Source: Alloprevotella sp. oral taxon 473 str. F0040 (GTDB taxonomy: Bacteria > Bacteroidota > Bacteroidia > Bacteroidales > Bacteroidaceae). From it: a DNA stretch of 39,593 nucleotides. Of the stretch, positions 1 to 39,593 are shown one piece after another. The stretch is from NCBI RefSeq assembly GCF_000318095.2, contig NZ_KB290714.1:99318-138910 (forward strand), given 5' to 3'. The stretch's first letter is position 1, and each line of letters starts with the position of its first letter. The position numbers and the translations under genes are program-made. The notes below the pieces were generated by a model. The model was not told the origin of the DNA and searched no databases. It saw only the letters and a program-made list of their open reading frames with translations.

Positions 1-58
1 AGGTTGTGAAAGCAAAAAGTGCAAAATTGCAGGGCGCGCGCGCCTACGCACGCGTGAG
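1..58 (+). repeat. Partial interspersed repeat arm at the left window edge
   Basis: The window opens inside the conserved core AGGTTGTGAAAGC, followed by AAAAAGTGCAAAAT and a CG-rich alternating purine-pyrimidine tract ending in GCGTGAGA. This is the same arm found at 10615-10671, 10919-10983, 26592-26657, 26904-26986 and 39518-39593. By comparison with the two complete elements it should be the right-hand arm of an element whose body lies outside the window. Confidence 0.85.
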
Positions 59-147
59 AACCAAAGAATATAGATTTATTAACACCATCAATTTAAGTGG
101 GGCTTAAAGCTGATGCTATAAAAATCTAGACTCTTACCTCAATCAGC

Positions 148-1209
148 TTATTGATATTCCAAAACTTCCCGCTGATTGCGCAGCACTGCAAGGGCATTCT
201 CAGCGAGTGCTTCCATCTCGTTCTCTCCGGGATAGATGTGAACGGGCGCAATGAAAGACACACGTTCGCGCAGTCGAGAAGTGATGTAGTCGGCATGTGC
301 TAAACCGCCAGTGATGAGAATGGCATCATACCGACCACAAAGCACAGCCGCTTGGGCAGCAATCCCCTTGGCTATGTGATAAATCATAGCATCCATGATG
401 AGTTTTGCTTTTTCATCACCAGCTTCGATGCGGTCGAGTATCTCACGGGTGTCGCTTGTGCCCAACCATGCCACTAGACCTGCCTTGCCTGCCACCCGAC
501 GAAGAAGTTCTTCTTCGGAATACTGTCCACTGAAACACATGCGGATGAGATCGGCCGAAGGGAGGGTGCCAGCTCGCTCTGGAGAGAAAGGGCCTTCGCC
601 ATCCAACCCATTATTGACATCAATGGTGCGTCCCTGATGATGCACCCCAATGGTGATGCCACCTCCCAAATGAGCCACGATAAGATCTAACTCTTCGTAA
701 CGACGACCTATGGCGAGCGCATGGCGGCGAGCCGTGGCGCGCTGATTGAGTGCATGCCACACGCTACTGCGCTTCATACTGGGACTACCACATATCCGAG
801 CTTCGGGACACATCTCATCGACAATCACAGGATCGGCAATGAAAGCGGAGCAGTTGTCTAGCTCAGCAGCAAGAGCGGCTGCGATGTGACACCCCAAATT
901 GCACACATGCTGGCGCACTGCAGTGCGCGTGTCGTGGAGCATCTGTTCATTCACACGATACACTCCTGCTGGAATGGGATGTGTGAGTCCACCACGTCCG
1001 ACGATGGCATCAAACTCAAAGGGGATACCTTCTTCTTCCAGGGTTTGCACTATTTTACTTTGGCGCAACGGAAGTTGGTCAAAACTAGTGGGGTATTGCT
1101 GCAACTCTTCGGCTGTGTGGCGAATGTTGCGGAGCAACACTGGACGTTCGTCCTTGTATACTGCCACTTTGGTGGAAGTGGAACCAGGATTGATGACTAG
1201 AATGCGCAT
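148..1209 (-). CDS. buk: Butyrate kinase
   Basis: This 353-residue protein matches butyrate kinase in length and signatures. The N-terminus reads INPGSTSTKVAVY, the nucleotide-binding start typical of the acetokinase branch of the ASKHA superfamily. Further family segments are VGRGGLTHPIPAGVY (about residues 70-85), HLGGGITIGVHHQG (about 180) and ILITGGLAHADYI (about 300). The enzyme interconverts butyryl phosphate plus ADP with butyrate plus ATP in the cytosol, the energy-conserving last step of butyrate formation. It begins 3 bases after the stop of the phosphate butyryltransferase gene, so the two are almost certainly one operon. A branched-chain acyl kinase role cannot be excluded from sequence. 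The ATG start is supported by the tight junction and the conserved MRILVINPGS start. Confidence 0.93.
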   Translation of the reverse strand: MRILVINPGSTSTKVAVYKDERPVLLRNIRHTAEELQQYPTSFDQLPLRQSKIVQTLEEEGIPFEFDAIVGRGGLTHPIPAGVYRVNEQMLHDTRTAVRQHVCNLGCHIAAALAAELDNCSAFIADPVIVDEMCPEARICGSPSMKRSSVWHALNQRATARRHALAIGRRYEELDLIVAHLGGGITIGVHHQGRTIDVNNGLDGEGPFSPERAGTLPSADLIRMCFSGQYSEEELLRRVAGKAGLVAWLGTSDTREILDRIEAGDEKAKLIMDAMIYHIAKGIAAQAAVLCGRYDAILITGGLAHADYITSRLRERVSFIAPVHIYPGENEMEALAENALAVLRNQREVLEYQ

Positions 1210-1212
1210 GGT

Positions 1213-2136
1213 TTAATCCTTTTTAATCTGAATAGCAGCCAAAGCAAGACTATTCACTTTAGTCTCTATCGAATCACCACGAGAGGTGAGCACCACAGGA
1301 TGAGTAGTGCCTACGAGCAATGAGGCAGCTTCTGCACCAGATACAAGAAAAGAGAGGGTTTTATAGACAGCATTGCCTGTTTCGATGTCGGGAAAGAGCA
1401 ATACATCGGCTTTTCCTTCGAGCACACTAGTGAGGTGCTTATCGGCAAGCCCTTGTGGTGAAAGCGAACAAAGTAGGTCAAGTGGGCCGTCTACAATGAC
1501 TTTTCCAAAAACTCCCTCGTTTGCTTCTTCTTTCAAAGCTGCATAATCGAGGGTGAGCGGGAATTTATCACTGATTTTTTCACAAAAATGCAGTAAAGCT
1601 ACGCGTGGAGTGTCGATGCCCAACTGATGCGCCAATGCAGTGGCATAAGTGAGTTGTGCGCGTCGCTGTTCGGGTGAAGGGGTGGGAATCACCGCAACAT
1701 CGGTCATGAGCACGATGCGCTCCAAAATTGGCAGATGAAAAGCTGCAACATGGCTGATGACTGCCCCTTCTTGGCGAAGACCATAGGTTTTGTTAAGCAC
1801 ATGGCGCAAGAGATCGTCGGTGTTCACCAAGCCTTTCATCAAAGCATCTGCTTCTCCATCGTGCACCATCTGCACGGCTTGTTGCATCGCAGCTCCTGCA
1901 TCGGAAGCAGGAATGTGGTGCACCCAAGCGGCAGTTTCGGACGAAAGTTTCTCCAGCAAAGGAGCATGAACTTCGCCCACCAAAAAAGCTTCGACAAAAC
2001 CGAGGTGCACAGCATTGAGCACGGCTTGCAAGGTGTGAGCATCAGCAGGATGCGCCACAGCCACACGGCAACGAGAAGGAAGCTGCGCCAAATGATGGTG
2101 CAACTGCTCAAAGGAACGAATGGGAGAAGAAGACAT
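1213..2136 (-). CDS. ptb: Phosphate butyryltransferase
   Basis: This protein of about 307 residues belongs to the phosphate acetyl/butyryltransferase family and should convert butyryl-CoA plus phosphate to butyryl phosphate plus CoA. Family segments visible are RVAVAHPADAHTL near the N-terminus, ADALMKGLVNTDDLLRHVLN (about residues 95-115), LMTDVAVIPTPS, and a C-terminal DVLLFPDIETGNAVYKTL followed by VGTTHPVVLTSRGDS. The frame stays open to 2166, but the ATG at 2136 (MSSSPIRSFEQL) is preferred because the extra ten residues are His/Ser-rich and unlike the family. It is the first gene of a two-gene operon with buk, and together they form the Ptb-Buk route from butyryl-CoA to butyrate plus ATP. 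The upstream steps of butyrate synthesis are not in the window. Confidence 0.92.
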   Translation of the reverse strand: MSSSPIRSFEQLHHHLAQLPSRCRVAVAHPADAHTLQAVLNAVHLGFVEAFLVGEVHAPLLEKLSSETAAWVHHIPASDAGAAMQQAVQMVHDGEADALMKGLVNTDDLLRHVLNKTYGLRQEGAVISHVAAFHLPILERIVLMTDVAVIPTPSPEQRRAQLTYATALAHQLGIDTPRVALLHFCEKISDKFPLTLDYAALKEEANEGVFGKVIVDGPLDLLCSLSPQGLADKHLTSVLEGKADVLLFPDIETGNAVYKTLSFLVSGAEAASLLVGTTHPVVLTSRGDSIETKVNSLALAAIQIKKD

Positions 2137-2257
2137 GGTGGTAGATGAATGTCGGTGAAAATGCACACAGCACTCTGCCTTGCATTCAACGATGTCACAA
2201 ACGTTATCTCAATCACGGGGAGATAGCGTGAAAGCACCAAAACAATCAGAGTGCAAG

Positions 2258-2329
2258 TAGCCCCGAGGGGAATCGAACCCCTATTTACCCTTTAGGAGAG
2301 GGTTGTTCTATCCATTGAACTACGAAGCC
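2258..2329 (-). tRNA. tRNA-Arg (anticodon CCU)
   Basis: The minus strand folds into a 72-base cloverleaf. The acceptor GGCTTCG pairs with CGGGGCT using G-U pairs. The D-stem is GTTC/GAAC, the anticodon stem ACCCT/AGGGT has loop CTCCTAA, and the T-arm is GGGG-TTCGATT-CCCC. Loop position 33 is U and the anticodon reads CCU, which decodes AGG. The 3' CCA is not encoded. It lies in the divergent gap between ptb and the NhaD gene. No integrase or duplicated tRNA end is seen next to it. Confidence 0.93.
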
Positions 2330-2516
2330 TTGATTTCATGGGAATAAGCGTAGAATAACTATGCAAAAATAAGGATAAAAACCGAAACTCCCTCATCTTT
2401 GTTGAGTATTTTAGTGGCAGGCGATGCAAATCGCTGGCAAAAACTTTGCCTATGCCCATTTTTTTCGCGAAATTTGCGCAAGTATTCCATCTATAACTCA
2501 TTTCTTAATTCATTCT

Positions 2517-3875
2517 ATGCTAACTTCTATCATCGTAGCCGTCTTTTTTGTGGGCTATCTTTGCATCACACTAGAAGATGTGCTCAAAGTAAATAAAGCG
2601 GCTGTGGCCTTGCTCATGTGCGTGATTTGTTGGGTGTTGTACACCTCTGGCGCAGCTCAGTATCTTTCTGCCGAAGTGCTCCAAAGCATCGGTAACGGCA
2701 GCGTTGCACAATATGTTTCAGAACACAGCTTACGCGAACATTTGGGCGAAATTACAGAGACACTTTTCTTCCTCATGGGAGCTATGACGGTGGTAGAAGT
2801 GATTGACACCAACGGAGGTTTTAACTTTGTGCGCGATGCACTCGAAACCCGCTCTAAGCGCGCTCTGCTCTGGAAGATTGCTTTCATCACTTTCTTCCTT
2901 TCTGCTGCACTGGATAACCTCACCACTACGATTGTGATGATCATGGTGTTGCGCAAATTGGTACACAACCACAACGACCGTCTCATCTATGCCTCACTCA
3001 TTGTGATTGCAGCTAATGCTGGTGGTGCTTTCTCTCCCATTGGCGACGTCACCACCATCATGTTGTGGATCAAAGGTAGCTTGACAGCAGGCGGTGTTAT
3101 CAAAGAAATATTCATTCCTAGCCTAGTAGCTATGGTGATTCCAGCCCTTTTGTTGCAGTTCCAACTCAAAGGCGAATTGACAGCTTCTGCAGAAGGCAGC
3201 GAAGTGGCTGCGCATGCTGGTCACCAATTCGGAAAAATAGAGCGCAACATTATCTTTGTTCTTGGAGTAGGTGGCCTTTTGTTTGTGCCCATCTTCCACA
3301 GTTTCACAGAGCTCCCCCCCTACATGGGCATCCTCCTCGTGTTGGGTCTGCTCTGGACAGTGACCGAAGTGTTCTATCGTCGCAAGGCACACCGCGACAG
3401 CACGATGAAACAACGTGTGGCTACGATTCTTCATAAAATCGACATGACCACCATACTCTTCTTCCTTGGCATCCTTCTTGCAGTAGCTACGTTGAAGGAA
3501 ACTGGTGTTCTCCCAGCTTTCGGTCAGTGGCTTAACGAGGTGTCAGGAGGTAATCACTTCTTGGTTACTGGTGCTATCGGTGTGGCTTCTTCGATTGTGG
3601 ACAATGTGCCTCTCGTGGCAGGCTGCATGAACATGTATCCCATCGAAGCTGCAGGTGATTTCGCACAAGATGGCATCTTCTGGCAATTGCTCGCTTACTG
3701 CGCTGGTGTGGGTGGTTCTATGCTGATCATCGGTAGTGCTGCTGGAGTAGTGGCTATGGGATTGGAAAAAATCTCCTTCGGGTGGTACATGAAGAAGATA
3801 ACTTGGGTAGCTGCTGCAGGCTACTTTGCAGGCATCTTGGTATATTATGTGGAACGTGTAATTCTCCATATGTAA
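2517..3875 (+). CDS. nhaD: NhaD-type Na+/H+ antiporter
   Basis: This protein of about 452 residues has roughly 11-12 hydrophobic segments and belongs to the ion transporter (IT) superfamily, NhaD branch, which exchanges Na+ (or Li+) for H+ across the inner membrane. Visible NhaD signatures are ALDNLTTTIVMIMVLRKL, GGAFSPIGDVTTIMLW and, in the second half, SSIVDNVPLVAGCMNMY followed by GVGGSMLIIGSAAGV. The two DN(L/V) segments form the repeated transport core. The frame is open from 2424, but the ATG at 2517 (MLTSIIVAVFFVGYLC) is preferred because it begins directly with the first membrane helix. The role is sodium and pH homeostasis. It is probably transcribed alone: the tRNA lies upstream in the opposite direction and a 92-base gap follows. 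Confidence 0.92.
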   Translation: MLTSIIVAVFFVGYLCITLEDVLKVNKAAVALLMCVICWVLYTSGAAQYLSAEVLQSIGNGSVAQYVSEHSLREHLGEITETLFFLMGAMTVVEVIDTNGGFNFVRDALETRSKRALLWKIAFITFFLSAALDNLTTTIVMIMVLRKLVHNHNDRLIYASLIVIAANAGGAFSPIGDVTTIMLWIKGSLTAGGVIKEIFIPSLVAMVIPALLLQFQLKGELTASAEGSEVAAHAGHQFGKIERNIIFVLGVGGLLFVPIFHSFTELPPYMGILLVLGLLWTVTEVFYRRKAHRDSTMKQRVATILHKIDMTTILFFLGILLAVATLKETGVLPAFGQWLNEVSGGNHFLVTGAIGVASSIVDNVPLVAGCMNMYPIEAAGDFAQDGIFWQLLAYCAGVGGSMLIIGSAAGVVAMGLEKISFGWYMKKITWVAAAGYFAGILVYYVERVILHM

Positions 3876-3967
3876 ACGGACGATACGTGACCAGCTTATC
3901 TGAGATTGCCACTAATGTTTAATCTGTGGGAAGGGTTGCATTCTTCTCACACAATCAACACTGGTTT

Positions 3968-4603
3968 ATGAAAAAAACTTTGCTCACGCTAGTGGTACTT
4001 CTGACTACTGCTCTTTCGGCGAATGCTTTTGGCGATTTTCGCTTCGGTGTAACAGGAGGTTATAACCTCACTTCTGCCTCATTCGACAAAACAGCACTGA
4101 CACAGACACTCGAAGGTAAGAATGGTTCGGGCTGGTTCATCGGCCCCAAAGCCTATATGGGCTTATTTGCAGGTTTAGGTGTCGAAGGTGCACTGCACTA
4201 CAACCAACGCGACTATAAAATCGCTGCTGGCAATCTCGAAGTGACTGAGAAATTGCAGTCTGTGGACATTCCTCTCAACTTGAAACTCAATCTCACCGTG
4301 CAAAAAGTGGGTGTTTATCTCGCCACTGGTCCTCAATTCTCTTATGGATTGGGAGGAGATAAGGTGAATCTCTCCAAATTGATTGACAACACAGTCTACA
4401 AAACTAACAACCTCACCACAACTTGGAATTTTGGTGCGGGTGTGGCACTCGGTGGTCACCTAGATCTCGGTATCGGCTACAATGTAGCACTTGGCGAAAC
4501 AGGACAAAAGATTCTCAACGCTGCAGAAATCAAAACTGGTCAAACAGTGTTGCCTGCTTATCGTCTGAATACTTTCAACCTACAAGCCACTTATTATTTC
4601 TAA
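3968..4603 (+). CDS. PorT/OmpW-like outer-membrane beta-barrel protein
   Basis: This protein of about 211 residues has a clear signal peptide (MKKTLLTLVVLLTTALSANA, cleavage near residue 20). Alternating hydrophobic strands and glycine-aromatic turns follow: FRFGVTGGYNLTSASF, WFIGPKAYMGLFAGLGVEGAL, WNFGAGVALGGHLDLGIGY, ending in LQATYYF with a terminal phenylalanine as is usual for outer-membrane barrels. It fits the outer-membrane beta-barrel (OMP_b-brl_2, PorT-like) family common in Bacteroidetes. The frame opens at 3926, but the ATG at 3968 starts the signal peptide and is the better start. Its function is unknown and should not be equated with the PorT secretion component. The ABM-domain gene follows after 42 bases and may be co-transcribed. 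Confidence 0.82.
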   Translation: MKKTLLTLVVLLTTALSANAFGDFRFGVTGGYNLTSASFDKTALTQTLEGKNGSGWFIGPKAYMGLFAGLGVEGALHYNQRDYKIAAGNLEVTEKLQSVDIPLNLKLNLTVQKVGVYLATGPQFSYGLGGDKVNLSKLIDNTVYKTNNLTTTWNFGAGVALGGHLDLGIGYNVALGETGQKILNAAEIKTGQTVLPAYRLNTFNLQATYYF

Positions 4604-4645
4604 TCCTCAAGGATTTATCATCAACACTCAAACACTTACATAACA

Positions 4646-4921
4646 ATGGTTCGTATCAATTGTTTCTTCCAGGCCAATGAAGGCCAATATGATGCAGCAC
4701 TTCAAGCTGCTCTCGCACTCACTGCTGCTAGCCAAAAGCAAGAAGGCTGCGTGTCTTACGATGTATTTGAAAGTGGCACTCGTAGTGACGTGTTCATGTT
4801 CTGCGAAACTTGGACAAATGCTGAAACTCTCGAAGCTCATGCTGCTAGTGAGGAGTTTAAAACCTACGTAGCTCAGCTTCAATCTCTCGGACAAATGAAA
4901 ATCGAAAAGTTCGATTTCTAA
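4646..4921 (+). CDS. Antibiotic biosynthesis monooxygenase (ABM) domain protein
   Basis: This 91-residue cytosolic protein has the ABM/YgiN ferredoxin-like fold. It shows the N-terminal strand VRINCFFQA, a helix with QYDAALQAALALTAAS, then EGCVSYDVFES, VFMFCETWTNAETLEAHAAS and a final helix and strand with YVAQLQSL. The EGCxxYDxFES and FxFxExWxNxExLxxH patterns are typical. Relatives include quinol monooxygenases and small oxygenases, but many members have unknown substrates and no substrate is assigned here. A strong hairpin terminator follows about 40 bases after the stop. Confidence 0.85.
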   Translation: MVRINCFFQANEGQYDAALQAALALTAASQKQEGCVSYDVFESGTRSDVFMFCETWTNAETLEAHAASEEFKTYVAQLQSLGQMKIEKFDF

Positions 4922-4959
4922 TCCACTATAAGGATTATTTAATCTCCGAATATACTTCT

Positions 4960-5015
4960 CTCGCGAGTTGCACTGTGACCTCCCGTCACAGTGCCTCGCG
5001 AGCTATGTCGTTTTT
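4960..5015 (+). terminator. Strong hairpin terminator after the ABM gene
   Basis: CTCGCGAG plus GCACTGTGAC (4960-4979, separated by TT) pairs with GTCACAGTGC plus CTCGCGAG (4985-5002). This gives an 18-pair stem with a two-base bulge and a five-base loop. TCGTTTTTG follows after a short spacer. The outer 8 bp are self-complementary CTCGCGAG, resembling the CTCTCGCG outer ends of the interspersed repeats. Confidence 0.75.
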
Positions 5016-5227
5016 GTGAGAATGTATTTTGAAGCACACAGGCAGTCCCTCTGTTTCGTAGGATATTTGTATTGATAAGCAATAAAAACCTATAGAATAC
5101 AATTGTAAATTATCAAAATAAGATAGTTATAAATGATCCTAATCCTAAAGTCGATAGGCTCATTTCATCCGACTAATTCTCAATCATTTCTTGCCCAAAC
5201 CTTCAAAACAACGCTCCCCCTCTCTAT
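5003..5227. other. AT-rich intergenic gap
   Basis: No gene is supported between the terminator and the rhomboid start. The stretch is AT-rich (5080-5150), with a TATTTG near 5065 that is one base off the Bacteroidetes -7 element. No convincing promoter was fixed. Confidence 0.5.
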
Positions 5228-6280
5228 ATGCTCAAAAATATCCCCCCCATCACGCGCAATCTCCTCTTCATCAACATCATCCTCTTTATGGTGCAGCAGG
5301 TGATATCTATGCGCTATGGTGATGTGCTCACCGAACTCTTCGGGCTTCACTTTGTGCTTGCCCCTGCTTTTCGCATCTACCAACCACTCACCTACATGTT
5401 TCTCCATGCTTCTTGGAGTCACGTGCTACTCAACATGTTTAGTTTGTGGATGTTCGGACGCATCATTGAGCAAACTATGGGGCAAAAACGCTTCATCATC
5501 TACTATCTCATCTGCGGCATTGGTGCCGCTTTCTGTCAAGAGTTGTGGCAATTTGGAGAATACTATCTCTCAGGCATGGCACAATACGATGCAGCCAATG
5601 TGAACGGCGTGATTATGCCGATGAGTTCACTGTTAGATCAGTGGGTCACCATTGGTGCGAGTGGTGCTTGCTATGGTGTGCTCTTGGCTTTCGGCATGAC
5701 CTTCCCCAACGAGCGCATCATGCTCCTCATCCCTCCCATCCCGATGAAAGCCAAATACTTTGTCATCGGTTATGCAGCCATCGAAGCCTACTCCGCTTTT
5801 ACGTCCAACGGCAACGTAGCCCACTTTGCTCACCTCGGAGGGATGTTCTTTGGATGGCTCATCTTCCGCTATTGGCGCAAGCAGACCGAACGCAGACAAG
5901 CCGGTTTTCAAGGTTGGAATAACTATAGTGGTGCCCAACACAATGGAGGATACAACAAAAATGGTGGAAACTATCATCCTAATGATAGAGGTTTTCTCCA
6001 GCAAATCCGTGCAGCTTTCGAGAACTTCGGAGCTGCCATCGAAAACTTCTTCAAAGGCCTTTTCTCCTCTGGAGCTTCGTCACAACCTAAGGGGAAAAAC
6101 AACTACTACAACAACACAGGTGCTCAGCAAAACCCTTCCAATCCCGACCAAAGCTATAATGCGCAACGCCGTGCTCAACAAGCACGCATGGATGAGATTC
6201 TAGAAAAAGTGCGCCGATCAGGCTATGCTTCGCTCACGGAAGCCGAAAAACAAGAGTTGTTTAATAATAGTCGACGATAA
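5228..6280 (+). CDS. Rhomboid family intramembrane serine protease
   Basis: This 350-residue protein has about six hydrophobic segments in its first 225 residues. Rhomboid hallmarks are LHASWSHVLLNMFSLWMFG (the conserved His and Asn of helix 2, around residues 60-75), VTIGASGACYGVLLAFG with the catalytic serine in GASG near residue 145, and NVAHFAHLGGMFFGW with the catalytic histidine near 201-204. It should cleave transmembrane helices of membrane substrates. The C-terminal third is hydrophilic, Asn/Gln/Gly-rich and cytosolic, ending in DEILEKVRRSGYASLTEAEKQELF, a small conserved tail seen on Bacteroidetes rhomboids. The EEP-family gene follows after 50 bases. Substrates cannot be inferred. 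Confidence 0.92.
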   Translation: MLKNIPPITRNLLFINIILFMVQQVISMRYGDVLTELFGLHFVLAPAFRIYQPLTYMFLHASWSHVLLNMFSLWMFGRIIEQTMGQKRFIIYYLICGIGAAFCQELWQFGEYYLSGMAQYDAANVNGVIMPMSSLLDQWVTIGASGACYGVLLAFGMTFPNERIMLLIPPIPMKAKYFVIGYAAIEAYSAFTSNGNVAHFAHLGGMFFGWLIFRYWRKQTERRQAGFQGWNNYSGAQHNGGYNKNGGNYHPNDRGFLQQIRAAFENFGAAIENFFKGLFSSGASSQPKGKNNYYNNTGAQQNPSNPDQSYNAQRRAQQARMDEILEKVRRSGYASLTEAEKQELFNNSRR

Positions 6281-6330
6281 TAAAGCTGAATCCTCAGTTT
6301 TCCGCAAAGAATCACCCTATAGATAGTTCC

Positions 6331-7482
6331 ATGCTTTTCCGACAAAAACTCCGCAATTTTAGCCAAGGATCCACACCTCCTTCTCCCGTGGCACACTTCT
6401 TCGGCATGCTACTCTCAGGAGCACTTGGACTCTCTATCCTAGCCTTGTGGATTTCTGCTGCCAGTGTCTACGTTGATCCTCGCATCTTCAAGTGGGCAGC
6501 TCTGTTGGGACTCCTCTTTCCTCTGTTTCTCCTTGGCACCTTCATCCTTTGGATCATCGGACTCCTCTTTGTGCCACGCAAAACATGGCTACTTGGACTA
6601 CTCGGACTCCTATTTTGTAGCGGCAGCATCCGCAACTATGTTGCCATACATCCCTTCTCCGAAACACAAGAAACGACTGCTCAGCCCAATAAAATCAAAG
6701 TACTCAGCTACAATACACTCTATTTCGGACGAATGCTCGAACAGCAAGATGAACTTGTGCGCTATCTCATCAACCAACAAGCCGATATCATCTGCTTTCA
6801 AGAAGGAGAACTCTTTCCAGACAAGGTCAAGAAGTTTCGTAAACAATTTGCTCGCACCTCAACTCCATATTACAGTTGCAACGACAACACAGGAGAATGC
6901 GTAGGTATCATCAGTGCATACCCCATTATGAAGGAAAAACTCATCAGTTCCTTTCCTGGCAATGCCGTAATGGCCTATCATCTACAACATCCGCGTGGAG
7001 AGTTTATCGTCGTCAACTGCCATTTCCGCTCCAATCAGCTCACCACGAGCAATCTCAACGGATATAGCAACCTCATTCATGGCAAATCCTCCAGTGAGCA
7101 AGCGAGCGATCCCAACATAGCTCGCACCCTAGCCAGCAAAATAGCCAATGCATCCATAGAACGTGCCAAAATGGTCGATGATGTAGAGGAATATCTGGCT
7201 CAGTATAAAGAACTCCCTGTCATTCTCTGCGGTGATTTCAACGACACCCCCATTTCCTACACCCGTCAGCAAGTAGCGCGCATGGGACTCACCGATGCTT
7301 TTCGCGAAGCTGGCCATGGATTTGGATTCAGTTTCCGTCGTTCGGCCATCAGAGTACGCATCGACCACATATTCTGTTCTCCCACCTTTCAGCCCATTCA
7401 GGCCAAGATTGACGAAACAGCCACCTACTCCGACCATCAACCCATCTCTGCCACTCTTCTGTGGAGAAATGATTCAAAATAG
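6331..7482 (+). CDS. Membrane-anchored endonuclease/exonuclease/phosphatase family protein
   Basis: This 383-residue protein starts with three hydrophobic helices (about residues 22-105) and continues into an EEP (DNase I-like) hydrolase domain. Catalytic motifs are KVLSYNTLYF, DIICFQEGE (metal-binding Glu), FIVVNCHFRS, LCGDFNDTP (Asp and Asn) and a final YSDHQPI with the catalytic histidine. The family hydrolyses phosphodiester or phosphomonoester bonds. The membrane anchor suggests action outside the cytosol or at the membrane, and the substrate is unknown. It sits between the rhomboid gene and argS, 27 bases from the latter, in a likely operon. Confidence 0.87.
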   Translation: MLFRQKLRNFSQGSTPPSPVAHFFGMLLSGALGLSILALWISAASVYVDPRIFKWAALLGLLFPLFLLGTFILWIIGLLFVPRKTWLLGLLGLLFCSGSIRNYVAIHPFSETQETTAQPNKIKVLSYNTLYFGRMLEQQDELVRYLINQQADIICFQEGELFPDKVKKFRKQFARTSTPYYSCNDNTGECVGIISAYPIMKEKLISSFPGNAVMAYHLQHPRGEFIVVNCHFRSNQLTTSNLNGYSNLIHGKSSSEQASDPNIARTLASKIANASIERAKMVDDVEEYLAQYKELPVILCGDFNDTPISYTRQQVARMGLTDAFREAGHGFGFSFRRSAIRVRIDHIFCSPTFQPIQAKIDETATYSDHQPISATLLWRNDSK

Positions 7483-7509
7483 ACAAACAAAAAGATTCCA
7501 ATACAGCTC

Positions 7510-9327
7510 ATGAACATCGAAAAACTGCTCACAGCGGCCGTAGTCAAGGCCATCAAAGCCCTCTACGACACTGACATCACCGCCGAACAAGTGCAAGTGC
7601 AGAAGACACGTCCAGACTTCGAGGGTCACCTCACTGTCGTTACTTTCCCCTTCCTGCGCATTTCCAAGAAGAAGCCTGAAGAGACGGGAGAAGACATCGC
7701 ACAATGGCTCATCGCCAACACAGACCTTGTCTCCTCTTTCAACACGGTGAAGGGCTTCCTCAATCTTGTCATTGCACCAGCCCAATGGTTGCAGCTCCTC
7801 GCAACAATCGATGCCGATGCACACTACGGACTTCAGCTCCCCACTGCCGACAGTCCCCTCACCATGGTGGAGTATTCTTCGCCCAACACCAACAAGCCTC
7901 TCCATCTCGGACACGTGCGCAACAACCTCCTCGGATGGGCAGTGTCTAAAATCGCCGAAGCCAACAACCAACGTGTGGTGAAAACCAACATCGTCAACGA
8001 CCGCGGTATCCACATCTGCAAATCTATGCTTGCATGGCTCAAATATGGCAACGGAGAAACTCCCGAATCTTCAGGTAAAAAGGGCGACCACCTTGTAGGC
8101 GACTATTATGTAGCCTTCGACCAACACTATCGCGCAGAAGTGGCTGAGCTCAAAGCACAACTCATCGCACAAGGTGTAGGCGAAGAAGAAGCTGAAACAC
8201 GCGCCAAAGCTGAAGTACCTTTGATGGTAGAAGCTCGCGAAATGCTCCGCAAGTGGGAACAAGGCGATGAAGAAGTGCGCGGTCTCTGGCGCAAGATGAA
8301 TGAGTGGGTGTATGAAGGTTTTGACGAAACCTACAAAGCCCTCGGCGTGTCGTTCGACAAAATCTATTACGAATCTGACACCTACCTCGAAGGTAAGGAA
8401 AAGGTGGAAGAAGGTCTCGCCAAAGGTCTGTTCTATCGCCGCGAAGATGGTTCGGTGTGGGCTGACTTCACCAAGGAAGGTTTGGACGAAAAACTCCTCC
8501 TCCGCGCAGACGGCACTTCGGTCTACATGACTCAAGACATCGGTACTGCCAAACTCCGCTTCCGTGACTATCCCATCAACAAGATGGTCTACGTGGTAGG
8601 CAATGAGCAAAACTATCACTTCCAAGTCCTCTCTCTCCTCCTCGACCGTCTCGGCTTTGAATGGGGCAAGAGCCTTGTGCACTTCTCTTATGGCATGGTC
8701 GAACTCCCCAACGGTAAGATGAAGAGTCGTGAAGGTACGGTGGTGGATGCCGACGATTTGGTAGAAGGCATGATCGAACAAGCACGTCGCACCATGGACG
8801 AAGCTGGCAAAAACACCGACATGAGCGAAGCAGAAAAGCAAGAAGTGGCACGCATCGTAGGTCTTGGTGCCCTCAAATACTTCCTTCTCAAGGTAGATGC
8901 TCGCAAAAACATGGTATTCAACCCTGAAGAATCCATCGACTTCAACGGCAACACGGGTCCTTTCATCCAGTACACCTATGCCCGCATCCGCTCCATCCTC
9001 CGCAAAGCACAAGATGCTGGCATCGTCCTCAGCGAAGAACTCCCCACTGGTGTGGAAATTTCTACCAAGGAAGAAGAAATCATCCAGCGTTTGGCAGACT
9101 TCCGTGGTGTGGTAGAAGCTGCTGGCGAAGACTATTCTCCTTCGGGCATTGCCAACTACTGCTACGAATTGGTGAAACTCTACAACCAATTCTACCACGA
9201 ATTCCAAATTCTCCGCGAAGAAGATGCAGCAAAGCGCAACTTCCGTCTCATCCTCTCGCGCAATGTGGCCAAGGTGGTGCGCCTCGGCATGGAGCTCCTT
9301 GGCATCGAAATGCCTGAGCGCATGTAG
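7510..9327 (+). CDS. argS: Arginyl-tRNA synthetase
   Basis: This 605-residue class I aminoacyl-tRNA synthetase charges tRNA-Arg with arginine in the cytosol. Domains in order are an N-terminal Arg-tRNA synthetase additional domain (about 1-110), the catalytic Rossmann fold with SSPNTNKPLHLGHVRNN (HIGH motif as HLGH, about residue 131), a KMSKS-type loop KMKSREGTVV (about 403), and the anticodon-binding DALR domain at the C-terminus ending MELLGIEMPERM. Length matches Bacteroidetes ArgS. Codon use is strongly C-ending, as expected for a highly expressed gene. A hairpin terminator follows at 9354. A tRNA-Arg gene lies 5 kb upstream but is not linked. Confidence 0.98.
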   Translation: MNIEKLLTAAVVKAIKALYDTDITAEQVQVQKTRPDFEGHLTVVTFPFLRISKKKPEETGEDIAQWLIANTDLVSSFNTVKGFLNLVIAPAQWLQLLATIDADAHYGLQLPTADSPLTMVEYSSPNTNKPLHLGHVRNNLLGWAVSKIAEANNQRVVKTNIVNDRGIHICKSMLAWLKYGNGETPESSGKKGDHLVGDYYVAFDQHYRAEVAELKAQLIAQGVGEEEAETRAKAEVPLMVEAREMLRKWEQGDEEVRGLWRKMNEWVYEGFDETYKALGVSFDKIYYESDTYLEGKEKVEEGLAKGLFYRREDGSVWADFTKEGLDEKLLLRADGTSVYMTQDIGTAKLRFRDYPINKMVYVVGNEQNYHFQVLSLLLDRLGFEWGKSLVHFSYGMVELPNGKMKSREGTVVDADDLVEGMIEQARRTMDEAGKNTDMSEAEKQEVARIVGLGALKYFLLKVDARKNMVFNPEESIDFNGNTGPFIQYTYARIRSILRKAQDAGIVLSEELPTGVEISTKEEEIIQRLADFRGVVEAAGEDYSPSGIANYCYELVKLYNQFYHEFQILREEDAAKRNFRLILSRNVAKVVRLGMELLGIEMPERM

Positions 9328-9353
9328 TTCGTAGCCCACTCTTCATTTCTATC

Positions 9354-9391
9354 ATGGGCGGTGGCCAAAGTGTCACCGCCCATTTTGTTTA
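9354..9391 (+). terminator. Intrinsic terminator of argS
   Basis: ATGGGCGGTG (9354-9363) pairs with CACCGCCCAT (9374-9383) around a ten-base loop, followed by TTTTGTTTAT. It separates argS from the RNase H gene. Confidence 0.85.
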
Positions 9392-9473
9392 TCACCACTC
9401 CGATGTAGCTTTCTAGTTGTCAGTGATTCTGTAGAATTCCATCCCGAAAGTTCATCATCTTAGGATATACCCT

Positions 9474-10187
9474 ATGTCGAAAAAGCCGAAATACTACGTC
9501 GTCTGGCAAGGTCACAGTCCGGGTGTCTACGACAACTGGAATGACTGCGCTGAGCAAGTGAAAGGTTTCCCCAATGCGCGCTACAAAGCCTTCGACACTG
9601 CCGAAGCAGCCCAACAAGCCTTTCAAGAAGCTCCTGAACTCCACATCACACCACATGCTACCTCGGAAGAACAGGCATCGCAAGCCATCATCCGAAAAGC
9701 CAACACTTCGCTCGCCGCTCTCTCTCCTCACTCCCCAAAAGAGCGTCCCATCCTCATGCCCTCTCCCGATGTGATGGAGAAGGTAGGCTTTTCCTCTATC
9801 GTAGTTGATGCCGCTTGTGCCAAAAATCCTGGCCCGATGGAATATCGTGGCATCTATTTAGGCACTGGGCAAGAGCTTTTCCACTATGGACCTGTGATGG
9901 GCACCAACAACATTGGAGAATTTCTCGCCATCGTCCACGCACTCGCCCTCATCGAGCAACAAGGACTCAAAGACATCACCATCTATAGCGACAGCCGCAC
10001 CGCCATCAGTTGGGTGCGCCGCAAACAGTGCAAGACCACACTCGAACAGACTGAGCGCACTGCTCCTTTGTTCGACATGATTGCGCGTGCCGAACAATGG
10101 CTCAAAGCTCGTCGCATCACCACACGAATATTGAAGTGGGAAACCCAAGAGTGGGGGGAAATCCCTGCCGACTTCGGACGAAAATAA
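9474..10187 (+). CDS. RNase HI with N-terminal viroplasmin domain
   Basis: This 237-residue protein has an N-terminal caulimovirus viroplasmin-like domain (residues 4-48, KYYVVWQGHSPGVYDNW...FPNARYKAFDT) that binds RNA-DNA hybrids in known homologues. A variable linker and a C-terminal RNase HI domain from about residue 105 follow. Catalytic carboxylates are visible in VVDAACAKNPGP (Asp), NNIGEFLAIVHAL (Glu), ITIYSDSRTAI (Asp) and IPADFGRK (last Asp). It degrades RNA in RNA-DNA hybrids such as R-loops and primers. It is the last gene before the proposed origin region; a role in clearing hybrids there would be speculation. It is bounded upstream by the argS terminator. Confidence 0.92.
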   Translation: MSKKPKYYVVWQGHSPGVYDNWNDCAEQVKGFPNARYKAFDTAEAAQQAFQEAPELHITPHATSEEQASQAIIRKANTSLAALSPHSPKERPILMPSPDVMEKVGFSSIVVDAACAKNPGPMEYRGIYLGTGQELFHYGPVMGTNNIGEFLAIVHALALIEQQGLKDITIYSDSRTAISWVRRKQCKTTLEQTERTAPLFDMIARAEQWLKARRITTRILKWETQEWGEIPADFGRK

Positions 10188-10223
10188 ACTACCAACTATT
10201 CTCCTTACTTCTACTCTACTTCT

Positions 10224-10268
10224 ACATCCTTTCAAATCAACGTGTTACCGATTGGTTTGAAAGGATGT
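10224..10268 (+). other. Long perfect-type hairpin after the RNase H gene
   Basis: ACATCCTTTCAAATCAA (10224-10240) pairs with TTGGTTTGAAAGGATGT (10252-10268) with one G-U pair and an 11-base loop. No T-tract follows on either strand, so it is not a classical intrinsic terminator. It could be a 3'-end stabiliser or a protein site. Confidence 0.6.
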
Positions 10269-10351
10269 GTAGTATAGGAACAATTAGGCCATTGCTCAAT
10301 CATCCAAACTACTCTCCCTACATCACACTCTAAACACTACTACTACATTTC

Positions 10352-10402
10352 CCCTCTACATACATATAGGGGTAGCAAAAGGGGCAAAGAGTGAAAAAAT
10401 GG
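10352..10402 (+). repeat. Element-associated motif, copy A
   Basis: CCCTCTACATACATATAGGGG followed by GGGGCAAAGAGTGAAAA resembles the motif at 27181-27225 (minus strand) and the weaker one at 39247-39290. In all three the motif lies on the same side of, and in the same orientation to, a repeat arm. Distance from CCCTC to the arm's GTGAAGG core is 318 bases here and 320 in copy B. Confidence 0.65.
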
Positions 10403-10614
10403 AGGAAAACTGCATTATTTTTTATACGACCTGTATATTTTGACATGTGAGCTTAACAGAATCAACATAAATAACAAAATAGTATGTGAAAGGCACGATA
10501 CAAGAATTTCACTCTCGGAGAGAAAACCTTGTATCGCAGTAGATAGTCAGAGGAGCTATCACAAATAGAAACGAGATTCAACATGACTTCAAAAAGCACG
10601 ACAAAGGAGGTATT

Positions 10615-10983
10615 CTCTCGCGCGCACGCATTACAGGGATTTCACACTTTTTGCTTTCACAACCTTCACAGCACCCCCTTATCATCTCCTTTTATTGAGA
10701 TTAAAATCAAGGAGTTATGGTAAAAAATGTCGGAGATTTCACACGATTTCTCCGACTTTTCTTTGCAAGTCTCAGAGAGTGCTGTAGAAGTGTCCGATTT
10801 TCGTACCGCATCATTCCATTTTTCTATGCCTATATTGCTCTTCTAGCAGACACTTTTCTAAAAGGATGTTATAAAATCAGAGTATTCTATTCATAACTAG
10901 TGCTTTACAAGGAAAATGGTGAAGGTTGTGAAAGCAAAAAATGCAAATTGCTGGGTGAGCGCGCGTATGCGCACGCGCGAGAG
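10615..10983 (+). repeat. Interspersed repeat element A (complete, inverted terminal arms)
   Basis: The left arm (10615-10671) reads CTCTCGCGCG... to CTTTCACAACCTTCACAG. The right arm (10919-10983) is its inverse, GTGAAGGTTGTGAAAGC... to a CG-rich end. Inside lie ATTAAAATCAAGGAGTTAT (10700-10718) and a hairpin GTCGGAGA...TCTCCGAC (10729-10756). The 19-mer starts 28 bases from the left arm and the hairpin ends 162 bases before the right core, the same two spacings as in element B. Shared interior words include CATTTTTCTAT and ATGTTATAAAAT. No coding capacity is seen. It could be a MITE-like non-autonomous element or a structural/RNA element; no target-site duplication was identified. Confidence 0.82.
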
Positions 10984-11197
10984 AAAGAGAATTTCACAAG
11001 TTTTAAATACACTGCCACACCCCCACAATAACAGCCTCCTAAAGCACCCTGTCATGAAGGGAAACAGAAGTAAAGAAAAAGGCACACAAATGTTTCAACC
11101 AGGCAAACCTCATCTCAACAAATTGCTCCTCACAAAAACATCTAATCTTCTCGTTTCAAAGATCTTCCCAGAGCTTTCTTAAAGCATCGTAGAAAGA

Positions 11198-11573
11198 TGT
11201 GGAAAAAAGCGTGGAAAAATAGTGGATAAGCTCTGTAAAACCTAGTGATAACTCAAGGTTGAAGAGCGTAGATGAGGAGAAATAATAAAACACTTATTAT
11301 CAACCATTTTCCACAGTTTTATCAGAGTTGTACATGAGATATTCACCATCTTATTAAGGTTTATCCACAACAGAGGAAAACATGCAATTCGTTCATACTA
11401 AGGGATTGCAAGATAAAGAAAGATATTTATCCACATTTTCCACATTCATTATAAAACCACCAATAGGAGTTCTATCTTTTTTTTAAGTTATTTCCTTTCT
11501 CTTCTTCTTTTCAAATAAAGAAAAGATATAGATGTAGTGTGGAATAAAGAAAAGCGTGTGGAAAAGTGGATAA
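11198..11573. other. oriC: Candidate chromosomal replication origin (oriC), DnaA-box cluster
   Basis: Within 376 bases there are two exact TTATCCACA boxes (11361-11369 and 11427-11435) and two TTATCCACT boxes on the minus strand (11221-11229 and 11565-11573). There are also four TTTTCCACA variants (11198-11206 minus, 11307-11315 plus, 11436-11444 plus, 11557-11565 minus) and one TGTGGAATA at 11538. An AT-rich stretch at about 11445-11550, with an eight-base T run, could be the unwinding element. Sampled G/C balance on the plus strand changes from C-rich to the left (7861-7920: 22 C, 12 G) to G-rich to the right (12661-12720: 12 C, 22 G). dnaA is not in the window, which is common in Bacteroidetes. 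Confidence 0.68.
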
Positions 11574-11901
11574 CTCTCGAGCGTGGCGTTGGAGAAGAAA
11601 CGGAGCTAACGAGCCGCATGCGTGGATGGAGTGCAAACCGATAAAACATCTCAGTGAAGCGAAGAGACACAAGTAGATGCTTTTCTCGCTAAGCCCAAAG
11701 TGAGAAACATGAGGCTATGAAACAAGGAAGCAGAAGCCTTCGACAATGATAATGAGGTGTCGAAGAAGGAAGGGAAACAAAAGGAAAGCGGAAAACGCTA
11801 AAAAGGACAAATATGCAGACCTATGAATGCAGAATCTAGCTGAAAAACGCTAAAAAAGAGAGAAAATCAGATTTTTGTTTCTGAGTTGGGAAAAGTATTT
11901 C

Positions 11902-11909
11902 TATTTTTG
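11902..11909 (+). promoter_or_regulatory. Bacteroidetes-type -7 element upstream of the DUF6242 gene
   Basis: TATTTTTG fits the TAnnTTTG consensus. Twenty bases upstream is TTTC (11878-11881), one base off the TTTG of the -33 element. The start codon is 73 bases downstream. Confidence 0.5.
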
Positions 11910-11982
11910 CATATTGATATATAGTGTCTAAGTAGGAACGTCTTTCCGAAATGGCGCATTTCACATCCTCACACGTAGCTAC

Positions 11983-13116
11983 ATGAAACCAATGAATACC
12001 CTCCTGCCTGCTGTGGCATGCCTCACGCTGGGCGCTACCCTCTTGACGGCATGTTTCAACGATGACACCACTACACCCGAAGTGGCGAATGATTGTGTGG
12101 TCACTTCCTTTGGTCTGGGTACTTTGCAACGCACCTTGAAGACACGCACCAAAGATGGGAAAAAAGATAGTAGCTATGTGCAGAATATTCCAGCTTCGAG
12201 CTATGGGTTTACCATCGACCAAGAGCGCAATATGATTTATAACCTTGACTCTCTCCCTCATGGAGTGGATTTGAGCAAGGTGAAGCCACAAAAATTTGTG
12301 GTGAGTGGTGTGGCTCGCTTGGTGAGTTTGCTCAATCAGGCTGACACTGCCATCAACACCAACACAGCGATTGACTTGAGAAAGCCACGCACGCTGTACA
12401 TCTACGGACTGGATGGAGTGTCGCGCCGTAACTACACGCTAGAAGTGCGTGCGCACCGTGAAGAAGGCGATAGCGTGACGTGGACACAACCCACCGAAGC
12501 CACTTGGACTGCGCAAGGGTTCACTTTCCCCACCGCAGGAATGGTGCAAGGCGAAGGCCGCACTTTCCGTGTGCAAGGCACAGAGGTATTTACCTCTACC
12601 GACGGATCCACGTGGACTAGAGACAGTGTGGATGCCGATGATGCGGCTTTGCTCCCCGATGCCAATATAGCAGGCGCAGTGTTGGCTGCGCGCGATGTGA
12701 ATCATCTGCAAGAGTGGGTGATGTATGGCACGAAAGCTGGAGTGTCACGTGTGTGGACACGCAAATGGGACACGAGCGGCACTTATCGCTTCCGTTGGGA
12801 GTTGATGCCCCCTCCCACAACGCAAGGCTATGCTGCACCTTTGTTAGAAAATCCTCAAATGCTGCCTTATGATGGTGGGGTGATTTTGGTAGGTCGCACG
12901 ACCGAAGGCACTCCAGTGGTGCGTTATAGTCGGGATCGCGGCCGCACTTGGGTGAAGCATCCCACAGTGGTGTTGCCCACAAGTTTCCCCAAGACGGTGA
13001 CGAGTTTGAAAGCTGCTGTAGATGCACGTGGACAACTCTGGTTGCACACTGACAAAGGTGTGTGGCGCGCCCGACTTCATCGTCTTTCATGGGATTATTC
13101 TACGAAAACTTTCTAA
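11983..13116 (+). CDS. DUF6242-type lipoprotein with beta-propeller-like region
   Basis: This 377-residue protein has a lipoprotein signal peptide with lipobox LLTAC (Cys near residue 24) followed by FNDDTTTPEV, a flexible export linker. The first part (DCVVTSFGLGTLQRTL..., to about residue 160) resembles the DUF6242 N-terminal domain found in Bacteroides lipoproteins. The rest contains sialidase-like Asp-box sequences such as STDGSTWTRDS and SRDRGRTWVKH, which suggest a beta-propeller. It is probably exported and anchored to the outer membrane or periplasm. It starts the cluster DUF6242-PorG-uppS-bamA, whose last three members are conserved neighbours in Bacteroidetes. Function is unknown. 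It has G-ending codons, unlike argS. Confidence 0.78.
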   Translation: MKPMNTLLPAVACLTLGATLLTACFNDDTTTPEVANDCVVTSFGLGTLQRTLKTRTKDGKKDSSYVQNIPASSYGFTIDQERNMIYNLDSLPHGVDLSKVKPQKFVVSGVARLVSLLNQADTAINTNTAIDLRKPRTLYIYGLDGVSRRNYTLEVRAHREEGDSVTWTQPTEATWTAQGFTFPTAGMVQGEGRTFRVQGTEVFTSTDGSTWTRDSVDADDAALLPDANIAGAVLAARDVNHLQEWVMYGTKAGVSRVWTRKWDTSGTYRFRWELMPPPTTQGYAAPLLENPQMLPYDGGVILVGRTTEGTPVVRYSRDRGRTWVKHPTVVLPTSFPKTVTSLKAAVDARGQLWLHTDKGVWRARLHRLSWDYSTKTF

Positions 13117-13273
13117 AAGATCACCCCAAGTGGTGTGATAGCGACACAATAGAAAGGGCGGTAGGGCCGTTATATACAGATGACACAAGCTGCTTTTCTA
13201 GCTTGGGCTTCTGATTCTTGCATGGTAAGGGATTGGAAGCTGGTTTGATTTCTCTTTCTATTCTTCCACCCTT

Positions 13274-13978
13274 ATGACACGAACTCTCCTTCTCTTCCTT
13301 GGTAGCTGGCTGCTCTTTTGGAGTGCTCCTAGCAGTAGCCGAGCGCAAAACGAAGATTTCTTCACCAAAGAGTGGGGAGTGAGTGTGGGTATGTCTCAAC
13401 CCTTGGATGATACCAACCCTTCGCTATTGAGTCATCCAGGTATTTCCTTTGGAGGCACAGTGCGATGGATCTACAATCCACGCTTAGCTCTGCGCACTTC
13501 GCTCAATATTCACACGATAGGTGGAAACACCACGGGACTGAAAGACTTCTATCCCACATCTCCCTCAGCTGTGGGGACACAGACACTGAATCATACTTAT
13601 CGTGGCACACTGCTAGATCTCTCGGCGGTGTATGAAATTCATTTCCTACCCTATGGATTTCATCGTGGCTATTTAGGTTACCGTCGCTTGGTGCCCTATC
13701 TTCAGTTGGGATTGGGGGCAGCTTATGGTAGCGAGTCGGGGAGTGTAACTCCGATAGTACCCATCGGAGTGGGACTGAAATATAAAATTCGCCCTCGACT
13801 TAACCTAGCCCTCGATTGGAGCATGCGCTTTGGACTTTCTGATCAGTGGGATGGTCTCGAAGCTCCTCATGCACTGAAGAGCGACTTTTTTCGCAATAAA
13901 GACCACATCGGACTGTTGCAGCTCACCCTTACTTACGACTTTTCACCCCGTTGCCCCACGTGCAACAAAGCTGAATAA
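13274..13978 (+). CDS. porG: PorG-like (DUF6089) outer-membrane beta-barrel protein
   Basis: This 234-residue protein starts with a signal peptide (MTRTLLLFLGSWLLFWSAPSSSRA) followed by a DUF6089/PorG-type barrel: WGVSVGMSQPLDD, GISFGGTVRWIYNPRLALRTSLN, DLSAVYEIHFLPYGF, VPYLQLGLGAAYG and a C-terminal GLLQLTLTYDFSPRCPTC. In Porphyromonas gingivalis PorG is an outer-membrane part of the type IX secretion system that binds the PorK/N ring, and its gene sits beside uppS and bamA, as here. The order supports the assignment, but DUF6089 proteins also occur in species without active type IX secretion, so the role is provisional. The stop is 3 bases before uppS. The start follows a 157-base gap after DUF6242. 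Confidence 0.78.
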   Translation: MTRTLLLFLGSWLLFWSAPSSSRAQNEDFFTKEWGVSVGMSQPLDDTNPSLLSHPGISFGGTVRWIYNPRLALRTSLNIHTIGGNTTGLKDFYPTSPSAVGTQTLNHTYRGTLLDLSAVYEIHFLPYGFHRGYLGYRRLVPYLQLGLGAAYGSESGSVTPIVPIGVGLKYKIRPRLNLALDWSMRFGLSDQWDGLEAPHALKSDFFRNKDHIGLLQLTLTYDFSPRCPTCNKAE

Positions 13979-13981
13979 TAT

Positions 13982-14713
13982 ATGATCACTCTTGACTACA
14001 ACCGAATTCCCCGACACATCGCCATCATCATGGACGGCAATGGACGATGGGCTAAAGCTCGTGGGCTGGAACGCTCTATGGGTCACCAAGAGGGAGCGCA
14101 AACGGTGCGTGACATCACCGAAGCGGCCGCTAAGGTAGGAGTGAAATATCTGACACTTTACACGTTTTCTACGGAAAACTGGAATCGTCCTTCGCACGAA
14201 GTGGCTGCCCTCATGGCACTCATCATTGAGAGTCTGGAAGAAGAACTCTTTATGAAAAACAATGTGCGCTTGCGCATTATCGGCGATCGTAGCAGATTGC
14301 CTGAATTTGTGCAAAAAGCCTTGGAACGCTGTGAGCACAACACGGCTGCTAACTCGGGTATGACTATGGTGCTTGCCTTGTCTTACTCTGCTCGCTGGGA
14401 AATCACCGAGGCGGTGCGACAACTGGCAGAACAAGTGCAACGCGGTGTGCTTCGCCCTGAAGACATCAGCGAAGAGAATGTTCAAAACCAACTGACTACG
14501 AGCTTTATGCCCGATCCTGAGCTGTTGATTCGCACCGGAGGCGAGCTTCGACTGAGCAACTATTTGCTCTGGCAGTGCGCTTATAGCGAACTTTACTTCA
14601 CAGAAACTTATTGGCCTGACTTTACAGCGGAACATCTCTACGCAGCTATCGAAGATTACCAAAGTAGAGAACGCCGATTTGGTAAAACTTCTGAGCAGGT
14701 GACTACTCATTAG
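13982..14713 (+). CDS. uppS: Isoprenyl transferase (undecaprenyl diphosphate synthase)
   Basis: This 243-residue cis-prenyltransferase elongates farnesyl diphosphate with isopentenyl diphosphate to C55 undecaprenyl diphosphate, the lipid carrier for peptidoglycan and surface glycans. The signature [24 protein letters not shown] contains the catalytic Asp (MDGNGRW). Further conserved segments are [15 protein letters not shown] and the C-terminal [26 protein letters not shown]. Length is typical. It begins 3 bases after the PorG-like gene and precedes bamA by 125 bases, consistent with an envelope-biogenesis operon. Confidence 0.97.
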
Positions 14714-14838
14714 GAGTAGTCCATGAGTCTATGATGTGGACTCTGAATAGCTCCTATTCTCTATAAAATGCTGATACAGTGATGAATCATTGCTGATTTA
14801 GCTTTTCAAACAGACCATCTTCCGAACGTATCCCGTTT

Positions 14839-17472
14839 ATGAAATATCTGCACCCTTCCCTTTTTAGTCTGCTCTTGTCGCTGGCACCTCTGGCTGCCGC
14901 GGCACAAAGCACGCAGACCAAGCCCGAAATCATCTATTCTCTCCAACCGCGACAATATGTCTTGGGAGGACTTGTGGTAGATGGCATCAAAGGCTACGAC
15001 AATGACCTATTGGTGAACATCGCTGACCTAGAAGTGGGTCGCACTTATGCCGTGCCTGGCGATGATATTTCGCGTGCTGTGCAGAACTATTGGAAACAGG
15101 GGCTCTTTTTCAACGTGAAGGTAGAGGCCGATAGCATCGTAGGTGATAAAATCTACTTGCATTTCAAACTGACCGCGCAACCTCGCATCTCTGTCTTGCG
15201 ATGGAACGGACTCAAAAAGTCACAGCGTGAAGAATTGGAGCAACGTGTGCCTCTGCGTGTGGGCAATCAGGTGACCCCTAACCTAGTGGATCGCACAAAG
15301 CTCCGCATTCAAAAGTATTTTGAAGAGAAGGGCTACAAGAATGTCGAAGTGGATGTGGTGCAACATGAAGATGTGACAGCCGACAACCACATGATTGTGG
15401 ACATCAATGTCAATAAGAATGATAAAATTCTGATTCGTAAGATTCATATCACGGGAGTAGATCCTAATTTGGTGAATCCTTTGAAGAATGCGATGAAGAA
15501 GACGAGCGACCGCTCTACTTTCAAAAAGTGGATTACTTTCGCTTCTCGTAAATTCCGTCCCGAACAGTATCAAGAAGATAAGGGTTTCCTCATCGACAAA
15601 ATGAACAGTTGGGGATATCGTGATGCGTTGGTGGTGAGTGATTCTGTGGTGACGGTGGATCCCAAACACGTGGATGTCTACTTGAATCTCAATCAAGGCA
15701 AGAAATACTACATCCGTAATATCTCGTGGGTGGGTAATACTGTCTATCCTTCTGATGCTTTGATGAACCAATTGCGCATGAACAAGGGCGACCTCTACAA
15801 TCAGACGTTGCTCAACAAGCGACTCAGCGAAGACGAAGATGCGATTGGTAAGCAATACTACAACAATGGTTATGTGTTCTATCGCCTAGATCCTGTGGAA
15901 ACGAAGGTGGAAGGAGATAGCATCGACCTTGAAATGCGTATCAGCGAAGGTAAACAAGCCACCTTCAACCGTGTTCGCATCTCAGGTAATGACCGTGTTT
16001 ATGACCACGTGATTCGTCGTGAAATCCGTACGAAACCAGGTGATCTCTTCTCCATCGAAGCCTTACAACGCTCCGTTCGCGAATTGGCCGCCACGAAGCA
16101 GTTCGATAATGAAGTGCTTCAGAGTGAGATTTTCAAAAATATACGTCCTGATGACAATACTGGCACCGTAGACATCACTTATCCTCTTGTGACGAAAGGA
16201 AGTGACCAAATTGAAGTGTCTGCTGGTTGGGGACCCACGGGGGTAATTGGCCGTGCTAGCTTGAAGTTTACCAACTTCTCCATGCAGAACCTTTTTGGGC
16301 AAAATGGCTACAAGCGTGCAGGATTCATTCCTCAAGGCGACGGACAGACCTTGCAAGTGTCGGTGCAGAGTAATGCAAAGTATTATCAGAGCTATTCTCT
16401 ATCCTTCATTGACCCCTGGTTTGGCGGAAAGCGTCCTAACCAACTCTCCGTGTCGGCTTTCTATTCACGCTATACTGACGTGAATTCCAGCTATTATAAT
16501 AGTGCCAACTATTATAATAGACTCTATGGTTATGGCACTAACTCTAGTGCTTACAACTATGCTAACTACTACGATCCCGACAAGTACATGCAAATGTTCG
16601 GAGCTAGCATTGGGTTTGGTAAGCGTTTGCGTTGGCCAGATGACTACTTCTCCTTCAGTGCATCGCTCAACTACACGCGCTATAGTCTGAAAAACTGGCG
16701 TTACTTCCTTATCACCAATGGTGTGAGTAATAATATCAATCTTGCCCTCACCTTGGCCCGCTCCAGCATCACCGATCCTATCTTCCCACGTGGTGGTTCA
16801 GACTTCTCATTCTCTGTGTCACTCACTCCTCCCTATTCGTTGATTGATGGTAAAAATTACAAAGGATTGGCCACCAATCCCCAAAGTTCTTCCTATGATC
16901 GCGAAGCACAAGAGAAGTATCGTTGGATAGAATACCACAAGTGGAGCTTGAAATTCCGCACTTACACGGCTCTCAACTCTAGTTTGCGCCATGTGCCCGT
17001 CATCATGACTCGCACTGACTTCGGTATTCTCGGAGCTTACAATCGTTATCGTAAGTCACCTTTTGAAACTTACTACATGGGTGGTGACGGTATGAGCGGC
17101 GGTAGCTATGGATATGCTTCCGATGTGATAGCCCTTCGTGGTTATGAAAACGGATCTATCGCGGGTAATAATGGTCGCGGTCAGCAAAATGCTTATGCTT
17201 ACACTCGTTTGACTCTCGAACTTCGCTATCCGTTGATGCTCGAAACCACTTCAATTTATGCCCTTGCTTTTGCCGAAGCTGGTAATGCTTGGACAGACAT
17301 CAACAAGATGAACCCCTTCAAGCTCAAAACCTCTGCCGGTGTAGGTGTGCGTATCCTCTTGCCGATGGTCGGTCTTATGGGTATCGACTGGGCTTATGGT
17401 TTCAAGACCACAGAATACGGACAGAAGATTGGTGGCAGCCAGTTCCACTTTGTTCTCGGTCAAGAATTCTAA
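14839..17472 (+). CDS. bamA: Outer-membrane protein assembly factor BamA (Omp85)
   Basis: This 877-residue protein has a signal peptide (MKYLHPSLFSLLLSLAPLAAAAQ). Several POTRA domains follow over about residues 40-440 (for example LVVDGIKGYDNDLLVNIADLEVG and YIRNISWVGNTVYPSDALMNQL), then a C-terminal 16-strand Omp85 barrel (about 480-877) ending in HFVLGQEF with terminal Phe. The barrel contains a Tyr/Asn-rich loop near SSYYNSANYYNRLYG and the conserved RGYENGSIAGNNG segment (VRGF/Y-type loop 6 motif). It inserts beta-barrel proteins into the outer membrane. In many Bacteroidetes skp/ompH genes follow, but here purL does. A hairpin terminator lies at 17595. Confidence 0.96.
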   Translation: MKYLHPSLFSLLLSLAPLAAAAQSTQTKPEIIYSLQPRQYVLGGLVVDGIKGYDNDLLVNIADLEVGRTYAVPGDDISRAVQNYWKQGLFFNVKVEADSIVGDKIYLHFKLTAQPRISVLRWNGLKKSQREELEQRVPLRVGNQVTPNLVDRTKLRIQKYFEEKGYKNVEVDVVQHEDVTADNHMIVDINVNKNDKILIRKIHITGVDPNLVNPLKNAMKKTSDRSTFKKWITFASRKFRPEQYQEDKGFLIDKMNSWGYRDALVVSDSVVTVDPKHVDVYLNLNQGKKYYIRNISWVGNTVYPSDALMNQLRMNKGDLYNQTLLNKRLSEDEDAIGKQYYNNGYVFYRLDPVETKVEGDSIDLEMRISEGKQATFNRVRISGNDRVYDHVIRREIRTKPGDLFSIEALQRSVRELAATKQFDNEVLQSEIFKNIRPDDNTGTVDITYPLVTKGSDQIEVSAGWGPTGVIGRASLKFTNFSMQNLFGQNGYKRAGFIPQGDGQTLQVSVQSNAKYYQSYSLSFIDPWFGGKRPNQLSVSAFYSRYTDVNSSYYNSANYYNRLYGYGTNSSAYNYANYYDPDKYMQMFGASIGFGKRLRWPDDYFSFSASLNYTRYSLKNWRYFLITNGVSNNINLALTLARSSITDPIFPRGGSDFSFSVSLTPPYSLIDGKNYKGLATNPQSSSYDREAQEKYRWIEYHKWSLKFRTYTALNSSLRHVPVIMTRTDFGILGAYNRYRKSPFETYYMGGDGMSGGSYGYASDVIALRGYENGSIAGNNGRGQQNAYAYTRLTLELRYPLMLETTSIYALAFAEAGNAWTDINKMNPFKLKTSAGVGVRILLPMVGLMGIDWAYGFKTTEYGQKIGGSQFHFVLGQEF

Positions 17473-17594
17473 GCTATTCCTAGCCTAGTCTCAAAGGGAT
17501 AAACAAAACAAAAAGCAAGCTCTAGCATCTTTGCATTTCCTAGCATTTTCCCTTTTATTCTTACGATTGTGCTAGCCAGCGCAACTGCTTTTCA

Positions 17595-17645
17595 ATCACT
17601 CCCACTGCTTTCTCTGAGCGGTGGGAGTGATCTCTTTTCTCTTTC
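17595..17645 (+). terminator. Intrinsic terminator after bamA
   Basis: ATCACTCCCACTGC (17595-17608) pairs with GCGGTGGGAGTGAT (17618-17631) with one G-U pair and a nine-base loop, followed by the pyrimidine/T-rich CTCTTTTCTCTTTC. Confidence 0.8.
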
Positions 17646-17666
17646 GCTGAAATAGTCCAAAAGATA

Positions 17667-17698
17667 GTTGGCTAACCGCGCAAAAATATGTAACTTTG
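17667..17698 (+). promoter_or_regulatory. purL promoter
   Basis: GTTG at 17667-17670 and TAACTTTG at 17691-17698 are separated by exactly 20 bases, matching the Bacteroidetes -33/-7 promoter. It lies 39 bases before the ATG at 17738 and argues against the upstream in-frame ATG at 17696, which would overlap it. Confidence 0.75.
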
Positions 17699-17737
17699 CT
17701 TCGCAAACGCATATATCACCCAAACATTTCTGCTCAC

Positions 17738-20700
17738 ATGATTTCTTTTTTCCGCACACCTGCGCAGAGCATCATTGCCACACAAGTGGATCACCTGCTC
17801 TCCGATGATGAAGTGAAAAAACTTTGCTGGCTTTTTGGCGAAGCCACCCTTGATGCTGCCCCTGCACTTGAGGGCTACTATGTAGGGCCCCGCCGAGAAA
17901 TGATTACGCCTTGGAGCACAAATGCCGTTGAGATCACACAGAACATGAATCTCAGCGGCATTTTGCGCATTGAAGAATTCTTCCCCGTAGGGGATGCTTC
18001 GGCTGATCATGACCCTATGCTTCAACGACTTTACGAAGGTCTTCATCAAGATATCTTCACCATTAGTCACACTCCCGACCCCATCCGCACAGTAGATGAT
18101 TTAGAGTCCTACAACGAACAGGAAGGTTTGGCACTTTCTCCCGCCGAAGTCGAATATCTCCATGGCGTAGAGCAACAACTCAACAGAAAACTCACAGACA
18201 GTGAAGTTTTCGGTTTTGCACAGCTCAATTCCGAACACTGTCGTCACAAAATCTTCGGTGGTACATTCATCATCGACGGCAAGGAACAGCCTTCTGCTCT
18301 CTTCGCCATGATAAAACGTACTACGAAGGAGAATCCCCATCGCATCCTTTCTGCTTACAAAGACAATGTCGCTTTCGCAGAAGGCCCAGTGGTGGAACAA
18401 TTCGCTCCCGCTCGTCACGACACCTCCGACTATTTCGTCATTCGTGACATCGAGAGTGTCATCTCCATCAAGGCCGAAACCCATAACTTCCCCACCACTG
18501 TGGAGCCTTTCAACGGAGCTTCTACGGGTACGGGTGGTGAAATCCGCGACCGCATGGGAGGTGGCGTAGGTTCGCTCCCCATCGCAGGTACAGCTGTCTA
18601 CATGACCGCCTATCCTCGTCTAGATGGTGGCCGTCCTTGGGAGAGCAACATGGCAGAACGTCCCTGGCTCTACCAAACCCCTCAGCAAATCCTCACCAAA
18701 GCCTCCAACGGTGCTTCCGACTTCGGTAATAAATTCGGACAACCCCTCATCGCAGGTTCTGTGCTCACCTTCGAGCACGCAGAACACGGCGTAAACTATG
18801 CCTTCGACAAGGTGATCATGCTCGCTGGTGGCGTGGGTTATGGCACAAAGCGCGACTGCCTCAAAGGTACTCCCGAGAAAGGCAACAAAGTCGTAGTCGT
18901 CGGTGGTGACAACTACCGCATTGGTTTGGGTGGTGGTTCTGTTTCTTCTGTAGACACCGGACGTTATCACTCCGGCATCGAACTCAACGCTGTGCAGCGT
19001 GCGAATCCCGAGATGCAGAAGCGTGCAGCCAACCTCGTGCGTGCGCTTTGCGAAGAAGAACACAACCCCGTAGTGTCTATCCACGACCACGGTTCTGCAG
19101 GACACGTCAACTGTCTTTCCGAACTCGTAGAAGAATGCGGAGGAACCATCGACATGAGCGCACTCCCCATCGGAGATTCCACCCTCTCTGCCAAAGAAAT
19201 CATAGCCAATGAGAGTCAGGAGCGCATGGGCTTCCTCATCGAAGAAGAATATATCGACCAAGTGCGCAAAATTGCCGAACGTGAGCGCGCACCTCTCTAT
19301 GTGGTCGGTGAAACCACTGGCGATGCCCACTTCGCTTTTGAGCAAAAAGACGGCGTTCGTCCCTTCGATCTCGACGTAGCACAAATGTTTGGTCACTCTC
19401 CTAAGACGGTGATGACTGACAACACCGTGAAGCGCGACTACAACACTGCGCAATACGATGCAGCTCTCTTGGATGAATATCTCGAGAACGTGCTGCAACT
19501 CGAAGCTGTGGCTTGTAAAGACTGGCTTACCAACAAGGTCGACCGCTCCGTAACCGGTAAGGTGGCACAACAACAATGCCAAGGCGAACTCCAACTCCCC
19601 CTCGCCGACTGCGGTGTAGTGGCTTTGGACTATCGCGGAAAGGCGGGTATCGCCACAGCTATTGGTCACGCTCCTCAAGTGGGTTTGGCAAATGCTGCCG
19701 CAGGTTCGGTGATGGCCGTTGCCGAATCCCTCACCAACATTGTGTGGGCTCCCCTCGCACAAGGACTCGACAGCGTGAGTCTTTCAGCCAACTGGATGTG
19801 GCCCTGCCGCTCACAGGAAGGTGAAGATGCACGTCTCTATGAAGGTGTCAAAGCCCTCAGCGATTTCTGCTGCGATCTCCACATCAATGTTCCCACTGGT
19901 AAGGACTCTCTCTCCATGACTCAGCAATATCCTGATGGAGAGAAGGTCATCTCTCCAGGCACAGTCATTGTGAGTGCAGGTGGTGAAGTCAATGATGTGC
20001 GCAAAGTCGTGCGCCCTGTCGTAGTGAATGAACCCAACAGCAAGATTTATCACCTCGACTTCTCTTCACTCGCTCCACAACTCGGTGGTTCTGCCTTCGC
20101 ACAAACCCTCGGATATGTAGGTAGCGACGTGCCCACAGTGGCCGATGCCGCTTACTTCCGTTCTGCCTTTGCCGCTGTGCAAGCCATGGTGCAAGAAGGC
20201 CTCCTCCTCGCTGGTCACGACATCAGTGCTGGTGGTCTCATTACCGCTTTGTTGGAAATGTGTTTCGCCAACACAGAAGGCGGTCTGAGTGTCCAACTCG
20301 ACAACCTCGGTGCTGCCGATCTCGTGCAACAACTCTTTGCCGAAAATCCCGCAGTCTTGGTGCAAGTAGCAGATAAAGATGAAGCACGCTTCAACGCTAT
20401 CTTGGCAGAACATGGCGTGAAAGCCACTGCCCTCGCTGTGCCCACCGAAGAGCGTCACCTCCTTGTCGAAAAAGATGGTGCAGAATATCAATTCTTTATT
20501 GATCATCTCCGCGATGTGTGGTACTCCACTTCCTTCCTCCTCGATGAGCATCAAAGTTTCCACGGCAAAGCAGCTGAGCGTTTCCGCAACTACAAGGAGC
20601 AACCCATCGAACTCAACTTCCATCCCTCCTTCCAAGGCACGTTTGAAAGCCTCGGAGTATCTCCCGATCGTCGCACACCCTCTGGAGTACGTGCCGCCAT

Positions 20701-21439
20701 CATCCGTGAGAAAGGAACGAATGGTGAGCGCGAAATGGCGTATATGCTCTACCTTGCCGGCTTCGATGTGAAAGACGTGACCATGACCGACCTCGTCACT
20801 GGTCGCGAAACCCTCGACGACATCAACTTCATCGTCTTCTGTGGTGGTTTCTCCAACAGTGACGTGCTTGGCAGTGCCAAGGGATGGGCTGGAGCCTTCC
20901 TCTTCAATCCTAAGGCTAAGGAAGCACTCGACCGCTTCTACGCACGTCCCGACACCCTCTCTCTCGGTGTCTGCAACGGTTGTCAGCTCATGGTGGAACT
21001 CAACCTCGTCAATCCCGAACACAAAGAGCGTGCGCACATGCTCCACAACGACAGCCACAAGTTTGAAAGCGGCTTCGTAGGTGTCACCGTTCAAACCAAT
21101 CGCAGCGTACTCTTCGAGAGTCTCTCTGGCGATCGTCTGGGCATCTGGATTGCGCACGGAGAAGGCAAGTTCCAACTTCCCCAACCCGAAAGCGACTACA
21201 ATGTGGTGCTCAAATACTCCTACGAGGGCTATCCTGCCAATCCCAATGGTTCGGACTACAACGTAGCCGGTATTGCCAGCGCAGATGGTCGCCACGTGGC
21301 GATGATGCCCCACTTGGAGCGTGCTTTCCTCCCTTGGCAAAATCCTTACTATCCTGCTGAACGTCGCGGCGAAGACTGCACCCCATGGCTCGAAGCCTTC
21401 GTCAATGCCCGTAAGTGGGTAGAAAGCCATCAGGCATAA
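17738..21439 (+). CDS. purL: Phosphoribosylformylglycinamidine synthase, single-chain
   Basis: This protein of about 1,233 residues is the large single-chain form that fuses the PurS-like, AIRS-like synthetase and glutaminase parts. It converts FGAR, ATP and glutamine to FGAM in purine synthesis. Visible segments are the linker GFAQLNSEHCRHKIFGG, the ATP-site ETHNFPTTVEPFNGASTGTGG, HDHGSAGHVNCLSEL, the second synthetase half GHDISAGGLITALLEM, and a C-terminal class I amidotransferase with nucleophile in LGVCNGCQLMVEL and His-Glu in WIAHGEGKF. The frame is open from 17696, but the ATG at 17738 (MISFFRTPAQS) fits the family start and lies correctly behind the promoter. C-ending codons suggest high expression. 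Confidence 0.97.
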   Translation: MISFFRTPAQSIIATQVDHLLSDDEVKKLCWLFGEATLDAAPALEGYYVGPRREMITPWSTNAVEITQNMNLSGILRIEEFFPVGDASADHDPMLQRLYEGLHQDIFTISHTPDPIRTVDDLESYNEQEGLALSPAEVEYLHGVEQQLNRKLTDSEVFGFAQLNSEHCRHKIFGGTFIIDGKEQPSALFAMIKRTTKENPHRILSAYKDNVAFAEGPVVEQFAPARHDTSDYFVIRDIESVISIKAETHNFPTTVEPFNGASTGTGGEIRDRMGGGVGSLPIAGTAVYMTAYPRLDGGRPWESNMAERPWLYQTPQQILTKASNGASDFGNKFGQPLIAGSVLTFEHAEHGVNYAFDKVIMLAGGVGYGTKRDCLKGTPEKGNKVVVVGGDNYRIGLGGGSVSSVDTGRYHSGIELNAVQRANPEMQKRAANLVRALCEEEHNPVVSIHDHGSAGHVNCLSELVEECGGTIDMSALPIGDSTLSAKEIIANESQERMGFLIEEEYIDQVRKIAERERAPLYVVGETTGDAHFAFEQKDGVRPFDLDVAQMFGHSPKTVMTDNTVKRDYNTAQYDAALLDEYLENVLQLEAVACKDWLTNKVDRSVTGKVAQQQCQGELQLPLADCGVVALDYRGKAGIATAIGHAPQVGLANAAAGSVMAVAESLTNIVWAPLAQGLDSVSLSANWMWPCRSQEGEDARLYEGVKALSDFCCDLHINVPTGKDSLSMTQQYPDGEKVISPGTVIVSAGGEVNDVRKVVRPVVVNEPNSKIYHLDFSSLAPQLGGSAFAQTLGYVGSDVPTVADAAYFRSAFAAVQAMVQEGLLLAGHDISAGGLITALLEMCFANTEGGLSVQLDNLGAADLVQQLFAENPAVLVQVADKDEARFNAILAEHGVKATALAVPTEERHLLVEKDGAEYQFFIDHLRDVWYSTSFLLDEHQSFHGKAAERFRNYKEQPIELNFHPSFQGTFESLGVSPDRRTPSGVRAAIIREKGTNGEREMAYMLYLAGFDVKDVTMTDLVTGRETLDDINFIVFCGGFSNSDVLGSAKGWAGAFLFNPKAKEALDRFYARPDTLSLGVCNGCQLMVELNLVNPEHKERAHMLHNDSHKFESGFVGVTVQTNRSVLFESLSGDRLGIWIAHGEGKFQLPQPESDYNVVLKYSYEGYPANPNGSDYNVAGIASADGRHVAMMPHLERAFLPWQNPYYPAERRGEDCTPWLEAFVNARKWVESHQA

Positions 21440-21473
21440 GCGATTTATCTCGGGTTTATTCCTTCTATGCGAT

Positions 21474-21520
21474 CAGCTCTCTGGTGAGTCCCACGCACTC
21501 ATCAGAGAGCTGTTTTTATA
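21474..21520 (+). terminator. Intrinsic terminator after purL
   Basis: CAGCTCTCTGGTGAGT (21474-21489) pairs with ACTCATCAGAGAGCTG (21497-21512) with one G-U pair and a seven-base loop, followed directly by TTTTT. Confidence 0.9.
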
Positions 21521-21579
21521 AAACATCCGTCGTGTAGACGATTGTAACTTTAATCACACAATATAACACTAACTGACTT

Positions 21580-22671
21580 ATGAAAAATCCTCTTCGCGGA
21601 CTGCTCCTTCTGTTGGTAGCAGTTTGTTGCATCGCTTGTCGCAGCAACACTTCCGCCACTTCTGACACAAATTCTTCTCAAACTATGAACAAGACTGCAA
21701 CTCTCTATTTCGCTGGTGGCTGTTTTTGGGGCACCGAGCACTATTTCAAGCAAATCCGTGGCGTTCTCTCCACCAAAGTGGGCTATGCCAATGGCAACAT
21801 TGAGCATCCCACCTACGAACAAGTATGCTCCAAAACCACAGGCTTTGCCGAAGCTGTGGAAGTGACTTACAATCCTGAGATACTTCCACTCACACTCCTC
21901 GTGCAACTCTATTTCCGTAGCATCGATCCCACAAGTGTCAATCGCCAAGGAGGTGACATCGGCACGCAATATCGCACCGGCATCTACTACAAGGATGCAG
22001 ACGTGCGCCCCTTCCTCATTGCCGAACGTACCAAGTTGGCACAAGCTATCGGTAAAAATGTGGCAGTAGAAATCGAACCTTTGCGCAATTTCTATGCAGC
22101 TGAGGACTACCACCAAGACTATTTGGACAAGAATCCTGGTGGTTATTGCCACGTGTCTCCTGCACTCTTTGCCGAAGCACGCAAAGCCAATGCCGACACC
22201 ACGCAGCGCAAGTATGAACGTCCCTCCACAGATACGCTCAAATCTAAGCTCACCGAAATCCAATATCAAGTCACGCAAAACGCTGCTACCGAACGTCCCT
22301 TCACCAATGAGTATGATCACGAGTTTCGTCCTGGCATCTATGTAGACATCACCACGGGCGAACCCCTCTTCCTCTCTACCGACAAGTTCGATTCAGGTTG
22401 TGGATGGCCAGCTTTTTCCAAACCCATTGATGCACACCTATTGAAGAACATCAAAGACACCTCCCACGGCATGCAGCGCATCGAGGTGCGTAGCAACAAG
22501 GGCAATGCTCACCTCGGTCATGTCTTCAACGATGGCCCCAAGGAAAAGGGTGGTTTGCGCTATTGCATCAACAGTGCTTCTCTCCGCTTCATCCCTCAAG
22601 CTGAGATGGAAAAACAAGGTTATGGTGCCTATCTCCCCTTGTTGGAAACACCCAAGGCTGAGCTGCACTAA
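21580..22671 (+). CDS. msrAB: Bifunctional methionine sulfoxide reductase MsrA-MsrB, lipoprotein form
   Basis: This 363-residue fusion protein repairs oxidised methionine (S- and R-sulfoxides). The N-terminus has a lipoprotein signal ([13 protein letters not shown], Cys near residue 20) and a Ser/Thr-rich linker, so it should act outside the cytosol, tethered to a membrane. The MsrA domain (about 42-195) carries the catalytic GGCFWG and the YHQDYL and PGGYCHV segments. The MsrB domain (about 220-350) carries [16 protein letters not shown] and the catalytic Cys in [11 protein letters not shown]. The usual MsrB zinc CxxC pairs are absent ([13 protein letters not shown]), so it is the zinc-free type seen in fused MsrAB enzymes. 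It is the last chromosomal-type gene before the accessory island. Confidence 0.95.
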
Positions 22672-22712
22672 ATAGAAGTTAGTAATTATGGTGAGTTATT
22701 GTTTCATCTTAA

Positions 22713-23642
22713 TTACATAAACCCTTCTATAAATTTGCTCATCTTATCAATGCACCGCTTCTTTTGCTGCATATTGGGATGTACATACAAGTTGAGCGTT
22801 GTTGAAACATTGGAATGTCCCAAAATGCTACTCACCGTCTTATAGTCGCATTGGCTCTCGATGCATCGTGTAGCAAAAGTGTGTCGAAGCCCATGAAACA
22901 CGATAGAATCTATTTTAAGTCTTTTCAATAGTCTGCTGAAATAGTCACGATAACTGCGCGGGTCAGTGGCGTAAACTGATGTTCCCACCACATACGGTGT
23001 AGTAGATTGTTTTTTCACGATACTAAGCACCTCAAAAAGAGATTTAGATATGGGAATCTCTCGAAATGAGTTTTTAGTTTTGGGAGTAGAAAACACACGT
23101 TCAGTAGCACCTATATCACTATTGTAGATTCGTCCCACAGTATGGCACACTCGGATAATTCTGTGAGTTAAGTCCACATCAGCCCATTCCAAGGCACAGA
23201 CCTCACCTATTCTCATGCCTGTGCAGAGTGCAAGATAAACCCCTATGTTTCTAACAGTGGGATGATTTGCAATGTGTATCATCAGTTTGCGCTGATGATG
23301 AAGCGAGAGGACAGGCAACTTATGACCATTCTCCGTAGTGGGATAGTCTAGTTGCCAGTCCTCTCGTTCACATAGATGCAAGCGTGCACCATATTTTACA
23401 ACAGCGCGCAACACAGCTATGATGTCTCGAACTGTCTTTTTGGCCAATCCAGCCTTGATTTTATCAATGATAAAACACTGTACATCAGACTCCTCAATTC
23501 GTGTCATTTGTCCAAAGCGAGGAGTCAGATGTGTGCGAAGAGTGAGCCGATAAGCGCATAGCGTTGAATACTTTACAATAGCTTGCTTGCTTTCACTCCA
23601 TAATTGAGCAATTTCTTGAAACGTTTTCTGCATCTTGTACAT
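22713..23642 (-). CDS. Tyrosine recombinase/integrase
   Basis: This 309-residue site-specific recombinase has an N-terminal SAM-like core-binding domain (about residues 5-90) and a C-terminal catalytic domain with all conserved residues. These are Arg144 (TGMRIGEVCALEW), a Lys in TPKTKNSFREIP (188 or 190), His250-x-x-Arg253 (HGLRHTFATRC), His276 (LGHSNVSTTLNLY) and the nucleophile Tyr286. It lacks the long N-terminal arm-binding domain of Bacteroidetes conjugative-element integrases and is of a size compatible with DNA invertases. It sits at the downstream end of the island, 60 bases after the DUF262-HNH gene. I infer it is the best candidate to recombine the methyltransferase cassettes; it could equally be the integrase that brought the island in. 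No Shine-Dalgarno sequence is seen, which is usual here. Confidence 0.92.
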   Translation of the reverse strand: MYKMQKTFQEIAQLWSESKQAIVKYSTLCAYRLTLRTHLTPRFGQMTRIEESDVQCFIIDKIKAGLAKKTVRDIIAVLRAVVKYGARLHLCEREDWQLDYPTTENGHKLPVLSLHHQRKLMIHIANHPTVRNIGVYLALCTGMRIGEVCALEWADVDLTHRIIRVCHTVGRIYNSDIGATERVFSTPKTKNSFREIPISKSLFEVLSIVKKQSTTPYVVGTSVYATDPRSYRDYFSRLLKRLKIDSIVFHGLRHTFATRCIESQCDYKTVSSILGHSNVSTTLNLYVHPNMQQKKRCIDKMSKFIEGFM

Positions 23643-23702
23643 ATTTAGATGTTACAGATTAGAGTTAATCTACACAATATGTACCGAGATGAATAGTGCA
23701 GT

Positions 23703-24875
23703 CTATTTATTGCCTTTTGCGCGGTTGTGCGATTTGCAGAGCATCTCACAATTGTCTAGTGTCGTTGCTCCTCCTTTGCTCCATGCTGTCACATGATCAG
23801 CATCCATTTCATTGATTTTGTAGATGCGAGTGCGGTTGTTGTTATCGCCAATGGCACATAGAGGGCAATTAGACACACCTTCTATTTGCGCTTTCTCAGT
23901 TTGTCGTTTGAAGGCCGCTTTTTTGTCTTTATCGTCAAAGAAGCGTACATCGAGCAAAGCGTGTTGTTGTTCACCTCCCAGCACATACTCATAGATGTTG
24001 CGTGAGCATCGCACAGCATCATCCTCAAGCAGAGTATTTACTCGTTCGGTGATGTGCTCAATGCTGTAGGGTGTGGTGTGATAAGTTTCATAGAGTCTGC
24101 CCCATTCAATGCCGCACATATTGTTTTCAACCATAGTAAAAGTGGTAGATACCCAATCGATGACCGAACGAAAGTAATTTTCAAGTTCGGTAATTTGAGT
24201 GTCGTGTCTGTGCATACTCATATAAGCATCCACCGTCATTCCCCGACTAGCGCATACCCATTCCAGTGCCACTCTCAGCACTTCTTGTCGCTTCACGTCG
24301 CCTTTTACATAGTGTCCCCACTTATGTATTTCAGCATTTTGTGAATTGCTAAACACTCTTTTGGCAGCATTCACAAAAGTGCCCGAATAGATGGCATTGC
24401 GGAGTTCTTGTTCGTTGAGAGGTACACCTACAATGTTGATGGTCTTAAACCATTCCTTAACTTCTTTTTCTTCTCCTTGGCACACATAGACCAAGAGTTT
24501 AGACCCCAATATAAGTTTTTGTTGTTCTTCGGGAAGTCCAGAGAAGTATTGAATATTTCCGTTTTCGTCTTCAATAGAAAATTTTCCAGTGACAAATCTT
24601 CCAATAGAGGTGATGCGTTGTTGTCCGTCCAGCACCTCATATTGTCCATTGGCAGTAAGGTTGAAATAAATCAATCCTAATGGATATCTATTGAGAATAG
24701 ACTCAATGACAGCCACATCTTTTTTGCCGTCATTGTAGATATAGTGTCTTTGATATTCTGGTTGAATGGTTAGTTTGCCGTCCAGTCCAAAGAGTCCCTT
24801 CCCTTCTAGTTCATTATATACAAATCCTTTGCAGATGTCTGCAACTGTCCATTCGATATGTAATTCTGTTATCAT
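23703..24875 (-). CDS. DUF262 domain protein with C-terminal HNH nuclease
   Basis: This 390-residue protein has an N-terminal DUF262 (ParB/GmrS-like) domain with IQPEYQR (38-43) and the hallmark DGQQR (83-87, [13 protein letters not shown]). The C-terminal HNH zinc nuclease has Cys337-x-x-Cys340, DADH at 358-361 and Cys376-x3-Cys380 with His383 and Asn384. In characterised relatives such as GmrSD, SspE and BrxU, DUF262 couples NTP binding to cutting of modified or foreign DNA. It therefore looks like an anti-phage nuclease, possibly the restriction partner of the methyltransferase encoded upstream. Its start lies only 22 bases from the inverted cassette head, so its 5' flank would change if that segment flips. 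It is visibly richer in A+T than the flanking chromosomal genes. The pairing is an inference. Confidence 0.88.
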
Positions 24876-24897
24876 TGAGTGTGTTGTTTGTTAGTTG

Positions 24898-25095
24898 GTT
24901 GAAATCTTAGGGATGTGTGAGAATGAAGACTTATACCAATTAAAGACAAGAGTTTATACAACTCAAGAATGTAAACAAGCCTATCTAAACAAATTTGGTA
25001 AAGTTGGAACCTATGACCTCAATGCAAGTGGGGTTGTTATAAGGGGAGGGATTCAAGAGAAAGTTTACCAACGTATATTGATTAAATCCACTTGA
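24898..25095 (+). pseudogene. Silent methyltransferase C-terminal cassette C4 (inverted)
   Basis: This is a 65-codon open stretch on the plus strand, opposite to the methyltransferase. It begins VEILGMCENEDLYQL and ends VYQRILIKST. The head TTGAAATCTTAGGG (24899-24912) is an inverted copy of the expressed junction at 25513-25526, and the tail keeps RILIK. The middle is unlike the other cassettes. There is no start codon other than an unlikely TTG at 24895 and no ribosome-binding context, so it should be silent as drawn. Inversion between 24899 and 25526 would place it in frame after residue 317 of the methyltransferase. Tail-to-tail with C3 it overlaps by 14 bases. Confidence 0.75.
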
Positions 25096-25303
25096 TAAGT
25101 ATCCGTGCATAAACTTGAGTATAATATCTCCCATCTACAATATAGTAGGTAGTATCAAGAGGAGGTTCTGCATGAAGTAAAACTGCGCCATCATTAAGTT
25201 TTGTGACTTTCGATTCTTTCCCTTTTTTATCAATTTGGACTTGCTCGGGATATATTTTAGAAGCACTACCAAACCAAGTTTTTGTAATCCCTAAGATTTC
25301 AAA
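25082..25303 (-). pseudogene. Silent methyltransferase C-terminal cassette C3
   Basis: This is a 73-residue open stretch in the same orientation as the methyltransferase. It begins FEILGITKTWFGSASKIYP and ends YAREL-like as YARILIKWI. The head CCTAAGATTTCAAAT (read on the plus strand, 25290-25304) is identical to the expressed junction. The interior, with KKGKESKVTKLNDGAVLL, is unrelated to C1. The frame extends a few codons upstream but lacks an ATG, so it is not an independent gene. It fits a stored alternative C-terminus. Its last bases overlap the tail of C4 on the other strand, where a quasi-palindrome (25073-25106) encodes RILIK both ways. Confidence 0.75.
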
Positions 25304-25392
25304 TGACGAATAAGAATGCGAAAGTAAGGACAAGCACCTTTAATACATAAATCCTTTTCGTCATTACCTTTTCTGAACCTTAAGATTTCAAA
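25291..25392 (-). pseudogene. Short silent C-terminal cassette C2
   Basis: Directly after the methyltransferase stop, shifting frame gives FEILRFRKGNDEKDLCIK and a tail ending RILIRHLKS, the same last nine residues as the expressed protein. It has 33 codons plus TAG. The head reads TTTGAAATCTTAAGG, one extra A relative to the other heads, so FEILG becomes FEILR. The first bases overlap the methyltransferase tail and the last bases overlap the head of C3, each in a different frame. It is shorter than the other cassettes and may be a decayed remnant. Confidence 0.65.
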
Positions 25393-25409
25393 TGACGAAT
25401 AAGAATACG
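25292..25409 (-). repeat. 29-bp direct repeats at cassette junctions
   Basis: The 29 bases at 25292-25320 and 25381-25409 are identical except for one position (GCG versus ACG at the end). They begin TAAGATTTCAAATGACG on the plus strand. Each copy encodes RILIRHLKS plus stop in one frame; the copy at 25292 also encodes the HSYSSFEILG head of C3 in another. The shared TTTGAAATCTTAGG core recurs at 25513-25526 inside the methyltransferase and, inverted, at 24899-24911. Confidence 0.9.
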
Positions 25410-26477
25410 TTTATAGATAAAGTGACCTTTTATCAACGGAGCTCCTCCTTTGTCTTTGAATCCTAAAAAATGATAGATGTTGCTTTCGTTTCCTATATTA
25501 GCATCTGCTCGGCCTAAGATTTCAAATTGCTCCGGACAATACTTATCTAAAAAAGAGATAGGTACTCCCATAACTCCTTCGTAGTCGGAGGGGATAGCAT
25601 CGGTGTAAGACACTTCTATGGCATCATAGTTGTCATAGTGGTCGTATGCCTCCTTGTCCTTCATCTTTTTGTTGTAGCGCAAGTTGTCTTCCATGGTCAT
25701 TAAAGCCAATGGCTGGTGACGACGACCGTGTTCTAAGTTTGTAAACCATCGAACACCTTTAACTCTTATATACTTGTTACCAAATTCATCAATACGCCAT
25801 CCTGCCGCTGTTATAGGATATTCCGGTGGAATTTTGAACTCACGATCTCCGCTGTGTATTGTCGCCCCCAGCCACATTTTATTCTCTTTGATAAGCGGAA
25901 ATACCTCTTTGTAGGTGATAGCATTCATATTCCCAATAATGGCAAATTGTTTGTTGCCTTGCACTATCCATGCAAGGAATTCGCGGAAAAGAGAAAAAGG
26001 GGGATTGGTGATGATGATGTCTGCTTCATCGCGCAAGGTAGTCACCTCGGGGCTACGAAAATCGCCAGTACCTTCGAGATAGTCCCATTCAAGGTCGTCT
26101 ATATCGATGCGACCATTTTGATTAGTATCTCCAGTGAGTGTGAATATCTTGCCACAGATTGCCGTCTTTTCGGCACTGAAACGAGGGTCTTCGCTCTCAA
26201 AAAGTGTGGGTTGCCAATCGCTTTTATAGTTCTTGCTTTCTTGAGCAAAACTAGTACTAATGAGCTTTTTGAGTCCGAGTTCTTCAAACTTCGCCACAAA
26301 ATAGCGAGTGAAATTGCTCCACTCTGGGTCGTCACATGGCAACAATACCGTCTTACCTCGAAATACATTAGGGTTGTATTCTAGATAAGCGTTGATTTCT
26401 GCTTCTATGTCGTGGTATTGAGTATAAAACTCATCATTCTTTGCGGCTTTGGCTTCTTTAAGGTTTCTATTGGCCAT
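25380..26477 (-). CDS. EcoRI-family adenine-specific DNA methyltransferase
   Basis: This 365-residue protein opens with KEAKAAKNDEFYTQYHDIEAEI and TVLLPCDDPEWSNFTRYF, characteristic of the EcoRI methylase family (N6-adenine). The catalytic motif is NPPF at 158-161 (ADIIITNPPFSLFREF). The C-terminal region has GVMGVPISFLDKYCPEQFEILG, after which residues 318-365 form a separable segment (cassette C1) ending RILIRHLKS. It should methylate adenine in an unknown short site. No EcoRI-like endonuclease is next to it; the DUF262-HNH protein downstream is the only nuclease candidate. The start is ATG at 26477, 24 bases after a TATCTTTG. Its body is AT-rich compared with neighbouring chromosomal genes, consistent with transfer. 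Alternative C-termini lie immediately downstream. Confidence 0.92.
   Translation of the reverse strand: MANRNLKEAKAAKNDEFYTQYHDIEAEINAYLEYNPNVFRGKTVLLPCDDPEWSNFTRYFVAKFEELGLKKLISTSFAQESKNYKSDWQPTLFESEDPRFSAEKTAICGKIFTLTGDTNQNGRIDIDDLEWDYLEGTGDFRSPEVTTLRDEADIIITNPPFSLFREFLAWIVQGNKQFAIIGNMNAITYKEVFPLIKENKMWLGATIHSGDREFKIPPEYPITAAGWRIDEFGNKYIRVKGVRWFTNLEHGRRHQPLALMTMEDNLRYNKKMKDKEAYDHYDNYDAIEVSYTDAIPSDYEGVMGVPISFLDKYCPEQFEILGRADANIGNESNIYHFLGFKDKGGAPLIKGHFIYKRILIRHLKS
25513..25526 (-). repeat. Expressed cassette junction (proposed recombination core)
   Basis: TTTGAAATCTTAGG on the minus strand encodes Phe318-Glu-Ile-Leu-Gly of the methyltransferase. The same 14 bases recur in direct orientation at 25290-25303 (C3), with one insertion at the C2 head, and inverted at 24899-24911 (13 of 14). 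It marks the border between the constant methyltransferase body and the variable C-terminus. Confidence 0.75.
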
Positions 26478-26500
26478 AATTAGGTGTAAGATTAGTATTA

Positions 26501-26508
26501 CAAAGATA
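26501..26508 (-). promoter_or_regulatory. Possible -7 element of the methyltransferase operon
   Basis: TATCTTTG on the minus strand fits TAnnTTTG and lies 24 bases before the start codon. No good -33 TTG was found 20 bases upstream, so confidence is limited. Confidence 0.45.
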
Positions 26509-26591
26509 CAACATTAGGGTGAATAAGAAGAGTTTTTCTGAAGATTAAAATACGACATAAAATCCAGTGTTAATAAGTCTATAATTGTAGG

Positions 26592-26986
26592 CTCTCGCGC
26601 GTGCGTGGGCGCGCGCACCCTGCAATTTGCACTTTTTTGCTTTCACAACCTTCACAGAATCTCGAGTAAATAGCTTGTAGTAAATGAGTTATCTCTATTT
26701 TATAACATACATTTAGATTTTCAAGTCTAGAGGCGAGGAAAAAGGACAAGAAAGCGAGAAAAATATAGAAAAATGCTGGGAGAGTTTTGAAAAACTCTAG
26801 GAGATAATTCAAAAGATGTCGGAGATTTCACATGAAATCTCCGACTTTTTTAGGGAATAACTCCTTGATTTTAATAAGAAAAGAGAGAAAAGAAAAGGGC
26901 AGTCTGTGAAGGTTGTGAAAGCAAAAAGTGCAAAATCCCAGATATGCGCGCACGCGTGCGATTGCGCGACGCGCCCACGCGTGAGG
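26592..26986 (-). repeat. Interspersed repeat element B (complete, inverted relative to A)
   Basis: Arms at 26592-26657 (CTCTCGCGCG... CTTCACAG) and 26904-26986 (CTGTGAAGGTTGTGAAAGC... with an extended CG-rich end) flank an interior that is element A reversed. ATAACTCCTTGATTTTAAT (26857-26875) is an exact reverse complement of the A 19-mer and lies 28 bases from the arm, as in A. The hairpin GTCGGAGATTT-CACATG-AAATCTCCGAC (26818-26845) is a perfect 11-bp stem. The core-to-hairpin distance is 162 bases, as in A. Interior sequence has otherwise diverged strongly. Short open frames across it (26579-26812, 26871-27092) are judged spurious. Confidence 0.85.
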
Positions 26987-26990
26987 GATG

Positions 26991-27041
26991 TCTGAAAGTT
27001 GCTGCTCCCTTTGAGCGTGAGGGTGCAGTCAAGATTTCAGA
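26991..27041. other. Imperfect stem-loop beside element B
   Basis: TCTGAAA (26991-26997) pairs with TTTCAGA (27035-27041), and the stem continues imperfectly through TTG/CAA, TGC/GCA and CCCT/AGGG. It adjoins the CG-rich arm end. A stem-loop of similar size lies in the corresponding flank of element A (10496-10536). Confidence 0.55.
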
Positions 27042-27180
27042 AGGCGGAGAGTGAGGATAGGCGTTGCTCGTAAAGTGTGTCATAGTTGTCATTCAAAAAA
27101 CAGTGTGTTATCTTATTTCTGTTATATTGAGATAGCAAAATAAAGGTATGTTCAAGAAAAAACTCCACTTTTTCGCTGAT

Positions 27181-27225
27181 TTTTCACTCTTTGCCCCCAT
27201 ATCAACCCATATCTATATAGAGGGA
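27181..27225 (-). repeat. Element-associated motif, copy B
   Basis: The minus strand reads CCCTCTATATAGATATGGG, then GGGGGCAAAGAGTGAAAAA. It matches copy A at 10352-10402, including the exact GGGGCAAAGAGTGAAAAA. CCCTC lies 320 bases from the GTGAAGG core of the nearby arm. Total span from motif to far arm is 634 bases here and 632 in A. Confidence 0.65.
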
Positions 27226-27301
27226 GTAAGATAGGAACAAAGGCGGTGGAGGAATAGAAAAGAGGTTTTGCCCGTTTTTTGTGGATTTATCGCGAGGCAA
27301 A

Positions 27302-27333
27302 CTTGGTCAGTTGTGGCGCATTCCGTAACTTTG
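27302..27333 (+). promoter_or_regulatory. Promoter of the SpoU-type methyltransferase gene
   Basis: CTTG at 27302-27305 and TAACTTTG at 27326-27333 are 20 bases apart, the same -7 sequence and spacing as the purL promoter. The start codon lies 70 bases downstream. Confidence 0.7.
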
Positions 27334-27403
27334 CTTTGACGTGTTTGACTCACCACAACTTGTCAAAACTCCCCCTTTCACCTAGATATTTCACCCCTAC
27401 AAT

Positions 27404-27946
27404 ATGCCTCAAAAACTACAAATCGAAGAGATGAATCGCCTAGACGTGGCGGCTTTCAAAGCAGCTGAGAAATTACCTCTCATCGTGGTGCTTGACAATG
27501 TGCGAAGCCTGCACAATGTGGGGAGCATCTTCCGCACGGCCGATGCTTTTCGACTGGCTGGGGTGTGGCTTTGTGGCATCACCGCTACTCCGCCTTCGGT
27601 AGAAATCCACAAGACGGCTCTTGGAGCAGAAGAATCGGTGGATTGGCGTTATTTTGCCACCACCGATGAAGCCATCGCCACGCTCAAAAAGGAGGGATAT
27701 GTCGTGGCCTCTGTGGAACAATGCCACCGTTCTACCCTACTCACCGATTTTCAACTTGATGACACACAGCGTTACGCGCTTGTGATGGGGCATGAAGTGC
27801 ACGGAGTGGCGCAAGAAGTGGTAGATGCTTCTGATCTCGTCATCGAAATTCCTCAAATGGGCACCAAACACTCTATGAATGTGAGTGTGGCTGCCGGAGT
27901 GGTGATATGGGAGTTTGTGCGCCAATGGCGCGCACTCGGACATTGA
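27404..27946 (+). CDS. TrmH/SpoU family RNA methyltransferase
   Basis: This 180-residue SPOUT-fold enzyme should transfer methyl from S-adenosylmethionine to a ribose 2'-OH of rRNA or tRNA. The three family motifs are LDNVRSLHNVGSIFRTADAF (motif 1, Asn and catalytic Arg), ALVMGHEVHGVAQEVV (motif 2) and IPQMGTKHSMNVSVAAGVVIWE (motif 3), which build the knotted SAM site. It lacks the extra N-terminal domain of RlmB, so it is the short form found widely in Bacteroidetes. The exact RNA target cannot be read from sequence. The ATG at 27404 follows the promoter and gives a typical start. Confidence 0.92.
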   Translation: MPQKLQIEEMNRLDVAAFKAAEKLPLIVVLDNVRSLHNVGSIFRTADAFRLAGVWLCGITATPPSVEIHKTALGAEESVDWRYFATTDEAIATLKKEGYVVASVEQCHRSTLLTDFQLDDTQRYALVMGHEVHGVAQEVVDASDLVIEIPQMGTKHSMNVSVAAGVVIWEFVRQWRALGH

Positions 27947-28063
27947 GCCTCTGCGCTCCCTTAGCCCTTGCAACACAGTTGCCCACATAGTGGCAGCTTC
28001 TGTGTTTTCCTCCCTTAATCTCCCTACCTTCCCTTGTATTTTTCCCTTGCTTAAATCCAAACT

Positions 28064-29626
28064 ATGCTCTCCACCATTCACACCATAGCCATCAATGGAC
28101 TCGATGCTAGCCGTGTGCTCATCGAAATCAATGTGACCCCTTTTAGTCAACCGCGCGATGCGCTCTATGTGATGGTGGGGCTGCCCGATAGTGCTGTGAA
28201 AGAGAGCAAGACCCGTGTGCGCTCTGCCATGGAAAATAGTGGATATAATGCGCGAGGAGCAGCGGATGTGGCGGTGAATTTTGCGCCTGCCGATGTGAAA
28301 AAGGAAGGTAGTGGCTATGATCTTCCATTGGCAGTGGGATTGATTCATGCTTTCGGGCAAACCAAGGTGGCACCCGAAGTGCTCAGTCGCTACATGTTTC
28401 TCGGAGAACTAGGACTTGATGGCGATTTGCGCCCTGTGCGTGGCGTGTTGCCAGCGGCCATCTTGGCGCGCCAATTGGGCTATGAAGCCTTGATAGTGCC
28501 AGAAGAGAATGCACGCGAAGCTGCGGTGGTGAACCAACTGAAGGTGTATGGTGCCAGTAAGCTCCGCGATGTGATGCAACATCTCGAAGGCACGCAGTCG
28601 TTGGAGCCAACAGAGGTGGACACAAGGGCTGAGTTTTATGCCTCGCAAACGGATTTCCCCTATGATTTCAGTGAGGTGAAAGGACAACCTGCCGTGAAGC
28701 GCGCTTTTGAAGTGGCAGCGGCAGGCGGACATAACCTATTGCTTGTGGGAAGTCCGGGCTGTGGCAAGAGCATGATGGCGAAGCGGTTGCCTTCGATTCT
28801 CCCTCCTCTCACACTGGCAGAGAGTTTGGAAACCACGCAAATACACTCTATCGCTGGGAAACTCGAGAGAGGGGCTACGCTCATCTCCACACGGCCGTTT
28901 CGCTCGCCACACCACACCATTTCGGATGTGGCACTGATCGGTGGAGGAGCCAGTATGCAGCCTGGAGAAATCAGTTTGGCGCACAATGGTATCTTGTTTT
29001 TAGACGAATTTCCCCACTACACCAAGAATTCGCTCGAGACGATGCGACAACCGCTGGAAGACCGCATCATCACCATATCGAGAGCGCGCTACAACGTCAC
29101 TTTGCCTTGCTCCTTCATGCTCGTGGCAGCGATGAATCCTTGCCCTTGTGGCTACTATAACGACCCTTCGCACGAGTGCACTTGCACACCAGCGCAGGTG
29201 CAACGCTATCTGAGTCGTATCAGCGGTCCGCTGTTGGATCGCATAGATTTGCAAGTGGAGGTGGTGCCAGTGCCTGTGAAAGAGCTGACCAATGCACCCG
29301 AAGGGGAACCTTCTGCCGACATTCGTGCAAGAGTGGTGGCTGCGCGCGAACGACAGCGCGAACGATTTGCTAATTGTCCTGGGGTGCACTGCAATGCGCA
29401 AATGAGTGCACGACAACTGCAAGAACTCGTGCAGCTTGATGAAGCGGCACAAGATGCGCTGTCAATGGCACTGGACAGACTGGGACTCTCGGCTCGCGCC
29501 TACGAACGTGTGCTGAAAGTGGCGCGCACCATTGCCGATCTGGACGGCAGCAACAAGGTGCAGCGGCAGCACATCGCAGAGGCAGTGAGCTATCGCAATT
29601 TGGATCGCTCCACTTGGGGCACATAA
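28064..29626 (+). CDS. YifB/ComM family Mg-chelatase-like AAA+ ATPase
   Basis: This 520-residue protein has an N-terminal Lon-like (ChlI) domain (about 20-165), a central Mg-chelatase AAA+ domain with Walker A GSPGCGKS (about 229-236), GILFLDEFPHY (Walker B, about 305) and SFMLVAAMNPCPCGYYNDP. A C-terminal domain ends SYRNLDRSTW. The CxC...C cysteines after MNPC are typical. Homologue ComM is a hexameric helicase that promotes branch migration during natural transformation; other members are uncharacterised. A similar role in integrating incoming DNA is plausible but not shown. The gene starts 117 bases after the RNA methyltransferase. Confidence 0.93.
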   Translation: MLSTIHTIAINGLDASRVLIEINVTPFSQPRDALYVMVGLPDSAVKESKTRVRSAMENSGYNARGAADVAVNFAPADVKKEGSGYDLPLAVGLIHAFGQTKVAPEVLSRYMFLGELGLDGDLRPVRGVLPAAILARQLGYEALIVPEENAREAAVVNQLKVYGASKLRDVMQHLEGTQSLEPTEVDTRAEFYASQTDFPYDFSEVKGQPAVKRAFEVAAAGGHNLLLVGSPGCGKSMMAKRLPSILPPLTLAESLETTQIHSIAGKLERGATLISTRPFRSPHHTISDVALIGGGASMQPGEISLAHNGILFLDEFPHYTKNSLETMRQPLEDRIITISRARYNVTLPCSFMLVAAMNPCPCGYYNDPSHECTCTPAQVQRYLSRISGPLLDRIDLQVEVVPVPVKELTNAPEGEPSADIRARVVAARERQRERFANCPGVHCNAQMSARQLQELVQLDEAAQDALSMALDRLGLSARAYERVLKVARTIADLDGSNKVQRQHIAEAVSYRNLDRSTWGT

Positions 29627-29660
29627 TCACAAGATTTCAATGTAGAAAGAAGATAAATAT

Positions 29661-30947
29661 ATGAAAATCAATGGTAATACAATTCGACAGCGTTGGTGCA
29701 AATGGCGCAGCATGCGCTGGACGAGGGTGATATTTCATACTGCTCGTTCGGCTGATACACAGGATATTTTCACGCATGTGGCTGCGCTCACCTATAGCAC
29801 GGTGCTGTCTGTGGTGCCCCTCTTGGCACTGGTGTTGGCACTTGGCCGCGGATTTGGAATGCAGGATTATATAGAGGTGCAGTTGCGACAAAATCTCAAC
29901 ACTTCTGATGATGTGATTGGGCAACTGATGAATTTTGCTAACTCCTACATAGCGCGCACACACGATGATGTGGTGCTGGGAGTCAGTGGTTTGGTGCTGG
30001 CATTTACCATCGTTTCGCTGGTCAATAACATAGAGCGGCGTTTCAATGCGATGTGGGGTGTGAACACTTCGCGCAGTCTGTTTGGCTTCTCTCTCTCTTA
30101 TTTGGGACTCATTGTCTTTCTAGCCTTTTCGATATTCTTTTTGAGTGGTGTGTGGGTGTTTATTCTCCAAATACTCAACTATTTGCCCCATCATGTGCTG
30201 GTAGATACCACGATGCCATTGTTGGTGTTTTTGCTTAAATCGTTGGTGTTCAGCGCGGTGTTGGGAGCGATGTTTCGATTCATTCCATTGGTCAAGGTGG
30301 AAGTGCGCCATATCTTGTGGCCAGCTCTCATCACTGGCACTTTGTTTAGCTTGGTGCAACAGTTCTACATCGAAGGACAGATGTTTCTGAGCAGTTATAA
30401 TGCCGTGTATGGTTCGTTTGCTGTGCTCCCCCTCTTGATGGCGTGGGTATATGCTACATGGACGATTGTTCTCGTCGGTGTATTGTTATGTCGCTCTTTA
30501 CAGGCTACGGAGAACAATGAGGATTTGTTTGATCAGAAGACCTATAATCATCGTTCGCATGACTTAGTTGCGCTGCGGATTATGGCTTTGATGGCGCGCA
30601 GATTTGTGGACAATAAGCCTCCCCTCATGGTGAAAGAATGGGCCGAAAAACTGGCTATTTCTACTGAATTTGCAGGTATGGAGTTGCAGCGTTTGGCAGA
30701 AGTGGGTTTAATCTTCCGAGTGGTAGAAGTCAGTGAGGTGACGTTGGCTCCGCTGCCTTCGACTGCGGTGTTTAAGGTCAATGTCGATGTGCATCAACTC
30801 ACAGCAGAAGAAGTGGTCAAGCGGTTGAACCAACAAGGTAATGAGGTGGAGATGCCTCTTTCTTCAGAGGCTTTGCAGCAATATCGCAAGACTGTGGAGA
30901 ACTATGGTACGGAGCAGGATTTACAACGCAATATTCTTGCACTTTAA
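29661..30947 (+). CDS. YihY/BrkB family inner-membrane protein
   Basis: This 428-residue protein has about six transmembrane helices in residues 40-290 (for example TVLSVVPLLALVLALGRGFG, LSYLGLIVFLAFSIFFLSGVWVF and LLMAWVYATWTIVLVGVLL). The family pattern HVAALTYSTVLSVVPLLAL and FVLPLLMAW-like SFAVLPLLMAWVYATW are visible. The C-terminal 120 residues are soluble and resemble a winged-helix fold (EWAEKLAISTEFAGMELQRLAEVGLI), which is common in Bacteroidetes members. Function is unknown; the old RNase BN annotation is wrong for this family. It lies 34 bases after YifB, probably in one transcription unit. Confidence 0.88.
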   Translation: MKINGNTIRQRWCKWRSMRWTRVIFHTARSADTQDIFTHVAALTYSTVLSVVPLLALVLALGRGFGMQDYIEVQLRQNLNTSDDVIGQLMNFANSYIARTHDDVVLGVSGLVLAFTIVSLVNNIERRFNAMWGVNTSRSLFGFSLSYLGLIVFLAFSIFFLSGVWVFILQILNYLPHHVLVDTTMPLLVFLLKSLVFSAVLGAMFRFIPLVKVEVRHILWPALITGTLFSLVQQFYIEGQMFLSSYNAVYGSFAVLPLLMAWVYATWTIVLVGVLLCRSLQATENNEDLFDQKTYNHRSHDLVALRIMALMARRFVDNKPPLMVKEWAEKLAISTEFAGMELQRLAEVGLIFRVVEVSEVTLAPLPSTAVFKVNVDVHQLTAEEVVKRLNQQGNEVEMPLSSEALQQYRKTVENYGTEQDLQRNILAL

Positions 30948-31094
30948 GCCTTGATTAGCATTCAGAAAGAAGGATTAGGGTGCTGAGTTATGAACTTTAT
31001 AGTGCGTAGCCTTCGGAGATACAAAACTTATTGGCGAAGTGCAATTCAGCGAAAAAGAAGAGATTTCCCTCTAATCTCCCTGTTTTGTTTTGTC

Positions 31095-31145
31095 TATGTG
31101 GTGTTTTACGACTGAACTTTTGAGTTATGTCTAAAACACCACATA
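31095..31145. promoter_or_regulatory. Perfect 14-bp inverted repeat upstream of the typA promoter
   Basis: TATGTGGTGTTTTA (31095-31108) and TAAAACACCACATA (31132-31145) are perfect inverted copies around 23 bases. The right half abuts the -33 element of the typA promoter (31149). It may be an operator or a terminator for the yihY unit; there is no T-tract. The rest of the 303-base gap 30948-31250 holds nothing further that I can support. Confidence 0.55.
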
Positions 31146-31148
31146 TTA

Positions 31149-31180
31149 TTTGCGCAAAGGAGGCGAATTTCGTAATTTTG
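31149..31180 (+). promoter_or_regulatory. typA promoter
   Basis: TTTG at 31149-31152 and TAATTTTG at 31173-31180 are separated by 20 bases, a full Bacteroidetes consensus. The ATG lies 70 bases downstream. Confidence 0.75.
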
Positions 31181-31250
31181 TGAGCCTTTTCCTACTACTG
31201 TTTCGCGGTAGAAGTGTAAAAGTCGCTGAATATATCAATTAAAAATTCTC

Positions 31251-33056
31251 ATGCAAGACATTCGCAACATCGCCATCATTGCCCACGTAGACCATGGTAA
31301 GACGACGCTCGTGGACAAAATGCTCATGGCCGGTAACCTTTTCCGCGCCAACCAGCAGACGGGCGAACTTATGCTAGATAATAACGACCTCGAACGTGAA
31401 CGTGGTATTACCATTCTTTCTAAGAACGTTTCGATTAACTACAAGGATACGAAAATCAATATCATCGACACTCCAGGTCACTCCGACTTCGGGGGTGAAG
31501 TAGAGCGTGTGCTCAACATGGCCGATGGTTGTATCCTCCTCGTAGATGCCTTTGAAGGTCCGATGCCTCAGACACGTTTTGTGCTCCAAAAAGCATTGCA
31601 AATCGGGCTTAAGCCTATTGTGGTGGTGAACAAGGTGGACAAACCTAACTGCCGCCCTGAAGAGGTGCATGAGATGGTGTTTGATTTGATGTTTGAACTC
31701 GGAGGTACGGAAGAACAGCTCAACTTCCCCGTGGTGTATGGTTCGGCAAAGAACAACTGGATGGGGGAAGATTGGCAGAAACCCACTGAAAACATCGACT
31801 ATCTCCTCGACACGATTCTCGAATATATCCCTGCTCCTGAACGCTTAGAAGGCACTCCTCAGTTGCTCATCACTTCGCTCGACTACTCTAACTACACTGG
31901 TCGTATCGCTATCGGTCGTGTGCATCGTGGTACCATCACCGAGGGAATGAACATCACCATTGCTCACCGTGATGGAACGATGGAGAAGACCAAAATCAAG
32001 GAACTCCAAACCTTTGAGGGTATGGGACGCCAAAAGGCTACTGCTGTGTCGAGTGGTGACATTTGTGCGGTGATTGGTCTTGAAAAGTTTGAGATTGGCG
32101 ACACCATCACGGACTTTGAAAACCCCGAACCACTGCCTACGATCGCGATTGACGAACCTACGATGTCTATGCTCTTTGCCATCAACGACTCTCCTTTCTT
32201 TGGTAAGGAAGGTAAGTTCTGCACTTCTCGTCACATCAATGAGCGTTTGGAGAAAGAACTCCAAAAAGACTTGGCACTCCGTGTGGAACAAGGTGCTGAC
32301 ACTGACCGATGGATCGTTTCAGGTCGTGGTGTGCTCCACCTTTCTGTGCTTGTGGAGACGATGCGCCGCGAAGGTTACGAACTGCAAGTGGGACAACCTC
32401 AGGTGATTTATCATGAGATTGATGGCGTTCGTCACGAACCTATCGAGGAACTTATGATCAATGTGCCCGAAGAGTTTGCTTCTAAGATGATCGACATGGT
32501 GACACGTCGCAAGGGTGAGATGGTGGCTATGCACAATCTCGGTGAGCGTGTAGACATCGAATTCATGATTCCTTCACGTGGCATCATTGGTTTGCGTACC
32601 AACGTCCTCACTGCTTCGCAAGGTGAAGCCATCATGGCACACCGTTTCAAGGAATATCAACCTTTCAAAGGCGAAATCGACCGCCGCAGCAATGGTTCGA
32701 TGATTGCACTCGAAGGCGGTACTGCCTTTGCTTATGCCATTGATAAGCTCCAAGACCGCGGTAAGTTCTTCGTTTCTCCTCAAGATGATGTTTATGCGGG
32801 TCAGATTGTGGGTGAACATATTCACGAGAATGACCTCGTTATCAACGTGACGAAGGCGAAGCAACTCACCAACATGCGTGCTTCGGGTGCTGACGACAAG
32901 GCGCGCATCATTCCTCCCACCATCTTCTCTCTCGAAGAAGCACTCGAATACATCCGCGAAGATGAGTATGTGGAAGTGACGCCTAAATCAATGCGTATGC
33001 GCAAGATTATCCTCGATCACAATGCACGCAAGCGTGCTTCTCGCACGGATGTCTAA
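31251..33056 (+). CDS. typA: Ribosome-binding GTPase TypA/BipA
   Basis: This 601-residue translational GTPase binds 70S ribosomes and aids large-subunit assembly under stress. G motifs are AHVDHGKTTL (G1, residues 10-19), RGITI (G2), DTPGHSDFGGEVER (G3), NKVDKPN (G4) and GSAKN (G5). EF-G-like domains III and V and the TypA-specific C-terminus with GVLHLSVLVETMRREGYE and DRGKFFVSPQDDVYAGQIVGE follow. Length matches the family. It is monocistronic, with its own promoter and a terminator at 33162. Confidence 0.98.
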   Translation: MQDIRNIAIIAHVDHGKTTLVDKMLMAGNLFRANQQTGELMLDNNDLERERGITILSKNVSINYKDTKINIIDTPGHSDFGGEVERVLNMADGCILLVDAFEGPMPQTRFVLQKALQIGLKPIVVVNKVDKPNCRPEEVHEMVFDLMFELGGTEEQLNFPVVYGSAKNNWMGEDWQKPTENIDYLLDTILEYIPAPERLEGTPQLLITSLDYSNYTGRIAIGRVHRGTITEGMNITIAHRDGTMEKTKIKELQTFEGMGRQKATAVSSGDICAVIGLEKFEIGDTITDFENPEPLPTIAIDEPTMSMLFAINDSPFFGKEGKFCTSRHINERLEKELQKDLALRVEQGADTDRWIVSGRGVLHLSVLVETMRREGYELQVGQPQVIYHEIDGVRHEPIEELMINVPEEFASKMIDMVTRRKGEMVAMHNLGERVDIEFMIPSRGIIGLRTNVLTASQGEAIMAHRFKEYQPFKGEIDRRSNGSMIALEGGTAFAYAIDKLQDRGKFFVSPQDDVYAGQIVGEHIHENDLVINVTKAKQLTNMRASGADDKARIIPPTIFSLEEALEYIREDEYVEVTPKSMRMRKIILDHNARKRASRTDV

Positions 33057-33149
33057 AATGCGTTGAGCTGCGCTGGAAGACTAGCATTTCTACCTTCATT
33101 TTATGAGAGGTTAGGGACAAGTGTTTCGCAGCAGTACAGCAAAATAGAA

Positions 33150-33200
33150 TCAAAAAAAAAAAAGCCGTAGTAGAAATGATTTCTACTACGGCTTGTTTTA
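33150..33200. terminator. Bidirectional terminator between typA and the DUF3298 gene
   Basis: AAGCCGTAGTAGAAAT (33162-33177) and ATTTCTACTACGGCTT (33179-33194) form a long perfect palindrome. A run of 12 A before it gives T12 for minus-strand transcripts, and TGTTTTA follows for plus-strand transcripts. It serves two convergent genes. Confidence 0.88.
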
Positions 33201-33236
33201 TAAAGTACTAGTGCCTGTATGATAAAGTCTTCGTGC

Positions 33237-34084
33237 TTACTTCAAATAGGTTTTTCCCGAAGCATTGAGCAAAGGTTTGAGCTTTGCAAAAGGTATTTGC
33301 ACTGTCGGCATCCCCACAGCGTAAGGGCCGATTTCATATTGTGAGACACCAGTTGCAATCCCTCTTTGGTGAGCCAAGGTTCGGTTTCGGGAAGGGGAAG
33401 ATTGATCAGTTTCATTTCAGCATTGTCAGAGTCGTATGCACCAGAAATCATGAGAAGTTCTCCCAATTCTTCTTTATTTCTTGCATCAAAAGCTTTGATC
33501 AATCCTTTGACAAGGAGTGGATGAAGTGCATTCTCATCACTAATCATTGATTTATCAAACTTGCGACCGTCACTCTTGCGGAAGGTGGCACCCGACAAAC
33601 TGCTACCACCATGTGCTCCTCCACTATACCAGTAAGTGCTGGCTTCGAAGGTGATGTACTTGTCAGTCTCATACACCTTGGTGATGCTGATATTATGCTC
33701 ACCATTGGTGATATCATTTTCTTCTTCAGCCACCCAATGCTTCTGATAATAGTTGAGCATTGCTTGTCCATCGTTGATATCGCCTTCATACTTTCCTCCG
33801 AGCCGTTCGTTCACCCATTCGTTGATGGCAGTAGCTAGGTGAGGATGCTCTTTGCTCTGCGCAAGAACAATGGATGCTCCATAAGAATAGTGCGCGGTCT
33901 TCATTTTTTTTGAAAACTCCTTCAGCGATAAATCTTCAGCACTAGACATTTCTACTCGCTGACTATCGGCAACTGTTGCCACCGAGTCAGAGGATACAGT
34001 GGTTTCTGCCGTTGTTTTTTGTTTGCAGGCGACGAGAGATAGCATCCCCACCGCAATAGCTGTGTAAAGCAAGAGAGTTTTCAT
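33237..34084 (-). pseudogene. DUF3298 (RsiV-like) lipoprotein with a frameshift near its 3' end
   Basis: The intact frame (33242-34084, 280 residues) starts with a lipoprotein signal (VGMLSLVAC, Cys near 20). The DUF3298 region includes ITFEASTYWYSGGAHGGSSL and DGRKFDKSMISDENALHPLL. After GLQLVS the reading frame turns into an unrelated Cys-rich tail (HNMKSALTLWGCRQCK). In another frame the DNA encodes QYEIGPYAVGMPTVQIPF, the usual end of DUF3298 proteins, running to a TAA at 33237-33239. One lost base (or two gained) near 33338-33345 explains it. This is either a real frameshift or a sequencing error. The role is presumably an envelope lipoprotein; RsiV relatives bind lysozyme. Confidence 0.8.
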
Positions 34085-34141
34085 ATCTTATAAATGATAA
34101 GTGGTAAGAAATTAAGGAGAATTTTAGGGTAATATAGCCCT

Positions 34142-34999
34142 CTATTCCCATACTGCTTCGACAAAACGGGGGAGATCGAAGCAATCGTTGATGACGCGGA
34201 CGGAGGTATAACCCATGCTCTCAAAGAGAGTGGCAACAGCCGCGGTAAAGTCCGTGTGAGTCTCTACGAGAAGACTGCCCGAAGGTCGGAGCGCGTGCCA
34301 GCCCAATCGCGCCAACGCGTGATAAAAGAGGAGCGGATTGTCATTGGGAACGAATAGAGCCGAGTGTGGTTCGTAGTTCACCACTTGCGCTTCCATCGTT
34401 TGCGCTTCCTCCTCGGGAATGTAAGGAGGATTACTCACAATGGCATCCAAAGATTGTGGAGCAAGTGTGGGAGTTTCGGCTTCTTTGAGTAAGTCGCGTA
34501 GCAGAAAATCTACGCGCGCTCCAAGGGAAGCTGCATTTTCTTGTGCCACTTGCAAAGCCCCTTCCGAGATGTCCCAAGCTGTGACGTGTGCCAGTGGGAG
34601 AGCTTTAGCCAAACTAATGGCGATGCAACCACTTCCTGTGCCCACATCTAAGATGTTGGACAACGCGCCACAGCATTTTTCGGTCGCCAGTCGCACCAAA
34701 TCTTCTGTTTCTGGGCGAGGAATCAAGGTATCTGCTGTGACCTTAAAACGATGACCACAGAACAACTCAAATCCCACCACTTGTTGCACTGGCACGTGAG
34801 CTAAAAGTTGCTTCACATCACTGTCAATTTTGGCTTCCTCTTCGGTAGTAAGGGGCAATTCCTCATTGAGCAACAGCTGTGTGGTGGAGAGTCCGAAACA
34901 ATCGGTCAGGTATCGAGCAGCGATAGCCCCAGCTTCCTGCACCTCATAGACATCAGACAACTTCTTTTGTAAATCGATTTGGAAATCTCTAGGCTTCAT
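34142..34999 (-). CDS. prmC: Peptide chain release factor N5-glutamine methyltransferase
   Basis: This 285-residue enzyme methylates the GGQ glutamine of RF1 and RF2. The N-terminal helical domain includes LLNEELPLT and VQQVVGFELFCGHRFKV. The SAM-binding motif is ILDVGTGSGCIAISLAKALP and the catalytic signature is NPPYIPEEEAQ. Length is standard. It starts 21 bases after the stop of the LTA-synthase-like gene, suggesting co-transcription. Confidence 0.95.
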   Translation of the reverse strand: MKPRDFQIDLQKKLSDVYEVQEAGAIAARYLTDCFGLSTTQLLLNEELPLTTEEEAKIDSDVKQLLAHVPVQQVVGFELFCGHRFKVTADTLIPRPETEDLVRLATEKCCGALSNILDVGTGSGCIAISLAKALPLAHVTAWDISEGALQVAQENAASLGARVDFLLRDLLKEAETPTLAPQSLDAIVSNPPYIPEEEAQTMEAQVVNYEPHSALFVPNDNPLLFYHALARLGWHALRPSGSLLVETHTDFTAAVATLFESMGYTSVRVINDCFDLPRFVEAVWE

Positions 35000-35020
35000 C
35001 TTTCCTCTATTATCTATCGT

Positions 35021-36937
35021 TTATTTCAGGGCATCCATGTGTTGATAAGCCTTTTGCATGAAAGCCTTCACCTTGCGCAAGCGGTCACCCTTCGAATCGG
35101 GCGTCACCTTCGACACACTCTTGGAGTTGAGGTCGAAAATTGTGGTTCCCGTGCTGTCGATAAAGGTGTATCCTTCGGGCCAAGTGTGGATAGCGAGCGG
35201 ATAAGTGTAAGTTTGAGAGAGTACATCTCTTGAGAATGTGAATCGACTATGGTCAATTCCCATCTGTCCTAAGAGCGTTGCTGCCACATCCGTTTGGTTA
35301 CAAAGTTTCGTCACCACACGAGGAGCACGCACCGCACCTCCTGTCCAAATGAGGGGAATGTGATATTTTCGGATATCGTATTCGTTGATGTCAGCTGGCC
35401 ATGTCACTCCGTGGTCTGGAAGAATCACAATCAGCGTGTTCTTCCACGCTGGAGTTTGTCGGAAAGCAGCGATAAATTCACCAATAGAATGATCCAAATA
35501 AGCAAAAGCATTGAGCATCTTATCGTCTAGTCGGTCATAAGGTACTTCCCAAGGCTCATGACTCGAGAGTGTTAAGAGCGTTTTGAACCATGGTTTGCCT
35601 TGCTTTTCCGAAGCATCAATGTTTTGACGGAGAATCTTCATCATCTCACCGTCGCACACTCCCCAAGGACTAGTGTGGCGAAGCGCAGCAGGGAAATCCA
35701 CATCGCCTAGCACACGATTATATCCCGTAGCGAGGAAGTAAGAATTCATGTTGGTGAAGTTCTTATCACCCCCATAGAGAAACTCCGTGTCGTAGCCCAC
35801 GCCTTTCAATGCCCCAGCGATAGAAGGTAGTACACGCGATTTGGCAGGCATCTTCATCACACTCGCATCAGGGAAAGAAGGATAGCCCGAGAAGGTGCAA
35901 AGTGTGCCGCGGTCAGTGCGGAAACTGTTGGCATAACATTGTGAGAAGAAGATCCCATTGGCAGCCAAACTGTCGAGATGTGGAGTGGTTTGGTGATTGC
36001 CTTCGGTGCAGCCCACCACACGTCCGCCGCAGCTCTCCATAAGGATGAGCAACACGTTAGGACGTTGCGTAGTGAGCAGAGAATCTTCGGGGAGAATCAC
36101 ACTCTTCGTGTTAAATTGCAGAGAGTTGTAGATATTATCGGCTTCTTCTGGGCTGAAATACTGTGCTTGCTTTGAATAATCCTGCTCTTTCAACAAAGAA
36201 TAGAAGAAGGAGAACACAGGGTTTACCGCAGCATGATTGTGATATTGCACCGTGGAATAGTAGACCATTCCCACGTTAGCCGTGGAACGTCCCACACCAC
36301 CGCGGATGCTCAGAAAGAGCAATCCACCTATCATCGCCCACAAGAGGGAGATGGGGAGTCGTTGCAAGAGAAAATGGCTCACATTGCGGAGAGAAACTGC
36401 GCAATGTACACAAGAATCCGTGTGGCTAGCGCGTGAAGATAGCTTTTGTGTAGGAGCCAGTTGCCAGAAAATCCAAGAAAGACCAGCCACAACGGCTACA
36501 AAACCCACGAACGCCAAGATGACAAAGCCCCAACCCAAACTTTCGGGGATGCTCGAAGGATTATCCAAGTAGGAAAGTGCCACAGCATCGAGTTTAAAAC
36601 CCCAACTCTTGTAGATAATCATGTCGATGATGATAATCAACAAGAAGATGGTGAGTATTGTCGTGGTGTAGATGCGATAGAGTTTGCGCCCTATTTTTGC
36701 ACTGGTTGCAGTGTTCCAAAAATGTCCCACCCAAGTAGCGAGCCAAATGGGAGCCGTAGCATACGCCGCTACGGAAAGATCAAGTGAAAGCCCGTGCCAC
36801 ACGATTTGTAAGAAATCGCTCAGGGTAGGAAATCCATTATAGCTAAAAAACAGCAACTTGCCCACAAAGAAAAGGATGAGCCAAGCGCAGAAGATACGAA
36901 GGAGGAAAAAGAGTTGTTTCATTGAAGTGTGTTTCAA
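35021..36937 (-). CDS. LTA synthase-like alkaline phosphatase superfamily membrane protein
   Basis: This 638-residue protein has five hydrophobic helices in its first 215 residues (for example LFFLLRIFCAWLILFFVGKLLFF and TTILTIFLLIIIIDMIIYK). An extracytoplasmic sulfatase/phosphatase-type domain follows over about 295-600. Active-site features are NVLLILMESCGGRVVG (metal ligand Glu), SFRTDRGTLCTFSGYPSFPD (Thr nucleophile region) and VILPDHGVTW with the Asp-His metal ligands. In Gram-positives the family makes lipoteichoic acid; in Bacteroidetes, which lack it, members probably transfer phospho-alcohol groups onto envelope glycans or lipids. The substrate is unknown. An in-frame ATG five codons downstream (MKQLFFLLRIF) is an equally good start. 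Confidence 0.88.
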   Translation of the reverse strand: MKHTSMKQLFFLLRIFCAWLILFFVGKLLFFSYNGFPTLSDFLQIVWHGLSLDLSVAAYATAPIWLATWVGHFWNTATSAKIGRKLYRIYTTTILTIFLLIIIIDMIIYKSWGFKLDAVALSYLDNPSSIPESLGWGFVILAFVGFVAVVAGLSWIFWQLAPTQKLSSRASHTDSCVHCAVSLRNVSHFLLQRLPISLLWAMIGGLLFLSIRGGVGRSTANVGMVYYSTVQYHNHAAVNPVFSFFYSLLKEQDYSKQAQYFSPEEADNIYNSLQFNTKSVILPEDSLLTTQRPNVLLILMESCGGRVVGCTEGNHQTTPHLDSLAANGIFFSQCYANSFRTDRGTLCTFSGYPSFPDASVMKMPAKSRVLPSIAGALKGVGYDTEFLYGGDKNFTNMNSYFLATGYNRVLGDVDFPAALRHTSPWGVCDGEMMKILRQNIDASEKQGKPWFKTLLTLSSHEPWEVPYDRLDDKMLNAFAYLDHSIGEFIAAFRQTPAWKNTLIVILPDHGVTWPADINEYDIRKYHIPLIWTGGAVRAPRVVTKLCNQTDVAATLLGQMGIDHSRFTFSRDVLSQTYTYPLAIHTWPEGYTFIDSTGTTIFDLNSKSVSKVTPDSKGDRLRKVKAFMQKAYQHMDALK

Positions 36938-37186
36938 GCGTCAGAAGATGTAGTCATCCTCTAGCGGCAAACCTCTGGTGTCAAATGTTTAGTGTAAGCC
37001 TAAACTGCTAAAATCCAATATCTATATTACCGATGTCAGACATCGACGTTGCTAGCATCAAACCTCAAAAGGTGCTACTTTCTAATGTCTAATACGTAAA
37101 TACAACCTTACGATGGTGAGCAAAAAGGGTCAGTGACCCTCTCTCTAATGTCAGACGTCTAACATCTAATCTCTAACGTCTAATTT
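36938..37186 (-). repeat. Intergenic TTAGA-type short repeats and palindromes
   Basis: The gap between two minus-strand genes contains near-tandem TTAGA units on the minus strand close to the ABC gene stop: ATTAGACGTTAGAGATTAGA, then TGTTAGACGTC and ATTAGAGAG at 37144-37187, plus ATTAGACATTAGA near 37080-37093. A small palindrome CGATGTCAGACATCG lies at 37031-37045. Such degenerate TTAGA arrays occur in intergenic DNA of Bacteroidetes. No gene is seen. Confidence 0.65.
37121..37140 (-). terminator. Short hairpin terminator after the ABC exporter gene
   Basis: On the minus strand AGGGTC-ACT-GACCCT is followed by TTTTG. The stem is only 6 bp but GC-rich and lies 47 bases after the stop codon. 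Confidence 0.6.
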
Positions 37187-39049
37187 CTATAATTGCTGCA
37201 TATCGTTGAGACGTTTGTAGTATCCATCGAGAGCGAGGAGAGAATCGTGTGTGCCACGTTCCACGATGCGACCTTCGTGTAAGACTAAAATCTCATCTGC
37301 TCCACGGATAGTCGAGAGACGGTGCGCAATCGCAATCGTGGTGCGCGTCGCCATCAAGCGTTCGAGAGCCTCCTGCACCAAACGTTCGCTTTCGGTGTCG
37401 AGTGCACTTGTAGCTTCATCAAGAATCAAGATGTCTGGATTCTTCAAGATGGCGCGTGCTATGGAGATGCGTTGTCGCTGACCGCCCGAGAGTTTACCAC
37501 CGCGGTCACCCACGTTGGTGTTGTAGCCTTCGGGAGTAGCCATGATAAAGTCGTGAGCGTTCGCCACTTTGGCAGCCTCGATCACCTGTTCGAGGGTCGC
37601 ATTTTCCACTCCAAAGGCAATGTTGTTGAAGAAGGAATCGTTGAAGAGAATCGCCTCTTGGTTCACGTTGCCAATGAGCGCGCGCAAATCTGCAATTCGC
37701 AGCTGGCGCACATCCGTGCCATCAATGGTGATGCAACCTCCCACCACATCGTGATAGCGAGGCACCAAATCCACTAATGTACTCTTACCGCTGCCACTCT
37801 GTCCGACGAGCGCAATGGTTTGACCGCGTTTCACGGTGAAGTCTACCCCACGAATCACCATTTGTTCGTCAGGCACTTGAGCATCAGCCCCTGCTTGTCC
37901 ATAAGCAAAGGTCACATTTTTGAACGCAATGCAGTCGGTGAGATGACCTATTTTCACAGGGTGTTCTGGTTCGCGGATTGGATTTTCAGCCAGGAGAATC
38001 TTGTTCACGCGTTCCATCGAAGCCATACCCTTAGGGATAGCGTAAGCAGCACGAGACAAATCTTTCAGCGGTTGAATCACGCTGTAGAGAATCACCATGT
38101 AGAAGATGAAGGTAGGTGCATCAATGGGGCTGTGGTCAGCAAAAATCAGCGTACCGCCATACCAAAGCACCAAGACAATGAGGCAAGTGCCCAAAAATTC
38201 ACTCACAGGGTGTGCCGAACCTTGGCGAATCGCCACGCGTGAGGCGATTGAGCGGAAATCATTGGCCGTCGTGTCGTAGCGTTCTTGCATTTTGCGCTCT
38301 GCACCAAAGGCTTTGATGATGCGCATACCTCCCAAAGTCTCTTCGAGTTGCGACATCGTTTCGCTCCATTTGATTTGCGCATCCATGCTTGACTGCTTGA
38401 GTTTACGGCCGATGCGTCCCATGCCCCAGCCCATCAAGGGGAGCACGAGGATAGTGAAAAGCGTGAGTTCCCAGGAAATGTAGAAAAGACTACCGAAATA
38501 GACCACAAGGAGAATCGGATTTTTCATCAGCATCTCCAAACTACCCATGATGGAATTTTCGATTTCGCCCACATCGCCACTCATGCGCGCGATGATGTCG
38601 CCCTTGCGCTCATCGCTGAAGAAGGAGAGTGGGAGGAGAGTGATTTTCTTATAAATCGAGGTACGGATGTCGCGCACGATGCCCGTGCGCACTGGCACCA
38701 TCGAAGCCACAGAAGCAAAATAAGAAGCCGTTTTCAACGCTGTGGAAAGCACGAGAAATAGCCCGATGAAGAGCAACGCAGTGCCTGCGCCATACTGCAC
38801 CACCAGTTGTGAAGTGTAGTAGTAGGCATTATTGACCGCAATGTCAGAAAAAGACATCCCTTCTTTGCCCCAATCGATGAAATGATAGACCTTTTGCTCA
38901 GTGTTGAAAAGGAGTTTGAGCATTGGGATGAGCGAAGCAAAAGAAAAGACATTAAGCACCGCACTCAGCACATTGAAAATCAGTGAGAGACCGATGTTAA
39001 ACTTATAAGGTGCAACGTAATGCACCATCATTTTGAAGAAATCTTTCAT
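37187..39049 (-). CDS. MsbA-like ABC exporter (fused membrane and ATPase domains)
   Basis: This 620-residue half-transporter has an N-terminal ABC transmembrane domain (six helices, about 15-330) and a C-terminal nucleotide-binding domain with Walker A VGQSGSGKST, Q-loop region NVNQEAILF, signature LSGGQRQRI, Walker B ILILDEATSALD and H-loop IAHRLST. It should work as a homodimer exporting a lipid or hydrophobic compound; lipid A-core flippase (MsbA) is the likeliest role in a Gram-negative. A small insert AYGQAGADAQVPDEQMVI just before the Walker A region is unusual but not disruptive. It is transcribed alone on the minus strand. Confidence 0.92.
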   Translation of the reverse strand: MKDFFKMMVHYVAPYKFNIGLSLIFNVLSAVLNVFSFASLIPMLKLLFNTEQKVYHFIDWGKEGMSFSDIAVNNAYYYTSQLVVQYGAGTALLFIGLFLVLSTALKTASYFASVASMVPVRTGIVRDIRTSIYKKITLLPLSFFSDERKGDIIARMSGDVGEIENSIMGSLEMLMKNPILLVVYFGSLFYISWELTLFTILVLPLMGWGMGRIGRKLKQSSMDAQIKWSETMSQLEETLGGMRIIKAFGAERKMQERYDTTANDFRSIASRVAIRQGSAHPVSEFLGTCLIVLVLWYGGTLIFADHSPIDAPTFIFYMVILYSVIQPLKDLSRAAYAIPKGMASMERVNKILLAENPIREPEHPVKIGHLTDCIAFKNVTFAYGQAGADAQVPDEQMVIRGVDFTVKRGQTIALVGQSGSGKSTLVDLVPRYHDVVGGCITIDGTDVRQLRIADLRALIGNVNQEAILFNDSFFNNIAFGVENATLEQVIEAAKVANAHDFIMATPEGYNTNVGDRGGKLSGGQRQRISIARAILKNPDILILDEATSALDTESERLVQEALERLMATRTTIAIAHRLSTIRGADEILVLHEGRIVERGTHDSLLALDGYYKRLNDMQQL

Positions 39050-39517
39050 GTTTCAGTCGAGAACGTATGTTCCCAATTTGAGAAAATCGTATGAGTTCAG
39101 AAGACAAAAATACTCGAAAAAAACGAGATGTAGAGGTATTTTTCCTATGAAATGATGAAACTCTGAGTTTCTCTTCTCATTTCGTGTCACATTGTTGCTT
39201 TTTCTTCCCTAAGTTGGTGCTGATCACTCGGAGTGATGGGAAACAACCCTCGTATATATATGGGTTTATAGATGTGAAAAACGGAGGGGTTTTGCTGTAA
39301 AAGATGTTTTCTGATATTATGGAAGTGAAAACATCTAAGATAAAAGTTGCGAAAGCTGTGTCGGACAATGAAAAGGTGACCTTGATGTCTAATAGAATCG
39401 TCACATCAAGATGATGGTTAGGTTGAGATAACCGTCTACACAGAATAGGGCGGAAAATTTCAATCAAAGCCCATGAGGAAAACATTCGCAAAACGAAAGG
39501 GAGATTTCAGAATGTAT
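39050..39517. other. Intergenic flank of the right-edge repeat
   Basis: No credible gene is seen. It contains two stem-loops: AGATGTTTTC/GAAAACATCT (39302-39311 with 39327-39336) and CTTGATGT/ACATCAAG (39381-39388 with 39403-39410), plus the motif at 39247. The open frame 39177-39491 on the minus strand has no family features and overlaps these structures. Confidence 0.55.
39247..39290 (+). repeat. Element-associated motif, weaker copy C
   Basis: CCCTCGTATATATATGGG followed by GTGAAAAACGGAGGGG resembles the two stronger motifs and points the same way towards the following repeat arm. The CCCTC to core distance is about 349 bases, some 30 more than in A and B. Confidence 0.45.
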
Positions 39518-39593
39518 CTCTCGCGTGAGCGCGTAGCGAGCGCATGCGTACACGCACTACAGGGATTCTGCACTTTTTGCTTTCACAACCTTC
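39518..39593 (-). repeat. Partial interspersed repeat arm at the right window edge
   Basis: CTCTCGCGTGAGCGCG..., an alternating CG-rich tract, then TGCACTTTTTGCTTTCAC and AACCTTC end the window. This is the left-hand arm of another element, cut within the conserved core at nearly the same base as the copy at position 1. Confidence 0.85.

Follow-up and report, generated by a model that had tools for sequence, protein, structure and literature searches.

In type I restriction-modification, a single HsdS subunit serves both methylation and cleavage. In the R64 pilV shufflon (Rci), a constant N-terminal part is followed by alternative C-terminal segments, bounded by short sites that face either way, and the gene of a tyrosine recombinase lies alongside. 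Switching by inversion is known for type I systems: inversion at coding repeats of hsdS swaps the DNA-recognition part, and a recombinase gene adjoins (PMC3090145, PMC7394358). Inverting hsdS loci occur in Bacteroides fragilis and elsewhere, several of them with recombinase genes (PMC3090145, PMC7394358, PMC5903667, PMC11892184). In methyltransferases of Helicobacter pylori, target-recognition pieces change places, altering methylomes (PMC3983042); this movement, between or within genes, proceeds by recombination at flanking repeats, and the available part of the account describes no cassette array with its own recombinase. On the nuclease side, SspE is described as depending for its licence on a DNA mark that the host itself makes (PMC13251355).

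The window analysed here, a stretch of 39,593 nucleotides from Alloprevotella sp. oral taxon 473 str. F0040, holds a three-gene module that can be compared with each of these systems. It resembles invertible hsdS loci (the Bacteroides fragilis shufflon with its tyrosine integrase, and those of streptococci) in its apparent swapping by inversion and in its adjoining, related recombinase, but what is swapped is the C-terminal end of an EcoRI-family methyltransferase made of one chain; HsdS and HsdR are absent from the module, its sites are about 11-20 nt long, and its nuclease is of the DUF262-HNH kind. The layout of the array is like that of the pilV shufflon, judged from the description alone, whereas the cargo differs. 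Fixed-tail pairs of an EcoRI-family methyltransferase and a DUF262-HNH nuclease have the same two genes in the same order as the window; no cassettes were found in these pairs, and no recombinase in the 60 loci with enough sequence. With SspE and GmrSD/BrxU, the window's nuclease has in common an N-terminal DUF262 domain with DGQQR and a C-terminal HNH domain, and BrxU (7p9k) is its first Foldseek match, a weak one (E 3.6e-03, TM 0.23). It differs from them in being shorter (390 aa), in having an adenine methyltransferase as its partner and in having no DUF1524 match listed.

In the literature searched, part of it available in excerpt, no EcoRI-type or other single-chain type II methyltransferase was found described with such an array, which leaves uncontradicted the earlier note's remark that none was known; a 2023 survey of gene-altering inversions, the likeliest source of a counter-example, lies outside that coverage. 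We consider it very probable that a shufflon in this module swaps part of the presumed target-recognition region of the methyltransferase; the nuclease probably depends on that enzyme for its specificity or for a licence.

Cassettes, sites and genes of the module

The methyltransferase gene (25380..26477, minus strand; 365 aa in its current state) matches Pfam PF13651 at E 1.9e-132 (442 bits, the cut-off being 26.4; positions 1-344 of the 345 in the profile) and the PADLOC MTase_II profile at 2.4e-98, and the TNPPF motif is invariant in 56 sequences. By this full-length profile match, the varied enzyme is classed as an EcoRI-family adenine methyltransferase with predicted N6-adenine activity, and it is encoded by the one PF13651 gene in the strain's genome. 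Its constant part, residues 1-317 (25527-26477, minus strand), is supplied with a C-terminus by cassette C1.

Two further genes of the same module, absent from the earlier note, are also on the minus strand: a DUF262/GmrSD_N and HNH nuclease of 390 aa (23703..24875; Pfam PF03235 2.4e-21, PF01844 1.6e-07) and a tyrosine recombinase of 309 aa (22713..23642; Pfam PF00589 3.1e-27), the proposed invertase of the array. The nuclease matches PADLOC REase_II at 2e-93 over 17-372 of 372 and contains the motifs DGQQR (from residue 83) and CPLC...DADH...N...LCKSHN. HNH and DUF1524 nucleases are related kinds; the Pfam search listed no DUF1524 match for this protein up to E 1, and PF01844 passes the cut-off at its C-terminus. 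In the alignment of the recombinase, R144, K188, H250, R253, H276 and Y286, which we take to be its catalytic six, are all present. All three genes are intact, the cassettes are placed between the methyltransferase and the nuclease, and the module is flanked by msrAB (ending at 22671) and a SpoU-type gene (starting at 27404). With MTase_II and REase_II matches in one locus, the module has the gene content of a type II restriction-modification system. An invertible-hsdS type I system is ruled out as its class: the varied protein matches PF13651 alone, and PF01420 (HsdS) is not among the Pfam matches listed for the module's three proteins.

Beyond the complete methyltransferase gene lie three extra C-terminal cassettes in frame, two of them direct and the third inverted. 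The expressed tail, C1 (FEILGRADANIG...KRILIRHLKS*), occupies 25380..25526 on the minus strand, its frame having been checked. The silent cassettes C2 (FEILRFRKGNDE...FRILIRHLKS*; 25291..25392, minus strand) and C3 (FEILGITKTWFG...ARILIKWI*; 25082..25303, minus strand) have the orientation of the methyltransferase, and C4 (VEILGMCENEDL...QRILIKST*; 24898..25095, plus strand) is inverted. Each of the four has an open frame that runs from the shared head through to the shared tail, and the tail codons of C1 and C2 overlap the head of the next cassette. Recomputed from the sequence, the coordinates, orientations and frames that the earlier note had given for 24898..25526 are correct. The common head it described is indeed repeated at all four cassettes, but the shared form is TTGAAATCTTAGG, and variants stand at C2, which reads TTGAAATCTTAAGG, and at C4, which reads GTTGAAATC (Val replaces Phe). 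It had also held that the silent cassettes have no usable start codon; nothing suggests that one is used, but TTG starts can be called mechanically just before C4 and upstream of C3.

The putative recombination site has an exact 13-base core, TTGAAATCTTAGG, at three of its four copies: the joint of methyltransferase and C1 (25513..25525, minus strand), the C3 head (25290..25302, minus strand) and, as the outer, inverted copy, the C4 head (24899..24911, plus strand). The copy at the C2 head (25381..25391, minus strand) is one base different and reads TTGAAATCTTA then AGG. The 11-mer TTGAAATCTTA is found four times in the 39.6-kb window, every one at a cassette head, against a mean of 0.03 in 100 dinucleotide shuffles of the window, none of which reached four; in first-order Markov simulations of the 629-base segment, an 11-mer with four copies was reached in 1 of 1,000. 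Elsewhere in the strain's genome the 13-mer occurs once more, on a different contig, and we take this copy to be there by chance. Read from its sequence, the locus has alternative C-terminal segments, repeated sites in both orientations and one constant part in frame, as a shufflon does, and array loci of relatives have this layout as well.

Inverted segments and recombinase linkage in relatives

Among relatives of the module, segments were found in both orientations within otherwise near-identical DNA. Between G134 and a circular plasmid of Phocaeicola massiliensis, OY725995.1 (L331), identity is 100% over the 1,035 nt that run up to the site and include it and 99.9% over 1,113 nt on the far side of the segment, and the intervening 397 nt are inverted, matching at 98.0%. 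The plasmid has one whole cassette fewer than G134, and its silent cassette has lost the RLLI tail end. In a second pair, Muribaculaceae Isolate-104 (L221) and a viral-collection contig (L257) share all three cassettes but differ in the orientation of the inner two, the inverted stretch of 384 nt matching at 96.4% and its flanks at 98.3 and 98.7%. Additionally, the Porphyromonas MAG SRR12203219_bin.8 contains two states. On contig C120 the methyltransferase is joined to an IDRYI cassette; on contig C133 the last 80 nt before the divergence are identical to C120 and lead into a CTESEG cassette, and the IDRYI cassette is present, inverted, at the outer site. Two strains would also explain this MAG, and the same inversion would then distinguish them.

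Several other assemblies break at the site. In a Tidjanibacter MAG (G423), the contigs of methyltransferase and nuclease each have TTGAAATCTTAGG as their last 13 bases, a contig of G289 ends at the head one base later, and two contigs of G034 end inside the site, in TTTGAAAT and, on the other side, in GTTGAAAT. Mixed orientations would give such contig ends, which are read here from assemblies alone. The comparison of relatives that the earlier note had proposed thus found the cassette segment flipped in two near-identical locus pairs, and its central claim, a C-terminus switched by inversion at shared heads, agrees with these flipped loci, with both states in one assembly and with the recombinase linkage given below. 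The tail it expected from an inversion between 24899 and 25526, of C4 type, is found as the expressed tail of the relative G008, with 83% of residues equal to those of C4. Inversion is seen in the relatives, and switching in the window's own strain would be extrapolated from them.

In the mechanism proposed, the recombinase encoded at 22713-23642 would act on the TTGAAATCTTAGG sites that follow residue 317 and that head every cassette. Where two sites face in opposite directions, the segment between them would invert and bring a different cassette in frame with the constant part, and by repeated inversions at nested sites each of the four cassettes could in principle reach the expressed place.

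Judged from genome sequences, the module is a recurrent one in Bacteroidota. A methyltransferase match is present in 31 of the 58 genomes of the genus, and at family level 56 matches at E up to 1e-100 were obtained among 399 genomes; scanning of 25 new family loci gave four more arrays (G237, G134, G412 and G131). G008 has the window's gene order plus one extra gene between array and nuclease, and two other cassettes lie inverted behind its expressed C4-type tail. Among the best 80 of 577 confirmed loci in named genomes, eight have an array: L143 (P. circumdentaria), L144 (P. canoris), L149 (Bacteroides neonati), L185 (the same as G412), L192, L193, L197 and L221. Three more arrays are those of plasmid L331 and of the viral-collection contigs L254 and L257; nine of the 79 loci of that collection were examined, and L255 there is the same DNA as G008. 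Counting the window and the two-contig Porphyromonas MAG, the distinct array loci total 17. Of 86 loci, among which one is counted twice, 78 have methyltransferase and nuclease in full, always on the same strand (78/78). In 66 array-less pairs the nuclease lies downstream on the same strand, at most 50 nt away in 58, and the EcoRI-methylase/DUF262-HNH pair occurs in records titled as several phyla.

The site seems to be conserved at the DNA level in array loci. The named set of array-type heads comprises 11: seven full arrays, L197, and three (L142, L147 and L181) added by hand, whose contigs stop in or near the site. The exact core TTGAAATCTTAGG is found in nine of these heads; L197 has the variant TTGAAATATTAGG and L221 the variant TTTCAATCTTAGG, and in each locus the other copies match its own variant. 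In L193 the base preceding TTGAAATCTTAGG is missing, and in L257, the relative of L221, one site copy is one base off. The remaining 69 heads have 51 different 12-base spellings, mostly encoding FEI[LIV] or similar, and TTGAAATCTTA appears in one of these non-array heads (L188).

Linkage of the recombinase to the array was examined in 67 of the best 80 named loci, those with at least 2.5 kb behind the head (13 were set aside, one of them with an array). At a threshold of E up to 1e-30, a recombinase match is present in 7/7 array loci and in 0/60 array-less loci (Fisher p 1.1e-9). A midpoint-rooted tree of 41 recombinases has one fully supported branch separating 15, the window's group, from 26. 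Fourteen of the 15 lie within 6 kb of a methyltransferase or nuclease, among them G055, with a nuclease remnant and without a methyltransferase, and G034, whose methyltransferase is on another contig; the fifteenth (G128/L253) is on a 5,115-base contig without either gene. A viral-collection recombinase outside the tree (L256, 62% identity) has no methyltransferase, nuclease or hsd match within 12.9 kb. The linkage of array and recombinase is complete in the 67 loci and not absolute outside them (G055, G128/L253, L256). Of the other 26 recombinases, 14 are within 4 kb of an hsdS match, in a search with one HsdS pair as query, and one is near hsdM; the hsdS-linked enzymes are 45-52% identical to the window's recombinase. 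By these matches, a gene predicted to encode a site-specific tyrosine recombinase adjoins the array.

Comparison of related modules also shows exchange of cassettes among them. G008, G131 and G134 have about 3 kb of backbone in common at 97.7-98.9%, and their expressed tails differ. A C/RNRG cassette type (88-90% identical) is expressed in G131 and is silent and inverted in G008 and G134, and L254 and G131 are 99.7% identical over 980 nt of the methyltransferase with different cassette sets. Backbones 98-99% identical carry different cassette sets, so cassettes are also gained and lost, a turnover for which the proposed mechanism does not account.

Such exchange between near-identical modules lends something to the alternative that homologous recombination, gene conversion or another recombinase rearranges the cassettes, the neighbouring tyrosine recombinase merely integrating an island. 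Tyrosine recombinases often integrate islands, the G008 module adjoins a mobilisation gene (PF01076) and a second integrase, and pneumococcal spnIII recombination is reportedly, from the title of a paper, independent of all known site-specific recombinases (PMC6620402). We regard this explanation as very unlikely, since the shared sites are only 11-20 nt long, which is little for RecA, the linkage of recombinase and array is complete in the 67 loci, and related recombinases lie beside hsdS genes.

The neighbouring recombinase being preferred as the inverting enzyme, it could still be that in this strain the array is a relic whose cassettes no longer move. The strain's assembly shows one cassette state only, the C2 site is imperfect, and in two related species, P. 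circumdentaria (L143) and P. canoris (L144), both within the seven linked loci, the recombinase is split over two frames; the nuclease of L144 is frame-split as well. This seems quite unlikely, however, given the three intact genes of the window's module, its three exact site cores, and three silent cassettes that are open and look selected. Five comparisons of these cassettes gave dN/dS of 0.08-0.13 (0.10 for C2 against a silent cassette of G131, 0.10-0.13 for C3, 0.08 for C4) at dS of 1.2-2.0, near saturation, values that indicate purifying selection. Over all 15 cassette comparisons, in a set of cassettes of 33-75 residues with dS nearly saturated in several, 12 gave dN/dS of at most 0.20 and three gave 0.41, 0.71 and 1.3.

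The probably switched tail and the nuclease

Across 76 systems, the methyltransferase family is conserved to about residue 320 and then hypervariable, with a mean pair identity of 0.67 for residues 1-317 versus 0.13-0.16 for the alignment windows starting at 321 and 331. Tails of the silent types are in use elsewhere: for methyltransferases L010 and L023 no tail other than the C2 type was seen, and the C3 type is expressed in G237, L149, L192 and L331. In the structure model (pLDDT 84), beta strands at the head (residues 318-323) and at the tail end (358-362) frame the variable middle; these positions are in protein numbering, the model being without the first Met and its own numbers one lower. 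A second hypervariable segment lies at about residues 200-236 (alignment windows of 0.30-0.43 mean pair identity, 76 systems). The similarities of tail and segment are correlated at 0.09 over 2,850 pairs and, given the core, at r 0.08 (p 0.06), and the two seem to reassort. The swapped tail most likely forms part of the target-recognition region, and each inversion would then give the cell another N6-adenine methylation motif.

Alternatively, the tail may be switched but tune a contact with the nuclease or another partner, the DNA target being unaffected. The tail is short (33-75 residues), and segment 200-236 could alone carry recognition. This reading predicts co-variation of tail and nuclease, of which little is seen: given the core, the partial Mantel r between them is 0.07 (p 0.09), with same-tail pairs being few (150 of 2,850). 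Moreover, tail types are many, while no 20-residue stretch of the nuclease falls below a mean pair identity of 0.41 in the 76 systems, so that it has no hypervariable block. For the nuclease and segment 200-236, the partial Mantel test given the core gave r -0.13 (p 0.97). A partner-tuning tail is thus considered unlikely, and a role in target recognition is preferred.

It is highly improbable that the array acts as an ON/OFF switch, with a non-working methyltransferase in some orientations. Cases that would suit it are Candidatus Bacteroides pullicola (L193), whose head lacks one base and whose methyltransferase terminates in ...CPEQLKS*, and the G131 cassette IDIS... and the silent cassette of L331, both without the tail-end motif; the window's four cassettes and most others examined are open and have that motif.

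With a tail that changes target recognition, the nuclease becomes the point to be explained. If the nuclease had a fixed site of its own, a change in the target of the methyltransferase would kill the cell; the nuclease would therefore depend on the methyltransferase. It most likely takes the specificity of the methyltransferase or is licensed by its mark, so that the tail could switch without suicide. The methyltransferase may serve as the specificity part, as in type I systems, or may set a licensing mark, as for SspE; this line of reasoning may be wrong. We infer, then, that the neighbouring recombinase is the inverting enzyme, that switching changes DNA specificity and that the methyltransferase guides the nuclease. 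A more detailed version is put forward tentatively: the methyltransferase alone would carry specificity, in two independently reassorting pieces (about residues 200-236 and the tail), and would lend it to, or license, a nuclease without a site of its own, a dedicated shufflon changing one of the two pieces.

Significance for methylation and defence

If specificity is borne by the methyltransferase in this way, the cell would re-address marking and defence together without killing itself. If the nuclease borrows that specificity, the EcoRI-methylase/DUF262-HNH pair works unlike classical type II systems, and the module raises a testable question, namely how a nuclease gene persists beside a methyltransferase that changes its target. 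The tails would amount to a naturally occurring kit of recognition parts, exchangeable on a single constant enzyme. By switching them, the cell can probably change which DNA sites its methyltransferase marks, and if a single-chain type II-like methyltransferase has a shufflon of its own, phase-variable methylomes would reach into a common family.

Altered and split genes in related loci

In Candidatus Bacteroides pullicola, the head, or shared cassette start, is shorter by one base (L193:8950-8990), so that the methyltransferase ends in ...CPEQLKS*; the missing base could be mutational, could stem from misassembly, or could mark an OFF state. Two cultured species of Porphyromonas, P. circumdentaria (L143:10428-11191) and P. 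canoris (L144:10452-11368), have the recombinase split over a pair of frames, as is the nuclease of the latter (L144:9223-10391), and both still possess arrays. In a Porphyromonas MAG, a relative with one tail, an AG repeat of 40 nt lies within that variable tail (L172:1674-1713) and could switch the gene by slippage.

Variation in gene content

A Bro-N protein is encoded between array and nuclease at L032:10193-11044, and similar genes in L091, L092 and L093 bring the modules with such a gene to four, while the window's module is without one; the PADLOC search covered L032, whose protein matches PDC-S13 (E 1e-138). Recombinases of the array type, like the window's own, occur at L122:2138-3061 and L256:6001-6903, with methyltransferase and nuclease absent from the stretches examined. 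L256 originates from the viral collection, which also includes L253, a contig as long as that of L122. A pair of EcoRI-type methyltransferase matches, each with its own tail, shares one locus (L198:8001-11432).

Upstream repeat and second variable segment

Upstream of the window's methyltransferase, a perfect 25-nt inverted repeat has arms at 26634-26658 and 26903-26927, separated by 244 nt. Across the genome, 84 near-copies of its core occur, a large number of them arranged as inverted pairs, and the repeat looks like a member of a dispersed MITE-like family. Within the methyltransferase, a second hypervariable segment at residues about 200-236 (25770-25880, minus strand) apparently varies in combinations not tied to the tail, and might supply the remaining half of a recognition region built from two parts.
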